Positions 1-64,000 of a stretch of DNA of 64,000 nt are shown here, in pieces (the first letter of the stretch is position 1; every line of letters begins with the position of its first letter). Made by a program: the position numbers and the translations under genes. The stretch is from assembly GCF_900168055.1 (NCBI RefSeq), contig NZ_FUYS01000010.1:62001-126000 (forward strand), given 5' to 3'. This DNA comes from Parapedobacter luteus (GTDB lineage: Bacteria > Bacteroidota > Bacteroidia > Sphingobacteriales > Sphingobacteriaceae). The notes beneath the pieces were generated by a model. It worked only from the letters and a program-made list of their open reading frames with translations, did not search any database and was not told the origin of the DNA.

Positions 1-496
<496 letters not shown>

Positions 497-524
497 TTAA
501 CTGCCCGTTTTCACTGGCATGTGA

Positions 525-1664
525 TTAAGCATTTTGCTGCACACTGTCGATAACCTCTTGGTAATATTGCTCATATAAAGGCATGATGTTGGCCAGTTTA
601 AAGTCTTTGGCGCGTTCTAACGCAGCTTCCTTAAATTGCGCTAAGCGTGCACTGTCTTCCAAAATATGGATAGCATTTGCTGCCATGGAATCCACATCAC
701 CCACGTCACTGAGGAAGCCCGTCACGCCATCGATGTTCAATTCCGGCAGCCCGCCGGTGTTGGACGATATGACCGGTACTTTGCAGGCCATGGCTTCCAG
801 GGCAGCCAGTCCGAAACTCTCGGAGCCCGAAGGAATAATAAACAGATCGGACACCGACAGAATTTCCTCGATAGCATCCTGCTTGCCGAGAAACCGGATG
901 TCGTTTGCTACGCCCAGTTCGCGCGACAATTGCTCCGCAGCGGTTCGCTCCGGTCCGTCGCCCACCATGAGCAGCTTGCTGGGTACTTCTTGCTGTACTT
1001 TCTTGAAGATTCGAATAACATCGGTGGTGCGCTTCACTTTCCTGAAATTGGACGTATGCACCAAGATGCGCTCATCTCCCGGAGCGATGGCCTGCTTGAA
1101 ATGCTGGCGAGGCTTGAGACTGAAACGATCTAGATCCACAAAATTGGGGATAACACGTATTTCCCGCTGCACGTCAAAATAACTCAGGGTCTCTTCTTTC
1201 AAATTTTGGGACACCGCAGTGACGCCGTCCGATTGGTTAATTGAGAAGGTTACCACCGGGCTATAGCTGGCGTCTTTGCCCACGAGCGTGATATCTGTGC
1301 CGTGCAAGGTAGTCACCACGGGGATGTGGATGCCATAAGTGGCCAAAATCTGCTTAGCCATGAACGCAGCCGATGCATGGGGTATTGCATAATGAACATG
1401 CAGCAAATCAAGTTTTTCAAACCGTACCACATCCACCAGCTTGCTGGCTAAAGCCAGCTCATACGGGGGGAAATCAAACAACGGATATTTGGATATCGTA
1501 ACCTCATGATAATAGAGGTTCTCTGAAAAAAAATCCAAGCGGGCCGGTTGGCTGTACGTGATAAAATGGATTTGATGGCCGTTGGCCGCCAAAGCTTTAC
1601 CGAGTTCTGTGGCCACCACACCGCTTCCGCCGAAGGTGGGATAGCATACGATACCTATTTTCAT
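525..1664 (-). CDS. bshA: N-acetyl-alpha-D-glucosaminyl L-malate synthase BshA
   Basis: First enzyme of bacillithiol synthesis: a GT4 glycosyltransferase joining GlcNAc from UDP-GlcNAc to L-malate in the cytosol. The 379-residue length fits BshA. The N-terminus MKIGIVCYPTFGGSGVVATE carries the glycine-rich loop of GT-B enzymes; TLHGTDITLVG and PNFVDLDRF are typical BshA segments; the C-terminal domain holds the retaining EX7E motif (E282, E290 in SESFGLAALEAM). Bacillithiol in Bacteroidota is established for several genera; no bshB or bshC is in this window. It is divergent from blaI, with about 250 bases between them. Confidence 0.9.
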   Translation of the reverse strand: MKIGIVCYPTFGGSGVVATELGKALAANGHQIHFITYSQPARLDFFSENLYYHEVTISKYPLFDFPPYELALASKLVDVVRFEKLDLLHVHYAIPHASAAFMAKQILATYGIHIPVVTTLHGTDITLVGKDASYSPVVTFSINQSDGVTAVSQNLKEETLSYFDVQREIRVIPNFVDLDRFSLKPRQHFKQAIAPGDERILVHTSNFRKVKRTTDVIRIFKKVQQEVPSKLLMVGDGPERTAAEQLSRELGVANDIRFLGKQDAIEEILSVSDLFIIPSGSESFGLAALEAMACKVPVISSNTGGLPELNIDGVTGFLSDVGDVDSMAANAIHILEDSARLAQFKEAALERAKDFKLANIMPLYEQYYQEVIDSVQQNA

Positions 1665-1781
1665 TGGCTCCCTTCAATTGCTTGCCACAAAATACGGATA
1701 AATTTTCCGATAGGATGTTCACATAAACGTAAAAAGATTGGTATAATCATCAAAGCAACTGGGAGAAAACTGAATAAATTA

Positions 1782-1812
1782 TTTAGAAACTAAGCCGTTA
1801 GTTTTATATTTG
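1782..1812 (+). promoter_or_regulatory. Predicted Bacteroidota promoter for blaI-blaR1
   Basis: TTTA at 1782-1785, a 19-base spacer, then TATATTTG at 1805-1812, which matches the -7 consensus TAnnTTTG exactly. Transcription would start near 1819, leaving a leader of about 100 bases before the blaI ATG. BlaI-type repressors usually bind a dyad over their own promoter; I did not find a clear dyad here. Confidence 0.5.
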
Positions 1813-1841
1813 CTTTATATAGGGTGTCGGTATTCCGCTGG

Positions 1842-1862
1842 CGCCTGCCTTGAGGGCAGGCG
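1842..1862 (+). other. Hairpin in the blaI leader
   Basis: CGCCTGCC (1842-1849) and GGCAGGCG (1855-1862) form a perfect 8-bp stem with a 5-base TTGAG loop. It lies between the predicted transcription start and the blaI ATG at 1918. No T-run follows, so it is not a typical terminator. A weaker similar hairpin, GCCTG-ACTT-CAGGC, occurs at 53299-53312; both may be copies of a short dispersed palindrome. Confidence 0.45.
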
Positions 1863-1917
1863 TCCGGTAACATGAAGTGTGGTCTGGCAATATTTCACAA
1901 AGCAAAATAAACAATCG

Positions 1918-2304
1918 ATGAAAGAACTAAAAGAATTGACACGTGCGGAAGAACAAATTATGCAGGAATTGTGGGATCTTGACAAGGCATTTGTCAAGGA
2001 AATCATTGACAGGCTGCCCGATCCCAAGCCGGCTTATAACACGGTGTCTACCATTGTGCGGATTCTGGAGACCAAGGGTTTTGTTTCGCATGAAGCTTTT
2101 GGAAAGAGCCACCGGTATTTTCCGTTGGTTTCAAAGGAAGAGTACCGCACGTTTGCAACCGGCAAACTGCTGCATGGTTACTTCAACAATTCGGCGCGGA
2201 ACATGTTGTCGTTTTTTCTGGAAGAGCAGAAATTGGATCTCAAGGATGCGGACGAGCTTCTGCAACTGCTTGAAGAGGCAAAAAAGAAAGGGGGAAAGCC
2301 ATGA
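1918..2304 (+). CDS. BlaI/MecI/CopY-family transcriptional repressor
   Basis: A 128-residue winged-helix repressor, starting MKELKELTRAEEQIMQELWD with the helix-turn-helix around YNTVSTIVRILETKGFV, as in BlaI/MecI. These dimers repress their own operon and are cleaved or released when a membrane M56 sensor is activated. The reading frame stays open upstream to 1879, but the ATG at 1918 gives the family N-terminus and lies well after the predicted transcription start. Its last codons overlap the next gene by four bases (ATGA), indicating translational coupling with the M56-TonB protein. No beta-lactamase gene is near, so the target is unknown. Confidence 0.9.
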   Translation: MKELKELTRAEEQIMQELWDLDKAFVKEIIDRLPDPKPAYNTVSTIVRILETKGFVSHEAFGKSHRYFPLVSKEEYRTFATGKLLHGYFNNSARNMLSFFLEEQKLDLKDADELLQLLEEAKKKGGKP

Positions 2305-4016
2305 TTTATCTGGTGCTAGCCAACCTTTACCTTTGCATTTTCTACGCCTTTTACCGCGTCCTATTGTGCAAACGGACTTTTTTCCAGTGGAACCGGTTTT
2401 ACCTGCTCGCAGGGCTGTTGCTCGCCTTTACACTACCGCTGCTCGAATACCCCGAGTGGAATACCTATGCGGGCAGTTATCCGGAATACCTGATCGGTAT
2501 ACAGGCGAGCGAGCCGGTTATCGTGGAGGCTGGCGCGGCAGTGGCGGTACAGCCGTCGCCGTTTTCGCTGCGCAATGTATTGACTTATGGTTATATCGGC
2601 GGTTGCATATTGACTTTTCTTCTGTTTCTGCGCAGCCTGACCTTGACCTTGCTTATGCTGCGCAGACACCCGGAAGGCGAGGCCTTTTCGTTTTTCAGCG
2701 CTGTACGGATCGACCGCACGCTTACCGGACATGACCAGATACGCCTGCATGAGGAGATTCATGCCAGGGAATGGCACAGCGTCGACATCGTGTTGATCCA
2801 GCTGGCGAAGATATTCAATTGGTTCAATCCCATCGTATATGCTTACGAGCGGGCACTCCGGCTGCAGCACGAATACATCGCCGACGGGAAATCGGCTGCA
2901 GGCAATGAAATGGGCTATGCCGAATTGCTGGTGGCCCGTGCGATAGGTGTCGAGCCTCAGGTATTGGCACACACGTTTTCAAGTAAACGGCTGCTTAAAA
3001 ACCGCATTGCCATGCTGTTGCGCGACAAGTCGCCCAGGTGGGGGCTGCTTTCCTACGCCTTGTTGCTGCCGATCATCTGCGGAATGATGGTGGTTTCATT
3101 TGCGTGCAACCAACAACTGGAACAGCAACAGGGCAATGTAGTGGTCTATGATGAGGCTGATACGGTCACATCGGCGATTCAGGATGATGCGAAACGTTTT
3201 AAAGCGTATCTGGGCGGGAATATCGATTATGCGGCGGAGGCCATACGCGAAAATAAACAGGGGACAATAGCCTTTACTTACGAAAAAGCCGGGACGGGAA
3301 GTATCGAACGGGTGACATTTCTCAATGAGCTGTGGAGCGGTCAACAGGCCGACATCCTGAATGTGCTGCAACGTGAGCAAACAGGACGCCTGGCGCCTGC
3401 CGGTAAGTACCTTGTCGCCATAGATTTCCGAATCAGCGGGCAGGAGTTGAGCCAGGAGCCGCCACCGCCGGTCCCCGTATCAAACGGCTACACGCCGTTG
3501 GGTACTATTGTGATCATCGGCTATTCGCCGGACAGCCCGCCACCGCCGGCGGTAGAGCGGGCGCCAGCAAAACAGGAAGCCCATACATCTGGCCAGCGCT
3601 CCATGCCCGAGTTAGCCCCCGATCTTGTTGAAGCGGAACCGAACCCTACCCTGGCCATCGCCGTACCGGAAGAAAAACCGGTAGAAGAAGCGACGGACGT
3701 GATATTTCAGTCCGTCGAAATCCAGCCGGAGCCACCGGGTGGATTCCGGGCCTTCATGGAATATATTGCAAGAAACTATGATTATCCTCAGGAAGCTATT
3801 GAGGCCGGGGTGAATGGGCAAGTGCAAATTGCATTTATCATCGAAAAAGACGGTAGCCTTGCGGATATCCGGGTGGTAAGGGATTTAGGGTATGGCACAG
3901 GTGAAGCCGCCGTGCGCGTATTGCAAAGCAGCAGCAATTGGTCTCCGGGTATACAGAACGGCAGACCTGTGCGGGTGGCATACACCCTGCCCATCCGCTT
4001 TAACCTGCAAACGTGA
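2301..4016 (+). CDS. M56 (BlaR1-type) membrane metallopeptidase with C-terminal TonB domain
   Basis: A 571-residue inner-membrane protein. Hydrophobic segments occur near residues 1-20, 33-48, 95-120 and 245-265. The zinc site is HEEIH (H150-H154) with YIADGKS downstream, as in BlaR1/MecR1 M56 peptidases. After the last membrane segment comes a periplasmic part with proline-rich stretches (PPPPVPVS, SPPPPAVE), and the final 80 or so residues are a TonB C-terminal domain (GVNGQVQIAFIIEKDG, then a GEAAVRVL helix). The penicillin-sensor domain of BlaR1 is absent; the TonB domain takes its place. With BlaI it forms a protease/repressor pair. M56-TonB fusions are common in Bacteroidota; the signal sensed is unknown. 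Confidence 0.88.
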   Translation: MIYLVLANLYLCIFYAFYRVLLCKRTFFQWNRFYLLAGLLLAFTLPLLEYPEWNTYAGSYPEYLIGIQASEPVIVEAGAAVAVQPSPFSLRNVLTYGYIGGCILTFLLFLRSLTLTLLMLRRHPEGEAFSFFSAVRIDRTLTGHDQIRLHEEIHAREWHSVDIVLIQLAKIFNWFNPIVYAYERALRLQHEYIADGKSAAGNEMGYAELLVARAIGVEPQVLAHTFSSKRLLKNRIAMLLRDKSPRWGLLSYALLLPIICGMMVVSFACNQQLEQQQGNVVVYDEADTVTSAIQDDAKRFKAYLGGNIDYAAEAIRENKQGTIAFTYEKAGTGSIERVTFLNELWSGQQADILNVLQREQTGRLAPAGKYLVAIDFRISGQELSQEPPPPVPVSNGYTPLGTIVIIGYSPDSPPPPAVERAPAKQEAHTSGQRSMPELAPDLVEAEPNPTLAIAVPEEKPVEEATDVIFQSVEIQPEPPGGFRAFMEYIARNYDYPQEAIEAGVNGQVQIAFIIEKDGSLADIRVVRDLGYGTGEAAVRVLQSSSNWSPGIQNGRPVRVAYTLPIRFNLQT

Positions 4017-4066
4017 TTGGGATGATGTTGAGGTTTAAGGTAAGCCCGGCTCCGTGCTTTTTTTAT

Positions 4067-4074
4067 TACCTTTG
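4067..4074 (+). promoter_or_regulatory. Probable -7 promoter element before the DUF819 gene
   Basis: TACCTTTG matches the -7 consensus exactly and lies 41 bases before the ATG at 4116. No convincing -33 element was seen. Confidence 0.35.
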
Positions 4075-4115
4075 GCTCCGTGCTGAAATAGTTGTTTACT
4101 ACCCAATCACCGATC

Positions 4116-5363
4116 ATGGATAACACATCAAGTGCATCAGCCTGGATTACCGACGACGTGGCCGTATTCGGCTTGCTGATGGTCATCCTGGCCGTGGTTT
4201 TCTATACATCCAACAGCAAACACCCGGGCCTTCGCAAGTTTTACGCGATCCTGCCACCGCTGTTACTTTGTTATTTTGTGCCGGGTTTGTTTAATTCGTT
4301 CGGTGTGATATCGGGGAGCGATTCCCAGCTTTACAGCATGAGCTCAAACTATCTGCTGCCGGCGTGCCTGGTGCTCTTTACCTTGAATATCAATTTCCGC
4401 GAGGTGTGGCGGCTGCGTAAAAAAGCAGGTTTGCTTTTCTTTACCGGCATGATCGGTATTGTCCTGGGCGGGCCTTTTGCCGTTTGGCTGTTTTCGCTGA
4501 TAGCTCCGGCAGCAGTATCAGGTGAGGTCTGGAGAGGATTGGCCACATTGGCGGGATCGTGGATAGGTGGTGGGGCCAATCAAGCGGCTTTATTCCGGAT
4601 TTTTGAACCGTCACCCGAGATTTTTGCGGCTACGGTGGCGGTGGATGTTTTTGTAGCCTATGGCTGGATGGCCGTATTGCTTTACGGTGCGGGCAAGCGC
4701 CAACAGCTCGACCGTTACTTTAAAGCATCGGCCAATGAAGTGGAAGAGCTTACAGCGCGTATGGAGGAATATAGCAGGCAACGTACCGAAGCTGCGAGCA
4801 CGAAGGATTACATGGTCATGCTGGGTGTCGCCTTTGGCGTAACCGGCATCGCTCACTTGCTGTCCGGTGTTATTGCAGACTACATCAGCGTCCATGCGCC
4901 GCAGCTCGATAAGTTTAGTCTCACTTCCAGTTTCTTTTGGCTTATTATACTTGCTACCTTGATGGGGGTGGGGTTATCATTCACTAAAGCCAGAAGACTT
5001 GAGACGATGGGTGCATCGCGCTTAGCCACGGTTTTCCTGTATATCCTTGTTGCCACCATTGGCATGCAGATGGATATTTTCAAGGTTATGGACAATCCTG
5101 CGCTGTTTCTGGTAGGCTTAACATGGTTATTATTCCACGCGTCGTTATTGTTCGTCGTAGCCAAACTGATCAAGGCGCCATTTTTTTTCTTGGCCATCGG
5201 CAGCATGGGCAATATCGGCGGGGTCGCATCTGCTTCGGTGACTGCTGGGGCTTTTCATCCCTCATTGGTACCGGTGGGCGTATTCATCGCCGTCTTCAGC
5301 TATGCGATTGGTACTTATGCCGGATACCTGTGCGGAATACTGATGCAGTGGGTAGCACCGTAA
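4116..5363 (+). CDS. DUF819 family integral membrane protein
   Basis: A 415-residue polytopic protein with about ten hydrophobic segments, resembling the DUF819 (YjcL-like) family. It starts MDNTSSASAWITDD, has the conserved segment ATLAGSWIGGGANQAAL in the middle and GSMGNIGGVASASVTAGAF near the C-terminus; these glycine-rich half-repeats resemble sodium-coupled carrier folds. The frame is open from 4092, but the ATG at 4116 places the first membrane segment near the N-terminus and follows the predicted promoter. Substrate and direction of transport are not known. It converges on the M28 peptidase with 24 bases between stops. Confidence 0.8.
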   Translation: MDNTSSASAWITDDVAVFGLLMVILAVVFYTSNSKHPGLRKFYAILPPLLLCYFVPGLFNSFGVISGSDSQLYSMSSNYLLPACLVLFTLNINFREVWRLRKKAGLLFFTGMIGIVLGGPFAVWLFSLIAPAAVSGEVWRGLATLAGSWIGGGANQAALFRIFEPSPEIFAATVAVDVFVAYGWMAVLLYGAGKRQQLDRYFKASANEVEELTARMEEYSRQRTEAASTKDYMVMLGVAFGVTGIAHLLSGVIADYISVHAPQLDKFSLTSSFFWLIILATLMGVGLSFTKARRLETMGASRLATVFLYILVATIGMQMDIFKVMDNPALFLVGLTWLLFHASLLFVVAKLIKAPFFFLAIGSMGNIGGVASASVTAGAFHPSLVPVGVFIAVFSYAIGTYAGYLCGILMQWVAP

Positions 5364-5387
5364 TGCTTGCCAAGGCAGGATATACAC

Positions 5388-6959
5388 TCACTCCTTGTTC
5401 GAATCGACCACCAGGCGCTTATCGCGATTGGCGATCTCCCATGCCGTATGGAACGCCAGACGGGCCCGTTTTGCCAACATCTCAAAATTGATCTTATCCA
5501 CAGTGTCGGCAGGGGTATGGTAGTCCGGGTGCAATCCGCTGAAATAAAATACGACGGGGATGCCATGCTTGGCAAAGTTATACTGGTCTGACCGATAGTA
5601 GATACGCATAGGGTCTTTCGGATCATCATACATGTAATCCAATTCCATATGCGTGTATTCGGCGTTTGCATTTTCGTTGATGACCTTCAATTCGGAGCTG
5701 AGTTTATCTGATCCGATTGCATGTACATAGTTGTGGTTGCCACGGAGGTGCTTGTCATCGATGCGGCCAATCATGTCCATATTAAGGTTTACTACGGTAT
5801 TTTCCAGCGGGAAGACTGGGTTCCGCGAATAATAATTTGAGCCCAGCAATCCTTTCTCTTCAGCCGTAAAGGCGATGAAAAGGATACTTCGCCGGGGGCC
5901 ATGGCCCTCCGCCTTGGCTTTAGCGTATGCGCGTGCCAGTGTCAACACACCCGTGGTGCCCGAGCCGTTGTCATCTGCCCCGAAGAAAATGGTGCCATTT
6001 TGGTTGCCTTCATGATCGTAGTGCGCGGAGATGACCACCAATTCATTTTTCAGGTCGGTGCCTTCGAGGTAACCCAATACATTGGGCGATGTAAATGGCT
6101 CGCTGACCGAGCCAAAGGTCGTGCTAAGCCTCGCCTTGTAGGTCGTACTTTGCGGTTGTTGTGTATTGTTGATTTTTTGTTCCAATGCTGCAACAGAGGT
6201 CTTTGCCCTGGCTAAGAGCAGATCGGCCATTTCGGTGCTGATATTGGCTACCGGTGTCGTATTGGGCGAAGGTTGGCCAGCCCCTCCCTCGAGCGAAATT
6301 CGGGGCTGTACAAGCCGGCCGCCGAAGCGTTCGAGAGACTCTTTGATGGTGCTTGATACGGCGATGATGAGCTTAGGTTCCCTGGATGTAATGTTTTGCA
6401 ACCGTTTGGTACGAGATGTTACCCATTCAGATGGTTCATTACTGCCGCTAATCAGGGAGTTGCCTTGTGCGTTCTTGGGTTCACCCTCGCTCAATAGCAA
6501 TACGACCTTGCCCTTGATGTCGATACCTTTAAGGTCATCGTATTGCGTCTCGCTGATGCCATAGCCGATAAAAACAATTTCTTTAGCATCGATACGGCTT
6601 ACAGGGCCACTGCCCACGAAGTAAAAATCTTCGCCATTGGCAAATGGTTTACCATTGATGGTAAAATCCTTGACGTCAAAGCGCGTCCGTGTCAGTTTTA
6701 CAGGCTGGAAATAAGAGCCGTTCACAGGAGCGGCCAGTCCCAGTTTTTCAAATTCTCCGGCGATATAGGCAGCTGCTCGCTCGCCTCCGGCCTCACCGGT
6801 GCCGCGGCCTTCGAATTCGGCGGAAGCCAGTATGGAAAGATGTGCCTTAGCCGTTTCAGGGTTAATTTCAGCAGCGTATTTTTGTTGTACCGGATCCTGC
6901 GCTACAATGCATCCGCATAAAACTGGTATAAAGAAAAGTAAGGCTAAAAACTGCTTCAT
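5388..6959 (-). CDS. Exported M28 family zinc aminopeptidase
   Basis: A 523-residue exported peptidase. The N-terminus MKQFLALLFFIPVLCGC is a signal peptide, with a possible lipobox (LCGC, C17). Residues about 90-280 resemble a PA insert domain; the C-terminal part carries the co-catalytic zinc ligands of M28: AHYDH, GADDNGSG, TAEEKGLLGS, NMDMIGR and LHPDYHTPADT. It should act in the periplasm or at the cell surface, releasing N-terminal amino acids. It stands alone, convergent with the DUF819 gene. Confidence 0.9.
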   Translation of the reverse strand: MKQFLALLFFIPVLCGCIVAQDPVQQKYAAEINPETAKAHLSILASAEFEGRGTGEAGGERAAAYIAGEFEKLGLAAPVNGSYFQPVKLTRTRFDVKDFTINGKPFANGEDFYFVGSGPVSRIDAKEIVFIGYGISETQYDDLKGIDIKGKVVLLLSEGEPKNAQGNSLISGSNEPSEWVTSRTKRLQNITSREPKLIIAVSSTIKESLERFGGRLVQPRISLEGGAGQPSPNTTPVANISTEMADLLLARAKTSVAALEQKINNTQQPQSTTYKARLSTTFGSVSEPFTSPNVLGYLEGTDLKNELVVISAHYDHEGNQNGTIFFGADDNGSGTTGVLTLARAYAKAKAEGHGPRRSILFIAFTAEEKGLLGSNYYSRNPVFPLENTVVNLNMDMIGRIDDKHLRGNHNYVHAIGSDKLSSELKVINENANAEYTHMELDYMYDDPKDPMRIYYRSDQYNFAKHGIPVVFYFSGLHPDYHTPADTVDKINFEMLAKRARLAFHTAWEIANRDKRLVVDSNKE

Positions 6960-7003
6960 TGTGCTATGTTTTGATAGTTAATATTAGATTTTCGGCTTCC
7001 GGC

Positions 7004-7444
7004 TCAACACGAAATTTTACCTACGCGATTGGCATGGCGTCCACCCTCAAACTCGGTCGTCAGGAACGTATCAGTAATGGCTTTCGCCAATTCGACATCG
7101 ATAAATCGTGCCGGAATGCATAATACATTGGCGTCGTTATGCTGGCGTGCCAAGGAGGCAAGCTGCTCCTGCCAGCAGATGGCAGCCCGAATTCCTTGGT
7201 GCTTGTTCGCGGTGATGGCCACGCCGTTTGCACTGCCGCAAACGAGAATCCCATATTCGAATTCGCCACGCTCCACCGCAGATGCTACCGGGTGAGCAAA
7301 ATCGGGATAATCCACCGAATCGGCAGTGAAGGCCCCGAAGTTTTTAACGGTATATCCTGCATTTTCCAAAAAGCTTACCAATGCTTCCTTGTAGTCAAAT
7401 CCTGCATGGTCACCGCCAATGGCAATTGTTTTTTTTGCTGTCAT
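7004..7444 (-). CDS. rpiB: Ribose-5-phosphate isomerase B
   Basis: Interconverts ribose-5-phosphate and ribulose-5-phosphate in the pentose phosphate pathway. The 146-residue protein has the LacA/RpiB signature: GGDHAG at 10-15, the catalytic Cys69 in VCGSANGV, and H102 in RQHNDANVL. The C-terminal FEGGRHANRVGKI matches the phosphate-binding end. The active-site loop reads CGSANGV rather than the more common CGTGIG, as in several Bacteroidota. It lies 16 bases after tatC on the same strand, so is probably co-transcribed. Confidence 0.92.
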   Translation of the reverse strand: MTAKKTIAIGGDHAGFDYKEALVSFLENAGYTVKNFGAFTADSVDYPDFAHPVASAVERGEFEYGILVCGSANGVAITANKHQGIRAAICWQEQLASLARQHNDANVLCIPARFIDVELAKAITDTFLTTEFEGGRHANRVGKISC

Positions 7445-7460
7445 GGTGTATTGTAGTCCG

Positions 7461-8342
7461 TTATTTTTCGTCGTTATAAAAATCCAGTTCGGCTTTCATT
7501 CGCCTTTTTTCCACCCGGCTTGCAACGATGATACTTACTTCGTAGAGCAAAAACATGGGGAAGCTCACGGTAAGCATGGTGATGACGTCAGGCGTAGGGG
7601 TGATGATCGCTGCGATGATGAGGATAATGACAACGGCATACTGGCGCGATTTCCGCATAAACTGGGGCGTCATGATGCCCAGCTTTGATAAGATGAAGAT
7701 GATGATCGGCAACTCGAACACGATGCCGCATCCAAGTGTGAGCGTCGCGACAAATGACAAATAATTATTAATGGTGATGGTATTGGCGATATCCTCGCTG
7801 ATGGAATAGTTGGCCAAAAAATTCATGGCAAGGGGCACCACAATGAAGTAGCCGAATAAAATCCCTACCGCGAACAACAAGCTGGCATAAAAAACAAATC
7901 CGCTGGCAGATTTGCGCTCAATATCGGTTAGCGCCGGTTTTACAAACAGCCATATTTCATACAGCAGGTACGGAAAGCCCAGTACAACGGCAATGATAAG
8001 CGACGAATTGATTTGTAGGATAAATTGACCTGCCATCTGCGTGTTGATGATTGTGCCCGGTACTTCGGTCACGCAGAAATCAGGTGCATTGATCCACGCT
8101 CCGATTTTGCACATCATCCGATAAGTCCAGAATTCGGGGCTTTTAGGCCCCATGATAATGTCATCAAAGATAAAATCGTAAAACGAAAAGGCCAGAATCA
8201 TGAAGACGGTCACAGCGATGGCCGATCGGATAAGGTGCCAGCGAAGCACTTCAAGATGGTCAAAAAACGACATTTCGGCTTCCAGGTTCTTGCCTTTACT
8301 TTTGATGGCATCGATCAGTTTCTTTCCGGATAACTTGCTCAT
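7461..8342 (-). CDS. tatC: Sec-independent protein translocase TatC
   Basis: Integral membrane receptor for twin-arginine signal peptides. The 293 residues include the TatC hallmark MSFFDHLEVLRWHLIRS near residue 24, six hydrophobic segments, and FELPIIIFILSKLGI in the fifth region. An insertion of about 40 residues after the first membrane segment (AWINAPDFCVTEVPG) is usual for Bacteroidota TatC. TatA/TatB are not in the window. A strong terminator lies just upstream, separating tatC-rpiB from accC; I saw no clear promoter in the 67-base gap. Confidence 0.93.
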   Translation of the reverse strand: MSKLSGKKLIDAIKSKGKNLEAEMSFFDHLEVLRWHLIRSAIAVTVFMILAFSFYDFIFDDIIMGPKSPEFWTYRMMCKIGAWINAPDFCVTEVPGTIINTQMAGQFILQINSSLIIAVVLGFPYLLYEIWLFVKPALTDIERKSASGFVFYASLLFAVGILFGYFIVVPLAMNFLANYSISEDIANTITINNYLSFVATLTLGCGIVFELPIIIFILSKLGIMTPQFMRKSRQYAVVIILIIAAIITPTPDVITMLTVSFPMFLLYEVSIIVASRVEKRRMKAELDFYNDEK

Positions 8343-8344
8343 GG

Positions 8345-8391
8345 TGATATAAAAAACAAAAATACCATTCTATTTGATAAGAATGGTATTT
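8345..8391 (-). terminator. Rho-independent terminator after accB-accC
   Basis: Perfect 12-bp inverted repeat, AAATACCATTCT at 8360-8371 and its complement at 8380-8391, with an 8-base loop. On the minus strand it is followed by a T-rich run (TTGTTTTTTA), and it lies 19 bases after the accC stop. Confidence 0.85.
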
Positions 8392-8409
8392 ACTTTATGG
8401 ATCTTGCAT

Positions 8410-9750
8410 TTATTCGCTCAAATCAAACGTTTCCATAAACTTCGTAGTGAAGTTGCCAGCCCTGAAGTTGGGGTCTCGCATGAGCCTTAAATGCAGGGGG
8501 ATGGTCGTTTTGATTCCTTCGATGACAAATTCGCTTAACGCACGCTCCATGGTGCAGATGGCTTCTTCACGGGTTTGGGCTACACAGATGAGCTTGGCAA
8601 TCATCGAATCGTAGTTCGGCGGTATGACGTAGCCGGAGTAGGCGTGGGTATCTACCCGCACCCCGTGGCCACCGGGCGAATGGAAGTTGGTAATCCGGCC
8701 CGGCGATGGCCTGAATCCGTTGAACGGATCTTCCGCATTAATGCGGCATTCGATGGCATGCATCGTCGGCTCATAGTTATTGCCCGAAATCGGGATGCCT
8801 GCAGCCACCTTTATTTGCTCCTTTATGAGGTCGAAGTTAATGACCTCCTCGGTGACCGGGTGTTCCACTTGAATCCGCGTATTCATTTCCATGAAATAAA
8901 AGTTGCGGTGCTTATCGACAAGGAACTCAATGGTGCCGGCTCCTTCGTAGTTAACGGCTTTGGCACCTTTAATAGCCGCCTCTCCCATGGCCTTGCGGAG
9001 CTCTGGGGTAATGAAAGGAGAAGGTGCCTCTTCGATGAGTTTTTGGTGACGCCGTTGGATAGAGCAGTCGCGCTCAGACAGATGACATACCGTGCCGTAC
9101 TGATCGCCGACTACCTGAATTTCGATATGCCGGGGATCCTCAACATATTTTTCGAGGTAGATTCCGTCATTGCCAAAGGCAGCGCCGGCTTCCTGGCGCG
9201 CAGAGTCCCATGCGGGTTCAAACTCTTCGTCTTTCCATACAATACGCATACCGCGGCCGCCCCCACCGGCAGTAGCTTTAAGGATCACGGGATAGCCTAT
9301 CTCATTGGCTATTGTGATGCCTTCTTTAACGTTTTTAACCAGTCCATCCGATCCGGGAATAGTCGGTACGCCGGCACGTTTCATGGTGTCCTTGGCTGAA
9401 GACTTATCCCCCATCTGCTGGATCTGCTCGGCAGTAGCACCGATAAACTTGATGCCATACTGCTTGCATATCGACGAAAATCGAGCGTTTTCAGAAAGAA
9501 ATCCGTATCCGGGATGTATCGCATCCGCGTTGGTCAGTTCGGCGGCGGATATAATGTTTGGTATATTGAGGTATGATTCTTTACTGGGGGGCGGGCCTAT
9601 ACAAACGGCCTCATCGGCAAAGCGCACATGAAGGCTATCGCGATCGGCAGTTGAATATACAGCCACGCTTTTAATGCCCATTTCACGACATGTGCGGATA
9701 ATACGCAATGCGATTTCCCCACGGTTGGCTATTAATATCTTTTTGAACAT
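8410..9750 (-). CDS. accC: Acetyl-CoA carboxylase, biotin carboxylase subunit
   Basis: Carboxylates the biotin on AccB using ATP and bicarbonate, the first half-reaction of malonyl-CoA formation. The 446 residues begin [20 protein letters not shown], the classic AccC N-terminus, followed by an ATP-grasp domain with [12 protein letters not shown], the [16 protein letters not shown] segment and the catalytic [15 protein letters not shown]. Length and motifs are complete. It follows accB by 75 bases and ends at a strong terminator. Confidence 0.96.
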
Positions 9751-9825
9751 GAATGTTAGCTATCTTCTATGGGTAGTGTATGCTTACTGTATAATCTTAC
9801 TATTAAAACGGGTGGCACAGTAGGA

Positions 9826-10302
9826 TTATTTGGGTTCAACCAAGAATAATGGCTGATCATATTCCACAGGCTGTGCGTCATCTACCAGTACTTTTACGAT
9901 TTTTCCGGAAACTTCAGATTCAATCTCATTGAATAGTTTCATTGCTTCCACGATGCAGACAACTTTTCCAGCGGCGATTTCATCACCTACGTTTACAAAG
10001 ACCGGTTTGTCTGGTGAAGGTGAGCGATAGAATGTTCCGATCATCGGTGATTTGATGGTCACATAGTTGGACGTATCTTCTGATTTCGGAGCAGACGGCT
10101 GAGGTGTCTCTGTGGGCGCGGGCGCAGGAGCCGCCGGAACAGGAACTGCTGCCTGAGCAGGTACCGTTGCCGTCACATAAGTGGGGGCCTGGTTTGTTTT
10201 TATTGTGATTTTGAAATCTTGTTCTTCAATAGATACTTCATTCACGCCCGATTTAGCCACAAACTTAATCAGGTCTTGAATCTGTTTGATATCCATGCTC
10301 AT
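9826..10302 (-). CDS. accB: Biotin carboxyl carrier protein of acetyl-CoA carboxylase
   Basis: Carries biotin between the carboxylase and carboxyltransferase of acetyl-CoA carboxylase. The 158-residue protein has a short helical N-terminus (MDIKQIQDLIKFVAKS), an Ala/Pro-rich linker at about 40-75, and a C-terminal biotinyl domain with the biotinylated K122 in EAMKLFNEIES. Starts at 10302 (MSMDIK) or 10296 (MDIK) are equally plausible. It has its own predicted promoter in the 70-base gap after fabH, so it may be read both from that promoter and from the upstream plsX-fabH transcript. Confidence 0.95.
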   Translation of the reverse strand: MSMDIKQIQDLIKFVAKSGVNEVSIEEQDFKITIKTNQAPTYVTATVPAQAAVPVPAAPAPAPTETPQPSAPKSEDTSNYVTIKSPMIGTFYRSPSPDKPVFVNVGDEIAAGKVVCIVEAMKLFNEIESEVSGKIVKVLVDDAQPVEYDQPLFLVEPK

Positions 10303-10328
10303 TGCTTAGTAGGTTTGATAATAAGAAT

Positions 10329-10359
10329 CAAAAATATAATCTAGTCTGTTAATTAACAA
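10329..10359 (-). promoter_or_regulatory. Predicted promoter for accB-accC
   Basis: On the minus strand TTG (10359-10357), a 20-base spacer, then TATTTTTG (10336-10329), an exact TAnnTTTG match. Both elements and spacing fit the Bacteroidota consensus. Confidence 0.5.
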
Positions 10360-10372
10360 TTAAAAAGGAACA

Positions 10373-11368
10373 TTATTGCCCATATGCCCATTTCAGGTAT
10401 ACAGAGCCCCAGGTAAATCCGCCACCGAAGGCAGCGAGAATGAGGGTGTCACCCTTTTTCAATTGGCTTTCCCATTCCCATAGGCACAAGGGGATGGTAG
10501 CAGCCGTCGTGTTGCCATAGCGCTGGATGTTCACCATCACTTTCTCTTCCGGAAGCCCCATGCGGTCGGCGGTGGCATCGATAATACGTTTATTGGCCTG
10601 ATGGGGAACCAACCAGGTAACATCATCGGCGGTGAGGTGGTTGCGTTCCATGATCTCCGCGGCGACATCGGCCATGTTCGTTACCGCAAACTTAAACACT
10701 GCGCGACCTTCTTGGTAAGCATAGTGCATATCGGCATCCACTGTAGCATGCGAAGCAGGATGAAGTGAGCCGCCAGCTTTGATATTAAGATAGGGACATC
10801 CTGAGCCATCGCTCTTGAGGATGGAGTCCATCACGCCCAGGCCTTCTTCATTGGGTTCCAGCAGTACGGCGCCGCACCCGTCGCCAAAGATGATGCAGGT
10901 TGTGCGATCTTTGTAATTAATCACAGACGACATTTTGTCGCCGCCCACCACGAGTACTTTTTTGTGCATGCCGGATTCAATGAATTTGGCGCCGGTAGTC
11001 AGGCCGTAAATAAAGCCAGAACAAGCCGCCTGTAAGTCGTATCCCCAAGCATTTACGGCACCTATTTTGTCGGCAAGGATGTTTGCCGTAGCGGGAAATG
11101 GCATATCAGGCGTCACGGTGCAAAAAATAATCAACTCGATTTCTTCGGCGCCGATACCTCGTTTTTCAAGCAAGCCTTTCACAGCAGGCACAGCCATATC
11201 AGATGTCGCTTTGCCCTCACCCTTTAATATCCTGCGTTCTTTGATGCCCGTACGTGTGGTGATCCACTCATCGTTGGTTTCGACCATGGTTTCGAGCTCT
11301 TGGTTAGTCAAGATATAGTCTGGTACGTATCCGTTTACAGCCGTGATGGCAGCATGTATTTTTGACAT
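10373..11368 (-). CDS. fabH: 3-oxoacyl-[ACP] synthase III (FabH)
   Basis: Condenses acetyl-CoA (or a branched starter) with malonyl-ACP to begin fatty acid synthesis. The 331 residues include the active-site Cys116 (QAACSGF), the histidine in PHQANKRI and asparagine in RYGNTTAA, completing the Cys-His-Asn triad, plus the ending [10 protein letters not shown]. Starter specificity cannot be read from sequence, although Bacteroidota commonly make iso-branched acids. The gene starts six bases after the plsX stop. Confidence 0.96.
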
Positions 11369-11374
11369 ATAGTT

Positions 11375-12313
11375 TTAGTTGAAAGCGGATTTGATTTTTT
11401 CAATAATATTGGATTCAATCATGCTTTTGGAGAGCAGTATCATGTTTTTTATGGCTTCGGGGCTGGAAATACCGTGGCCGATGATAACGGGAGCATTCAC
11501 CCCCAAAATGGGGCTTCCGCCATACTGCTCATAGTTAAAGCGGTCGAAAAATGCATCATTGAATCCTTTCTTTCGTGTAAGCACATAAAAAGATTCGGCG
11601 AGCTTGAGTACTACATTGCCTACGAAGCCGTCGCATACGATTACATCGGCCTTGTCGTCAAACAGTTCGCGCCCTTCAATATTGCCTACGAAACGGATGC
11701 GATTATTTTCTCGCATGAGCGGATGGGCGCCGAGCGTCAGCATGTTGCCTTTTTCTTCCTCTTCACCAATATTGAGCAAACCTACGGTGGGCTCTTGAAT
11801 ACCGTAAATGTGTTCGGCAAAGAGGCTGCCTAACAGGCCGAATTGAGGAAGCATCTCGGGTTTACAATCCGCATTGGCACCCACGTCAAGCAAAATGCCA
11901 AAACCGCTTTTGATTTTGGGAACGTTGGTCGCTATCGCAGGGCGGATGATGCCGGGAATGGTCTTCACGCTGAATACGGCACCTACCAGCATAGCACCGG
12001 TGTTGCCAGCGGAGGCAAAGGAGTCGATGGCGCCATCTTTAAGCAGCTGGAATCCGCGACTGATGCTCGAATCTGGTTTTTGTGCGATTGCCTTGGTCGG
12101 ATGTTCGCCCATGCCGATATTGTCTGGGGCATGTACGTATTCAAAAAAAGCAGGGTCTTCTCCTGCTTGCTCGATGTATTGCTTAGCAATGTCTTGGTCG
12201 CCTATGAGTACGATTTTCTGATCTTCCGAAAGCAGCTTCAAAGCCAGAAGGGCTCCTTCTATGGTTGCTTTCGGCGCAAAATCACCACCCAATATGTCTA
12301 ACCCAATCTTCAT
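11375..12313 (-). CDS. plsX: Phosphate acyltransferase PlsX
   Basis: Makes acyl-phosphate from acyl-ACP for PlsY, the first step of phospholipid synthesis. The 312 residues start MKIGLDILGGDFAPKATIEGA, where the DxxGGDxxP motif of most family members reads DILGGDFAP, and contain FASAGNTGAMLVGA and DGFVGNVVLKLAE, both PlsX signatures. It is in the conserved order yceD-rpmF-plsX-fabH. A 177-base gap separates it from rpmF, and I saw no confident promoter there. Confidence 0.95.
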   Translation of the reverse strand: MKIGLDILGGDFAPKATIEGALLALKLLSEDQKIVLIGDQDIAKQYIEQAGEDPAFFEYVHAPDNIGMGEHPTKAIAQKPDSSISRGFQLLKDGAIDSFASAGNTGAMLVGAVFSVKTIPGIIRPAIATNVPKIKSGFGILLDVGANADCKPEMLPQFGLLGSLFAEHIYGIQEPTVGLLNIGEEEEKGNMLTLGAHPLMRENNRIRFVGNIEGRELFDDKADVIVCDGFVGNVVLKLAESFYVLTRKKGFNDAFFDRFNYEQYGGSPILGVNAPVIIGHGISSPEAIKNMILLSKSMIESNIIEKIKSAFN

Positions 12314-12490
12314 CCGTTATTGTTTTTCTTCCGTAAAAGTTTACTTTTTAAGGCCGGAAGGAACCGCCGTGTCGATTTTTTGTTTGTCGCTATATGGCAG
12401 TTTCGATCCAATAATACGCAAAAACACCCCAAAGTAACGTATAAAAATTGGTTACACGTTATGGGATGTTCAATTTTTTGAAAGATCAAT

Positions 12491-12682
12491 TTAGACGGTG
12501 GCAGCGTTTTCGATGATCAGTTTGCCGTTATAATAAAGGTTGCCGTCGACCAAGTATGCGCGGTGGGGCAGGTGCACAGCGCCTGTTTCCTTGCAAGTCG
12601 CTAAGGTAGGCCGTTCTGCCTTATAGTGTGTCCTTCTTTTGTCTCTCCGAGCTTTGGAGGTCTTACGTTTTGGATGTGCCAT
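12491..12682 (-). CDS. rpmF: 50S ribosomal protein L32
   Basis: Small basic large-subunit ribosomal protein, 63 residues, with the standard start MAHPKRKTSKARRDKRRTHY and the ending LYYNGKLI. Bacteroidota L32 usually lacks a full zinc ribbon; here a single cysteine (C30) remains. It starts 14 bases after yceD, the usual partner. Confidence 0.96.
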   Translation of the reverse strand: MAHPKRKTSKARRDKRRTHYKAERPTLATCKETGAVHLPHRAYLVDGNLYYNGKLIIENAATV

Positions 12683-12696
12683 CTCGTACTGTTATT

Positions 12697-13227
12697 TTAG
12701 TTATATTTTATGTTTTTTAATGCATCCCAACGGGGATCTGTCTGTTTTTCTTCGTCCTGTTCCGGTGCAAGGCCGTTCAATTTTTCTAATACCGCCTTAT
12801 CACAAGTAATATCGTCTCCCTGTTCGCTGCACTTGATATAATGTGGCACAGCGACATTAATGTATTCATATAATAGCCCTGCGATGTCCAATTCATGCTC
12901 ATGCTTGGCCAACACCAGGATTTCCTCCGTGCTTTCCGTCATGTCCCCGTCCGTGAATTTGACGATTAGCCGTTCGTCAATAACGGTTTTGGAAGGAAAT
13001 GAGGAAAGGCAAACGTCGCATGTCAGGTTGATGGTGCCTACAATATGAAACTGGAGTATCATCATGCTTTCTTGTTTGTGTAGGTTGACCGACACCTTGA
13101 GATTGCCGTCTTTCACTATGGAATAGTCATAACAATCAAAGAACGCCTTATCCACATCAAATTCGAAGTCATGCGTACCCAAACTCAACCCTGTAAAAGG
13201 TATCCGATATTGCTTCAAATAATTCAC
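12697..13227 (-). CDS. DUF177/YceD family protein
   Basis: A 176-residue protein of the YceD/DUF177 family (linked in other bacteria to 23S rRNA accumulation), nearly always upstream of rpmF. Visible marks are CDVCLSSF at about residues 74-81 and a second cysteine pair further on (KCSEQ, ITCDK), which could hold a metal. The start is a GTG (13227) giving MNYLKQYRIPF. A TACCTTTG element lies 20 bases upstream, making the leader very short. Its molecular role in Bacteroidota is not established. Confidence 0.85.
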   Translation of the reverse strand: MNYLKQYRIPFTGLSLGTHDFEFDVDKAFFDCYDYSIVKDGNLKVSVNLHKQESMMILQFHIVGTINLTCDVCLSSFPSKTVIDERLIVKFTDGDMTESTEEILVLAKHEHELDIAGLLYEYINVAVPHYIKCSEQGDDITCDKAVLEKLNGLAPEQDEEKQTDPRWDALKNIKYN

Positions 13228-13246
13228 CGTCCCACAATTGAGCCTG

Positions 13247-13277
13247 CAAAGGTAAATATAAATTATAAGATATGAAA
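13247..13277 (-). promoter_or_regulatory. Predicted promoter for yceD-rpmF-plsX-fabH
   Basis: Minus strand TTTC (13277-13274), 19-base spacer, TACCTTTG (13254-13247; exact -7 match). The expected start point is only about 13 bases from the GTG start codon of yceD. Confidence 0.45.
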
Positions 13278-13331
13278 GTTTTTGTGATGATAAAGTATTG
13301 TGCCGCTATACCGTTTATGATATATGGCCTT

Positions 13332-13380
13332 AAGAAAAACATATCCAGCGCGGACACTCGGTCGTCTGCACTGGATATGT
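13332..13380 (-). terminator. Rho-independent terminator after the fasciclin-SusD gene
   Basis: Ten-bp perfect stem (ACATATCCAG at 13339-13348 with its complement at 13371-13380), extended inward by further pairs with two mismatches. On the minus strand GTTTTTCTT follows. It lies 26 bases after the stop of the minus-strand gene ending at 13406. Confidence 0.75.
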
Positions 13381-13405
13381 ACATGCTGATGCGCGAAATA
13401 CCCTT

Positions 13406-15490
13406 TTAGTAGCCGGGGTTCTGCATCATTTGCGGGTTGGCGTCGATTACGGCCATCGGTATGGGTAGCAATTGATGTTTTGGTTCATTGTAACCTCGGG
13501 CAGCAAGAAGTTCGGCGGCGCGTTCCCAGCGAATTAGATTGGGAAACTGAAAACCCTCCCGCTCCATGTCGCTAATCCAAAGATCTTGATATTGGGCTGT
13601 AAGCTCTTCCTTGGATATGCTGGGCGGCAATGGAGGCATGCCTTTTAGCGAGCAAAGCATGTTGAATGCATTTACTGCTGCTTCCGTGTTTCCCAGTGCT
13701 GCATTAGCTTCGATGTTCATCAGGTAAGTCTCCCGCAATCTCAGAAAAGGCAACTGGTCTCGTTGATAAAAGTAATCCTTCATAGCGCCGCTCAGCGCTA
13801 CTGGGGATGCCCAGATGATTTCGGCACTGTTGGCACGGAAAACATGCTGATCGGGAACGAGCGAATGGTGTCCGGCTGTGATAATTTTAGCGGTCAATGC
13901 AGCTACTACGTCGTACTCCGCTCTCAGCAGGGCTAGTTTAGCCAGTAGCATATCGGCCGATCCCCTTGATAATAACGCAGGATCCTCAACCCGTTCAGGT
14001 AAACGGCTGGAAGCTCCTTCGAGTTCATCCTGTATGAAGGTATATACGTTGTCTACTTGCTGGTTATTAAGTTGTCCATGTTCGCCTTGCAAGGGAATAT
14101 TGCCGAAGTACGTCAATAGCCGCAGGTAAGCAAACGCGCGGAGCAGTTTCAGGCTACCAGTGGATGCAGCCGACTGTGGGGCTCGTTTTTCAAGGGTATT
14201 GAGGTGCTCAATTAATCCGTAGCCTCCTTGCCATAGCTGCGTAATGAGCGGATGGGTTGCGCTGAAGGAAAAATCACCAATGCCTTGAAACCTACTATTC
14301 AAGGGGGGGCGCAGCTCACTTTGCCTGACGTCGCCAGCAAGCAGGGCGTCCGTAACAGCTAAATCGGCTTGCCAGTTGGCTAAATTGATCCGGAAACTTG
14401 CTAACTCATCGGCCAATTGCGCTTCTGTCAGCGGTTTGTTTTCTGCGTTATTTAGGTAGCCAATCAATACATCGATGGATGTGACCCGGCTATCTGACGC
14501 GGTGGCTTGCTCGTGAGGTATCGCCACGCGATCGGCTCCGTCTATCTTGCCGTCGCTGTTTGCGTCCAACCAGCGGAAATTGCCGGGCCGGGCGCCACCC
14601 TGTGTGGGCGAATTTTCTATTTCTGTTGCCGACTGAAATACGGTTATGGCCGCTAATCCTGTAAATAAACCATTTTCCGGCTGCGCGCTTTCAGCGAAAA
14701 TATTGCTGCGGTCATCTTTAGATGCTTCGATAAAATACCGGCCAGGCGTGATGTTCGCAAATATGGCCTTCCCAGACGTATCCGTAACGGCGTTGTATGC
14801 AGGAACACTGTTGGCATAGTCCGTTTGCGAAGCGTAGAGAAACACCCGCGCGCCGGCGGCAATTACTCCTTTGGGGCGGTCGAGGCTCCATTCCATAGCG
14901 TCCCATACGGTGATTTCGAGCGTGGTGGTTTGGAGTGCGTCATCTACGGTTGTACCGGTCAATGGTTTTTTTACGGTGTAAATGATCTGGCGGCCGTCAG
15001 GGGCGATTTCGCCGCTGACAGGGACGCCATTGATCCAAACCCTTTCGCCAATCTGGGTCACCCGCAGTGTCTTGCCGCTAAGGCTGGTTAACGTTTTCCC
15101 ATCTGTCAGGTCGCTCAGGTCGAAAACACCTTTAACCAAGTGATCCATCAAGACAGAGTCTGTGAGGTCATTGACCGAGAAGTCGTCCAGTGGCTCGGTG
15201 GCTGCGATCTTGCTGATAGTCTGTATATCGTTGTCCACAGGATTTAAGGGCGCAAAGACGGTCAGCCCATCTGTGATGTCTTCTTGCTGAAGCGACAACG
15301 TTTTCAGTGCGTTTGTAAATATGCTGATGCTGTCTGCATCGGCCATGTGCCTTGTAATGTCTTGAATGACTTCCGCAGGCGTGCGGTCTTCTATGTTATC
15401 ATCCGGTATAGGGTCTTTTTTCTTACAAGCCCAGATGAGGCTTATGCCGAATAGGCTGAACAAACACAGTTTAGTTAAAGCATTTTTCAT
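13406..15490 (-). CDS. Lipoprotein fusing fasciclin (FAS1), EF-hand-like and SusD-like domains
   Basis: A 694-residue predicted outer-membrane lipoprotein (lipobox LIWAC, C22). Residues about 35-175 are a FAS1 domain (DGLTVFAPLNPVDND; MDHLVKGVFDLSDL; GKTLRVTQIGERVWINGVPV). Residues 190-290 look like a carboxypeptidase-regulatory beta-sandwich (AVTDTSGKAIFANITPGRY). D309-D320 (DANSDGKIDGAD) is an EF-hand/dockerin-type calcium loop. From about 335 to the end it is SusD/RagB-like: LLRAFAYLRLLTYFGNIPL, RLRETYLMNIEANAALG, and the closing PQMMQNPGY. SusD proteins normally cover a SusC porin with ligand-binding tetratricopeptide helices; no SusC gene adjoins. The order is unusual and the ligand is unknown. 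It has its own promoter and terminator, so is monocistronic. Confidence 0.82.
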   Translation of the reverse strand: MKNALTKLCLFSLFGISLIWACKKKDPIPDDNIEDRTPAEVIQDITRHMADADSISIFTNALKTLSLQQEDITDGLTVFAPLNPVDNDIQTISKIAATEPLDDFSVNDLTDSVLMDHLVKGVFDLSDLTDGKTLTSLSGKTLRVTQIGERVWINGVPVSGEIAPDGRQIIYTVKKPLTGTTVDDALQTTTLEITVWDAMEWSLDRPKGVIAAGARVFLYASQTDYANSVPAYNAVTDTSGKAIFANITPGRYFIEASKDDRSNIFAESAQPENGLFTGLAAITVFQSATEIENSPTQGGARPGNFRWLDANSDGKIDGADRVAIPHEQATASDSRVTSIDVLIGYLNNAENKPLTEAQLADELASFRINLANWQADLAVTDALLAGDVRQSELRPPLNSRFQGIGDFSFSATHPLITQLWQGGYGLIEHLNTLEKRAPQSAASTGSLKLLRAFAYLRLLTYFGNIPLQGEHGQLNNQQVDNVYTFIQDELEGASSRLPERVEDPALLSRGSADMLLAKLALLRAEYDVVAALTAKIITAGHHSLVPDQHVFRANSAEIIWASPVALSGAMKDYFYQRDQLPFLRLRETYLMNIEANAALGNTEAAVNAFNMLCSLKGMPPLPPSISKEELTAQYQDLWISDMEREGFQFPNLIRWERAAELLAARGYNEPKHQLLPIPMAVIDANPQMMQNPGY

Positions 15491-15518
15491 TGGTTGTTTG
15501 ATTTTTGTTTATACCGGA

Positions 15519-15549
15519 TAAAGGTATGGCTTCGATAGAAGCTAAAAAA
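15519..15549 (-). promoter_or_regulatory. Predicted promoter of the fasciclin-SusD gene
   Basis: Minus strand TTTT (15549-15546), 19-base spacer, TACCTTTA (15526-15519), one base off the -7 consensus. A small palindrome, GCTTC-GATA-GAAGC, falls in the spacer (about 15529-15542) and could be an operator. Confidence 0.4.
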
Positions 15550-15587
15550 TACTCACTATGTGGTATTTTTGCTGTGTGGAGGACTAG

Positions 15588-15618
15588 TTTGTATCATTTT
15601 CATCGAACCGTATAATAA
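15588..15618 (+). promoter_or_regulatory. Possible promoter of tpx
   Basis: TTTG at 15588-15591, 19-base spacer, TATAATAA at 15611-15618. The -33 box and spacing are right, but the -7 box keeps only the TA of TAnnTTTG. Confidence 0.3.
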
Positions 15619-15664
15619 ACGGGCATCAAAACGTTAATACAATAATGACTTCAGTAATAAGGCC

Positions 15665-16261
15665 ATGAAATATCACCATATAGTCCGGCTAATGTGCTGC
15701 TTAGGTATCACGGTGCCGTTTGTGTGCTCACCTGTTTCCGCCCAGCAAAATACAACTTCGCCTACCACCATCACCATGCGTGGTATGCCGGTACATACGG
15801 TTGGCACCCTGCCAGCAGTGGGAACGCAGGCTAAAGATTTCACCTTGACGAACGTGGATCTTGCGGAAAAGACTCTAAAGGACTTTTCCGGAAAATACGT
15901 CATCCTCAATATTTTTCCAAGCGTCAATACCGGCGTGTGCGCGTTATCTGTACACAGGTTCAATGAGGATGCGGCAAACCTGCCCAACACCAACGTGTTG
16001 TGTATTTCCAAAGATTTACCCTTTGCACAAAAACAGTTTTGCGGAGCCGAAGGCATCGATAAGGTGGTGATGCTATCCGATTTTCGATCAGATTTCGGTA
16101 TGCAATACGGTGTGCAACTGGCCGACGGGCCGATGCGGGGTTTATTGAGCCGGGCCGTGGTTGTCATCGATCCGCAGGGAAAAATCGTATATGAAGAACA
16201 GGTGTCCGAATTATCACAAGAACCCAATTATGCGGCTGCCTTGGCAGCCGTGAAACCCTAA
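15665..16261 (+). CDS. tpx: Exported thiol peroxidase (Tpx-type peroxiredoxin)
   Basis: Reduces hydrogen peroxide and lipid peroxides with thioredoxin-type reductants. The 198 residues open with a signal peptide ending near VSAQQ (residues 1-28), so this copy should work in the periplasm. The peroxidatic cysteine is C92 in SVNTGVCALSVHRFN, and the resolving cysteine C126 in AQKQFCGAEG lies 34 residues later, the same spacing as C61/C95 of E. coli Tpx. The usual SVDTPVC reads SVNTGVC. The dienelactone-hydrolase-like gene follows after nine bases, so the two are probably an operon. Confidence 0.92.
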   Translation: MKYHHIVRLMCCLGITVPFVCSPVSAQQNTTSPTTITMRGMPVHTVGTLPAVGTQAKDFTLTNVDLAEKTLKDFSGKYVILNIFPSVNTGVCALSVHRFNEDAANLPNTNVLCISKDLPFAQKQFCGAEGIDKVVMLSDFRSDFGMQYGVQLADGPMRGLLSRAVVVIDPQGKIVYEEQVSELSQEPNYAAALAAVKP

Positions 16262-16270
16262 TAAAAACCG

Positions 16271-17128
16271 ATGAAGATGGATCAGAAAATCATTAACCTC
16301 TACGACCAGTACACACACAGTCAGCTCACCCGCAAGGAGTTTATGAAGCGGTTGGCCATGCTTGCAGGCAGCACAGCTGCGGCGACTGCCTTATTGCCAT
16401 TGCTGCAAAACAATTACGCAGCTGCAACTCCGTTTTACAGTGACGATGTTACTTCCGAAAACATCACCTATCCCGGTGTAGATGGTGATGTAAAAGCCGT
16501 GTTAGCTAAGCCCAAAAATAAAACAGGTGTCGGCGGTGTCGTCGTTATCCATGAAAACCGGGGGTTGAATCCGCACATCATTGACGTTACCAAGCGGATC
16601 GCAGCCGAAGGGTTCGTTGCTTTGGGGGTGGATGCATTGTCTCCGTTCGGCGGTACGCCCGCCGATGAAGATAAGGGGCGCGAACTCATCGGTAAGCTGG
16701 ATATGGACCAGACGGTCCAAAATTACTTAAAGGGGCTTGATTACCTGCGTACGCTCGACGGGAACAATGGTAAAGTGGGCTGTGTAGGTTTTTGCTGGGG
16801 AGGGGCGATGGCTGGACGACTTGCCGTGAACGACCCGCGATTACAAGCTTCCGTGGCATACTATGGTAGCCAGCCGGACATAGCCGATGTGCCTAAGATT
16901 AAAGCCAGCGTGCTGCTGCACTATGCCGGGCTCGACGAGCGGATAAACGCGGGTATCCCAGCGTATGAAGAAGCATTAAAGGCAAGCGGTGTAGACTATC
17001 AACTGTTTGTGTACGACGGCGTAAATCATGCCTTCAATAACGACACCTCACCCACGCGGTACGATGAGGCGGCGGCCAAGCTGGCATGGCAGCGGACGAT
17101 AGGCTTTTTTAAGAGCAAGCTGGGGTAG
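16271..17128 (+). CDS. Exported dienelactone hydrolase family protein
   Basis: Alpha/beta hydrolase of the DLH family, 285 residues. The cysteine-nucleophile triad is complete: C175 in [12 protein letters not shown]222 in YAGLDERI, and H253 in GVNHAFNND; the upstream [14 protein letters not shown] segment matches DLH. The N-terminus has [12 protein letters not shown] before a hydrophobic stretch and NYAAAT, resembling a Tat signal with Arg-Lys instead of Arg-Arg. The substrate is unknown; the real DLH substrate is unlikely given the exported location. It follows tpx closely. Its last 20 bases overlap the end of queH on the other strand. Confidence 0.85.
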
Positions 17129-17798
17129 CCCCCTCATCGCCGTAATAATTCTTGCCAAGCTCGATCCGCTCACGGCCATTCTGCAAGCGCCAGTGGTTTG
17201 TGTCGCGCAGGGAATATGCACAACCACAGTATTCTTGCATATAGAAACGTTCGCGTTTGCTGATTTCAAGCATACGGGAAGAGCCTCCCTTCTTGCGCCA
17301 ATTATATGTCCAATACGTAATACCGGGATAATGGCTGGCAGCACGCTCGCCGCAATCGTTGATCTGTTCGAAATTCTTCCAACGGGAGATGCCCAGTGAG
17401 CTGGTGATGACCGGAAATCCATGTTCATAGGCATACAGTGCCGTTCGCTCAAAGCGCATATCAAAGCACATTGTACAACGGATGCCGCGCTCAGGCTCAT
17501 GTTCCATGCCTTTTGCACGGACAAACCAATTGTCTACGTCATAGTCGGCATCCACGAAAGGAATACCATGCTTTTCGGCAAACCGGATATTTTCATCTTT
17601 GCGCAGGTCGTATTCCTTGCGAGGGTGGATGTTAGGGTTGTAGAAGTAAATCGTGAAGTCAATATCCGACGCAATCAGCGCTTCCATCACTTCTCCCGAA
17701 CAGGGTGCGCAGCAAGAATGGAGCAGCAGTTTGTTTTCACCATTCGGTAATTCCAGTTTCTCGCGTGTAAATCCCGTAGTTTCCATCTTCGTACCCAC
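17109..17798 (-). CDS. queH: Epoxyqueuosine reductase QueH
   Basis: Reduces epoxyqueuosine to queuosine in tRNA, the last step of queuosine synthesis; QueH is the non-cobalamin alternative to QueG. The 229 residues show the family's cysteine set: C29-C30-C33 in [12 protein letters not shown]109/C112 in [10 protein letters not shown], and C192/C194 in EYCGCAYS, which bind an Fe-S cluster and a further metal. [10 protein letters not shown] with YNPNIHP is diagnostic of the DUF208 family. The start at 17798 (MGTKMETTG) could also be four codons later. It overlaps the dienelactone hydrolase gene tail to tail by 20 bases. Confidence 0.92.
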
Positions 17799-17811
17799 TT
17801 GTTTGAATGTG

Positions 17812-17842
17812 CAATATTAGTGATAAAAGGACATTGTTGCAA
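17812..17842 (-). promoter_or_regulatory. Predicted promoter of queH
   Basis: Minus strand TTG (17842-17840), 20-base spacer, TAATATTG (17819-17812), one mismatch from TAnnTTTG. The -7 box ends 13 bases before the start codon. Confidence 0.4.
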
Positions 17843-17895
17843 GTGATTGGTGGAGGTGTTTCCGTAAATGGACGGGTAATTCATTTTTTTATTCG

Positions 17896-17903
17896 TATGT
17901 TTG
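17896..17903 (+). promoter_or_regulatory. Probable -7 element of the pirin gene
   Basis: TATGTTTG, exact match to TAnnTTTG, 33 bases before the pirin ATG. No good -33 box was seen. Confidence 0.35.
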
Positions 17904-17936
17904 TTTAGTCCTGTCACGTAATAACATTTTTATATC

Positions 17937-18842
17937 ATGTCAAACGTAGGAATGATCATCGAGGAGCGGCCAGCAGATATTGGCAACTTCATGGTGGGAA
18001 GATTACTGCCTTTCCGGGGCAAGCGCATGGTTGGTCCTTACATTTTCATTGATCACATGGGGCCGGCTAAACTGAGTGACACGCAAAACGTGGATGTACC
18101 ACCTCATCCGCATATCGGCCTGTCTACACTTACTTACCTCTTTGAAGGAAGTATGATGCACCGCGATAGCTTGGGTACAGCGATGGAGATACAACCCGGG
18201 GCGGTCAATTGGATGACAGCCGGACGTGGAGTGGTGCACTCCGAGCGGACTCCTGAATACCTTCGCCATTCTGACAAAAGCCTGCATGGCTTGCAGATCT
18301 GGGTGGCTATGCCCAAAGAGCTCGAAAATTCGGAACCTTCCTTTCATCATGTGGAAGCCAAGGATATCCCCTATTGGGAAGAGGGCCATGTCACGTTTAG
18401 GCTCATTGCTGGCGAAGCTTTCGGCCGTCGTTCGCCGGTACCTGTACACAGTAGGCAGTTTTTTCTGGAAATACACAGCACCGCCGACCAGCAGCTGGAT
18501 ATTGGCCGCGAGTTGTTTGGTGAATCGGGCCTGTACATCCTTAAAGGCAGCATAGAGAGTGATGGGCATATTTACTCCCCGAGGCAGATTTTGGTGGCCA
18601 AAGAGGCTACGCTGTGTACATTTACTATCCATGCGGATACCAGTATTTATATTTTTGGCGGGGATCCTTTTCCGGAGGAACGTCATATTTATTGGAATTT
18701 CGTGTCGACCAAGCGTGAGACGATAGAAGCGGCAAAGCAGCGTTGGCTCGAACAGCGGTTCGATCCAGTGCCGGGAGAAACCGAATTTGTGCCACTTCCC
18801 GAGCAGGCTCAGCGCCCACGCCAGACCGGGCCTACCGAATAA
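17937..18842 (+). CDS. Pirin family protein
   Basis: Bicupin of the pirin family, 301 residues. The metal site is complete: H57 and H59 (PPHPHIG), H101 and E103 (VVHSERTPE), matching human pirin His56/His58/His101/Glu103. GLQIWVAMPKELEN and the C-terminal cupin with GDPFPEERHIYWNFVS are family hallmarks. Some bacterial pirins act as quercetinase-like dioxygenases or redox sensors; which applies here cannot be told. It is transcribed alone. Confidence 0.93.
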   Translation: MSNVGMIIEERPADIGNFMVGRLLPFRGKRMVGPYIFIDHMGPAKLSDTQNVDVPPHPHIGLSTLTYLFEGSMMHRDSLGTAMEIQPGAVNWMTAGRGVVHSERTPEYLRHSDKSLHGLQIWVAMPKELENSEPSFHHVEAKDIPYWEEGHVTFRLIAGEAFGRRSPVPVHSRQFFLEIHSTADQQLDIGRELFGESGLYILKGSIESDGHIYSPRQILVAKEATLCTFTIHADTSIYIFGGDPFPEERHIYWNFVSTKRETIEAAKQRWLEQRFDPVPGETEFVPLPEQAQRPRQTGPTE

Positions 18843-18865
18843 GTGCGGACATGCGCAAAAATTCA

Positions 18866-18873
18866 TACCTTTG
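18866..18873 (+). promoter_or_regulatory. Probable -7 element of the lipoprotein gene at 18890
   Basis: TACCTTTG, exact -7 match, 16 bases before the ATG at 18890, predicting a leader of about ten bases. No clear -33 box. Confidence 0.35.
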
Positions 18874-18889
18874 TCCAAAATCCCTTTGG

Positions 18890-19966
18890 ATGAAAAAGTC
18901 AGTTGTTTTTTTTGCCCTGGCAGCCGGTATACTGCTGGCTTTTGGAGGTTGCATGCGCAATGACGATGAGCCCGCATTACCCACAACCCCGATATCACGG
19001 TTGTACGTTTCATTTGAAACCTATCAGCAAAGTGAGTCGGAAGATCCCATAGACAACGTTGTTGTTATTGATCCCGCGGATGCTACGCCCATGGCCATTA
19101 CACTAAATTACAATTCGGGTGCACTTGGCGGAGGAGCTATTCATTTCAGTCCCAACGCGGGCCGTGTGTTTCAGACTGGGTATGCTGATACCATCATCCG
19201 GGTGATGAGTGTAAGTAATTTGGGGATACTGGGAAGTTCAGGGAATTTTGGGCATCACGAGCTGCGTGCAATGCGGGGTGTCGCCTATCACCAACCCCGT
19301 GAGATGTTATATGTTGCGAACAATATGACCCCAACCGCCATTTACGGATTTTATCAACCGGCAAACAGAGCGGGTTTTACAAGGCCTAACCGCGTGTTCC
19401 AGCTTGGTGCAGCAATGCGCCCATGGGCAATACAGCTGTGGAACGACAGCCTTTTGGTAGCCAACTCAGGAACAAACGGCGGCGTGGCGCTGTACAGCAA
19501 TCTCGGACAGGGCGACTCGCTAGAAGCCGACTTCCAGCCTGTTTCGACGGTCCGGATTGAGGGCGCTACCAGCATCCGGGGTATCGCGTTTGTCGATTCA
19601 CTGGACGTGTTGGTAGCGGTAGACTATGGTACCGGCACACAATGGGAAGGCGAGCAAGTGCACGACGGGCGGATTTATGTCATCGAAGGAATAAAGGCTT
19701 ATTTTGAGCAGGCATCTGCAACGGTGACACCGACGCGAACCATCAGCGGATCACTGACGGGGTTATCTGGCCCGATAGATGTTGCCATCGATCCGCGTTC
19801 GGGCGAGAGCCGCAGCATTTTTGTGGCCGATCAGAATCGGCGGACCATTTCCCGCTTTAAGCTGTCAGATAATGGGAATGTCGCGCCCGAAACGACGATC
19901 ACATTCAGCTCGCCAAGCCGCACGCCCTTCAGCATCTTCCTGGACGCAAGGGGGATCCCGCAATAG
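18890..19966 (+). CDS. Predicted beta-propeller lipoprotein
   Basis: A 358-residue lipoprotein (start MKKSVVFFAL, lipobox AFGGC with C21). The mature part has repeated short strands with patterns such as MLYVANN, SLLVANSG, DVLVAVDYG and SIFVADQNRR, as in NHL/lactonase-like beta-propellers; the last blade reads like an NHL repeat (RTISRFKLSDNG). The frame is open from 18743, but that start would overlap pirin by 100 bases and lacks a signal peptide, so the ATG at 18890 is chosen. No catalytic residues are recognisable. It probably sits in the outer or inner membrane facing the periplasm; function unknown. Confidence 0.75.
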   Translation: MKKSVVFFALAAGILLAFGGCMRNDDEPALPTTPISRLYVSFETYQQSESEDPIDNVVVIDPADATPMAITLNYNSGALGGGAIHFSPNAGRVFQTGYADTIIRVMSVSNLGILGSSGNFGHHELRAMRGVAYHQPREMLYVANNMTPTAIYGFYQPANRAGFTRPNRVFQLGAAMRPWAIQLWNDSLLVANSGTNGGVALYSNLGQGDSLEADFQPVSTVRIEGATSIRGIAFVDSLDVLVAVDYGTGTQWEGEQVHDGRIYVIEGIKAYFEQASATVTPTRTISGSLTGLSGPIDVAIDPRSGESRSIFVADQNRRTISRFKLSDNGNVAPETTITFSSPSRTPFSIFLDARGIPQ

Positions 19967-20006
19967 CTTGTCAACGTAAGTTGCTAGCACACGAACTCAC
20001 CGATGC

Positions 20007-20861
20007 TTATTCAAGTACTGCAAGCATACGGTTGATCTCTTCCGTTTTGGCCGCGTTGCCAGCTTGGGAGTAGGATGTGACCAAGTTGCGTAGTACGCGC
20101 ATGATGATATCAAGGTTGCTGCAGGGCAGCACGAAATTATCGCTCGGACTGAGGTTAAGCTGTTTAAGGAAAGCGATCACGTCATGCCTTCCGAATATCT
20201 GGCCTCGATTAAAGGCATTGATGTAGAACAGGACACCGTGCTTGTTTTCTACCGGGGCGTGGTCTTCCGTGTACGCGAGGATAAAATGTTTCGGGAGGTT
20301 TACTCCATAAATCGGGATGTCGAGCTTTTGGGCGACAATGCTGTAAACACAGGCAAGGAGAATGGGGTTGCCCCTGCGGCTTTCCAGCACCTGGCCGATA
20401 TAGGAATTTTGCGGATCATGGTAGTTGCTTGTATTACCAGAGAATCCGTAAGCATTGTAAATGATGTTATTGAGTAGGCGCACTTTCTCCACTGCGCTCA
20501 TGCTGTAAATCATTTCCAACCAAGCGTCGCGTTTAATGGCTTCTATCTGGTTGATGATTTTCTGCTCGTCCATGTCGGGGTACTGGTATTTGTTGATAAT
20601 AATCAGCCCCTGCAACAAATCAAAAGAACCGCTGACTTTCCAAAGTTCCAGTTCTTGCAGCACATCTTCAAACTGTATTTTATGAATAAGGTTTTCGATG
20701 CGAGTTTGCAGCACCACATCGAAAGATTGCTCCCACACGGATTCCAACCGGGTGATGACCTCCGGCCCCATCGTGATCAGTTTTTGTTCTACATGCCGGA
20801 ATACCTCCGCATCCGGATCATCGAGCAGTTTGATCAGTGAATCTAACTCTTTCTCGTTCAT
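20007..20861 (-). CDS. SirB1/transglutaminase-like family protein
   Basis: A 284-residue cytosolic protein whose core matches the SirB1 N-terminal (transglutaminase_9) domain: ESRRGNPILLACVYSIVAQKLDIPIYGVNLPKHFILAY around residues 165-205 carries the conserved NP/H segment. The region before it is alpha-helical with a possible HEAT-like repeat (DDPDAEVFRHVEQKL). The start at 20861 (MNEKELDSL) is preferred over the longer frame to 20903 because a -7 element (TAACTTTG at 20867-20874, minus strand) lies between them. Biochemical function is unproven for this family. It is convergent with the lipoprotein gene. Confidence 0.78.
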   Translation of the reverse strand: MNEKELDSLIKLLDDPDAEVFRHVEQKLITMGPEVITRLESVWEQSFDVVLQTRIENLIHKIQFEDVLQELELWKVSGSFDLLQGLIIINKYQYPDMDEQKIINQIEAIKRDAWLEMIYSMSAVEKVRLLNNIIYNAYGFSGNTSNYHDPQNSYIGQVLESRRGNPILLACVYSIVAQKLDIPIYGVNLPKHFILAYTEDHAPVENKHGVLFYINAFNRGQIFGRHDVIAFLKQLNLSPSDNFVLPCSNLDIIMRVLRNLVTSYSQAGNAAKTEEINRMLAVLE

Positions 20862-20909
20862 TAATACAAAGTTAAAAAAACTATTTGATATCAGCTGCAA
20901 CACGTGCCA

Positions 20910-21119
20910 TTAGCCAGAACAGAACGACAAATTTAAGGTGTTGGACAATTCGCAAGCCGGCAGACGGATACTTGCTCCCGTTAGAGGCAGGTGGTCTGCA
21001 TCCACCACTATACCGCGTACGGTCATCGGTTGCGCATGTGCGGCAGGCATCCTACCGACTGTTGCGATGAGGCACCACAGCAACATGCAAATGTTTTGGT
21101 AAGTAATTTTTTGATTCAT
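20910..21119 (-). pseudogene. Truncated N-terminus of a SusC/RagA-type TonB-dependent receptor
   Basis: From the ATG at 21119 the minus strand encodes 69 residues: a signal peptide (MNQKITYQNICMLLWCLI to AAHAQ) followed by MTVRGIVVDADHLPLTGASIRL, the unmistakable opening of a carboxypeptidase-regulatory-like domain at the N-terminus of SusC proteins. The frame then turns to unrelated sequence and stops after LNLSFCSG. A SusC is about 1000 residues, so more than 90% is missing, and the SirB1 gene follows at once. It lies divergent from ECF-FecR. I read it as the 5' remnant of a deleted receptor gene. Confidence 0.65.
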
Positions 21120-21343
21120 GGTGAAAAAATTGATTGCTGCAAAAGACGGATCGCTAAACGAAGCGAGCGACCGAGCCAATTGGGACATACATCGTTGTGA
21201 TGTGTTTTTGCTTTAATGTATTGATATACAATATTTTGCGTCGTGTTTTGTTTTTGTTAATAAATTTTAACTGATGTGTTAAGCGGTGATTGGTGGGGAT
21301 GTTGTAATAAAAAAATGTTGAATAAGGGTAAAACAAACTTAAG

Positions 21344-21374
21344 TTGTCTGCATAAGTAAATGGAAGTAACTTTG
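21344..21374 (+). promoter_or_regulatory. Promoter-like sequence overlapping the first ECF sigma start
   Basis: TTG at 21344-21346, 20-base spacer, TAACTTTG at 21367-21374 (exact -7 match). The -7 box lies inside the first codons of the open frame beginning at 21360. If used, the mRNA would begin near 21381 and translation would need a downstream start such as TTG at 21390. Confidence 0.35.
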
Positions 21375-21926
21375 GCCAAAACAGAAACATTGATACATCC
21401 CCGTCATGAGCGTGCCTTTGAAGAGGTATTTAAAGCAAACTTTAAAGCATTGCACGCTTACGCCTATACGGTGCTACAGGATGAAAGTGTAGCTGAAGAA
21501 ATTGTACAGACCGTTTTCTTGAAGCTGTGGGAAAACCGGGAACGGCTAACAATCCACACGTCGCTAAGGGCTTATCTGTATAAATCCGTCTATCACGACA
21601 GCCTGAATCACTTGAAGCATAAAAAGGTTCAACGCAAATATATCGCGGAAGCAATGATGAGCTACAAACAAGAGGAATCCACAGTCGCGGCGGCAGATAA
21701 GGAGCTATATCTGCAATTGCATGAGGCACTCCGGCAGTTGCCTGAAAAATGCCGGACCGTGTTCCAGCTTAGTCGCTTTGAAGAACTGAAATATCAGGAG
21801 ATCGCTGATAGATTAGGGATTTCGCAAAAGACCGTAGAAGCTCACATGGCAAAGGCGCTGCGACTATTGAGGCTCCGATTAGCCGATTTTCTGCCGTTGT
21901 TGATTATCGTATTACCTAATATATGA
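21360..21926 (+). CDS. ECF-type RNA polymerase sigma factor (first locus)
   Basis: A 188-residue extracytoplasmic-function sigma factor of the Bacteroidota family controlled by FecR. Region 2 spans about residues 20-90 (FKANFKALHAYAYTVLQDES, IVQTVFLKLWEN) and region 4 about 120-175 (LPEKCRTVFQLSRFEELKYQ, the helix-turn-helix IADRLGISQKTVEAHMAKAL). The C-terminus is strongly hydrophobic (FLPLLIIVLPNI). FecR follows after four bases, so both are co-expressed and FecR should hold this sigma inactive. The start codon is uncertain because a promoter-like element overlaps it. Confidence 0.93.
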   Translation: MEVTLAKTETLIHPRHERAFEEVFKANFKALHAYAYTVLQDESVAEEIVQTVFLKLWENRERLTIHTSLRAYLYKSVYHDSLNHLKHKKVQRKYIAEAMMSYKQEESTVAAADKELYLQLHEALRQLPEKCRTVFQLSRFEELKYQEIADRLGISQKTVEAHMAKALRLLRLRLADFLPLLIIVLPNI

Positions 21927-21930
21927 TGCT

Positions 21931-22866
21931 ATGGATGATGTATTGCTCACAAAATACGTGCTGAATGAAGCAAATGAGATGGAGGCTGCGAACGTGCGCA
22001 AATGGATTGCCGCTCATCCCGACAACGAAAAGTATTATTTGCAGTTCCGGTTCGTTTGGGAGGCCAGTCAGCGGCTCGCTCCTGAGCACCGTGTAGACGA
22101 AGAAGCCGCTTGGCAACGCTTTTTACAACGGCGTGAACGCGCCGGTGGTGCCTTGCAACGGTCGCGCCAGGGGGTATCTCGCCGTTTGGGCTGGTTGCGG
22201 ATCGCTGCCGGTCTTATCTTGGTATCGATCGTGGCTTACTATTTCCTGTTGTCTGGAGAACGCCAATTGCTGGGTGCTGACTACAGCGCCACCGACGGGC
22301 CGAGCACCGATACATTGACCGACGGCTCTATCATCACATTGGATGTACAGGCATCATTGCGATTTTCAAACGGGCCATTTCAACGTCAGCGGCAGGTGAA
22401 ACTGCATGGAGGCAATGTGTTTTTCAGAGTTGCCCCGGATGGGGATAGACCGTTTGTCATCCAATCCGGAGAAGTAACAGTAACGGTACTTGGCACAGCT
22501 TTCCATGTGAGGCGGAGTGGTGATGAGACAACCGTTGCCGTCGAAAGTGGAAAAGTGAAGGTGGATGGACTCGGCCGTGTGGTAGAACTTACAGCCCGTC
22601 AGCAGGTAACCATCAATACGCTGACACGGCAGTTTGAACAGGACGTGAATAGTGGTTTAATACTGGATCACACACCGCTTTGGCGAATTGCCGAATTATT
22701 GGAGGAGACCCATGGAGTAACTATTGTGATAGCCCGTGATCAACTGCGCGACTTGCCCATGACGACTACGCTACGTGATGGAACGTTGGATGAGCGGTTG
22801 AATATTATTGCCGAAACATTGGGAGTGACCGTCGCACAACAGGGCGACACGATTGTATTCAAATAG
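21931..22866 (+). CDS. FecR-family anti-sigma factor (first locus)
   Basis: Inner-membrane anti-sigma regulator, 311 residues. The cytosolic N-terminus (about 1-85) has the family segment KWIAAHPDNEKYYLQFRFVWEAS; one membrane helix lies near residues 87-106 (IAAGLILVSIVAYYFLL); the periplasmic part holds the FecR domain (DGSIITLDVQASLRF, GNVFFRVAPDGDRPFVIQSG, VTVLGTAFHVRRSG) and a C-terminal DUF4974-type domain (TPLWRIAELLEETHGVTIVI). It should sequester the sigma upstream and receive a signal from the STN domain of the protein encoded downstream. Confidence 0.93.
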   Translation: MDDVLLTKYVLNEANEMEAANVRKWIAAHPDNEKYYLQFRFVWEASQRLAPEHRVDEEAAWQRFLQRRERAGGALQRSRQGVSRRLGWLRIAAGLILVSIVAYYFLLSGERQLLGADYSATDGPSTDTLTDGSIITLDVQASLRFSNGPFQRQRQVKLHGGNVFFRVAPDGDRPFVIQSGEVTVTVLGTAFHVRRSGDETTVAVESGKVKVDGLGRVVELTARQQVTINTLTRQFEQDVNSGLILDHTPLWRIAELLEETHGVTIVIARDQLRDLPMTTTLRDGTLDERLNIIAETLGVTVAQQGDTIVFK

Positions 22867-22885
22867 CTGTTTCTGTCCCGGCATA

Positions 22886-24526
22886 ATGATAAATTACCCG
22901 AACCACCAACCCCTTCTGAAACTACTTTCAATTGGTTGGGCCATCGCCATAGCGTCGGTGTGCCAAGCTCAAAGCTACCTCACACGGGATATCTCCATCA
23001 AAGGAGGGCCTAATCAACGAATCGGAGATCTGTTGTCGGCGGTAAGTCAAGATCAGGGGTTTTACTTTTCCTATAATAGTAACGCTATCGCCGCCGATAG
23101 CCTGGTCAATGTACCGAACTATCGTGGTCCACTGATTAATTTTCTTGGACGTATGCTCGGCCGCAGCTACGAATTTAGGGAGACGCCCGGCTATGTCATT
23201 ATTCGTTACGCACCGGGTACGATGAAATTGGCCTTTCGCGTAGAGAAAGAAAGGGGCAGGCCATTGGTCATCGAGGGGCAAGTCAGCGATGCCAGCAATG
23301 GCATGGGGGTGCCCTTCGCCAGCATCTATGATCGCCAAGCGCTGGTATCTACGTTGTCTGGGCCCACGGGAGATTTTAAATTGAGTATCAAACGGCCGGG
23401 AGAGACTATATGGCTTACGGTGAGCAAGGAAAAGTACCGCGATACCACATTGGCTTTGCTGCCGCCCGTTCAAGTCGGGTCAAAACACAAAGGACGACGG
23501 TATTGGTTGTTCTTGGGTGACGGAAGCGGAGGCGGTTTGGAAGGCTCGGCATTCGGGCGGTTTTTCACCAGTTCGAAACAGCGTATCCAGCGTATCAATT
23601 TAGGGGGATTTTTCGCGTATAGTTCCTATCAAGTTTCATTGACTCCGGGGTTAAGCTCACAAGGACTGTTCAATAGCCAAGTGGTCAATCAAGTGTCGCT
23701 GAATGTCCTTGGTGGTCATACCGCCGGCGTAAATGGTGTTGAAATAGCGGGAGGCTTTAACATCAACCAGCAGCGTACACGCTATTTTCAGGCCGCTGGC
23801 TTGTTTAACCTCGTAGGTAATGACATGGAGGGTGTACAGCTGGCTGGAATTTCTAATATCGTTATGCAGAAGGCCTCCGGTTTGCAGTTGGCTGGCGTGA
23901 GCAGCCACGCCAGCATGACAAAAGGAGTGCAATTATCGGGCGTTTTCAACGTGGCGGAAGATGTAGACGGCATGCAAATAGCTGGGGTAGTGAACACCGG
24001 TGGAAACGTAAAGGGCGTCCAGCTTGCCTTGGTCAATGTGGCTGACAGTAGTGACTACCCCATCGGAATGATTAACTTGGTCAAAAATGGTGAAAAAAGC
24101 GTTACGGCCGCAGTGGACGAATCCAGCATGGCGCAGCTGGCCTTCCGCTCGGGTGGGCGGATATTATATGGTTTGTTGGGGATAGGATATTACCTGAGTG
24201 ATAGTCCCATGAGGTATGCGCTCGAAGCGGGAGTGGGGGCGACCGCGTTGCGGACAGGCGCTTTCATACTGCAGGCGGAAGTGGTCAGCAGGGCCAGTAC
24301 GGATTTCAAAGCGGATATCGAACAACGGCTGTCTTTACGTCTGCTTCCCCGAGTCAGCTTCAACCAACATTGGGGCTTTATAGCGGGCCCTACCATCACA
24401 TATACCTATCGTGATAAGGAAAATGGCTCTTTAAATCCCATAAGTGGATGGAAATGGTACCACAATAAAGACGCTGGCCGGGCGTTACACATCGGGATGA
24501 TGGGTGGGGTATCTTACCGGTGGTAG
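22886..24526 (+). CDS. STN and carboxypeptidase-regulatory domain protein with GVQLAG repeats
   Basis: A 546-residue exported protein (signal peptide to about residue 28, SVCQAQ). Residues about 34-110 form an STN (secretin/TonB N-terminal) domain (RIGDLLSAVSQDQGFYFSYN; GYVIIRYAPG). Residues 125-195 are a carboxypeptidase-regulatory-like domain (VIEGQVSDASNGMGVPFASI). About residues 285-390 contain at least five repeats of 15-16 residues of the form GVQLAGxxNxxxxxx, like the LA_2272-type surface repeat. The C-terminal 130 residues are rich in alternating beta strands ending SYRW. No TonB box, plug or 22-strand barrel is seen. The frame is open from 22853; the ATG at 22886 gives the signal peptide. 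It takes the place normally held by a TonB-dependent transducer after ECF-FecR. Confidence 0.8.
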   Translation: MINYPNHQPLLKLLSIGWAIAIASVCQAQSYLTRDISIKGGPNQRIGDLLSAVSQDQGFYFSYNSNAIAADSLVNVPNYRGPLINFLGRMLGRSYEFRETPGYVIIRYAPGTMKLAFRVEKERGRPLVIEGQVSDASNGMGVPFASIYDRQALVSTLSGPTGDFKLSIKRPGETIWLTVSKEKYRDTTLALLPPVQVGSKHKGRRYWLFLGDGSGGGLEGSAFGRFFTSSKQRIQRINLGGFFAYSSYQVSLTPGLSSQGLFNSQVVNQVSLNVLGGHTAGVNGVEIAGGFNINQQRTRYFQAAGLFNLVGNDMEGVQLAGISNIVMQKASGLQLAGVSSHASMTKGVQLSGVFNVAEDVDGMQIAGVVNTGGNVKGVQLALVNVADSSDYPIGMINLVKNGEKSVTAAVDESSMAQLAFRSGGRILYGLLGIGYYLSDSPMRYALEAGVGATALRTGAFILQAEVVSRASTDFKADIEQRLSLRLLPRVSFNQHWGFIAGPTITYTYRDKENGSLNPISGWKWYHNKDAGRALHIGMMGGVSYRW

Positions 24527-24617
24527 CTTATTGTAATTCCGTCTGTTTCTGCATAAGGGTAAACGTGATTGAGCTTGTCTTTACTTAAATGCCAAATCGT
24601 TTACAATACTTATTAAT

Positions 24618-25514
24618 ATGCAAAGCATGAAAGTAACACGATGGGGAGCCGCCGAGTTCCTGGTGAGAGCGGCGTATATTGTTGCCCTGTTTCCCTTTAT
24701 CTTGCTTAGCCGCCTGCCCCATTGGCTACTTTTGGCCACCGTTGGCCGCTGCTGTTATTTCTTTACATACTCGATAATCCGCTATCGCTACCAGGTGGTG
24801 CTCCAAAACCTGTCTCGCGCATTCCCGGAGAAACCTTACGCAGCGATCGATGCACTGGCAAAGGATTTCTATTGGCATTTCGCGTGTCTTATGGTAGAGA
24901 TTATCCAATCGGTTTCCATCAGTAAACAGCAATTGGCTGGCCGGATACACGTCGCCAATGCCGATTTATTGAAACACTACCATAGCCAAGCAAAGCCCAT
25001 GATTGCCATACTGGGACATTATGGCAACTGGGAAAGCCTTCATATTCTCCCTACTAAACTGTCCTTGCCTGTAAATGCCTTGTATAAACCGTTATCAAAT
25101 AGGCTACTATGCCGTATGGTAAGGCATATCCGATCGCGATTTGGGATGCAGCTCATACCAGCGGAGAAGGCTGCGCGGTTATTGATGAAGGCAGAAGGCG
25201 AAGCTGCGTTGAGCCTGTTTATCGCCGATCAATTTCCGGGATGGCACAAGGGGCATCCCATGGAGTTGCTGCATCAGCCAACGACCTTGTTTGCAGGTGC
25301 GGAAAAACTGGCGAAGGCCATTGATGCGGTCGTTTTTTACGCGGAGCTCCAGCGAGATGGTAGCAACGGGTGGAACGTGCATTTCTCGTTAATCACAGAC
25401 CAGGCCAGGGAAACCATGGACGGTCAGATTACCCGGTGCTTCGGCGAACGCCTGCAAGAAACTATCCGTAGGGCGCCCGCATATTGGCTTTGGTCACACA
25501 AGCGATGGAAGTGA
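24618..25514 (+). CDS. Lipid A acyltransferase family (LpxL/HtrB-like)
   Basis: Acyltransferase of the lysophospholipid/lipid A lauroyl family, 298 residues, anchored by a hydrophobic segment near 15-45. The catalytic HX4E is H134-E139 in LGHYGNWES; SLFIADQFP and PAYWLWSHKRWK near the end are typical of HtrB/LpxL. It would add a secondary acyl chain to lipid A (or a similar lipid) at the inner membrane. The start could also be the ATG three codons on (MKVTRW, 24627). It lies 92 bases after the STN protein and may be a separate unit. Confidence 0.88.
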   Translation: MQSMKVTRWGAAEFLVRAAYIVALFPFILLSRLPHWLLLATVGRCCYFFTYSIIRYRYQVVLQNLSRAFPEKPYAAIDALAKDFYWHFACLMVEIIQSVSISKQQLAGRIHVANADLLKHYHSQAKPMIAILGHYGNWESLHILPTKLSLPVNALYKPLSNRLLCRMVRHIRSRFGMQLIPAEKAARLLMKAEGEAALSLFIADQFPGWHKGHPMELLHQPTTLFAGAEKLAKAIDAVVFYAELQRDGSNGWNVHFSLITDQARETMDGQITRCFGERLQETIRRAPAYWLWSHKRWK

Positions 25515-25528
25515 AAACCGATTTCTGT

Positions 25529-25536
25529 TATCTTTG
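25529..25536 (+). promoter_or_regulatory. -7 element abutting the start of the methyltransferase-like gene
   Basis: TATCTTTG, exact -7 match, five bases before the GTG at 25542. The 12-base string TATCTTTGCCGC also occurs upstream of pyrH. Transcription would begin at or very near the start codon. No -33 box fits. Confidence 0.35.
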
Positions 25537-25541
25537 CCGCG

Positions 25542-26018
25542 GTGTACGTTCGCTTTTATATCGATTACCTCATTCATTTGCTGTCTGCCAAGTCCAGGCA
25601 CGGCACGCATTCGCCTTTTGTATACAGGTTGGTGGATGAAGTCTTTTATGCCAGGCCGCAGGCTGACGAACCACCTGACAAAATCAAGCGATTGACCGTT
25701 CGGCTTATTGATCGATTTAAACCCAAGCGGGTATATAGGGTGGGCGATAGGCTGCCGGATGAGCCGCTGGATTTTGTCATCGCCGAAGGCACTGATGCCG
25801 ACCGGATAAGCTACCAACTACACAAGCTTTGGACTGCGCTTCATCCGGGGAGCGTAGCGGTACTCGAAGGAATCTATCGCAACGAGGGAATGAGGCGATT
25901 GTGGCTGTCCCTCAAAGCCAAGCCGGAAGTAACCGTGACGGTCGACTTATTCCATGTAGGATTGGTGTTCTTCCATCATGGGCAGGCCAAGGAAAATTTT
26001 AAGATCCGATATGCGTAG
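25542..26018 (+). CDS. Shortened methyltransferase-like protein lacking the SAM site
   Basis: A 158-residue protein with a GTG start (MYVRFYIDYLIHLL). The N-terminus SAKSRHGTHSPFVYRLVDEV and the C-terminus VTVTVDLFHVGLVFF to KENFKIRYA match the two ends of a Bacteroidota class I SAM-dependent methyltransferase family of about 240-250 residues (from memory of that family). Between RFKPKRVY and LDFVIAEG the usual glycine-rich SAM loop (E-G-x-G-x-G type), the acidic ribose-binding residue and the adjoining strand are absent; RVGDRLPDEP replaces them in frame. It is therefore an internally shortened relative, probably without methyltransferase activity. The preserved ends and open frame argue against recent decay. 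Confidence 0.65.
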   Translation: MYVRFYIDYLIHLLSAKSRHGTHSPFVYRLVDEVFYARPQADEPPDKIKRLTVRLIDRFKPKRVYRVGDRLPDEPLDFVIAEGTDADRISYQLHKLWTALHPGSVAVLEGIYRNEGMRRLWLSLKAKPEVTVTVDLFHVGLVFFHHGQAKENFKIRYA

Positions 26019-26121
26019 CTCCTTACATGAACCGAGTTTTTACAGCAGCTTAATCTCCAGTTAATATGACACGGATAACTTGGCACCGTCTACAGTGTAC
26101 CAAGTGGACGAGGAGAAGAAT

Positions 26122-26709
26122 ATGCAAACCAGGCGCTATGCGGGTTGTTCGGACGAACAATTGATGGCTTATATACAGCGTGGGCATGAACAGGCTTTCG
26201 AGGTGCTGTATGATCGGTATTGGCACGAACTTTACCGGTTTGCATGGAACGTGTTACGGTCTGAAGCCGATGCGAAAGATGCGGTGCAGGAGGTCTTCGT
26301 CAGTTTTTGGATGCGGCGCGATCAAATCGAAATCACGACAACACTTGCGGCTTACCTGCATAAAGCTGTCCACTATAAAGTACTAAACAGCGCTTCCCGG
26401 CTTTTGGAAGGCAGCCGGACGCATCTACCGCTTTCTTATGAGATGGCTAATGCTTTTGCGATGCAAATCGATCCGATTGCTTTAAAGGAGCTGGAAGACA
26501 CCCTAAGCCGTCAAATGGCGAAATTGCCTCCTGCTATCGAAAATGTACTTCGGATGAGCGTCGAAGAGCAACTAAGTACCGCAGAGATTGCCCGCCACTT
26601 GGGATTATCTGAGCAGACCATCAAAAATCAACTGACGGCGGCACGTAAACGTATGCGCATTTTATGCCGCGATATGGTCTTTTCAGTGCTTTTCTTTATG
26701 TTTTTTTAA
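26122..26709 (+). CDS. ECF-type RNA polymerase sigma factor (second locus)
   Basis: A 195-residue ECF sigma factor. Region 2: SDEQLMAYIQRGHEQAFEVL, YRFAWNVLRSEADAKDAVQE, VFVSFWMRRDQ. Region 4: LPPAIENVLRMSVEEQLSTA with helix-turn-helix IARHLGLSEQTIKNQLTAAR. The C-terminus is hydrophobic (DMVFSVLFFMFF). The frame is open from 26080 via TTG, but the ATG at 26122 is preceded by a GAGGAGAAG ribosome-binding-like stretch and gives the family N-terminus. It is followed by fecR, susC and susD, the usual order of a Bacteroidota nutrient-uptake locus. Confidence 0.93.
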   Translation: MQTRRYAGCSDEQLMAYIQRGHEQAFEVLYDRYWHELYRFAWNVLRSEADAKDAVQEVFVSFWMRRDQIEITTTLAAYLHKAVHYKVLNSASRLLEGSRTHLPLSYEMANAFAMQIDPIALKELEDTLSRQMAKLPPAIENVLRMSVEEQLSTAEIARHLGLSEQTIKNQLTAARKRMRILCRDMVFSVLFFMFF

Positions 26710-26776
26710 TGATTTCTTAATCGGGCCGGGTAGTACAGCACCCCCCTTTTTTGGATAGTATGGCAAAGATGAACAT

Positions 26777-27736
26777 ATGGAGCCATCACTATTCAAAGCA
26801 CTCATTGATCGATACCGAAACGGAACGGCTACCTCGTTCGAAAAAGAGCTCGTTGAAGGCTGGTTGAAAGAACAAGAGCAAAGGCCACTGCCGCTTCATG
26901 AAGTAGACGAGCGACGGATAAAGACGGAGATGCTCTTCGCGATACGTAGACAATTGCGCTCAGCGCGCATGGGGAAATTGCGCAGGTTGGTCCGCGCGGG
27001 GGCTGCAGCGGTATTGATCGCCGGACTTGCGCTATTCGGGTGGTACCTGTGGCCGTCTCAAGAAACGCTCCCTACGTTACGGATCACACAGACCGGTGCT
27101 GGCGAGCGCAAGCAAATCGTGCTGCCTGACCATTCGGTCATCTGGCTTAATGCAAACTCACGCGTGGAATATCCGGAAAATTTTAGCTCGGGCGAACGCA
27201 CCGTGCACTTGGTACAGGGAGAAGCTTTTTTCGAAGTGACGCCCGACACATCCAAGCCTTTTACCGTCAGGACTGATTGGTTTGATACGCGGGTGCTCGG
27301 TACATCTTTCAATGTGCAGGTACATCCAGAGACGGCTGAAGTGGGGGTTGCTGTGGAAACCGGTAAGGTAGAGGTCAGACCTACGGATACGGCTAGCGCG
27401 CAGCAGGTCTTTAGGCTGACGCGTGGACAAGGTGTGTTATACAACAAGGAAGCCAAAGCCATGAGCTATACAACGGGTTCGGAAACGCCGGGAATATGGC
27501 GTTCAGGTGGGCTCAGCTTCGCACAGCGTTCGCTGAAAGACGTGGTGCGCGCCTTGGAAGATAAATATGCCACGACCATTGTGCTTGAGGTAGATGAACG
27601 CCGGGATTACCGCTTCACCGCTACCATTACGCCACAGACCTCATTAGATGAGGTGTTGTCTTCCGTCTGTCTGGTCAATAAACTTATCCGGGTAGATCAA
27701 GACGGGTTGATCGTGTTGCGCGAGCGAGCGTTTTAA
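26777..27736 (+). CDS. FecR-family anti-sigma factor (second locus)
   Basis: A 319-residue anti-sigma regulator. Cytosolic N-terminus, one membrane helix near residues 74-92 (AGAAAVLIAGLALFGWYLW), then a periplasmic FecR domain (LPDHSVIWLNANSRVEYPEN, GEAFFEVTPDTSKPFTVRTD, TRVLGTSFNVQVHPE) and a C-terminal DUF4974-type domain (SLKDVVRALEDKYATTIVLE). It should bind the sigma factor encoded upstream and be released by the STN domain of the SusC encoded next. Confidence 0.95.
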   Translation: MEPSLFKALIDRYRNGTATSFEKELVEGWLKEQEQRPLPLHEVDERRIKTEMLFAIRRQLRSARMGKLRRLVRAGAAAVLIAGLALFGWYLWPSQETLPTLRITQTGAGERKQIVLPDHSVIWLNANSRVEYPENFSSGERTVHLVQGEAFFEVTPDTSKPFTVRTDWFDTRVLGTSFNVQVHPETAEVGVAVETGKVEVRPTDTASAQQVFRLTRGQGVLYNKEAKAMSYTTGSETPGIWRSGGLSFAQRSLKDVVRALEDKYATTIVLEVDERRDYRFTATITPQTSLDEVLSSVCLVNKLIRVDQDGLIVLRERAF

Positions 27737-27768
27737 TCAGGTTTTTTTATGACATAATAATACATTGT

Positions 27769-30700
27769 ATGGAATCAAATCGACAGTACTTAACAAAACG
27801 GGCGTTGATGTACGGAGCTTTTCTATCGCTATGCTGGGGCCCCGTAACTGCTCAGCAATACGCGCATGCCAGCCATGCGCCGGTACAGCACACACGAGTC
27901 TCATTGGAGCAGGCATTGAAAGCGGTTGCTTCGCGCATCAATAAGAAATTGGTGTATGACACTAGGCAGCTGGCGGGTAAGCAGGCACATACAGTAAGCG
28001 CCGGATTGCCTGCAGACCGGTTGTTGGAAGAGATCTTGACCAACACGGGGCTTACTTATCGGGTTGAAGGGGATTTGCTGGTGATTTTTCCGGGAGATGT
28101 GACCGACGGCGCGAGCAGCAACCGCAGCATCCGCCAGCAGCTGACCGTGCGCGGGCACGTCAAATCGGCGGATGGTGAGCCATTGGTCGGTGTTTCGGTC
28201 AGTATCAAAGGTACGACCACCACGGTGTCAACGGGAATCAGCGGCCAATATAGCATCACAGCTCCGGAAGATGCTACCCTGGTGTTTGCGCTTATCGGAT
28301 TCGTAAAGCAGGAGCAAGCGGTCGCGGGCCGTACGCAGGTGGATGTCCTGTTGGAGGAAGACAACCAAGCATTGTCCGAAGTGGTTGTAACTGCACTGGG
28401 TATCAAACGCGAAGAGAAGGCGCTTGGTTATGGCGTATCGGTTGTGAAAGGCGAAGATCTGACGGATGCCATTTCAAACAACTGGTCGGACGCATTGAAA
28501 GGTAAAGTGGCCGGCCTCAACCTCACCCAGACAGGTTCCGGACCATTAAACTCTACCCGCATCAACCTGCGGGGCGACCGTTCGTTGGACATCAATGGCA
28601 ATGAGGCGCTGGTTGTAATAGATGGTATCCCCATGATCAATGGCAAAATCAGTTCTGGCGTAGATCAGGCCTATGGAGCTGGCGCAAGTGGGGTAGACAA
28701 AGATATTCCTATCGACTTTGGCAACGGGCTTTCCGATATCAACCCGGATGATATTGAATCCGTGACCGTGCTGAAAGGAGCCGCTGCATCGGCTCTTTAT
28801 GGCAGCCGTGCTGCCAATGGGGCATTAATTATTACCACCAAAAGCGGCCGTAGGCGTGAGGGAGGTATCGGCATTACTGTCAATTCCAATACCAGTATTC
28901 AGGATGTGCTACGTTGGCCGGACTGGCAGTATGAATACGGACAGGGCAATAACAACCGCAATGCAAACGGCGATCTCTATTACTCCTACCACCTTTCCGA
29001 AGACGGCGCCAATACGGGGTCAACTTCCAGCGCATTTGGTCCGAGATTCGACGGTCAATATTATTTCCAATATGATCCGGAAATAGAAGGGCAGTCCGTG
29101 GACCGACGGCTATGGCGACCATACACAGACAATATCAAAGGTTTTTGGCGCACAGGACTGAACTTTACCAATAGCGTTGCACTGGATGGGGCCACTGATC
29201 GGTTTTCGGCGCGTGCATCACTGACCCATACCAAAAATGAATGGATTATGCCCAATACCGGATTCGAGCGTATCGTGGCATCCCTGAACAGCAGTGCACA
29301 CCTTTCAAAAAATCTTCAGGTCAATGCCAAGATGAGCTATACGGCAAAAAGCAGTGATAACCTGCCCGGTACCGGGTATAACAACCAGTCGATCGGCTAT
29401 TTCATGATATTCCAGAATCCAAATGTCGACTTGGAGTGGTATCGTCCGATTTGGAAACAGGGCAAAGAGCAGTTGGAGCAAATTCATCCGTTTAGCTCCT
29501 ATATCGAAAATCCTTACCTCATTGCCTATGAGATGACTAATGGCCTGAAGAGCAATACCGTGGAGGGCAATTTGCAGGGCATTTATACCTTCGACGACCG
29601 GTGGAGCCTCATGGTGCGTTCGGGCTTGAATATGCGACAGGATAAAAGGGACAACCGTAGACCGTATAACACGGCTAATTTTCCGCAGGGGTACTACAAG
29701 GAGCAAGATGTGTACTTCTTTGAGTCGAACACGGATATGTTGCTCACCTACCAGAACAAACTTACACCCGCCATTGACCTGCGTGCTTCTTTAGGTGCGA
29801 ACGCAATGCGGTACGAGTCAAAAACGAACAATGCGATAGCGCGGGGGCTGCTGCTGCCCGGCATCTACAAATTGTCGAACGCCTTGGAGCAAGCACTGGC
29901 AGATAATGATTTGCAGCGGCGCCGTACCAACAGCGTCTATGGATTCGTCAACTTTTCATACCGTGATTTGGTGTTCTTGGATATAACCGGAAGAAACGAC
30001 TGGTCATCCACGTTGCCCGATGGCAATAACTCATATTTTTATCCTTCGGTAAGCAGCAGCTATATCCTTAGCGATATTTTCTCCCTGCCGGATGCTTTCA
30101 CCTTTGCAAAGGCACGCCTTTCATGGGCCATGGTGGGCAATGACACTTACCCGTATCGTACGGCCAAATACTACAGCAAGACAGATTTCCCTGGCTCTGC
30201 GGAAGCACCATCGGTGCTTCATAATGCTGACCTAAAGCCCGAAATATCCCGCTCATGGGAAGCTGGCGTCAATGTAGCACTGTTTAACAATCGCATCAAT
30301 ACGGATGTAAATGTGTATACCATCACCACTGAAAATCAAGTGCTTTCCGTGCCTTTGGATATTACCACGGGTTATAGCAGTGCGTTCATCAATGCCGGTG
30401 AAATCCGTAATCGCGGCATTGAGGTAATGTTGAGCGGAAGTCCTGTGAAAAACGACAACTTTTCGTGGACGGCCACGGCGACTTGGTCTACCAATAACAA
30501 CAGGATTCTGTCATTAAGCGAGGATGTGGAAGGCGAGGAGCAAATTATCGCTACGAGCGGTACAGCTACCTTGCTGGCCACCGTAGGCGGTAGCATCGGC
30601 GACATATGGGGATTTGGGCTGGTGCGCAATCCTGAGGGGCAAGTGGTGTTTAATGGTGAAACAGGATTGGCCCTCCGGCCCAATGATATTAGTAAAATCG

Positions 30701-31248
30701 GTAACGCATATGCCGATTGGAGGGCAGGCTTGGTCAATGAGTTTCAATACAAAAACTGGCGATTCAGCGCAACCATCGACGGTCAATATGGTGGTTTACT
30801 GTATTCGCAGAGCCATCATAAGATGACCGAACAAGGCAAACTTCGCCATACGTTGCTGGGTCGTGAAACCATGACGGTCATCGGCGAAGGTGTGGTCTTG
30901 AACGACGACGGCAGCTATTCGCCCAATACAACGCCGGTGCCGATCCAGACGTGGTACGGTGATTACTACCGGCGGGCGAATATTGAGACGAATAGCTTTG
31001 ACGCTTCATACCTGAAACTGCGGGAAGTCCGGTTGGAATACAACCTGCCGGTTTCAGTGGTGTCACGTTGGCGCCTCGCGGGTGCCAGCATTGCCGTGTA
31101 TGGCCGTGATCTGGCGATGATTTCGGACTTTCCGATTTTTGACCCCGAGACGGCGAGTCTTAATGGCGCCACTATCGTGCCGGGGGTAGAAATGGGGCAA
31201 TTGCCCACGCCAAGAACATGGGGCGTAAACCTGAGGTTTCAATTTTAA
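27769..31248 (+). CDS. SusC/RagA-family TonB-linked outer-membrane receptor with STN domain
   Basis: A 1159-residue TonB-dependent receptor/transducer. Signal peptide to about residue 28 (GPVTAQQ); STN domain about 40-110 (VSLEQALKAVASRINKKLVY; LTNTGLTYRVEGDLLVIFPG); carboxypeptidase-regulatory domain about 125-205 (LTVRGHVKSADGEPLVGVSV); TonB-box-like VVVTALGIKREEKALGY; plug about 220-350 including VLKGAAASALYGSRAANGAL; then the 22-strand barrel ending in a C-terminal Phe (GVNLRFQF), as required for outer-membrane insertion. It imports a ligand captured by the SusD partner and signals to FecR. The ligand is not identifiable: no glycoside hydrolase or protease adjoins. Confidence 0.96.
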   Translation: MESNRQYLTKRALMYGAFLSLCWGPVTAQQYAHASHAPVQHTRVSLEQALKAVASRINKKLVYDTRQLAGKQAHTVSAGLPADRLLEEILTNTGLTYRVEGDLLVIFPGDVTDGASSNRSIRQQLTVRGHVKSADGEPLVGVSVSIKGTTTTVSTGISGQYSITAPEDATLVFALIGFVKQEQAVAGRTQVDVLLEEDNQALSEVVVTALGIKREEKALGYGVSVVKGEDLTDAISNNWSDALKGKVAGLNLTQTGSGPLNSTRINLRGDRSLDINGNEALVVIDGIPMINGKISSGVDQAYGAGASGVDKDIPIDFGNGLSDINPDDIESVTVLKGAAASALYGSRAANGALIITTKSGRRREGGIGITVNSNTSIQDVLRWPDWQYEYGQGNNNRNANGDLYYSYHLSEDGANTGSTSSAFGPRFDGQYYFQYDPEIEGQSVDRRLWRPYTDNIKGFWRTGLNFTNSVALDGATDRFSARASLTHTKNEWIMPNTGFERIVASLNSSAHLSKNLQVNAKMSYTAKSSDNLPGTGYNNQSIGYFMIFQNPNVDLEWYRPIWKQGKEQLEQIHPFSSYIENPYLIAYEMTNGLKSNTVEGNLQGIYTFDDRWSLMVRSGLNMRQDKRDNRRPYNTANFPQGYYKEQDVYFFESNTDMLLTYQNKLTPAIDLRASLGANAMRYESKTNNAIARGLLLPGIYKLSNALEQALADNDLQRRRTNSVYGFVNFSYRDLVFLDITGRNDWSSTLPDGNNSYFYPSVSSSYILSDIFSLPDAFTFAKARLSWAMVGNDTYPYRTAKYYSKTDFPGSAEAPSVLHNADLKPEISRSWEAGVNVALFNNRINTDVNVYTITTENQVLSVPLDITTGYSSAFINAGEIRNRGIEVMLSGSPVKNDNFSWTATATWSTNNNRILSLSEDVEGEEQIIATSGTATLLATVGGSIGDIWGFGLVRNPEGQVVFNGETGLALRPNDISKIGNAYADWRAGLVNEFQYKNWRFSATIDGQYGGLLYSQSHHKMTEQGKLRHTLLGRETMTVIGEGVVLNDDGSYSPNTTPVPIQTWYGDYYRRANIETNSFDASYLKLREVRLEYNLPVSVVSRWRLAGASIAVYGRDLAMISDFPIFDPETASLNGATIVPGVEMGQLPTPRTWGVNLRFQF

Positions 31249-31275
31249 TTAAGGGATTTTTTAACGCTTTTGATC

Positions 31276-32757
31276 ATGAATATGTTAAATCGAAATACGA
31301 TAACGGGGAGTTTAATAACCGTATTGTTGGCCACATCATGTACGCGGGATTTTGACGAAGTCAATACCGACCCCAATAAGATTGAAAAAGTGACGCCAGG
31401 TAGCATGCTCACACCGACAATTTATGGGATGAGTACTTATTTTACGGTACGGAGCTATGATTTTACATGGCAGCTGATGCAGGTAGGGTTGCCGCACCCC
31501 AGTTCGGGCAACGCGGCACACTGGTATTACCTGCAGGAAAATTCTGGCAACGGTACATGGAATACCTGCTACCGCCTGCTGCGCAACCTCCGCGAGATGG
31601 ATGAAGCGGCTGATGAATACGACCAGCCCATCTTTAAAGCAGTTGCTGCAACCTTACGTGCCTATATCGTTGGGATACTGACCGATAGCTTTGGGGATGT
31701 CCCGTTTAGCGAGGCTATGCAAGCCGAAGAAGGAATTAACCGGCCCCGATTTGATACGCAAGAAGAAATCTACCACAGCCTCATCGAACAGCTGGAAGAG
31801 GCAAACCGCATCTATGCAGCCGGAGGGGATATGGTGGGCAACGATCTGCTTTACGGCGAGGAAGCAACGGCGGGCGATCAGGAGCGAAACTGGCGCAGGT
31901 TCAACAACTCATTGTTGATGCGGATGATATTGCGTATGTCTAAGCGCACCGAGCAGAACAGCTACCAGCGTTTGCAAGCGATGATTGACAACCCTGATGA
32001 GTATCCGGTGTTTACATCAAATGCAGAAGCTGCGCTGGTCAAAATATCAGGGTTGACCCCCTATGACTATGCGTGGGGCAGAAGGCAGGATTATGTCAAT
32101 TTCGAAGCAATGGCTGAGTTTTTCGTGGATATGCTCAACGAGTTAGCGGATCCCCGCCGACCGTTGTTTATGACCCGTGCAAGGCGCTTAGAGAATGGCG
32201 AATATGTCGATTTGGGCTATCGCGGTATTCCCAGCGCCCACTCGGGGGATGCTTCGCAGTTTAATTATGATCCCAGCACACCTAACGGTGATTTGATGGT
32301 ATACACCACATTGGGCACTGAAATCATCGAGGTGATGATGAGCTATGCCGAAGTGGAATTTATCAAAGCCGAGGTTGCGTTTTTCCGCGGCGATATGGCG
32401 GCGGCAGAAGCAGCGTACCGGCGCGGGGTGGAGGCAGCCATCACACAGTGGAAAGGTGGCGTAATGCCGGATGATTATTTTGAAAATGAAGCAGCACGGT
32501 TTGACGGCACGTTTGAGCGTATCATGAATCAAAAATACTTGGCATTATTTTTCAATGATTACCAGCAGTGGTTTGAATATCGCCGGACCGGATATCCCGA
32601 GCTGCCCAAGACGCCTCACATGCTGCATCAAGGGCAGATGCCTACGCGTTTTATGTATCATACCGATGTGCGCCGGTTCAACCGGGAAAACTACCAAGAG
32701 GCTGTACAGCGCATGGGGGCGGATGATTTCCATACTAAAGTATGGTGGGAGCGGTAA
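31276..32757 (+). CDS. SusD/RagB-family outer-membrane lipoprotein (SusD-like_2 type)
   Basis: Ligand-binding lipoprotein that caps the SusC encoded upstream; 493 residues from the ATG at 31276. The lipobox is LLATSC, and the mature protein starts TRDFDEVNTDPNKI, typical of the SusD-like_2 subfamily. TPR-like helices include FKAVAATLRAYIVGILTDSF followed by GDVPFSEAM, and the C-terminus has VEFIKAEVAFFRGDMAAAEA. This subfamily is often found with peptide or unknown ligands rather than starch. The start at 31270 (TTG) is less likely than the ATG. Confidence 0.95.
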   Translation: MNMLNRNTITGSLITVLLATSCTRDFDEVNTDPNKIEKVTPGSMLTPTIYGMSTYFTVRSYDFTWQLMQVGLPHPSSGNAAHWYYLQENSGNGTWNTCYRLLRNLREMDEAADEYDQPIFKAVAATLRAYIVGILTDSFGDVPFSEAMQAEEGINRPRFDTQEEIYHSLIEQLEEANRIYAAGGDMVGNDLLYGEEATAGDQERNWRRFNNSLLMRMILRMSKRTEQNSYQRLQAMIDNPDEYPVFTSNAEAALVKISGLTPYDYAWGRRQDYVNFEAMAEFFVDMLNELADPRRPLFMTRARRLENGEYVDLGYRGIPSAHSGDASQFNYDPSTPNGDLMVYTTLGTEIIEVMMSYAEVEFIKAEVAFFRGDMAAAEAAYRRGVEAAITQWKGGVMPDDYFENEAARFDGTFERIMNQKYLALFFNDYQQWFEYRRTGYPELPKTPHMLHQGQMPTRFMYHTDVRRFNRENYQEAVQRMGADDFHTKVWWER

Positions 32758-32888
32758 TGGAAGGCAAAAAGTAATCACTGTCATCTTTTAATCTGCGGCG
32801 CAACATCTATAGGTTCTCGGGATCGTTCTATCTTGCAGCATCAAAAAAGGGATAATGAATAATTTACCTGTCTATAAAATGCAAGATT

Positions 32889-33932
32889 ATGATTCCTAAA
32901 ACGATGAAAGCTGCAGTGGTTCGTCAGTTTGGAGCTCCGCTGCAAATCGAAGAAGTAGATGTGAGGCCTCCAGGCCGCAACCAATTATTAGTGAAGGTGG
33001 TGGCCAGCGGTGTATGCCATACCGACCTGCACGCTGTAGAAGGCGATTGGCCTGTTAAACCCAAGATGCCTTTGATACCGGGCCATGAGGCGGTCGGCTA
33101 CGTAGTCGCTGTAGGCGAAGGCGTAGCCGATATCAAGGAAGGGGATGCCGTAGGAGTACCCTGGCTATATAGTGCATGTGGGCATTGCGAGCATTGTATC
33201 ACGGGCTGGGAAACGTTGTGTGAGTCGCAGCAAAACGGCGGTTATAGCGTCGATGGTGGTTTCGCTGAATATGTGCTGGCAGATGCCCGGTATGTGGGGC
33301 ATCTGCCCAGCAATGTCAACTTCATCGAGATGGCACCCATCCTTTGCGCTGGGGTCACGGTCTATAAGGGATTGAAGGAAACGGAAACCAAACCTGGCGA
33401 ATGGGTGGCTATATCGGGCATCGGCGGGCTGGGGCATGTGGCCGTTCAGTACGCGAAAGCAATGGGCATGCATGTCGCAGCAATAGATGTAGGCGATGAC
33501 AAACTCGCGCTTGCGAAACGACTGGGCGCCGATTTGGTGGTCAATGCCCGACAGCAGGATCCGGGTGCTTATTTGCAACAGGAAGTGGGAGGAGTACATG
33601 GTGCGCTCATCACAGCGGTATCGCCCATCGCATTCCGGCAAGGATTAAGCACGCTGCGCCGTAAAGGCACTATTGCGTTGAACGGATTGCCACCGGGTAG
33701 CTTTGATCTTCCTATCTTCGAAACCGTCCTCAAGCGCATTACGGTGAGGGGATCAATCGTGGGTACTCGGAAGGATTTGCAGGAGGCTATCCAGTTCGCC
33801 AATGAAGGGAAAGTCAAGGCCAACGTAACGGCCGTAAAGCTGGAAAACATCAATGACGTGTTCGACAAAATGAAAGCAGGGGAGATCGAGGGTCGGATGG
33901 TGCTCGATATCGCGGGCGAATCAGCAGCGTAA
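32889..33932 (+). CDS. Zinc-dependent alcohol dehydrogenase (AdhP type)
   Basis: NAD-dependent medium-chain alcohol dehydrogenase, 347 residues. Catalytic zinc ligands are C43 ([10 protein letters not shown]), H66 with E67 (PGHEAVG), and C153 ([11 protein letters not shown]); the structural zinc is held by C97, C100, C103 and C111. The Rossmann loop is [18 protein letters not shown]. Similarity to bacterial ethanol-active AdhP/AdhA suggests primary alcohols, which is inference. An alternative start is the ATG at 32904 (MKAAVV). It stands alone and converges on the MiaE-like gene. Confidence 0.93.
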
Positions 33933-33940
33933 TCGCTTTT

Positions 33941-34522
33941 TTACCCATGAATATGTTCCTTCTTGCCGTATGATTTGATAAGCTCCCCTTCGAAAATGAG
34001 CCATTCTTTCCAACGCCGGTCTACATCAACATCGATGGTGTAACGGCGGGCGAAATTCAAGAAGGTTGTATAATGGCTGGCCTCGGATACCATCAGGTCA
34101 TGGTAAAACTTGGCCAGCTCGTTATCTTTGATGTTTTGGGAGAGCACACGAAACCGCTCACAACTACGGGCTTCTATCATGGCAGCAAAGAGCAACCGGT
34201 CAATGAAGGCCGTATTGCGGCTGCCGTCCTTCTTGGTGAATTTCATCAGCTGGTTTACATAGTCGTCCTTGCGTTCGCGACCGAGTGTATAGCCGCGTTG
34301 CTTGATGATGTCAATGACAAGCTGGAAGTGCTGCATCTCTTCAATAGCGATGGCCGTCAACTCATGCACCAAATCCTGATGCTCCGAATTTTGCGTAATC
34401 AATGAAATGGCATTGGAGGCTGCCTTCTGTTCGCACCACGCGTGGTCCGTCAGGATTTCCTCCAGGTTGGTTTCTGCAATATTAGCCCAGCGCGGGTCGG
34501 TCAACAATCGAAGTCCAAGCAT
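33941..34522 (-). CDS. miaE: tRNA-(ms2io6A)-hydroxylase family protein (MiaE-like)
   Basis: A 193-residue four-helix di-iron protein. Probable iron ligands: E31 (HAWCEQKAA), E62 and H65 (IEEMQHF), E117 (MIEARSCERF), and E147 and H150 (SEASHYTTF), the pattern of MiaE, which hydroxylates ms2i6A37 in tRNA using oxygen. The final residues KKEHIHG are His/Lys rich. A TAAGTTTG -7 element lies 18 bases upstream on the same strand. MiaE function in Bacteroidota rests on family similarity. Confidence 0.88.
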   Translation of the reverse strand: MLGLRLLTDPRWANIAETNLEEILTDHAWCEQKAASNAISLITQNSEHQDLVHELTAIAIEEMQHFQLVIDIIKQRGYTLGRERKDDYVNQLMKFTKKDGSRNTAFIDRLLFAAMIEARSCERFRVLSQNIKDNELAKFYHDLMVSEASHYTTFLNFARRYTIDVDVDRRWKEWLIFEGELIKSYGKKEHIHG

Positions 34523-34540
34523 ATGCTAATTGTGTTTAGG

Positions 34541-34548
34541 CAAACTTA
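34541..34548 (-). promoter_or_regulatory. Probable -7 element of the MiaE-like gene
   Basis: Minus strand TAAGTTTG, exact -7 match, 18 bases before the start codon at 34522; no clear -33 box. Confidence 0.35.
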
Positions 34549-34561
34549 CACATATTTTCGA

Positions 34562-34605
34562 AAATGAATGGCAGCCATCCTTAGATAAGGGGCTGCCATT
34601 CATTT
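34562..34605 (-). terminator. Strong hairpin terminator after the coiled-coil protein gene
   Basis: Perfect 15-bp inverted repeat, AAATGAATGGCAGCC at 34562-34576 and its complement at 34591-34605, with a small inner CCTT/AAGG stem in the loop. It lies 15 bases beyond the stop of the minus-strand gene ending at 34621; only a short T-run follows on that strand (ATTTTCG). Confidence 0.7.
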
Positions 34606-34620
34606 ATTGTTGTTGACTGC

Positions 34621-35202
34621 TTATCGTGCCGCAATAGCGGTGCCTGAAGAAGGAAAGCTATTGGCGCGATCGATAGCCTTTGCAAAATGTTGCTCTGCTT
34701 CGCGCAATAGCGGTAGGGTTTCTTCATTGATCAGACTGGCATATTTTTTCTTGGCTTTTTCAAACTGCTTTTTCTCGTTGTTCAGCTCAGCCTTTAATTG
34801 TGCTTGCAGCTTGGCGATCTGCTTTTTTTCGTAGGCGTCCCGCTGAGCATGTTTTTCAGCGTATGTCACGTTGATTTCTTCAATGGCTTTCTTGCTTTCA
34901 TTCACACGGACTCCATTGTCTATGTCTTGTTGGTATACGCCGATAAAAAAGTTTTTATCACGTTCTAATTCTGCGTGGTTGCCACGGCTTTCTTTGATAC
35001 GTGCTTCCGCCAGTCCGTACTGTTCCCAGAGCACATCCACATTGCGCTGGTGGAAAGTAATGGCCTGTTTAAACGCGGCGACGCTTTTTTGATCGTTTAC
35101 TAACTCCTTATCATTGGAGGCATCATAGGAGGTGTTAGTACTTGCAATGCCGTTGCTTGCTACTGCTGCGCAAATCATGGCGCTTAATACAATTGATTTC
35201 AT
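34621..35202 (-). CDS. Exported coiled-coil protein of unknown function
   Basis: A 193-residue protein with a signal peptide (MKSIVLSAMICAAVASNGIA) and no lipobox. About residues 40-175 are charged, helical and heptad-like (KAIEEINVTYAEKHAQRDAY, KKQIAKLQAQLKAELNNEKK), predicting a long coiled coil in the periplasm. No domain is recognised. It is monocistronic, with its own terminator; the divergent neighbour is a small lipoprotein about 230 bases away. Confidence 0.7.
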   Translation of the reverse strand: MKSIVLSAMICAAVASNGIASTNTSYDASNDKELVNDQKSVAAFKQAITFHQRNVDVLWEQYGLAEARIKESRGNHAELERDKNFFIGVYQQDIDNGVRVNESKKAIEEINVTYAEKHAQRDAYEKKQIAKLQAQLKAELNNEKKQFEKAKKKYASLINEETLPLLREAEQHFAKAIDRANSFPSSGTAIAAR

Positions 35203-35313
35203 AACTATACTGTTTTATGTTTTTACTTCTGTTTCTTTATTCTTTATCGATAAGACGACAGATGGCCAAAAACGTTGCACGGAAAACGGGCTGAATAGAC
35301 AAACGGCACGTAA

Positions 35314-35418
35314 TTGTCGACGAATGGATAGTGTATTAGACGAAAGGGGGATATTCGTAGACAAAGGATTCAACAAGGTAACGGGGCTGTAGCGAAAATT
35401 TTGTATATTCGTCTACAA
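35314..35418. repeat. Array of ATTCGTNNACAA repeats before a small lipoprotein gene
   Basis: Three 12-base copies of ATTCGTNNACAA: minus strand at 35314-35325 (plus strand reads TTGTCGACGAAT), plus strand at 35353-35364 (ATTCGTAGACAA) and 35407-35418 (ATTCGTCTACAA). A fourth, weaker copy reads TTAGACGAAA near 35336-35345. They lie in the 231-base gap between two divergent genes, the last copy just before the lipoprotein start. The arrangement looks like an operator array; no regulator is suggested by neighbours. Confidence 0.5.
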
Positions 35419-35433
35419 GAAAAGATAGCTGAT

Positions 35434-35847
35434 ATGGAGAGAAAGGTGACGTTTTTGGTAGGTCTGGTAGCTGTGTTGATGGTATTCGCATGTGAAAAGC
35501 AGACCATCATGGGTAGTCCTGAAGCAGAAAGCTTACAGTTGGAAGCGTTGCGTCAGGAAATCGACTCGCTGGCAGCCCAATATCCTTGCGAGGATGTGAC
35601 GGAATGGCGTTTTACCGCAATCGGTGAAAAGGCTTGCGGTGGCCCTGCGGGCTATATTGCTTATACAACCGAAATGGACACGGTCGCGTTTCTGGAAAAG
35701 GTAGCGACCTATACGGAGTTACAAAAGGCGTATAACAGTAAGTGGGATGTGGTCTCGGATTGCATGTTGCTGTTGCCGCCGAGCCGTATCGACTGCGAAG
35801 ACGGCAAGCCAAAATTGGTGTGGGATGAATCGCTTGGCGATAGCTGA
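35434..35847 (+). CDS. Small cysteine-containing lipoprotein, unknown function
   Basis: A 137-residue lipoprotein: MERKVTFLVGLVAVLMVFAC is a signal peptide with C20 as the lipidated residue. The mature part has four further cysteines (YPCEDV, KACGGP, SDCMLL, RIDCED), which could form two disulphides in the periplasm. No domain is recognised. The frame is open from a TTG at 35401, but that lies within the upstream repeat, and the ATG at 35434 gives the signal peptide. Its stop is two bases from the recG stop on the other strand. Confidence 0.72.
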   Translation: MERKVTFLVGLVAVLMVFACEKQTIMGSPEAESLQLEALRQEIDSLAAQYPCEDVTEWRFTAIGEKACGGPAGYIAYTTEMDTVAFLEKVATYTELQKAYNSKWDVVSDCMLLLPPSRIDCEDGKPKLVWDESLGDS

Positions 35848-35849
35848 TT

Positions 35850-37955
35850 TCAAGATATCTTTTCCCAAGCAATGGTTGGTTCGCTTTCCGTGAGGTATTC
35901 CCGTAGCAAGATATTTTCCGGTTTGGTTAGTTTGGGGTCATTTTCTAAAATGTGGATGACGCTGTTGCGTACTTCATTCAATAGTGCTTGATCGGTGGTG
36001 AGGTCCGCCAGTTTCAAATCCAATATTCCGCTTTGCTGCGTACCCGTAATGTCGCCGGGGCCGCGTAGCTGGAGGTCAACTTCGGCAATCTCAAACCCGT
36101 CATTGGTGCGTACCATGGTTTCCAGGCGAAGTCTGCTCTCTTTACTGAGCTTCTGGCCGGACATCAGGATGCAATAGGATTGCTCGGCACCGCGCCCTAC
36201 ACGCCCCCGTAGTTGATGCAATTGTGATAGTCCGAAGCGCTCAGCATTTTCAATGATCATCACGGATGCATTTGGGACATCCACGCCTACCTCGATCACC
36301 GTTGTTGCAACCATGATTTGGGTTTCACCTTTGATAAATCGTTGCATCTCGAATTCTTTATCCTTTACCGGCATTTTGCCATGCACAATGCTGATGCGGT
36401 ATTGGGGTAGTGGAAATTCTTTCATGAGGGTTTCCAGCCCCGCTTCGAGGTACAGTAAATCCATTTTTTCGCTTTCCTTGATGAGTGGATAGACGATATA
36501 GACCTGTCTTCCCTTTGCAATCTCGTCTTTCATGAGACCAAACATGCGCAAGCGGCTGCTTTCATAAAGATGCAAGGTTTTGATGGGCTTGCGCCCTGCA
36601 GGCAGCTCGTCGATGACCGATAGGTCCAGATCACCGTACAAGGTCATGGCTAAAGTACGGGGGATAGGGGTAGCTGTCATCACAAGCATATGGGGAGGGG
36701 TATGGTTTTTACGCCAGAGCTTGGCCCGTTGCTCCACACCGAAACGATGCTGTTCGTCAATTACAACAAACCCCAGATTTTTGAAACGCACGGAATCTTC
36801 AATCAGGGCATGGGTGCCCACAAGGATATCCAGTGAGCCATCCTCCAATTGCGCGTGGATAGTCTTACGGTCTTTTTTAGCAACCGAACCGGTAAGCAGT
36901 TGTACGGAAGCAACGCTATCGCCCAATAGTTTTTTGATACTGTTGTAGTGTTGCTGGGCAAGTATCTCGGTTGGGGCCATTAGACATGCCTGGAAACCGT
37001 TGTCTACCGCCAGCAGCATGCTCATCAATGCAACCACTGTTTTGCCGCTGCCTACGTCGCCCTGCACGAGGCGGTTGAGCTGTGCGCCTGAAGCAGTATC
37101 CTTCCGAATTTCCTTGATTACGCGTTTTTGAGCATTGGTAAGCGAAAAGGGGAGATGTTTGCTGTAAAACGTGTTAAAGCGGCGGCCCACTACGTCGAAC
37201 CGGTGTCCCCTGAATTTTTGGGTATTGAGCAGCTTATTTTTTAGGAGCTTCAATTGAATGAAAAACAGTTCGTCAAACTTGAGCCGACGGGTGGCTTGGG
37301 CGAGTGCCTGTCGATCACGGGGGAAATGGATGGCCACCAGTGCGTTGGGCAACGGCATAAGTCGATGTTTTTGCAGTACATAATCGGGCAATACTTCTTG
37401 CAGGTGGTGGGCAATGCTCTCCAATAACGCCGCTTGTAGCTTTTGGATACCCCGGCTGTCAAGCATAAATTTTTTGAGCTTCTCGGTCGAACTGTAGACC
37501 GGCTGTAAGCTCATATTGCCAGCCTGCTTGGCACCCGGATGGTAAAGTTCCATTTCCGGATGGGTTATGGATAGCTGGTTGTTGAATACGTTTGGTTTCC
37601 CATAAATGATATAGGCTGCACCGACTTTGAGTGATTTTTTGAGCCAGCCAATGCTTTGAAACCAGACCAATTCCATGGCGCCGGTATCATCCTTAAAGTG
37701 CCCGATTAGGCGTTTTCCCCGGCGTTCGCCCACTTCTTCAAGATGGATCAAGCGACCGATAACCTGTGCCGCCGGCATATCGGGCTGCAGTTGCTGGATT
37801 TTGTGGAACTGTGTGCGATCGATGTAGCGGAAAGGGTAATGCTGTAGCAATTCACCAAATGTATGGATACCCAATTCGCTTTTAAGTACTTCGGCGCGGT
37901 TGGGGCCGACGCCTTTTAAGTATTCGATGGGAGTTATGGTGCTGAATGATGCCAC
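35850..37955 (-). CDS. recG: ATP-dependent DNA helicase RecG
   Basis: Branch-migration helicase that remodels stalled replication forks and Holliday junctions. The 701 residues show the wedge/OB domain (about 60-150), Walker A LVQGDVGSGKTVVAL, the VIDEQHRFG (DEQH) box, MTATPIPRTLAMTLYGDLDL, and the C-terminal LHQLRGRVGRG with FGLSQ. Length and motifs are complete. It lies 25 bases after the DMT transporter gene, so ridA, the transporter and recG may form one operon. Confidence 0.96.
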   Translation of the reverse strand: MASFSTITPIEYLKGVGPNRAEVLKSELGIHTFGELLQHYPFRYIDRTQFHKIQQLQPDMPAAQVIGRLIHLEEVGERRGKRLIGHFKDDTGAMELVWFQSIGWLKKSLKVGAAYIIYGKPNVFNNQLSITHPEMELYHPGAKQAGNMSLQPVYSSTEKLKKFMLDSRGIQKLQAALLESIAHHLQEVLPDYVLQKHRLMPLPNALVAIHFPRDRQALAQATRRLKFDELFFIQLKLLKNKLLNTQKFRGHRFDVVGRRFNTFYSKHLPFSLTNAQKRVIKEIRKDTASGAQLNRLVQGDVGSGKTVVALMSMLLAVDNGFQACLMAPTEILAQQHYNSIKKLLGDSVASVQLLTGSVAKKDRKTIHAQLEDGSLDILVGTHALIEDSVRFKNLGFVVIDEQHRFGVEQRAKLWRKNHTPPHMLVMTATPIPRTLAMTLYGDLDLSVIDELPAGRKPIKTLHLYESSRLRMFGLMKDEIAKGRQVYIVYPLIKESEKMDLLYLEAGLETLMKEFPLPQYRISIVHGKMPVKDKEFEMQRFIKGETQIMVATTVIEVGVDVPNASVMIIENAERFGLSQLHQLRGRVGRGAEQSYCILMSGQKLSKESRLRLETMVRTNDGFEIAEVDLQLRGPGDITGTQQSGILDLKLADLTTDQALLNEVRNSVIHILENDPKLTKPENILLREYLTESEPTIAWEKIS

Positions 37956-37980
37956 AACGGTCTTAAGTTTTCAACGGTTT

Positions 37981-38880
37981 TTATGCGAATTTATGAAAAA
38001 CCTTTCGAAGTGCACCCCAATTAAATAAGAATACCGCCATCAACAGCACACAGTAAGCCAATAATTGATGCGTATTGATATGTTCATGAAAATAGACGAC
38101 GGCCACGACAAACGCAATAATCGGATTGATGTAGATCATAATACCTACCGTAGATGAGGATAGGCCGTTAAGCGCATACATGCTCATGTACAGCGGAATA
38201 ATGGTAAATATGATGGCAATGATGATAATATTCAACCAAAATTTTGGATCAAGCGGCACAGGATGTTGCTGCCAAAGCAACAGCGGCACGATAAGCAAGC
38301 TGCATATCGTCAGTTGGGCCGCCAAAACGTTCAATTTGTCTACCTGTTGGATGATCCGTTGGGCAACCAAGTACAAGGCATAAAAGGAAGCGATACCAAC
38401 AGACCACGAAACTTCATAAAAAGAACCCCGAGCCAACATCGCAACACTGATAAAGGCGATACCGATACTCACTTTTTTAATCGTAGACAGGCCCTCCTTG
38501 AGAATGAGGAATCCGGCTAAGGTGGTGATCAAAGGGCATACCAGGTAGGCAAAGGCCGCCGATTGGATACTCACGTGATTGACCGCATAGATAAACGCAA
38601 ACCAGTTGCCCATGATGAGTAACGAAGCGATAAACATGAGCCATCCCAGTTGTTTCCGCTTTGCCGGCGATAGCTGTCTGATATGCTTGACGTCTGCTCG
38701 TAGCTGACGTCTTCGGAACGCGAAGATGAATAGCCAAATAAAGAACACCGAAACAAAAATGCGGTAATACAGGATATCGCCCGCTGGCCATGCTTTGATA
38801 GCACGCAAGGGAATGGACATGAAGCCCCAGAGCGCGGCAGCAAAAAATGCCGCCGAAAAATACTTTATACGGCCTTGCAT
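37981..38880 (-). CDS. EamA/RarD-type drug/metabolite transporter
   Basis: Inner-membrane transporter of 299 residues with ten hydrophobic segments forming two EamA half-repeats (the first about 1-145, the second about 150-290). AALWGFMSIPLRAI near the N-terminus and SSSTVGIMIYINPIIAFVVA in the ninth segment are typical. Substrate unknown; RarD-like members are poorly characterised. Its ATG directly follows the ridA stop codon, so translation is probably coupled. Confidence 0.85.
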   Translation of the reverse strand: MQGRIKYFSAAFFAAALWGFMSIPLRAIKAWPAGDILYYRIFVSVFFIWLFIFAFRRRQLRADVKHIRQLSPAKRKQLGWLMFIASLLIMGNWFAFIYAVNHVSIQSAAFAYLVCPLITTLAGFLILKEGLSTIKKVSIGIAFISVAMLARGSFYEVSWSVGIASFYALYLVAQRIIQQVDKLNVLAAQLTICSLLIVPLLLWQQHPVPLDPKFWLNIIIIAIIFTIIPLYMSMYALNGLSSSTVGIMIYINPIIAFVVAVVYFHEHINTHQLLAYCVLLMAVFLFNWGALRKVFHKFA

Positions 38881-39270
38881 CTACTCTTTATAGGCAATTA
38901 CGGAAATTTCTACATTGACATTTTTGGGTAATCCTGCTACGGCCACCGTTTCGCGTGCCGGGGCCTCCTCGGTAAAATATTCCCCATAAACACTATTAAC
39001 TGCGGCAAAATCATCCATGTCGCGGAGGAAGATGGTGGTTTTTACAACATCGGCGAAGCTATAGCCCGCCGCATTGAGCACCGCATTGATGTTTTTGAGC
39101 ACCTGATGTGCTTCATCGGACACCGTACCTTGGACCAACAATCCCGTATCGGGCGAAAGGGCAATTTGACCAGAGACATACAGGGTGTTGCCGGCCTTAA
39201 CGGCTTGATTGTAGGGGCCAATAGGTGCCGGTGCTTGCGTGGTGTTGATTATTTCCTTGTGCATAGACAT
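38881..39270 (-). CDS. ridA: RidA-family 2-iminobutanoate/2-iminopropanoate deaminase
   Basis: Hydrolyses reactive enamine/imine intermediates from PLP enzymes. About 126-129 residues with the family signature: APAPIGPYNQAVKAGNTLYV, SGQIALSPDTG, KTTIFLRDMDDFAAVNSVY, PARETVAV with the substrate-binding Arg, and NVEISVIAYKE at the end. Starts at 39270 (MSMHKE) or 39264 (MHKE) are possible; the longer open frame to 39381 is rejected because it adds a non-conserved tail. Confidence 0.92.
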   Translation of the reverse strand: MSMHKEIINTTQAPAPIGPYNQAVKAGNTLYVSGQIALSPDTGLLVQGTVSDEAHQVLKNINAVLNAAGYSFADVVKTTIFLRDMDDFAAVNSVYGEYFTEEAPARETVAVAGLPKNVNVEISVIAYKE

Positions 39271-39480
39271 AGCTGTATAAGATATATGAGATGAATTTTT
39301 TGGCTCATCTTCAACGAAAAAAAAAATGCGATATAATTTTGTATAGAATAGCCAGCAAAAACAGGATGATGGCTGTTGCATTTATCGCATGCATGACCCG
39401 GAGATTGAAGCTATCGGGCCGATTTGGATCTTTTTTTCTGAAAAAATACATGGTGCTACGAAGTTACGGCAGCGGGAGGA

Positions 39481-39519
39481 AAAAAACAACCACTTTGGAA
39501 GCGCCAAAGTGGTTGTTTT
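39481..39519. terminator. Bidirectional 17-bp hairpin terminator
   Basis: AAAAACAACCACTTTGG at 39481-39497 pairs perfectly with 39503-39519 around an AAGCG loop. It has a T-run on either strand, 20 bases after the JmjC-like gene stop (minus strand), and could stop transcription from both sides. Confidence 0.85.
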
Positions 39520-39539
39520 TCCTTGATAGCAGTCAGCGC

Positions 39540-40406
39540 TTATTTTACTCTTCGGAGGGCCTTTTCCGCACGTTTGTTGGCCGTGCTGATTTTGTAATTA
39601 AACCAGCGATCTTTAAAAATTTTCCGCATGGTATTGTCAAAGTTACGGGTGATGACCAGGTTGCGGAATCCACGCCACCTATCATATACTTTTGACGGTA
39701 GTGCCCTTACGCTAATGGAATAGCCTTCCGTGACGTATTGGATGTAATGCCACCATCCGGAAGGCATAAATAATGTTTCGCCGGGATGTATCTCGGCTTC
39801 GTACCCGTTCAAAAACCTCAATGCCGGGAATTTTTCGTAATTGGGGGTTTTGAGGTTAGCGATGCTGTGAAAGTTATAGGGCAGTTTGTACATCAGATCG
39901 GATTGCTCCAACGGGAATAGCCAAATTTTCTTAATACCCTTGTACTGGGTAAGGAAAACATGGGACATGTCAATGTCAAAGTGATTGCGTGTGCTGGAAC
40001 CTTCGCCACCAAAAAAAAGATAAGGCAGCCATTTTAACACTTTCCCTCCCGTCACATCGTTGTAAATCAGATCGTGGTTGAGCTCGGGTTTCAACTTCAT
40101 CAGGTTGAACAGAAAAATACGCAAATCGGTTGGCTCCCGTTCAATCAAATCCAAATATTCACCAAACTTCATCTTCGCGACTGGCGCGCTGGCGGCCCGG
40201 TCGTTGGAAGCATCTTCCCGCCCATGAAGGGAAATCTGGGCATCTCCGGCTATTTCCTTGAAATAGTCATAACTCCACTTTGTCCAAGCGGGGCTATCTT
40301 TACTGACAAAGTCGTCCAAAATGACAGGAACGCCTTTGTTCATGTAGTTTTTGATAAAGTCAGCCGAGCTTATCCCGGAGATTTTTTCTACTTTTTTTAG
40401 TTGCAC
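39540..40406 (-). CDS. Cupin-like JmjC-domain dioxygenase
   Basis: A 288-residue protein of the cupin_8/JmjC group of 2-oxoglutarate/Fe(II) oxygenases, which hydroxylate proteins or RNA-linked substrates. The iron triad is visible: H142 and D144 (TRNHFDIDMSH) and H220 (PSGWWHYIQY). GVPVILDDFV near residue 25 and IWLFPLEQSDLMY are typical, and FMPSGWWH is strongly conserved. Target unknown. The C-terminal 45 residues are basic (RGFRNLVITRNF; KRAEKALRRVK), possibly a binding surface. Confidence 0.85.
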   Translation of the reverse strand: MQLKKVEKISGISSADFIKNYMNKGVPVILDDFVSKDSPAWTKWSYDYFKEIAGDAQISLHGREDASNDRAASAPVAKMKFGEYLDLIEREPTDLRIFLFNLMKLKPELNHDLIYNDVTGGKVLKWLPYLFFGGEGSSTRNHFDIDMSHVFLTQYKGIKKIWLFPLEQSDLMYKLPYNFHSIANLKTPNYEKFPALRFLNGYEAEIHPGETLFMPSGWWHYIQYVTEGYSISVRALPSKVYDRWRGFRNLVITRNFDNTMRKIFKDRWFNYKISTANKRAEKALRRVK

Positions 40407-40449
40407 GACTTAATATCTGTTTGAAAGCTTACTGTTAAACGCTTGAATG

Positions 40450-40478
40450 CAAACTTAGAAAATCTTCATATGCTCCAA
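40450..40478 (-). promoter_or_regulatory. Predicted promoter of the JmjC-like gene
   Basis: Minus strand TTG (40478-40476), 18-base spacer, TAAGTTTG (40457-40450; exact -7 match), about 43 bases before the start codon. Confidence 0.4.
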
Positions 40479-40542
40479 TATGGTGTACACCAATTTTACA
40501 TTCGCATTATAAAAGATTAATAACGATTTACGTGCCAAAAAT

Positions 40543-40574
40543 AAAAAAAGCCCGTGCCGTGTGACGAAGATCAC
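40543..40574 (-). terminator. Possible terminator after gldN
   Basis: On the minus strand a short GTGA-TCTTCG-TCAC hairpin (40561-40574) followed by GCACGGGCTTTTTTT. The stem is short and separated from the T-run, so the call is weak, but the position, 20 bases after the gldN stop, is right. Confidence 0.35.
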
Positions 40575-40593
40575 TTTTCTGTCATGCCAACAA

Positions 40594-41550
40594 TCAATAA
40601 GACCACAAGTCTTGTTCAAAATCAACGAGGCTCTTTTTGATGCGTTCGGCCTCATACAAGCGTTCTAGGCCGTTGTCAATGTAGTCGCGGATACGCAAAT
40701 CCTCCGGATTGGATTGTTTGACAATATAACTTGCAAACAGTCGTTTGATGAACACATCGTCGTAACTTAATCCGGTTGCGTCATTATGGCGCGATGTCAC
40801 TTCTTTATTGATAAAAATGTGTCTGGCTTCCGGGAAATAAATCCAAAAAGCGGGATAAGCATCGGCCGTTATCGAAGGGCTTGCTGCTGCGCTACCCATA
40901 CCCGGAATATCCTCAGGCGCCCCTGCACCGAAATCGCCGGTGGCTCCCCCCGTTATTTCATCAACTTTTGGCGTGATTAGCGGAGCAATCCCGATGATCC
41001 GGGGCTCGAATACGGAACGTTGTTTGTCGAAAATCCAATCCTCCTTGATGCGGAAGCGAACGATATCGTCCGGATTAAATGATGCCGCCTCGAAGTGGGA
41101 GGCAATTACGTTGCCATTTTCATCGAACTCTTCAACCAACGTGCTGTCCGAACCGAATCTGCCCAATACTTGATCAGGAGCAAGGCGGGTCTTGAAACTG
41201 TCACCAGTGGGGTCGTCCTCCGTAGGCGTAGGATCATAAGCCGTCAGCTCGCCCGCCAGTACGGCTTCCATAATCACATCGATAAGCCTGGATTTAGGAG
41301 AGGCATAGAGGCTATTCATCTTTTCACGCACATCGAATTCACGCCATATCCGTTTCACATAAGCTACGTCCGTGGGGCGTATGATGGGATAGGGTATAAC
41401 CTCCCTGCCCAAAATGTCCGATTTGACGTAATAGCCGTCTACCGGTGGTTCTTCAGCTGGGATGGGGGTAGTACTGTTGGAAAGATTACCCTGTTGTGCT
41501 GATGCCGTAACGGCAACGAACATTGAGACCAAAAAACCATACACTTTCAT
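40594..41550 (-). CDS. gldN: Gliding motility/T9SS protein GldN
   Basis: Periplasmic partner of the GldK lipoprotein ring in the type IX secretion system. 318 residues with a signal peptide (MKVYGFLVSMFVAVTASAQQ) and GldN hallmarks: VDGYYVKSDILGREVIPYP, VAYVKRIWREFDVREKMN, RIKEDWIFDKQRSV, IIGIAPLITPK and AFWIYFPEARHIF. The open frame begins at a GTG (41556), but the ATG at 41550 is chosen because a near-perfect AAGGAGG (41565-41559) lies eight bases upstream, a rare feature in Bacteroidota. Last gene of the gldKLMN operon, 26 bases after gldM. Confidence 0.96.
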   Translation of the reverse strand: MKVYGFLVSMFVAVTASAQQGNLSNSTTPIPAEEPPVDGYYVKSDILGREVIPYPIIRPTDVAYVKRIWREFDVREKMNSLYASPKSRLIDVIMEAVLAGELTAYDPTPTEDDPTGDSFKTRLAPDQVLGRFGSDSTLVEEFDENGNVIASHFEAASFNPDDIVRFRIKEDWIFDKQRSVFEPRIIGIAPLITPKVDEITGGATGDFGAGAPEDIPGMGSAAASPSITADAYPAFWIYFPEARHIFINKEVTSRHNDATGLSYDDVFIKRLFASYIVKQSNPEDLRIRDYIDNGLERLYEAERIKKSLVDFEQDLWSY

Positions 41551-41558
41551 TATCACAA

Positions 41559-41565
41559 CCTCCTT
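41559..41565 (-). promoter_or_regulatory. Strong Shine-Dalgarno sequence for gldN
   Basis: Minus strand AAGGAGG, spaced eight bases from the ATG at 41550. Bacteroidota genes generally lack such sites, so this one decides the start codon and suggests high GldN translation. Confidence 0.6.
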
Positions 41566-41576
41566 GAATCGCTAAG

Positions 41577-43103
41577 TTAATTAATTCTGAACGAAATTGG
41601 ATCTAATTCTTGCTGTATACCGTCAGGTCCTACCGCAATGATGTTGTAAAAAAACACAAAAGAACCCGGCGAAACCGAACTCAATGCATTCTGCATTGGC
41701 CCGGAAAATGTTCCGTCGGTGCCTTGGTATGGACCCATTGGATCGACCCGTGGTTTTTGTATCAACATGGAAAACCGCGAAATATTGAATTTGGCATCAA
41801 ACTCAAAGTCATCAAGCGCGGCAAAAATTCGGTTTTGCCCTTTGATTTGGGCGGCGGCCACCGCCCCACCTGACCGACCGGCTACACGAGCTTGTGGTTT
41901 GGGTATGCGCTTTACACGGAAATTTGTCGAACCAAGGGATTGTGTTTGATCACCTATCCTCGCCGATACATTGATGCTTGCCGTACCAGGCTGAGTCACG
42001 CGGGCGACGTATTTACCGCCTGAACCGGATACGCTGACCCCTTCTCCGCTCACCGCTAAGCTCTCTTTGGGAATTCCCGGAGCCGAGACAGATATCGGGT
42101 TGTCAACGCCAATGTATAGCACATTCATGGCATCCGGCGACACGACGGCCGACGGGCGAGCCACTTGGTATGTTTGCGGCTCCGTGACGTATTCCTTCAC
42201 GGTACCATCGGTCTGCTTCACGCGGATGGTGCCCGTCCAATTGAAGACACCCTCACTGGAGGTGTTGACCGAATATGTGGCTTGACCGTCAGTGACCGGC
42301 AGCGCATTGTTCCCTACAAATATTTCAGGATTGGATTTCGAGTCATAAGCAGTCAAGAACACCTTGGCTGTATAGGGCTGCCCCTGAATGATGTAAGATG
42401 ATGGCGCCACCGCTACGGCTGCAAACCTGTCTAAGTTTACCACGGCCATGTCCATCTCACCAAAGATATGTTTTACAACTGCCGCTTCCGCATTTTTAAC
42501 ATCGGCTTTGATTTTTTCCAAAGCGGTGATAGCCGCCGTCAGCGGGATACCATCGCCAAAATTTGCCTGTTCCCACGATTTTTGAATGCCGCCGCGTGAA
42601 GGTGGATCCTGGGCATCCAATGAAAATGTCACCTCATTGTTGGACAATGCAAGTAGCTGTTCGCGGGTCTCATTGATAAGGTTACGTAGCTTTTCTGCAC
42701 GTTTTTCCTTTTGTTTGATCATAATTCGGGGGCTGATGCTTAGGTTGTCGCGCTTTCTGACATCTCCCGTTGCTTCATTTTGTCCGCCCCCTTCCAACTC
42801 GAGTAGTGTTTTTAAGGAATCGATATAATTGGACAAGTTATTGGCCAATTGGGTAGCTTGTTCTGCTTTGTTTAAGATGGGTTGTGCCCGATCCGGCTCA
42901 TCTTTCAATTTAGTGGCCCTAAAGGCGTTAAACATATTGTCTATACCTTCCTGTGTGTTTTTGGTGGAAGTACCCAAGCTTATTTCAAGGTTTTTGAAGG
43001 CATCGAGCACAGAATCACTTACGTTCAACGCCACCAATCCCAATAGGACAAGGTATAAAATGCCCATCATTCGTTGCCTGGGGGTCTGTTTTCCTGCTGC
43101 CAT
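41577..43103 (-). CDS. gldM: Gliding motility/T9SS motor protein GldM
   Basis: Inner-membrane/periplasmic motor component of type IX secretion. 508 residues; MAAGKQTPRQRMMGILYLVL begins the single N-terminal membrane helix (about 12-35), with ALNVSDSVLDAFKNLE just after it. Four periplasmic domains follow (helical D1 about 40-220, then beta domains), with QPYTAKVFLTAYDSKSNPEI and the C-terminal domain ending LDPISFRIN. GldM contacts GldL in the membrane and the GldKN ring outside. Full length. Confidence 0.97.
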   Translation of the reverse strand: MAAGKQTPRQRMMGILYLVLLGLVALNVSDSVLDAFKNLEISLGTSTKNTQEGIDNMFNAFRATKLKDEPDRAQPILNKAEQATQLANNLSNYIDSLKTLLELEGGGQNEATGDVRKRDNLSISPRIMIKQKEKRAEKLRNLINETREQLLALSNNEVTFSLDAQDPPSRGGIQKSWEQANFGDGIPLTAAITALEKIKADVKNAEAAVVKHIFGEMDMAVVNLDRFAAVAVAPSSYIIQGQPYTAKVFLTAYDSKSNPEIFVGNNALPVTDGQATYSVNTSSEGVFNWTGTIRVKQTDGTVKEYVTEPQTYQVARPSAVVSPDAMNVLYIGVDNPISVSAPGIPKESLAVSGEGVSVSGSGGKYVARVTQPGTASINVSARIGDQTQSLGSTNFRVKRIPKPQARVAGRSGGAVAAAQIKGQNRIFAALDDFEFDAKFNISRFSMLIQKPRVDPMGPYQGTDGTFSGPMQNALSSVSPGSFVFFYNIIAVGPDGIQQELDPISFRIN

Positions 43104-43154
43104 GTTGTAATTTACTGTTTACGGTTTGTGGGTTGTTGCTATTTACCTAATAAA

Positions 43155-43958
43155 TTACACGCGTGGTTGATTCATGGCGGCCAGCATATTGCCGTAAATG
43201 GCATTTAGCGAGGCGAGGCTCTTATTCAAATGGCTCACCTGCTCTTTGAGCTGTTGCGCATCGGTAGCCGATTCGCCGAAGTTTTTCAGTGTTTGTGCAA
43301 TGCTGTCATAATGTTGGGTGATGCTCTTCAGCTTACTGCCTGACTCTTTGAGCTCAAGCTCGTACACCGCGTTAAGTTGTTGCAGATTGGTTGCAAGCTT
43401 ATTTACCTGTTCTTGATAAGTCTTGGCATCGGTGCTGGCGCTGCCGATATTTGCCAAATCACTGGAAGCCTTTTCAAAAGCGACGTTCAGTTTATCAAAG
43501 CTATTGGTTGCGCCTTTTATTTTTTCAGTAAACTGGCTGGTTGCCAGCGATGCATCGGATACATTGGAGATGGCAGCCACCTTTTCGCCGAATGTACGCA
43601 GACCATCGCCAAGGTTTCCGATTAAATCGGGGCTTATTCGGGCATCTTGTAACATCTTGTCAAGTGCTGCGGTAGTGCCTACATTTGACACGGGTGATGC
43701 GGCAACGGAAGCTTTAGGTAGTTCGCCTTTATAATCTTCGGCCAGTTCCGGGTACACCCGTGTCCAGTCCACATCTTTCTCTTCCGTTTGAAACCCTAAC
43801 AGAAAAAATAACACGGCTTCGGTGCCAAGCCCCAACACAATTAACCAGTCCCCCGCCGGCCAATGCTGTAGTTTTGCCATGAGTCCGATAATGACCACGG
43901 TCGCTCCCCAGGATACGATGTTATTAATACCTACTTTAAATTTACGTTTTTCTGCCAT
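43155..43958 (-). CDS. gldL: Gliding motility/T9SS motor protein GldL
   Basis: Proton-driven inner-membrane motor subunit. 267 residues with two membrane helices (about 13-30 and 38-57) containing GLMAKLQHWPAGDWLIVLGL, where the glutamate in LGTEAVLFFLLGF matches the functionally important buried glutamate of GldL. The cytosolic C-terminal part is helical with repeated coiled-coil pieces (YQEQVNKLATNLQQLNAVYE; AQQLKEQVSHLNKSLASLNA). It forms a GldL5-GldM2-type complex in studied relatives. Confidence 0.96.
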   Translation of the reverse strand: MAEKRKFKVGINNIVSWGATVVIIGLMAKLQHWPAGDWLIVLGLGTEAVLFFLLGFQTEEKDVDWTRVYPELAEDYKGELPKASVAASPVSNVGTTAALDKMLQDARISPDLIGNLGDGLRTFGEKVAAISNVSDASLATSQFTEKIKGATNSFDKLNVAFEKASSDLANIGSASTDAKTYQEQVNKLATNLQQLNAVYELELKESGSKLKSITQHYDSIAQTLKNFGESATDAQQLKEQVSHLNKSLASLNAIYGNMLAAMNQPRV

Positions 43959-44007
43959 GGTAGTACTGAAATAAAAATAAGTTGTTTGAAAGTTGATTAT
44001 GGTTTTG

Positions 44008-45312
44008 TTAATTATTCATTGGATCTACACCCGGATACGCCGACACACTTCTAAAGCCGATATAAGATTTGGCGGTATCTTGATATTCATAGGCACGTGC
44101 AGAATTTTGCAAAAAGTACCCAACATCTTTCCACGAGCCGCCTCGGATGACTTTACGCTGCAGAGACTGGGGGTCTCCTGGTTTGGCGTCATATCGATAG
44201 GTGGGATTCATGTCATGAACAAAAGAGGACGCAGACTCATTGAAGGAAGAAGAAGTCCACTCCGCCACATTGCCGGCCATATTGTACAGACCGAAGTCGT
44301 TGGGGAAATATGAGTAGACGGGAGCGGTATATGCAGCGCCGTCGTCAATGTAGTTCCCCCTTCCAGGCTTGAAATTGGCCATAAGACAACCCTTTGCATT
44401 CCGTGCGGAAGGGCCTCCCCAAGGATATGGTGAGCCGACGCGGCCTCCTCGAGCCGCATATTCCCATTCTGCCTCAGAAGGCAGCATATAAGGTTGTCTG
44501 ATTTCGCGATTTCCGCCCCGGCTCCGCTGGTGATTCTCAAAAAGCCGGGAGCGCCAGGTATTAAAAGCCTGGGCTTGGCGCCAGGTGACACCTACTACAG
44601 GATACTCGTCAAACGAAGGATGTGAAAAATATCCCTCAACCATGGGCTCATTTTGGGCATAGCTGAAATCATTAAGCCAGACAGTCGTGTCCGGATACAC
44701 CAGAATGGTGTCACGCCGGATAAAGTCAGAACGTGTTTTCGTAGGATCGTTTTTTGCAGCGGTAGCAGCGCGTAAGTCATACCACTCATAATGATAGCGC
44801 AGTAAACGCACATCAAGTTCGTCCTTCCCAAAAATGCGGTCTTCACCTTGATAGTACATTTGCCGCGTGCGCTCACGGACGGCCTGGTCCTTCGAATTCC
44901 ATAACGAGCGCTTGCCGTTGTTTACTTTGGACCAATCGATGTATCGTTCATTAGTGCCCTCCACCTGTACAAAGTAATTGTCATCCTGTAAAAAATTGTA
45001 TATCAAAATGGAGTCACGAACCCAATTGACGAATTGCCGGTATTCGCTGTTGGAGATTTCGGTATCGTCCATGTAAAACGACGATATGGTAACCTGTCTG
45101 TTTTGAGCAACCTGTGCAAAGGTGATATCCTGATCCGATTGGCCCATGATAAATGTGCCGCCTGGAACGAGCACCATCCCATGAGGAACGCGGTTGGTTT
45201 TTAAACGCTCACGTTTTACGCCAACCAACTCACCTCCGCCCGAACGACTACAACCAACTGAGAAAATAACGAATATGAAGATGGGAACTAGTAGTAAATA
45301 TCTTTTGTTCAT
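44008..45312 (-). CDS. gldK: Gliding motility/T9SS lipoprotein GldK
   Basis: Outer-membrane ring lipoprotein of type IX secretion. 434 residues, signal peptide with lipobox FSVGC (C21), then a formylglycine-generating-enzyme-like (FGE-sulfatase) fold: VPHGMVLVPGGTFIMG, FYMDDTEISNSEYRQFV, LPSEAEWEYAARGG, MAGNVAEWT, RKVIRGGSWKD and SYIGFRSV. The fold is structural here, as in PorK/GldK. First gene of the operon, with a clear promoter and a leader of about 150 bases. Confidence 0.97.
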   Translation of the reverse strand: MNKRYLLLVPIFIFVIFSVGCSRSGGGELVGVKRERLKTNRVPHGMVLVPGGTFIMGQSDQDITFAQVAQNRQVTISSFYMDDTEISNSEYRQFVNWVRDSILIYNFLQDDNYFVQVEGTNERYIDWSKVNNGKRSLWNSKDQAVRERTRQMYYQGEDRIFGKDELDVRLLRYHYEWYDLRAATAAKNDPTKTRSDFIRRDTILVYPDTTVWLNDFSYAQNEPMVEGYFSHPSFDEYPVVGVTWRQAQAFNTWRSRLFENHQRSRGGNREIRQPYMLPSEAEWEYAARGGRVGSPYPWGGPSARNAKGCLMANFKPGRGNYIDDGAAYTAPVYSYFPNDFGLYNMAGNVAEWTSSSFNESASSFVHDMNPTYRYDAKPGDPQSLQRKVIRGGSWKDVGYFLQNSARAYEYQDTAKSYIGFRSVSAYPGVDPMNN

Positions 45313-45653
45313 TTAGATTCTATTGATTATAAGCAGAATGCCATGGTCACTAATGGTTTTTAACTTTACAAACAATTTTCGTGATTTATCCATAAAGTCC
45401 ATGATTAATAACCCGTATGATAGCAAATTTCAAACCAAAAATATCTTCAAATCGTTTGTTTGCTTCATTGGCGCAAATGTAATTATCTTTTCTAACATGC
45501 TCAAAATAACGTTTTCTATGTAGATGGAATTCTGCGCTAATCGCTATCAGAACGACGGCATAAATTTATTAAAAGAAATGATATTTCCCGACCGAAGAGA
45601 AAGATATTTTTAAAAAAAGCCGTCCCAGCGCAATGCAGCACGTGAGAAATGGC
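45313..45653. other. Intergenic region between hemD and gldK
   Basis: 341 bases without a gene. It holds a strong gldK promoter (45474-45505), a second -7-like TATTTTTG on the minus strand at 45436-45443 without a matching -33 box, and a GGCTTTTTTT run on the minus strand near 45613-45622, after hemD, with only a weak stem before it. I see no conserved RNA structure in the 150-base gldK leader. Confidence 0.6.
45474..45505 (-). promoter_or_regulatory. Predicted promoter of the gldKLMN operon
   Basis: Minus strand TTTG (45505-45502), 20-base spacer, TACATTTG (45481-45474; exact -7 match). This is one of the best consensus matches in the window. Confidence 0.6.
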
Positions 45654-46427
45654 CTATTTGTTTGCCATTTTGATGTATTGTTCAACCGCCATGGTCATGC
45701 TGGGCGCTTCGGGTGTTGGGGCTGCTATATCCAGGATCAAACCCCTGTCTAATATGGCTTGATGAGTGCTGGATCCGAAGGCGGCGAGACGTGTGTTGTT
45801 TTGCTTGAAGTCGGGGAAGTTTTCAAATAGGGATTGCACGCTGGACGGGCTGAAAAAGACGATAATATCGTAAAATACGTCTTTTAAATCGGACAAATCG
45901 CTTACCACCGTACGGAAAAGCACGGCGGGTGTGACCTGATAGCCGTTTTCCTGCAGCCAATTATAGGTTTCTTCATTGGCTACGTCAGAGCATGGATATA
46001 AAAACTTTTCTTTGGCATGTTTCTTTAATACATCGGCCAAATCCTTAGCTGTTTGCTTGCCAAAGAAAATCTTGCGTTTGCGGTACTGGATGTACTTTTG
46101 CAGGTACAAAGCGATGGTTTCCGAAAGACAGAAGTATTTCAGGTCTGCAGGTACGTCGTAGCGCATTTCTTCGCAAATGCGGAAGAAATGGTCAGCAGCG
46201 TTGCGACTGGTGAAGATGACTGCAGTGAAATCCGCGGGATTAATCCGCTGCTCTTTACGGACATCGCGTGCGGGGACACCTTCCACATGAATAAAGGCTC
46301 TGAAATCAAGCTTTAGGTTATACTTTTGTGCCAAAGCGAAATATGGTGATTTCTCGTTCTCGGGCTTAGGCAACGTCACTAAAATGCTTTTTACTTTCTT
46401 TGCTCTATCTGCTTCTGACACTTGCAT
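45654..46427 (-). CDS. hemD: Uroporphyrinogen-III synthase
   Basis: Cyclises hydroxymethylbilane to uroporphyrinogen III in haem synthesis. 257 residues with the bilobed HemD pattern: KSILVTLPKPENEKSPYFAL at the N-terminus, AVIFTSRNAADHFFRI, KYFCLSETIALYLQKYI, FLYPCSDVANEETYNWL, IIVFFSPSSVQSLFEN and RLAAFGSSTHQAILDRGL. HemD is poorly conserved in general, but this Bacteroidota form, next to a DUF4271 gene, is recognisable. It lies ten bases after the DUF4271 gene. Confidence 0.88.
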   Translation of the reverse strand: MQVSEADRAKKVKSILVTLPKPENEKSPYFALAQKYNLKLDFRAFIHVEGVPARDVRKEQRINPADFTAVIFTSRNAADHFFRICEEMRYDVPADLKYFCLSETIALYLQKYIQYRKRKIFFGKQTAKDLADVLKKHAKEKFLYPCSDVANEETYNWLQENGYQVTPAVLFRTVVSDLSDLKDVFYDIIVFFSPSSVQSLFENFPDFKQNNTRLAAFGSSTHQAILDRGLILDIAAPTPEAPSMTMAVEQYIKMANK

Positions 46428-46437
46428 GTTTTTTTCC

Positions 46438-47421
46438 TTAATTACTGAGTACTTTTATCAAAATAAGTACTGGAGCGATTTCGAGGCAGCAAAGATACAT
46501 AAATAAATAAAACTTTGAAAATCGGTGATTGGTTAGCAAGTTGGTAGCCGTCTTTGCAAACCGGAAAATGAACAAACAGGATACGACAATCAACGTCATG
46601 GGAATGACCCAAACCATTTGGTTCTGTGGAGCTAAACTTAATACTAATATAACGGGCAGAAATACCAGCGCAGCATTAAAATAACTTAAATATAATATCG
46701 ATACATATTCACGCACGAGGCGTTGCATATCAAAAACAAATCCCAAAAATCGCGTGGCGATAATTTTGAGTATAAACAATACCATGACAAAAACGGAAAT
46801 CCCGAAAAAGGTCTCAATGCCGTTGGAACCGGTATGCGTGCTATAATACAAACTGCATAAGTAGAGGAACAGCCCCAGCGCAAAACCAAACAATACATAT
46901 AAAAAGACAAAAGGCCAGGAACTGTACAAGGTGTCTTCCTTGTTGATTTGTAATAACATGCGATCGCTGTAAAATGCTTGGACGATGGATGCCACTTCAT
47001 TGGGAAACGCAGCCCGCACAATTCCGAGGAAAAGCAAGAGTATGCCGATGGCCATGATAATCCACGGCTCGCGACGGGGCTTCTCGTCGTCTATCTTGAT
47101 GTCTTCTTCCAATGAACGGGCAAATGCCAGCCAGCTTATGAAGTCGCCTTTTTCCACGACCAAAAGCTCCCGCAAACTATCAGCGAATTGGTTGGGCCGT
47201 TCAGGATCTGGCATACCGATGTACTGCATACGCAATGAGTCCTGCACACGTGCAATGGAGTCAGCCAGTCGTTTTTTTTCAGCGATTTGCGCTTGCTTTG
47301 TCGAATCACGTGCGGATAAGATCAGCGGCTCTTGCGGTAAGGCATTTGGCGCATGGGCAAAAACAGCATAGGCATGGACAAACCAAAAACTGACTACCAA
47401 TACAAACCACTTCATTGCCAT
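46438..47421 (-). CDS. DUF4271 family integral membrane protein
   Basis: About 327 residues. A signal-like hydrophobic N-terminus (MKWFVLVVSFWFVHAYAVFA) is followed by a polar periplasmic stretch (QIAEKKRLADSIARVQDSLR), then about seven membrane segments from residue 120 on. This matches DUF4271, a Bacteroidota family typically beside hemD; function unknown. Starts at 47421 (MAMKWF) or 47415 (MKWF) are possible; the frame is open to 47451, but that extension lies upstream of the predicted promoter start. Confidence 0.75.
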   Translation of the reverse strand: MAMKWFVLVVSFWFVHAYAVFAHAPNALPQEPLILSARDSTKQAQIAEKKRLADSIARVQDSLRMQYIGMPDPERPNQFADSLRELLVVEKGDFISWLAFARSLEEDIKIDDEKPRREPWIIMAIGILLLFLGIVRAAFPNEVASIVQAFYSDRMLLQINKEDTLYSSWPFVFLYVLFGFALGLFLYLCSLYYSTHTGSNGIETFFGISVFVMVLFILKIIATRFLGFVFDMQRLVREYVSILYLSYFNAALVFLPVILVLSLAPQNQMVWVIPMTLIVVSCLFIFRFAKTATNLLTNHRFSKFYLFMYLCCLEIAPVLILIKVLSN

Positions 47422-47438
47422 AATCAAATTAAAGGCAG

Positions 47439-47469
47439 TAAAGTTAGGCAAAAATCAATGGTTTTAAAG
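47439..47469 (-). promoter_or_regulatory. Predicted promoter of the DUF4271-hemD unit
   Basis: Minus strand CTTT (47469-47466), 19-base spacer, TAACTTTA (47446-47439), one base off the -7 consensus. It overlaps the last codons of the DUF1080 gene. Confidence 0.35.
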
Positions 47470-48855
47470 GCTCTTGATTTTTATGCTGCGGAAACTTACC
47501 CGGTCGCCGTGATCCTGTAGCAAAATATGCCCCTTGTCTGCCTGGCCGAAATTCTCCCAGTTTTTGTACTTGCTTTCGCTGACCAATCTTTTATATTCGT
47601 CCGAACCGCGTACATATTGCACGACCTTTTCGCCGTTGAGATAGTGGGTGACGGTGTTGTCCGGTGCTACAACAATCCGGCCTTTGTTCCATTCGCCGAT
47701 ATTACGTGTCGAACGGCTGCTTTTGTTAGCCTTGATCAAGTCATATAGCGAGGCCAGTGTACGGTTTCCGTCTTTACCCATTTTAGCATCCGGATGCCGC
47801 TCGTCATCCAGTACTTGGTACTCCAGCCCAATAGCCGACCCTGTATTCTTTTCGGAAAGCGTGACGAAATATTTTACGCCGCTGTTGGCACCTTCGGTGA
47901 GCTTAAACTCAAACGACAGGTCAAAAGCACTAAACTGCTCGGTGGTCACGATATCACCCCCATTGGTAGACTCTCCGCCATCAGCGGGCAATACCGTAAT
48001 GCTGCCATCCTTGATATCCCATCCTTTGACGGGGAATGTGTCTTTATATGCACCTACCCAGCCGGTATTGCTGGTTCCGTCGAAGAGCAGCTTGTATCCA
48101 CTTTGTTCTTCATAGGCTGTGAGGCTATTTGGTGTCAAATTTACGGTGTAGATGCCGGACGGAAAATCCTTCGGTTGCAGATTTTCGGTTTGAATCCGGA
48201 TATTTTTGAAATAGACCTTTTTCCCAGCCAACGAGGAGTCGTTAATGCTATGCACCTGTAACCCAATGAAGCCGGTGGCATCGATGGTGTCGACCACATG
48301 GGCTACCGGGATGTCGTTTATCCATGTTTTTGTTTCATTGCCAATAGCCTCGATGCGAATATGATTGTAAGCGTCCTTTTTATAAGCCGTTTTGGCTTCT
48401 TCATTCAAGTCAAGTGGATAAAGCCAACCGCGGCGTGCTTCATCATAAATGCCGCCTGTCCAAGCCCGAGGTGTAGGGTCTATTTCCACCTGCCTTCCGT
48501 AAACTCGCCCGTTGCCGTTTTCATTGATATGGCTGCGCGTCTGAACGCCGGAATTGGTTGTTTCCCCTTCCAGTTTTACTTCCAACTCAAGGATAAAATC
48601 GCCATACTCCTGTTCTGTAATCAGGAACGAATTGGGTGTGCCCGCAGTCATTGTTCCGACGATAGCACCGTCTTCAACCGCGTAAGGGGCCTCGCCTCCC
48701 ACTGATCGCCATCCCTCCAACGTTTCACCGTTAAACAAGGATTGCCAGCCATCACTTGTTGCTGAGGTGGTACATGAGGCGGACACGGCGCTCGCCAAAA
48801 CGACGGCAAACAAACCATTTAACCGCCGGCTTTTGCCATATGATGAAGTGTTCAT
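47464..48855 (-). CDS. Lipoprotein with two DUF1080 (3-keto-disaccharide hydrolase) domains
   Basis: 463 residues, lipobox SASC (C28). Two tandem concanavalin-like DUF1080 domains: about 36-222 (GWQSLFNGETLEGWRSVGG; RPWTGG-like RAWTGGIYDE; GFIGLQVHS) and about 253-463 (YKLLFDGTSNTGWVGAYKDT; IGLEYQVLDDERHPDAKMGK; GHILLQDHGDRVSFRSIKIK). DUF1080 proteins include 3-keto-glycoside hydrolases acting in the periplasm or at the surface. The second domain keeps more of the usual conserved residues. It is transcribed alone, with no sugar dehydrogenase gene beside it. Confidence 0.88.
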   Translation of the reverse strand: MNTSSYGKSRRLNGLFAVVLASAVSASCTTSATSDGWQSLFNGETLEGWRSVGGEAPYAVEDGAIVGTMTAGTPNSFLITEQEYGDFILELEVKLEGETTNSGVQTRSHINENGNGRVYGRQVEIDPTPRAWTGGIYDEARRGWLYPLDLNEEAKTAYKKDAYNHIRIEAIGNETKTWINDIPVAHVVDTIDATGFIGLQVHSINDSSLAGKKVYFKNIRIQTENLQPKDFPSGIYTVNLTPNSLTAYEEQSGYKLLFDGTSNTGWVGAYKDTFPVKGWDIKDGSITVLPADGGESTNGGDIVTTEQFSAFDLSFEFKLTEGANSGVKYFVTLSEKNTGSAIGLEYQVLDDERHPDAKMGKDGNRTLASLYDLIKANKSSRSTRNIGEWNKGRIVVAPDNTVTHYLNGEKVVQYVRGSDEYKRLVSESKYKNWENFGQADKGHILLQDHGDRVSFRSIKIKSL

Positions 48856-49000
48856 AATGCTATTGATAAGTTAATCAAATAAATAGTTTAGCTTTGTTGC
48901 TGCTGATTATAATTGATTTTTTTTCAATTATAGCTTAAATTTTTGAGCTGCAGCACGGATGACGTTGATTTTTTTACGAAAACGATGTCGTAGGCAAGGT

Positions 49001-49345
49001 ATGGAGATAAAAGGCACGGCAAACTTTTTTGAACGGGTGTATGAAATTGTCCGGCAAATTCCGGAAGGGCGGGTGACCTCCTATGGGGCCATTGCGCGTT
49101 CATTGGGCGCTGCTGGGTCTTCACGGATGGTGGGGTACGCAATGCGCGCTGCTCACCGGGCCAATCCACCCGTGCCCGCTCACCGCGTGGTCAATCGCAT
49201 AGGTGTCCTGAGTGGCAAAATGGCGTTTGGAAGCTCAACGTTAATGCAACAGTTGCTCGAGAACGAAGGGGTAGAGGTGGTGGATGACCGAATAGTGAAT
49301 TTCCGTGCGGTTTTCTGGGATCCTCAGGAAGTGATTTCCTTGTAA
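49001..49345 (+). CDS. Alkyltransferase-like protein (ATL), MGMT homologue without the cysteine
   Basis: A 114-residue protein starting MEIKGTANFFERVYEIVRQI and matching the DNA-binding domain of O6-alkylguanine transferases (GRVTSYGAIARSLG, SRMVGYAMRAA). The acceptor motif PCHRV reads PAHRV, with alanine at residue 60, so it cannot accept an alkyl group. Such ATL proteins bind O6-alkylguanine and hand the lesion to nucleotide excision repair. The frame is open from 48959; the ATG at 49001 fits the family start. Its last 22 bases overlap the end of hpt on the other strand. Confidence 0.9.
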   Translation: MEIKGTANFFERVYEIVRQIPEGRVTSYGAIARSLGAAGSSRMVGYAMRAAHRANPPVPAHRVVNRIGVLSGKMAFGSSTLMQQLLENEGVEVVDDRIVNFRAVFWDPQEVISL

Positions 49346-49863
49346 ATATCGGGCAGCGTCCGCCCGAGGCCTCGGTAGTCTAGCCCATATCCGACCACAA
49401 AAGCGTTGTCGATCTCAAATCCTACATAAGCGATATTGTCAAAAGTATGGGTCACCGCACTGGGTTTTAGCAGCAGCGTACACACCGCTACTGAGGCAGG
49501 GTTTTGTTTGTTTACCAAATCAAGGGTATGCTTGAGGGAGTTGCCTGTATCGACAATATCCTCAACGATAACGATATCCCGGCCCTCCAGGTCGACGTCC
49601 AAGCCGATCAGTTCCGTTACTTGATCCCGCCGGGCCGAACCGTCATAGGATGAAAGTTTGACGAATGACACCTCGCAGGCGATATGGATTTGTTTCATCA
49701 GGTCGGCCATGAACATAAAACAGCCGTTGAGCACGCCGACAAAAATCGGGTGTTGATGCTCGTATGCCACATTGAGCTGTATGCCGATAAGCCGGATCCG
49801 CTTCTTGATTTGGTTGTAGTCAATGATGCGCTCGAACTCTTTTTGATTGATGGTTACTTTCAT
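49324..49863 (-). CDS. hpt: Hypoxanthine phosphoribosyltransferase
   Basis: Purine salvage enzyme converting hypoxanthine/guanine and PRPP to IMP/GMP. 179 residues; the PRPP-binding loop is DIVIVEDIVDTGNSLKHTL, preceded by VKLSSYDGSARRDQ, and the purine site has AYVGFEIDNAFVVGYGLDY. Start ATG overlaps the stop of the transglycosylase gene upstream (ATGA), so the two are translationally coupled. Confidence 0.94.
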   Translation of the reverse strand: MKVTINQKEFERIIDYNQIKKRIRLIGIQLNVAYEHQHPIFVGVLNGCFMFMADLMKQIHIACEVSFVKLSSYDGSARRDQVTELIGLDVDLEGRDIVIVEDIVDTGNSLKHTLDLVNKQNPASVAVCTLLLKPSAVTHTFDNIAYVGFEIDNAFVVGYGLDYRGLGRTLPDIYKEITS

Positions 49864-51941
49864 TGCGGGTCCTCCGGATTTTCTTCCTGTTTTTTATCCT
49901 TGCTAAATATGCGATCCAACAGGCCACGTACTTCCTCCAACTCAGCGTCAAAGTCGGTAGCAGGCATCTGAAGCTGCAAGGTGTCTACCGCCGGTCTTTC
50001 CGGACGCAGGGCTTCGCGTAAGCGCACGGTATAAAAGCCATAGCTCGTCGAGGAATCGGCAGGTGCCAAACCGCGCCTTGCCATAATATTGCCGATATAA
50101 CTGAAATACGGAGAAATATATGACTTAAGACTGCCATCATAAGCGAAGGAATATAAGCCCGTCTTAGGTCTGGGGACGATGCTCGCCAAATAAATACTCT
50201 CCCCAAGGGAGAGCTGAGAGGGATGTTTGCCGAAGTAATACCGCGACGCTTCGCTGATGCCATAGACATTGCGCCCCCATTCAATAATATTGAGGTAGAC
50301 TTCGTACATCCGTTCTTTGCTTACTGCATGGGTGCTTTCCATCAGCCATACGATGAGTATCTCTTCCAGTTTGCGTACTATCGTTTTATTGCGGTTGAGG
50401 AATACATTTTTGACCAGTTGCATGGAGATGGTGCTGCCGCCACGTCTAAATGCTTTTTCCTTGTAGTTTATAGCAATGGAAGACCGGATGGCCTCCTCAA
50501 CAAAGCCGTTGTGGCTAAAGAATGAAGGATCTTCCGTAGTCAGGATGGCGTTCTTGAGGTTTGGCGAAATCTCCGCAAGCGGAATAAAATTCGGATTTTC
50601 GGGGCCTACAATAATCTCGCGCACGGGCTTTCCCTCTTCATAGGGCGTATACACAAACGTTGTGTTGATTTTCGGAATATTAGCCTTGCCCCATGCATTG
50701 ACGTTAAATCCTTCTTGCTCCATTTTTGAACTAAACTGGACACTATCTGGATTGCTGGTGTCAAGAAACGCTTCCAGCTTGTATTGGATTTTGCCGGATA
50801 GGCGTATGCCTTCTAATGATTCAAAAAGCCCATCCGGAAATGCATCAAATAGATCCTGTGCGTCCATCTCGGGAGTTACCAGCGCAATGGCGTAAGTGGT
50901 GTCTGGGAACGCCGTATAGCGGATAAACGGGTGGATTTGCAATTTCTTGACGGTTATGGTTGATTCCTTGGAAAGCTCCACTTCGCTATCACCAACGATG
51001 ATCTCGGCATCGACGTGGGCATCGGGCAGGATAACATCTTCTTGGGCGATACGCCAATGGTTGACCGTTAGGTTTTTAACCGCCCACTCACCTTTAATAT
51101 GCAAGAATTCGTTGTTGGTCCAGTACACTTCCCGCAGGCGGGTCTCGATCGTGTCAAAACTCAATTTTAAGCCGAGCTTCTGCTCGAGCAAAGGCAGTGC
51201 GATTTGCTGGCCGTTGGCGTGTACCTTTACATAAAGCTGTCGTCTGCCCGGATTGAGTTTCCCCGAAACCTGCCACGCCGCTTCGTTGTCATTGAGGAAG
51301 ATGGCAGAGGTGAGACTACCATTGTCAATGTCGGCCTTTGGAATGCTGATTCGTTGTTGAATACTGTCGTCGCGATAGGTCAGCAGTAAGTTACGCAACT
51401 CCATGTCTTCAGGAATTTTATAAAGTATGTTGTTGAGCATCCGGTTGGCTGTGTTAGCCATATTAAGATTGCCCTCCTCCGTATCCCCCGTAAGTTCGGA
51501 GGTATAGGTTGCCGTGGTATCCGCTTCCCTAAAAAGGAAATCGTAATTCCCGATGCTGTCTCTTTTGACGAGTTGGATGCGGGCGTCGTGTACACGTAGA
51601 CGGCCGAACCTGACGTCACCTGTGATCAAGGGAAATAATTTTACGCTTACGGCAATTGATTTCACGCCAGCCAGCTGGTCCTTGCCTTGCGGGATAGCTT
51701 TTACATCTTCAAGTGTGACGGTGGTCAGCCCAGAAAAATAGGCCCTTCCTATCGTGAGGTCGATTTGATGTTCGTCGGTTAATGTAGATTGTATCCGAGC
51801 AATGGTAGATGCCAGTAGTGCCTCCCGCTTATGGTATGCAACCGCAAAAGCGACGATGCCACTCACGACGACGACGCCCAATATGATACCTCCAATGACA
51901 AGCTGCCGTTTGGTTATTTTATTTAACAGTTCCCTAAACAT
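49860..51941 (-). CDS. AsmA-like domain fused to a GT51 peptidoglycan transglycosylase
   Basis: 693 residues with one N-terminal membrane helix (about 14-36). Residues about 40-440 are beta-rich and resemble AsmA/DUF748-type proteins (LTIGRAYFSGLTTVTLEDVK; VRFGRLRVHDARIQLVKRD). Residues about 455-645 are a GT51 transglycosylase: catalytic E470 in TEDPSFFSHNGF, RGGSTISMQLVKNVFL, RKLEEILIVWLME and YLNIIEWGRNVYGISEAS. There is no transpeptidase domain. The enzyme would polymerise lipid II glycan strands in the periplasm. The AsmA-like part has no proven role; in other proteins such domains carry lipid or sit at the envelope gap. Coupled to hpt. Confidence 0.87.
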   Translation of the reverse strand: MFRELLNKITKRQLVIGGIILGVVVVSGIVAFAVAYHKREALLASTIARIQSTLTDEHQIDLTIGRAYFSGLTTVTLEDVKAIPQGKDQLAGVKSIAVSVKLFPLITGDVRFGRLRVHDARIQLVKRDSIGNYDFLFREADTTATYTSELTGDTEEGNLNMANTANRMLNNILYKIPEDMELRNLLLTYRDDSIQQRISIPKADIDNGSLTSAIFLNDNEAAWQVSGKLNPGRRQLYVKVHANGQQIALPLLEQKLGLKLSFDTIETRLREVYWTNNEFLHIKGEWAVKNLTVNHWRIAQEDVILPDAHVDAEIIVGDSEVELSKESTITVKKLQIHPFIRYTAFPDTTYAIALVTPEMDAQDLFDAFPDGLFESLEGIRLSGKIQYKLEAFLDTSNPDSVQFSSKMEQEGFNVNAWGKANIPKINTTFVYTPYEEGKPVREIIVGPENPNFIPLAEISPNLKNAILTTEDPSFFSHNGFVEEAIRSSIAINYKEKAFRRGGSTISMQLVKNVFLNRNKTIVRKLEEILIVWLMESTHAVSKERMYEVYLNIIEWGRNVYGISEASRYYFGKHPSQLSLGESIYLASIVPRPKTGLYSFAYDGSLKSYISPYFSYIGNIMARRGLAPADSSTSYGFYTVRLREALRPERPAVDTLQLQMPATDFDAELEEVRGLLDRIFSKDKKQEENPEDPQ

Positions 51942-52003
51942 ACAATTCGTAACAATACCGGTCTATTCTGTGTGCCTAAATACGGGATAAATATCATTAA
52001 AAA

Positions 52004-52011
52004 CAAAGATA
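52004..52011 (-). promoter_or_regulatory. Probable -7 element of the AsmA-GT51/hpt unit
   Basis: Minus strand TATCTTTG, exact -7 match, 62 bases before the start codon. No good -33 box. Confidence 0.3.
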
Positions 52012-52103
52012 TGGCAAGTTTGTGTTTGGCGTTTGGCAGTTTCCTCGTATGATAATTTTCCTTTTAAGGCCGGCGGGAACGCCCAAATTTAGTTTTAAAT
52101 GAC

Positions 52104-52111
52104 TATTTTTG
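52104..52111 (+). promoter_or_regulatory. Probable -7 element of mrp
   Basis: TATTTTTG, exact -7 match, 35 bases before the ATG at 52147; it supports that start over the open frame beginning at 52099. Confidence 0.35.
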
Positions 52112-52146
52112 CTCGGTTTGTACTTGCAAACAGCGATAGAAACGAG

Positions 52147-53208
52147 ATGATTACGAAAGAACAAGTGTTGCATGCGTTGAGCCATGTAGATGATCCGGAT
52201 CTGAAGAAGGATCTGGTCACGCTGAATATGATTCGGAATGTGGAAATCACGCCGTCGAAAATTCGGTTCGATGTGGTGCTTACCACCCCGGCATGCCCAT
52301 TGAAAGGGCATATCGAACATGCTTGCCGCAATGCCATCGCGCTCTTCGTGGATAAAGATATTGCCGTAGACATCAATATGACGTCCAATGTGGTTGGCTC
52401 CAGGCACAGCCAGTTGGCCAACATCAAAAATATTATTTTGGTCGCATCTGGCAAGGGGGGGGTAGGTAAATCTACCGTCGCTGCTAATCTGGCGCTGGCC
52501 CTGCAAGCTACCGGCGCCAGCACGGGACTCCTGGATGCAGATATATACGGGCCATCGCTGCCCATCATGTTTGGGCTGGAGGGTGCGCATCCCAAGGCTT
52601 CCAAAACAGCCGATGGCAAGACGAAGATTGAGCCCATTGAAAAATACGGCTTGAAATTACTGTCTATTGGGTTCTTTACCGATCCGAATCAGCCCGTTCC
52701 TTGGCGCGGCCCAATGGTCAGTACGGCCGTCAAGCAGTTGTTTAATGATGCGGACTGGGGCGAGTTGGATTATCTGATAGTTGATCTTCCTCCGGGCACG
52801 GGCGACGTACATATTACCGTAGCCCAGGGTTTCCCCATCGCCGGAGCGGTGATAGTCACTACGCCGCAGCATGTTGCTTTGGCAGACGCCGTTCGTGGCA
52901 TCGGCATGTTCTTGATGGATGCCATCAATATTCCGCTGCTGGGCGTTGTCGAAAACATGGCTTACTTCACGCCGGCAGAATTGCCTAATCATAAATACTA
53001 CATCTTTGGCAAAGACGGCGGTAAACGCTTGGCTGAACGATTTGAAGCGCCGTTTCTGGGCGAAATCCCGTTGGTGAAGAGCATCAGTGACTCCGGAGAC
53101 AATGGCTTGCCAGTGATGTTGGACGAAAACAGTTCAGCACGTGCCGCTTTTCTTGAAATTGCCGGCAAAGTAGCACAGCGGCTGGCGATTGTACAAGCTG
53201 CCCGGTAA
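52147..53208 (+). CDS. mrp: Mrp/ApbC family iron-sulfur carrier ATPase
   Basis: P-loop ATPase that transfers Fe-S clusters to apoproteins. 353 residues: a DUF59/MIP18-like domain at about 5-75 (LSHVDDPDLKKDLVTLNMIR), then the deviant Walker A GKGGVGKS (102-109), ADIYGPSLPIMFG, and VDLPPGTGDVHIT. The CxxC usually found after NMxYF is absent here (NMAYFTPAELPNHKYYIFG). The start at 52147 (MITKEQVLHAL) follows a -7 element. Confidence 0.93.
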   Translation: MITKEQVLHALSHVDDPDLKKDLVTLNMIRNVEITPSKIRFDVVLTTPACPLKGHIEHACRNAIALFVDKDIAVDINMTSNVVGSRHSQLANIKNIILVASGKGGVGKSTVAANLALALQATGASTGLLDADIYGPSLPIMFGLEGAHPKASKTADGKTKIEPIEKYGLKLLSIGFFTDPNQPVPWRGPMVSTAVKQLFNDADWGELDYLIVDLPPGTGDVHITVAQGFPIAGAVIVTTPQHVALADAVRGIGMFLMDAINIPLLGVVENMAYFTPAELPNHKYYIFGKDGGKRLAERFEAPFLGEIPLVKSISDSGDNGLPVMLDENSSARAAFLEIAGKVAQRLAIVQAAR

Positions 53209-53647
53209 CACTCTCCTTCGGTACGCTTAATAGTGTAAATGGTGTAGTTTTGTCCGCTTTTCGCCATCCTAAGGCCCCGATGCGATGTCCCGTTTGCGGC
53301 CTGACTTCAGGCAGGTCTCCATACTAATGACTTAAACCAACCTTACCCCAAATTTACATGAAACAGGATAATGGTATGAACATCAGTTGCATTTTCTTTT
53401 TAGTTTATTCGGTTAACAACCGAGCAAGCTCCGAACATGATCCGAATAAACACCGAATAAATATCGAATAAAAGGTAAGGTATGTGTAAATAAGAAGTAG
53501 CGAAGAAGTACAGCAGGGGTAACCTATGCAGGCGCGGCTACCGAACCCAAGCAGTGCCCAGCATGCTGTCGCGCTGACCATGAGGGACGATATACCTGGA
53601 CCGAAAAACAGTTGCCATTATCCAAAAAAACCTTATCTTTGGCACCA
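53209..53647. other. Intergenic region upstream of the TPP riboswitch
   Basis: About 440 bases without a convincing gene. It contains a small palindrome GCCTG-ACTT-CAGGC (53299-53312), TTTATTCGG at 53404-53412, and three 11-base direct repeats at 53442-53474. The thiamine operon promoter should lie here, but no full TTTG-N19-TAnnTTTG match was found. Confidence 0.6.
53442..53474 (+). repeat. Three tandem 11-base CCGAATAAAnA repeats
   Basis: CCGAATAAACA (53442-53452), CCGAATAAATA (53453-53463) and TCGAATAAAAG (53464-53474). The complement, TTTATTCGG, lies 30 bases upstream at 53404-53412, so a hairpin with the first repeat is possible. Confidence 0.6.
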
Positions 53648-53740
53648 ATGCTTTAGGGGTGTTTCCCGCGGTAATACGCGGGAGGCTGAGAATAACCCTC
53701 ATAACCTGCTCAGGATAATGCCTGCGAAGGGAAAAGTAAC
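53648..53740 (+). promoter_or_regulatory. TPP (THI box) riboswitch aptamer
   Basis: All hallmark segments of the thiamine pyrophosphate aptamer are present in order: AGGGGTG (from 53655), a CCCGCG/CGCGGG P3 stem (53665-53670 with 53677-53682), CTGAGA (53686-53691), ACCCT, AACCTG, GGATAATGCC (53713-53722), GCGAAGGGA. P1 pairs CTTT (from 53651) with AAAG (to 53736). It lies about 50 bases before thiS and should shut the thi operon down when TPP is plentiful. Confidence 0.95.
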
Positions 53741-53764
53741 GGATTCCTCACACCTTGGTGGCTT

Positions 53765-53787
53765 CCTAAAGCATGTTAACACATGCT
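53765..53787 (+). promoter_or_regulatory. TPP riboswitch expression platform before thiS
   Basis: CCTAAAGCAT (53765-53774) is perfectly complementary to ATGCTTTAGG (53648-53657), which contains the 5' strand of aptamer P1. The same sequence also forms a local hairpin AGCATG-TTAACA-CATGCT (53770-53787) ending four bases before the thiS ATG. When TPP locks P1, the local hairpin can form and cover the translation start; without TPP the long-range pairing prevents it. The two pairings are seen; the switching model is inference. Confidence 0.6.
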
Positions 53788-53791
53788 CACT

Positions 53792-53995
53792 ATGGAAGTC
53801 ATTATTAACCACCAAACAGTTGTTACAAAACCGGAGGCGCCACTTTCGGAAGTGTTGCGCACCTATGGCGTTGTACACGCCAAAGGCGTGGCTGTAGCGG
53901 TCAACGAAACCATTATCCCACAAAGCCATTGGAATACCAAACTCCTTGAACCCCGGGATCGCATCATGGTAATCAAAGCGGCCCAAGGGGGATAA
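53792..53995 (+). CDS. thiS: Sulfur carrier protein ThiS
   Basis: 67-residue ubiquitin-like sulfur carrier for thiazole synthesis. Starts MEVIINHQTVVTKP and ends AAQGG, the di-glycine tail adenylylated by ThiF and turned into a thiocarboxylate. An in-frame ATG at 53783 would add three residues and would lie inside the hairpin. First gene of the riboswitch-controlled operon. Confidence 0.94.
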   Translation: MEVIINHQTVVTKPEAPLSEVLRTYGVVHAKGVAVAVNETIIPQSHWNTKLLEPRDRIMVIKAAQGG

Positions 53996-54009
53996 CCCAT
54001 CCAAAATAG

Positions 54010-55884
<1,875 letters not shown>

Positions 55885-55891
55885 TGGCCGT

Positions 55892-56494
55892 ATGCAACTG
55901 CTGGTGATTACGCAAGAAGATTTCTTTCCGGGAGAAGCCGATGTGCTCAACAGCATGTTTGAAGCTGGTTTATCCGGGCTTCACCTGCGCAAGCCCCAAT
56001 CGAGCCGATACGAGATGCGGGCGCTGTTGCGAAGAATCTACGCCGATTTCCATAAACGTATCGTTATCCACGGGCACATGGCGTTGTCTGCTGAATTCGG
56101 CCTGCTGGGTGTGCATCTTCCGTTGGGTGTCCTGCTTGAAAAAGGGGTGCCACCCGTTGAGGGGTTGGTGTCTTGTTCGACGCACACACCTGCGGAGGTT
56201 TCGGCGGCTGCCCGGGTGGCCGACCGTGCGTTTATCAGTCCGGTGTTTGACAGTATTTCCAAAAAGGGCTATCCGGGCAATGCGCCGTTACTGACTAGCC
56301 ACCGGCCTCAAGGAAATACGCTGTGGGTCGCTTTGGGCGGAATTACGCCAGAACGGCTACCCGCCGTGTCGTCACATGGGTTTGGTGCTGCTGCCGCCCT
56401 GGGATATATCTGGAAGGGCGGGCAACCACTCCAACGGTTTGAGACGTACCAAGCGGCGGCTGCGACCCTGCGACCGGTATCGGCCATGAATTGA
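55892..56494 (+). CDS. ThiE/TenI-like protein (first copy)
   Basis: A 200-residue TIM barrel of the thiamine phosphate synthase/TenI family: GLHLRKPQSSRYEM, GVHLPLGVLLEKG, FISPVFDSISKKGYPGN, WVALGGITPERL. The substrate-binding asparagine-aspartate segment (INDD in true ThiE) reads VIHG here, and the QLR motif reads HLR, so this copy is more like a thiazole tautomerase (TenI) than a coupling enzyme. The frame is open back into thiC (55808), but the ATG at 55892, eight bases after the thiC stop, is the natural start. Confidence 0.8.
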   Translation: MQLLVITQEDFFPGEADVLNSMFEAGLSGLHLRKPQSSRYEMRALLRRIYADFHKRIVIHGHMALSAEFGLLGVHLPLGVLLEKGVPPVEGLVSCSTHTPAEVSAAARVADRAFISPVFDSISKKGYPGNAPLLTSHRPQGNTLWVALGGITPERLPAVSSHGFGAAAALGYIWKGGQPLQRFETYQAAAATLRPVSAMN

Positions 56495-56503
56495 CAATGA
56501 TTA

Positions 56504-57226
56504 ATGAGGAGAAACGTGAACACCATTGATAAATTGCATTACATCACGCACCCATTACCCGATTATCCTATTGCCCAGCAGGTGGAAGACGTCTGTCGGG
56601 GCGGATGCTCGTGGGTACAGTTGCGCATGAAAGAGGCCCGTACAGAAGAGCGGTTGGCTGAGGCGCTGCGGATACTTCCGCGAATAAGACACTACGGCGC
56701 CACGTTGATCATCAACGATGATGTCTACGCGGCAAAAGCCGCGGATGCAGACGGTGTGCATCTTGGTGCAGACGATATGCACCCATCGGAGGCACGGCAT
56801 CTGCTTGGTGCCGGCAAGATAATAGGCTGCACCGCCAATACCTTGGACGATGTGCTCCGGCTTAGCCAATACGACATCGACTACATCGGGGTAGGGCCTT
56901 TCCGTTTTACATCGACAAAGGAGAAGCTAAGCCCCGTACTGGGAGGGGAAGGTATACACCGGATTGTAGCCGCTGCGCGGATCCACGGTGTCCGCATCCC
57001 GATAATAGCTATTGGCGGCATTACCCCCGAAAATATCGGCGGACTGCTAAATACGGGTATACATGGTGTAGCTGTTTCCGGAGCGATACACGCCGCCATG
57101 GACAAGGCAACCGCTTGCGAAGCCATTATCGCACAGCTGAACACCCATCACCCTTCACCGATTACCCACCACCCATCACTGACCACCAATCACCAAAAAA
57201 ATGAACGACATACTAAAAATAGCTGA
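56504..57226 (+). CDS. thiE: Thiamine phosphate synthase ThiE (second copy)
   Basis: Joins HMP-PP and thiazole phosphate to give thiamine phosphate. About 210 conserved residues with [58 protein letters not shown] and [14 protein letters not shown], the full catalytic set. The last 28 residues ([18 protein letters not shown] onward) are a low-complexity tail, and overlap the thiG start by 26 bases. The ATG at 56504 or the GTG at 56516, which has AGGAG seven bases before it, may be the start. Confidence 0.92.
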
Positions 57227-57974
57227 CAAGACATTTTCCTCCCGCTTATTTGCAGGTACAGGGAAATTCGGCGACCATCAACTGATGGAAAATGCCCTGC
57301 TGGCTTCGGAAACCGAGCTTGTGACGGTCGCACTGAAGCGCGTGGAGCACACCGGGCAGGAAGAAGATACCTTGCTGCGGCATTTAGCACATGCACATAT
57401 CCAACTACTGCCGAATACTTCAGGCGTACGTAATGCTACGGAGGCAGTATTTGTTGCGCAATTGGCGCGGGAAGCGCTGGAAACCAACTGGTTGAAACTG
57501 GAGATTCATCCAGACCCGAAATACCTCATGCCCGATCCGATTGAAACGCTGGCCGCCGCTGAGCAATTGGTTAAGCTTGGTTTTGTGGTGCTGCCGTATT
57601 GCCATGCTGATCCGGTGCTGTGCAAACGGCTGGAAGAAGTAGGCGTGGCAGCCGTCATGCCATTGGGCGCACCCATCGGCAGCAACAAAGGGCTGGCCAT
57701 GCTGGATATGCTGCGCATCATCATTGATCAGGCCAACGTACCGGTGGTGATAGATGCGGGCATTGGAGCGCCCAGCCACGCCGCACAGGCGATGGAATTG
57801 GGTGCCGATGCCGTGCTGGTCAATACCGCAATGGCTACGGCGGGCGACCCGGTGCAGATAGCTGAAGCGTTCAAATGGGCGGTCCGTGCAGGGCGGCAGG
57901 CTTTTCTCGCCGGGCTGCCCGGCGAGCAATCGGTCGCTTCCGCAACAAGCCCGCTTACGGCATTTTTGGATTAG
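57201..57974 (+). CDS. thiG: Thiazole synthase ThiG
   Basis: Forms the thiazole ring from DXP, dehydroglycine and ThiS thiocarboxylate. 257 residues; [20 protein letters not shown] at the N-terminus, K99 in [17 protein letters not shown] as the Schiff-base lysine, [30 protein letters not shown] and [20 protein letters not shown] are all diagnostic. It overlaps the end of thiE by 26 bases and precedes thiH by five. Confidence 0.96.
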
Positions 57975-57979
57975 AAAGT

Positions 57980-59131
57980 ATGTTTACATCGATATTCAAC
58001 CAATACGATTGGAACGAGGAGCTGCGGTCTATTTACAATAAGACCGATGCGGAGGTCCGGCGGGCGTTGGCCAGGAAGCAACGGACATTGGACGACTTCA
58101 AGGCGTTGATTTCTCCGGCGGCCGCACCCTATCTGGAGCAGATGGCGCTACTCAGCCAGCAGGCCACACAAAAACGTTTCGGTAAGACCATCCAACTGTA
58201 CGCACCGCTATACCTCTCCAACGAATGCCAAAATATCTGCACCTACTGCGGATTCAGCCTGGATAACCAAATCCCCCGCAAAACGCTAACAGCTGCAGAA
58301 CTGCTGCAGGAATTGCTTGCCGTGAAGGCGATGGGGTATCAGCATATCCTGTTGGTCACGGGCGAGGCCCAGCAACTCGTGGGGATGTCCTATTTCCGCC
58401 AGATGCTCCCCTTGGTGAAACAACATTTCCAGCACATTGCCATGGAAGTGCAGCCATTGGACGAGGCTGACTATGCCGAGCTGCGTGCTCGGGGCGTGAA
58501 TACCATCCTCGTCTATCAGGAAACCTACCACCGGGAAGATTACCGGAAGCACCACCCCAAGGGCAAAAAGTCCAACTTCGATTACCGGTTAGCATGCCCT
58601 GACCGTATTGGCCGGGCCGGTATCCATAAAATCGGCATCGGCGCCTTGCTCGGGCTCGATGATTGGCGGACCGATAGCTTTTTTGCGGCGCTGCACCTGC
58701 AATACCTTGAGCGGACGTACTGGCAAAGCAAATTTTCGGTGTCCTTTCCCCGCCTACGTCCCCATGTGGGCGGTCTGCAGCCCAAGTCGGTCATCACCGA
58801 CCGGGAATTGGTGCAGCTAATCTGTGCATGGCGGCTGTTCAATGGCGAGGTGGAACTGTCCATGTCTACCCGTGAAAGCCCGCGGTTTCGCGACAACATC
58901 ATCAAGCTGGGGATTACGTCCATCAGTGCCGGGTCGAAGACCAATCCCGGTGGTTATGCTGTGGAGCCTCAGAGCCTTGAGCAGTTTGAGATTGACGACG
59001 GGCGCAGTCCGGCCATCATCGCACAGGTCATCAGGGAAGCAGGGTATGAACCCGTCTGGAAGGACTGGGACCACGCGTTGCATGGCGGCGAAGCCAACGG
59101 CAAATTCCCGTTACCGGAAGAAATTGGTTAA
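57980..59131 (+). CDS. thiH: 2-iminoacetate synthase ThiH
   Basis: Radical SAM tyrosine lyase supplying dehydroglycine (2-iminoacetate) to ThiG. 383 residues with the [4Fe-4S] cysteines C83, C87 and C90 (NECQNICTYCGF), GYQHILLVTGEAQQLVGMSY, VYQETYHREDYRKHHPKG and the C-terminal BATS-type domain (STRESPRFRDNIIKLGITSI). The presence of ThiH rather than ThiO implies an anaerobic-compatible, tyrosine-dependent route. The frame is open from 57875 within thiG; the ATG at 57980 is correct. Confidence 0.96.
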   Translation: MFTSIFNQYDWNEELRSIYNKTDAEVRRALARKQRTLDDFKALISPAAAPYLEQMALLSQQATQKRFGKTIQLYAPLYLSNECQNICTYCGFSLDNQIPRKTLTAAELLQELLAVKAMGYQHILLVTGEAQQLVGMSYFRQMLPLVKQHFQHIAMEVQPLDEADYAELRARGVNTILVYQETYHREDYRKHHPKGKKSNFDYRLACPDRIGRAGIHKIGIGALLGLDDWRTDSFFAALHLQYLERTYWQSKFSVSFPRLRPHVGGLQPKSVITDRELVQLICAWRLFNGEVELSMSTRESPRFRDNIIKLGITSISAGSKTNPGGYAVEPQSLEQFEIDDGRSPAIIAQVIREAGYEPVWKDWDHALHGGEANGKFPLPEEIG

Positions 59132-59144
59132 GTTTGCCTTGAAT

Positions 59145-60182
59145 ATGGCACAGCAACTGACGCAAACGGAAATCCATTATTTCGACCGCCACCTGAAATT
59201 ATCCGGCTTCGGGCGGGAAGCCCAGCAGCGCCTGAAAGCCGCCCGTGTATTGGTTGTGGGGGTAGGGGGGCTGGGATGCCCCGTGTTGCAATACCTGGCC
59301 ATGGCCGGCATAGGGCACCTCAGCGTCATCGATGCCGACACGGTAAGTTACCACAACCTGCACCGGCAGGTGCTGTTTTCGCCAGGCGATGTCGGGAATA
59401 ACAAAGCCGAAACGGCCGTGCGGCGGTTGGCCGCCCAGCAGCCGCTTGTCCGGTTCACTGCCTATGCCGAAGCGCTGTCAACCAGCAATGCACTGTCGCT
59501 CGTCGGCGCGCATGACCTGGTGATTGACGGCACGGACAACTTTGAAACCCGGTATTTGGTCAACGATGCCTGCGTCATCCAAGGCGTGCCGTTCGTGTCG
59601 GGCGCTATCGACCGCTACACGGGGCAGGTGTCGGTATTTAATTATGCGGGAGGGCCCACCTACCGCTGCCTGTACCCTGAGCCGCCGGCCGAATGCGGCT
59701 CATGTGCCATCGATGGCGTGCTCAACGTGTTGCCGGGCATCATCGGTACCCTGATGGTTAATGAAGCCCTTAAAGTGTTAGGGGGGTATGGCGAAGTGCT
59801 GGCAGGCAGGTTGCTTTTGGTGGATATCCGCGGCAACGGTTATCAGCAGTTCAGCTTTTCAGCCGTTGAGGAAAACAAGCATATCCAGGCATTACAGACG
59901 AGCTATGTCCCGGAAGCGGAGTCCGGGGGAAGGCCTGTTGAAGTGAGTGCTCTGCCCGGTGGCGCTTTGTTGGTGGACGTACGGGAAGCGTGGGAGTACG
60001 AAGAAGGTCACGCGGATGACCACATTAACATTCCGCTTCATGAATTGCCGCAGCGTGCGGCCGAATGGGCCGGTAATGACCGGACGGTTGTTTTTTACTG
60101 CACCACGGGGAAGCGCAGCCGTATGGCCGTGGAGGTGGCCAAGAAACATGGCATCGCCGCAATTGCAGAGCGGTTGGGGTAA
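59145..60182 (+). CDS. thiF: ThiF/MoeB-type adenylyltransferase with C-terminal rhodanese domain
   Basis: Activates the ThiS C-terminus by adenylylation and probably transfers sulfur. 345 residues: E1-like domain with GVGGLG (39-44), DADTVSYHNLHRQVLF, GTDNFETRYLVND and YRCLYPEPP; then about 260-345 a rhodanese domain with the active-site loop YCTTGKRS (C319). The zinc tetrad of E. coli ThiF/MoeB seems lost: only one cysteine remains at the first CxxC (TYRC) and no second CxxC precedes the rhodanese domain. CGSCAIDGVL follows the PEPP segment. The frame is open from 58824 inside thiH; the ATG at 59145 fits. Last gene of the thi operon. Confidence 0.9.
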   Translation: MAQQLTQTEIHYFDRHLKLSGFGREAQQRLKAARVLVVGVGGLGCPVLQYLAMAGIGHLSVIDADTVSYHNLHRQVLFSPGDVGNNKAETAVRRLAAQQPLVRFTAYAEALSTSNALSLVGAHDLVIDGTDNFETRYLVNDACVIQGVPFVSGAIDRYTGQVSVFNYAGGPTYRCLYPEPPAECGSCAIDGVLNVLPGIIGTLMVNEALKVLGGYGEVLAGRLLLVDIRGNGYQQFSFSAVEENKHIQALQTSYVPEAESGGRPVEVSALPGGALLVDVREAWEYEEGHADDHINIPLHELPQRAAEWAGNDRTVVFYCTTGKRSRMAVEVAKKHGIAAIAERLG

Positions 60183-60188
60183 TTGCCG

Positions 60189-63086
60189 TTATTCGTCTTC
60201 CGCCGGGTGAGGCATCCCGATAAACTCCCGGTACGGGTCGTTGGGATAATGCACCGCATCAGGATTATGGCGGAAGGGAATGTCCGGGTTGAACAGCTCC
60301 TCCAGCGTCTGCCGCAGGAATACCTCGAATTGGGCTTTGATATCTTCCAATGCTGCACCTTCGGCAAGGTACCGCCCGCCCCGCCCGCTCATGTAAAACA
60401 GCGGCCCTTCTTTGCGTAGCCTGCGGGCAATGTACAGGTTGGGCTCCACGCCGCGCTTGCCTGTTACCTGCTCATACACATAGGTATAAAACAATGTCTG
60501 GATCATCGCCTTATTGCTCTTGGCCGATGCCGGTGCGAACAGCGTGTCCAGTCCATTGTATTTCACCTCGTCGCGCCCCGTTTTGTAGTCTACGATGCGC
60601 GTTTTGCCATTCACTTCATCCACCCGGTCAATAATGCCGTATAGCCGCACCGTGCGGGGCTGGCCCTGCACCGTAATGGGAAAGGCAAAGGAATAATCGC
60701 GCTCGTTTTCCAGCTCCACGATGCGCAGCGGGGCCACGTGCGTGGCATCATAATGCAGGAACACCGCGGCATACTCTTCGGCGACCTTGAGCAGGATGCG
60801 CTGCATGCTGTTGGGCGTTTGTATCCTTCCGGCCTCGCCGTATAGTTCCTTTGACAGCGCTTGCAGGCAGGTACGCGGCAACGCCTTAATTTGCTGGCGG
60901 ATGCCTTGAGCCGTGATGGGGTCGTTCTCCGCTTTCAGCTGGGTATACGCATCCTCCATCGCCCGGTGCACCACGGAGCCCAGTCGGTTTAGCTCAAATT
61001 CCTCCGTCACCCTGGGCGGTTCCTTGATGCCTGCTACATATTTGAGGAAAAACAGCAAGGGCGATTGCAGGTAGGTGGTCAGCGCTGAGGCCGAGAGCTT
61101 CGGCCGGTCTGGGTTCGTATCGTCCAGGTAGCGGCTCAGCTTGTGCCACGCCGCCCCGGTTTTCGGCAGGTTGAGCGAAGGCGGTGCGGATATCGTTTTG
61201 ATGGGTTGCTGCTGGCTGCGGTGGGCAAACGCAAACCGGCTTTCAAAAGCCAGCTGGCGTACAAACCGGCTCACCTCGCCGCTGTTGCTGTCATCCACCA
61301 CGGCATTGTATACCACGGTAATGCGCCTGGGGTGGTGCAGCAAGCGGTAAAACAGGTATGCCGAGAGGGCATCCTGGTTTTCCAGCACCGGCAGCCCATG
61401 TGCGCGTCGGATGGAGTCGGGAATAAAAGTAGGCGCCGCCGTGATGTTGGGCAATGTCCCCTCGTTCGCTCCCACGACATACACTTCATCAAAGTCGAGG
61501 CAGCGGCTTTCCAGCAGCCCCATAATCTGGATGCCTTTTAACGGTTCGCCTTCGATGGGAGCCGACACGCCTTGGAGCGCCTTCCGGATGAGTGCACACA
61601 GGAAAGGCATCGGCAATTCAGGGTGGTTGGCCAGCCCTTCCTGCAGCAGATTGAGCGCTTTCTTCACCGCCAGGATGAGCACGGCTTCCATATGCCGCAG
61701 GGTATCGGTACGCTGGCGGTGGTGTAGCACGCCGTCCAATAAGACGTGCAGTGCCTGGAGCACGGCCTCATTGCTGCTATGCAGAACGAAGAAGGCCGGA
61801 TAGCTGCCTGACTTCAGCCGGAGTTCAGCGGCGGGCACTTCAAGCCATTCGTTGGCGGTTATCTGTTCTTGCAGCGCCATCCGCTCTTCAAGCGATATAC
61901 CGCTAAGCGGGTGGGTGAGCATGGCTTCCACGTCTAGGTGATGCACGAAACGGCCTTGATTGGCAGCCAGCTGCTGCTGGACGGCCAGCCACCCGTCGAT
62001 GTACCCGAACAAGGTAGACTGCATGAGTGGATAGCCCATGGTCACGTTAAAATCCAGGCCATCCGGCAAACTTTGCAACACCGGAATCAACAGGCTCTCA
62101 TCAGCGAGGATGACGGCCGTGCTGGTGGGCGCCTCACGGTCCGCCGCCCGGTCGGCCAACAAGTTCGGCAGGAGTTTGGCCTGTGCCACCTTGCCCGCGG
62201 TAGCCAACAGCTCAATGCGGTCGGTTTTTGCGCCCAATACGGCCGGGAAATCGCCCAGCGCATTCCGAAGGCCGTATTGCCGGATATTTTTGCGGAGGAA
62301 GAGCCCAGCCTCCTGCAACTCGTCATCGAGGTAGTAGCTGTCTGCGTCGAAATAGAACAACGCCTTTCCGGCGTCTTGCCACCGGGTGAACAGGCTTGCT
62401 TCGCAACGGTTGAGCGCGTTGAAGCCTACAAATGCGGCCTGTTTATATGCCGCAAGGAAATTAGGGTTGGCGGCGCGCCCCTCCACGAGGTCGCGGTAAA
62501 TGCCAGCCGTTGTGGCCAGCCGCTGGCGGGCCAATTCTTCTTTGAACCGTTGGTACAGCCGCGGCAGGCGCCCCCACAGCTGCAGAAATTTCTGCTGGAT
62601 GGCCGTTTGTTTGCCCACGGAAAACGACTCCCAAAACTGCCGCATAAACCGCTGCTGTTCGGCCGAGAGGTGGGGGAAGCGCTGCTGAAGCAGGGCGATG
62701 TCGCGCAGCTCGGCGTAAACTTCTTCCGGCTGCACGAGGTCATAGTCCAGCTGGGCAAAATCACTCAGGATGGTTTCGGCCAGGGGATAAAACTCATCCG
62801 GCGACTCCTCGGGCCGTCCCTCCTCCCGCAGCAATCCGTTATGCAGGCCATGCAGGACAAAAAATTGGGTGAGCGGACTGGCTTCCGGCAGGGAAGCCGA
62901 CTGCCGAAGAAATTCCTGGATGGTAAAAAATGACGGACTCCAAAGCGGCTTGCCCGACAGGTCGGCCAGGTGCTTCCGCAGGAATACGATGGGACGCTTG
63001 TTGGTCAGCACGACAGCCACGTCTTTCAGGTCATCGCCAAAGCGCGATAATAAATCTGCTGCAACTTGTCTGAGGAATGGGGGCAT
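60189..63086 (-). CDS. AddB-like PD-(D/E)XK nuclease/helicase-related protein
   Basis: 965 residues. The N-terminal two thirds resemble the inactivated helicase-like part of AddB/RexB (VAVVLTNKRPIVFLRKHLAD; ILADESLLIPVLQSLPDG; LLESRCLDFDEVYVVGANEG TLP segment). The C-terminal 270 residues are a RecB-family nuclease: SASALTTYLQSPLLFFLKYV, RLGSVVHRAMEDAY, and the catalytic RIVDYKTGRDE near residue 830. Together with an AddA helicase-nuclease, such proteins process double-strand breaks; no addA is in the window. The four iron-sulfur cysteines of Gram-positive AddB are not apparent. Its stop is six bases from thiF. Confidence 0.85.
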   Translation of the reverse strand: MPPFLRQVAADLLSRFGDDLKDVAVVLTNKRPIVFLRKHLADLSGKPLWSPSFFTIQEFLRQSASLPEASPLTQFFVLHGLHNGLLREEGRPEESPDEFYPLAETILSDFAQLDYDLVQPEEVYAELRDIALLQQRFPHLSAEQQRFMRQFWESFSVGKQTAIQQKFLQLWGRLPRLYQRFKEELARQRLATTAGIYRDLVEGRAANPNFLAAYKQAAFVGFNALNRCEASLFTRWQDAGKALFYFDADSYYLDDELQEAGLFLRKNIRQYGLRNALGDFPAVLGAKTDRIELLATAGKVAQAKLLPNLLADRAADREAPTSTAVILADESLLIPVLQSLPDGLDFNVTMGYPLMQSTLFGYIDGWLAVQQQLAANQGRFVHHLDVEAMLTHPLSGISLEERMALQEQITANEWLEVPAAELRLKSGSYPAFFVLHSSNEAVLQALHVLLDGVLHHRQRTDTLRHMEAVLILAVKKALNLLQEGLANHPELPMPFLCALIRKALQGVSAPIEGEPLKGIQIMGLLESRCLDFDEVYVVGANEGTLPNITAAPTFIPDSIRRAHGLPVLENQDALSAYLFYRLLHHPRRITVVYNAVVDDSNSGEVSRFVRQLAFESRFAFAHRSQQQPIKTISAPPSLNLPKTGAAWHKLSRYLDDTNPDRPKLSASALTTYLQSPLLFFLKYVAGIKEPPRVTEEFELNRLGSVVHRAMEDAYTQLKAENDPITAQGIRQQIKALPRTCLQALSKELYGEAGRIQTPNSMQRILLKVAEEYAAVFLHYDATHVAPLRIVELENERDYSFAFPITVQGQPRTVRLYGIIDRVDEVNGKTRIVDYKTGRDEVKYNGLDTLFAPASAKSNKAMIQTLFYTYVYEQVTGKRGVEPNLYIARRLRKEGPLFYMSGRGGRYLAEGAALEDIKAQFEVFLRQTLEELFNPDIPFRHNPDAVHYPNDPYREFIGMPHPAEDE

Positions 63087-63226
63087 GCCGGGAATCTGGA
63101 GTTTAACGTTCGCCGAGCAAACATAATGAAAATCGTTTACAAATTAACGGGCAATTGTCTTCGTTCAACCACCCATTGCAACGACCACTCCGGACGCGGG
63201 TTACAGGCGGTCGCCCTTAAGGCCGA

Positions 63227-63258
63227 TTTGCGGCAGCAAGGAAGTTTCTGTACCTTTA
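63227..63258 (+). promoter_or_regulatory. Predicted promoter of the Crp/Fnr-type gene
   Basis: TTTG at 63227-63230, 20-base spacer, TACCTTTA at 63251-63258 (one base off the -7 consensus). The -7 box ends five bases before the ATG at 63264, predicting a near-leaderless transcript. Confidence 0.5.
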
Positions 63259-63263
63259 AAGCC

Positions 63264-63848
63264 ATGGATAACTTTTTGGCTGCTTTGCGAAAATATGTGC
63301 CGATATCCGAAGAGGATGCGGCATATTTCTATTCTTTTTTCAAGAAGAAGCAGTATCAACGCGGAGAATTATTGCTTAAGGAAGGCGAGGTGGCTCATGA
63401 AGTGTTTTTTGTGATGAAAGGCGCGTTGCGTCAATATTTCTTCAATGAGCGCGGTGATGAACGAACATGTAACTTTACTTTTGAGCATCAGTTTGTGACC
63501 GATTTGGAGAGTTTTTCAAGGCAGGCGAAATCGGCCACGCATATTATTGCCTTAGAGCCTGCAGCTTGTCTGGTGTTGACTTGCGAGGATGCCGTAACCT
63601 GCCTTAAGGAGTCGCCGGCTGTAGCCTCGCTGTTCGGCCTGATTGTCGAAAATTTAGCTACTGATACTATCCGGCGGATTCGATCGCTTTTGTCCAAAAC
63701 GCCCGAAGAGCAGATTGAAGAACTGACGAAGACAAACCCCGAGATGCTGCGGCGCGTGCCGCAGCGGTATATCGCCCAATATCTTGGCGTGGCACCCGAA
63801 AGCCTCAGCAGAATTAGAAAACGGATGATTGCCAATCAAAAATCTTAA
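63264..63848 (+). CDS. Crp/Fnr-family transcriptional regulator
   Basis: 194 residues. An N-terminal cyclic-nucleotide-binding-like domain (about 15-110: KKKQYQRGELLLKEGEVAHE, VFFVMKGALRQYF) and a C-terminal helix-turn-helix (RVPQRYIAQYLGVAPESLSR). The arginine and glutamate of a true cAMP site are not conserved, as in many Bacteroidota members, so the effector is unknown. The frame is open back to 63066 across the AddB gene; the ATG at 63264 gives the family start. The next gene, starting 57 bases on, could be its target, as Crp-like regulators often sit beside oxidoreductases. Confidence 0.88.
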   Translation: MDNFLAALRKYVPISEEDAAYFYSFFKKKQYQRGELLLKEGEVAHEVFFVMKGALRQYFFNERGDERTCNFTFEHQFVTDLESFSRQAKSATHIIALEPAACLVLTCEDAVTCLKESPAVASLFGLIVENLATDTIRRIRSLLSKTPEEQIEELTKTNPEMLRRVPQRYIAQYLGVAPESLSRIRKRMIANQKS

Positions 63849-63881
63849 CCCAAGTCATCGTCCGAGATAAATACCGCACCG

Positions 63882-63889
63882 TAGTTTTG
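63882..63889 (+). promoter_or_regulatory. Probable -7 element of the last gene
   Basis: TAGTTTTG, exact match to TAnnTTTG, 16 bases before the ATG at 63906; no good -33 box. Confidence 0.3.
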
Positions 63890-63905
63890 TATAAAATTAA
63901 TTGGT

Positions 63906-64000
63906 ATGCAAACGATATTAGGTTCTGGGGGAGCAATCGGTAACCTGTTGGCGAAGGAACTGACGGCGTTCACCTCAAAGGTAAGACTGGTCGCCCGCAA
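63906..64000 (+). CDS. NAD(P)-binding epimerase/dehydratase-like protein, start only
   Basis: Only the first 31 residues are in the window: MQTILGSGGAIGNLLAKELT followed by a strand reading VRLVAR. The GxGGAIG loop is a Rossmann NAD(P)-binding motif of the atypical short-chain dehydrogenase type (NAD-dependent epimerase or NmrA-like). The gene runs off the right edge. Family can be named, function cannot. Confidence 0.7.
   Translation, partial: MQTILGSGGAIGNLLAKELTAFTSKVRLVAR

Follow-up and report, generated by a model that had tools for sequence, protein, structure and literature searches.

Three neighboring genes of Parapedobacter luteus, for an ECF sigma factor, its FecR anti-sigma partner and a third protein of 546 aa, on balance probably form a module for cell-surface signalling, with a non-transporting, outer-membrane-anchored protein in the place of the TonB-dependent receptor and with control over a small regulon. 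The window analyzed is the whole 64,000-nucleotide stretch from positions 62,001 to 126,000 of contig NZ_FUYS01000010.1; coordinates below are positions within it, and all features lie on the + strand. The sequence evidence suggests that this conserved set couples a small outer-membrane-anchored protein, rather than a nutrient transporter, to a switch of its own operon and of genes for building or modifying the outer membrane.

The ECF sigma factor of the first gene (21360..21926) has Pfam sigma-70 regions 2 and 4, and its TIGR02985 score of 168 bits (cut-off 126.4, E 1.9e-49) places it in the Bacteroidota FecI-like subfamily. The product of the second gene (21931..22866) matched both FecR (E 7.4e-19) and FecR_C (E 9.8e-10) over the Pfam cut-offs, and its top hydrophobic segment by hydropathy spans residues 89–107, the make-up of a membrane-anchored FecR with an STN-like C-terminal domain. 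The TIGR02985, FecR and FecR_C matches bear out the sigma–FecR pair that an earlier note on this DNA had placed in 21360–24526. The third gene (22886..24526, start ATG at 22886) encodes the proposed sensor, an STN-CPD-beta-helix-barrel protein, and a gene of the lipid A acyltransferase family, a proposed regulon member, lies at 24618..25514 (PF03279, E 4e-30); it is one of three members of this family in the Parapedobacter genome.

An STN domain and a carboxypeptidase-regulatory (CPD, transthyretin-like) domain had been read at the N-terminus of the third protein. Pfam STN gave no score in the window protein and scored in 9/60 aligned long (STN-bearing) forms, so that the STN-like domain (residues 35–108, 22988..23209) stands by homology only: the AF2 model of the window protein has an STN-like order of strands and helices there, and the STN and CPD part of the family profile matched the N-termini of TonB-receptor-sized open frames (E down to 6e-23). 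In the window protein the CPD (residues 111–195, 23216..23470) gave a weak match (E 6e-4, under Pfam's cut-off), but CarbopepD_reg_2 was found at E 0.01 in 59/60 aligned long forms. Among PDB entries its profile matched SusC homologues at E 1.4e-6, and the region resembles the macroglobulin domain 4zjg (Z 10.6) and, at an rmsd of 2.1 over 68 residues, the TTL domain of carboxypeptidase D (5aq0, Z 8.6).

The 15-residue GVQLAGxxN repeats (residues 242–399, 23609..24082) were confirmed, though strict cores number four in the window protein, at spacings of 16, 15 and 15, against an earlier count of five or more; degenerate ones counted by eye would add to the four. The 60 long forms carry 3–9 cores each, against 0–2 in their reversed sequences. 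The region was modelled as a parallel beta-helix and superposes on the beta-helix of the tailspike 6f7k (Z 9.0; 156 residues at an rmsd of 2.8); across the models of the window protein and an STN-less paralogue this fit ranged from 2.8 to 3.7 in rmsd and from 9.0 to 9.6 in Z. A left-handed beta-helix of the LpxD and GlmU type scored Z 12.7–13.5 and was tentatively set aside because its rmsd was 9.7–10.

The C-terminal end, previously described as short and beta-rich with no plug or large barrel, indeed lacks a plug and a TonB barrel by Pfam, as do all 60 long forms, but residues 402–546 (24089..24523) model as an 8-stranded outer-membrane barrel (6x9z, Z 15.4; OprF 4rlc, Z 15.3; OmpA 1qjp, Z 13.4). 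The nine top barrel matches gave VIA Z 13.1–15.4 and rmsd 2.1–3.0 over 113–133 residues, at a sequence identity of 5–16%. The model of an STN-less paralogue likewise consists of a beta-helix and a barrel. The structure check set beforehand thus found no TonB-dependent barrel in the C-terminal half. Foldseek gave no match at E 0.001 for the window protein or the STN-less paralogue, and no STN chain occurred in the 50 structural matches listed, a comparison that hardly probed regions outside 388–546. The pTM of 0.55 makes the arrangement of the domains uncertain. A barrel with an even number of strands has both termini on the periplasmic side, so the STN, CPD and beta-helix are most likely periplasmic, with surface exposure limited to the barrel loops in this modelled topology.

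A single-sequence search of the genome contigs with the third protein returned no relatives. With a family profile built from an 8-row alignment of closer members, 80 of 176 relatives were kept. Sigma and FecR genes adjoin the intact STN-bearing relatives, colinear or convergent, in 100/103 cases: 77/78 loci with an intact long form in the 80-locus set (60 colinear, 17 convergent), 17/17 in a second set (7 of them repeats of the first) and 13/15 in a third. The co-occurrence check proposed earlier therefore came out in favor of the trio, which is kept together across genera and in several Bacteroidota families. The linkage is broken for the long forms of L171, with neither sigma nor FecR in its 14 kb, and L185, with FecR alone; L104 is truncated by a contig edge. 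Lipid A acyltransferase family genes are present in just 19/80 loci. FecR was found beside none of 33 STN-less relatives away from a long form, of which 25 are solenoid-barrel loci elsewhere in the phylum and eight are unlinked paralogues in module-bearing genomes. In one of these controls (L209) a sigma gene lies 2 kb off on the opposite strand, and another (L194) could be read for only 405 bases on one side. Five loci stand outside the 33, namely L049, L050, L059 and L060 (weak, partial or single matches), where neither FecR nor an adjacent sigma gene was seen, and L137, which is the same place as L051.

A predicted promoter, AGGGTAA-N12-KTGTC, has only two exact copies in the 4.83 Mb Parapedobacter genome, both reading AGGGTAA-N12-TTGTC, one 5′ of the sigma operon (21325..21348) and the other 5′ of the 24618 acyltransferase gene (24556..24579). 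The motif was found in 12 Mucilaginibacter loci and then tested on the other 68 loci at ≤1 mismatch. There it preceded 36/71 sigma genes, a low estimate because seven loci add a second sigma gene, 19/36 small OMP barrel genes, 10/18 short paralogue genes and 9/17 acyltransferase genes, against 7/455 other genes. It preceded none of 81 FecR genes, 60 colinear, operon-internal long genes or eight other sigma genes. Convergent long genes carried it in 12/12 discovery loci and 0/5 elsewhere, and the sigma gene itself in 0/12 discovery loci. No module gene had the motif at ≤1 mismatch in 15/78 loci, including both Olivibacter and most Chitinophagaceae.

The signal is positional. For genome-wide counting in relatives the 12-base pattern is not distinctive enough: it occurred 33 times in 17 module-bearing genomes, compared to 31 times for the reversed pattern. 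A longer pattern gave 40 matches in 30 genomes (zero in 11 of them) against seven for the reversed control; 23 fall in module loci, two before unlinked short paralogues and 15 elsewhere. Nine of these 15 precede an open frame and six do not, and several are probably chance. In the Parapedobacter genome, one mismatch added 28 sites compared to 33 for the reversed pattern, which is control level. In 16 stretches inspected around such sites, chosen for an intact TGTC, only two sites look real, one 22 bases 5′ of the unlinked short paralogue and one before a gene for a PepSY-like lipoprotein. In three other species, STN-less paralogues that are unlinked also have an exact site in front, as does an OMP_b-brl_2 gene in a species whose module locus lacks such a gene. 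The third gene, called the output gene in the earlier note, does sit in an operon with the motif in front, but the output predicted here is wider and takes in the acyltransferase, small barrels and STN-less paralogues.

The barrel could instead bind a specific extracellular ligand in a FecA-like manner and signal without importing it, the regulated envelope genes, receptors included, being the response. We consider this unlikely, though it has points in its favor: STN/FecR/ECF systems are normally driven by ligands from outside, as far as the part of the literature consulted goes (PMC11637429); the last extracellular loop of the AF2 model (about residues 510–531, topology inferred) is the longest; and TonB-receptor-like genes bear the motif at 0–1 mismatch (L071, L081, L089, L123 and L290), which would suit a role in uptake. 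The other modelled loops are short, however, and beyond the sigma, FecR and solenoid-family clusters, only those of the small barrel and the acyltransferase reach ≥17/80 loci, in a comparison where 27 STN-only or unlabelled proteins, some of them receptors, also fell into the solenoid-family cluster, and clusters in ≤13 loci were identified in part.

It is more doubtful that the sigma factor merely drives the third protein as a structural or adhesive component of the outer membrane, with a relic STN and a FecR that receives its input by another route. The degenerate STN, rarely detected by Pfam, and the L171 copy with neither partner nearby would fit this, but the near-constant linkage of STN-bearing forms to sigma–FecR, which unlinked STN-less relatives lack, and the convergent genes that still adjoin FecR and sigma argue against it. 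A decayed TonB-dependent receptor, suggested by an STN and CPD common to SusC-type receptors, is practically ruled out by the models of the window protein and the STN-less paralogue, whose solenoid and 8-stranded barrel have an STN-less family of their own, and by an intact long or short form in 79/80 loci.

For the non-transporting signalling module that we favor, gene linkage, domain make-up, the modelled barrel and beta-helix and motif enrichment were computed here; we infer the periplasmic topology, the STN–FecR contact, the reading of the motif by the sigma factor and the nature of the signal. The third protein would be exported and its 8-stranded barrel would fold into the outer membrane, from which the beta-helix rod, CPD and STN would hang into the periplasm. 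The STN would then contact FecR at its STN-like C-terminal domain and so govern the release of the ECF sigma factor, which would transcribe a small regulon from AGGGTAA-N12-KTGTC promoters. This predicted regulon comprises the sigma–FecR–sensor operon itself, the accessory lipid A acyltransferase, the small OMP_b-brl_2 barrel and the solenoid-barrel paralogues that lack an STN, joined in single species by fatty-acid desaturase or hydroxylase genes.

What the system senses and adjusts is most likely the outer membrane, not nutrient uptake. The earlier idea of signalling freed from uptake survives in the conserved trio and in the lack of a plug and TonB receptor barrel, but the STN and repeats of what was then called a surface protein are probably periplasmic. 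More tentatively, the module may be a sensor of outer-membrane state in Bacteroidota that reads lipid packing, barrel assembly or the spacing to the inner membrane, and adjusts lipid A acylation, fatty acids and small barrels through FecR and the ECF sigma factor. If so, it would resemble an envelope-stress sigma pathway made of cell-surface-signalling parts. To our knowledge, how Bacteroidota sense their own outer membrane is an open question, and the acyltransferase and fatty-acid genes, if real targets, would offer a handle on it. The promoter motif is sharp, and the sigma factor, regulon and input are therefore testable in soil bacteria that are harmless. Cell-surface signalling has mostly been described within TonB-dependent uptake, and in the Fec system the two are hard to part experimentally according to the portion of a review considered (PMC9249621); this module seems to separate them in nature.

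No description of the module was found in the literature at title and abstract level, where coverage of subscription journals is thin. Its protein shares the GVQLAGxxN repeats with the LA_2272 surface repeat and VC2662 families (NF047436 and NF047437), which matched 19/60 and 14/60 long forms, respectively, at E 0.01; the STN, the CPD and the sigma–FecR linkage are extras of the module protein. The window protein scored 14.1 bits against NF047436 (cut-off 25; best relative E 3.6e-13) and 17.8 bits against NF047437 (cut-off 140). Residues 402–546 resemble the 8-stranded barrels of OmpA, OprF and NspA in fold, with no family membership claimed.

Like the FecA/FecR/FecI type (E. coli Fec, P. aeruginosa FoxA/FoxR/FoxI and the SusC-STN triads of Bacteroidota), the module has adjacent genes for an ECF sigma factor and a FecR with an STN-like C-terminal domain, and a putative STN on an outer-membrane partner whose gene lies in a motif-preceded operon. 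Unlike them, it has an 8-stranded barrel behind a beta-helix in place of a plug and 22-strand receptor barrel, and its predicted targets are mostly envelope genes. PUMA3, the VreA-VreI-VreR system of Pseudomonas aeruginosa, likewise joins a sigma/anti-sigma pair to a small STN protein other than a TonB receptor, with a regulon outside iron uptake, in the part of its description drawn on here (PMC2729926). The same part describes VreA as an STN and a TolA-like domain, mostly soluble and with no barrel, and reports that induction of vreA by VreI was not seen. VreA is a partial precedent for the partner in our module, which differs in bearing a CPD, a beta-helix and an outer-membrane barrel of its own.

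Three closely packed genes occupy positions 21360–24526 of the plus strand: the first encodes an ECF sigma factor (TIGR02985), the second an anti-sigma factor of the FecR type, in which FecR and FecR_C domains were detected, and the third, starting at the ATG at 22886, an exported protein of 546 aa. A lipid A acyltransferase gene (PF03279) lies beside the trio at 24618; it is one of three genes of this family in the genome and not the top-scoring copy. No small OMP_b-brl_2 barrel gene adjoins the trio, and the best homologue of that gene in this genome, found elsewhere, shares 30% identity.

Pfam detected only a weak CarbopepD_reg_2 domain in the third protein and found neither a plug nor a receptor barrel. 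Among 60 aligned long forms, the STN-bearing relatives of this protein, CarbopepD_reg_2 was found in 59 and STN in 9 (E 0.01). The N-termini of TonB-receptor-sized frames match the family profile up to about residue 178, and its carboxypeptidase-regulatory (CPD) part matches SusC homologues whose structures have been solved. The AlphaFold2 model of the third protein (60 related sequences, mean pLDDT 85.4, pTM 0.55) was compared with known structures using VIA-align. Residues 111–195 resemble small beta-sandwich domains, including the transthyretin-like domain of carboxypeptidase D, residues 242–429 resemble the parallel beta-helix 6f7k (Z 9.0, rmsd 2.8, 156 residues), and residues 402–546 resemble 8-stranded outer-membrane barrels (Z 13.1–15.4 for the nine best barrel rows). 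An STN-less relative of 356 aa (locus L137) was modeled with the same beta-helix and barrel. Foldseek gave no match at E 0.001 for either model, so the barrel assignment is based on the models and VIA-align. At least one of the final three residues is aromatic in 48 of the 60 long proteins and 19 of the 26 short ones. Since an 8-stranded barrel has its N- and C-termini on the periplasmic side, the part of the protein preceding residue 402 would most simply be periplasmic.

An alignment of eight members of the family, used to scan named genomes, gave 176 relatives, and 80 loci were kept, among which the six closest relatives of the third protein are from Parapedobacter (53–64% identity). An intact long form is present in 78 of them, colinear with sigma and FecR in 60, convergent with FecR-sigma in 17 (Mucilaginibacter and Pedobacter), and beside FecR alone, at the edge of a contig, in 1. 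Locus L122 has a broken long gene alongside convergent FecR and sigma genes, and L137 only a short, STN-less paralogue. Two further sets of relatives showed linkage to both partners in 17/17 and 13/15 cases, 7 of the 17 being the same places as loci among the 80; with each place counted once, both partners stand beside an intact long form in 100 of 103. Among controls, no FecR was present at any of 25 loci in other genomes that hold an STN-less solenoid-barrel gene (5 + 20), or near eight unlinked short paralogues in module-bearing genomes (L051–L058). Most of the 25 belong to another bacterial family, making phylogeny a partial confounder. The only STN-less control with a sigma gene was L209, about 2 kb off and on the opposite strand. 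A class-wide sample of 295 genomes contained 53 with a match to the profile at E 1e-60, including STN-less ones.

STN-less solenoid-barrel proteins of roughly 350–530 aa (L187–L190, L193–L211) are widespread, mostly in one other bacterial family, and have no FecR neighbors. At L171:6112-7875, an intact STN-solenoid-barrel gene, with neither sigma nor FecR found within its 14 kb, adjoins a Na/Ca exchanger gene and genes that, judged by eye, look like pentose-phosphate genes; at L185:6108-9494, a 723-aa long form has an adjacent FecR, and no sigma gene was found.

Some neighbors recur across the 80 loci: the small OMP_b-brl_2 barrel gene in 48 by profile (46 by clustering) and the lipid A acyltransferase gene (PF03279) in 19 (17 by clustering). 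An intact STN-less paralogue accompanies 28 of the 78 long-form loci.

Aligning the upstream regions of 12 Mucilaginibacter loci revealed a block, AGGGTAA-N12-GTGTC, common to the long, small-barrel, and short genes. With up to one mismatch, the predicted promoter motif (AGGGTAA-N12-KTGTC) precedes 12/12 long, 5/10 small-barrel, and 9/11 short genes of this discovery set and 0/12 sigma genes, which in most of these loci lie just downstream of the small-barrel gene. The only exact matches in the 4.83 Mb window genome are on the plus strand upstream of the sigma gene (21325–21348) and the acyltransferase gene (24556–24579), with none for the reversed pattern. At the sigma gene (21325–21360), the predicted -10 ends 11 bases 5′ of the annotated ATG; therefore, the mRNA has almost no leader unless the gene in fact starts farther downstream.

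As a test, the 68 named loci outside the discovery set were searched from -160 to +60 with up to one mismatch. The motif was found at sigma (36/71, a second sigma gene being counted in 7 loci), OMP (19/36), short (10/18), and acyltransferase genes (9/17), compared with 0/81 FecR, 0/60 colinear long, 0/8 sigma genes of other systems, and 7/455 other genes. Fisher p values were 8e-11 or smaller for all four classes, which is optimistic, as related genomes are not independent. None of the five convergent long genes at these 68 loci was preceded by the motif, and 15 of 78 loci lacked it at every module gene. Across 122 loci (1.69 Mb, some overlapping), 63 exact matches were found, compared with 1 for the reversed pattern. 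Of the 63, 21 lie before sigma genes, 13 before short, 7 before OMP, 7 before long, 3 before acyltransferase, and 5 before other genes; 7 have no start inside 300 bases.

Exact matches, each in a single genome, also lie upstream of genes for a fatty-acid desaturase (L122), fatty-acid hydroxylases (L088, L297), TonB-receptor-like proteins (L071, L081, L290), an unlinked OMP_b-brl_2 protein of P. tibetensis (L294), serine beta-lactamase-family proteins (L296, L299), and a PepSY-like lipoprotein of P. indicus (L292). Six of 15 off-module matches have no sensible downstream gene. The counterpart of the P. indicus gene in the window's genome (L303:2702-3133) has a 1-mismatch motif. CPD-bearing genes of 776–801 aa near the module (L071:2318-4723, L081:3492-5834, L089:8094-10457, L123:1919-4249) are preceded by the motif at 0–1 mismatch, those of L071, L081, and L089 being receptor-like by plug or barrel matches. 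A Pedobacter genome with a broken long gene carries a second sigma gene with an exact motif (L291:7787-8380), about 3 kb from a motif-bearing OMP_b-brl-like gene.

In the Fox system, as described in PMC11637429, the receptor STN domain binds the anti-sigma factor when no signal is present and shields it from proteolysis. By analogy, the STN domain of the third protein might hold FecR, and a change in the barrel or its surroundings might then permit sigma release. If the module's sigma factor reads the motif, its presence at the sigma operon of the window would create a positive feedback loop. As for function, the predicted targets mainly suggest a role in outer-membrane composition.

A second triad, at 26080–31248 of the window, is canonical, with an ECF sigma factor, FecR, and a SusC-type receptor (STN, CPD, plug), and lacks the motif at up to one mismatch. 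In the literature searched, we did not find a partner that carries a small outer-membrane barrel of its own, combined with a conserved regulon motif and such a spread. Signaling that dispenses with a TonB receptor is not entirely new: PMC2729926 already describes an STN partner lacking a receptor barrel, VreA of P. aeruginosa. The module would work like FecI/FecR/FecA signaling, but with a partner that falls outside the definition of a TonB receptor.
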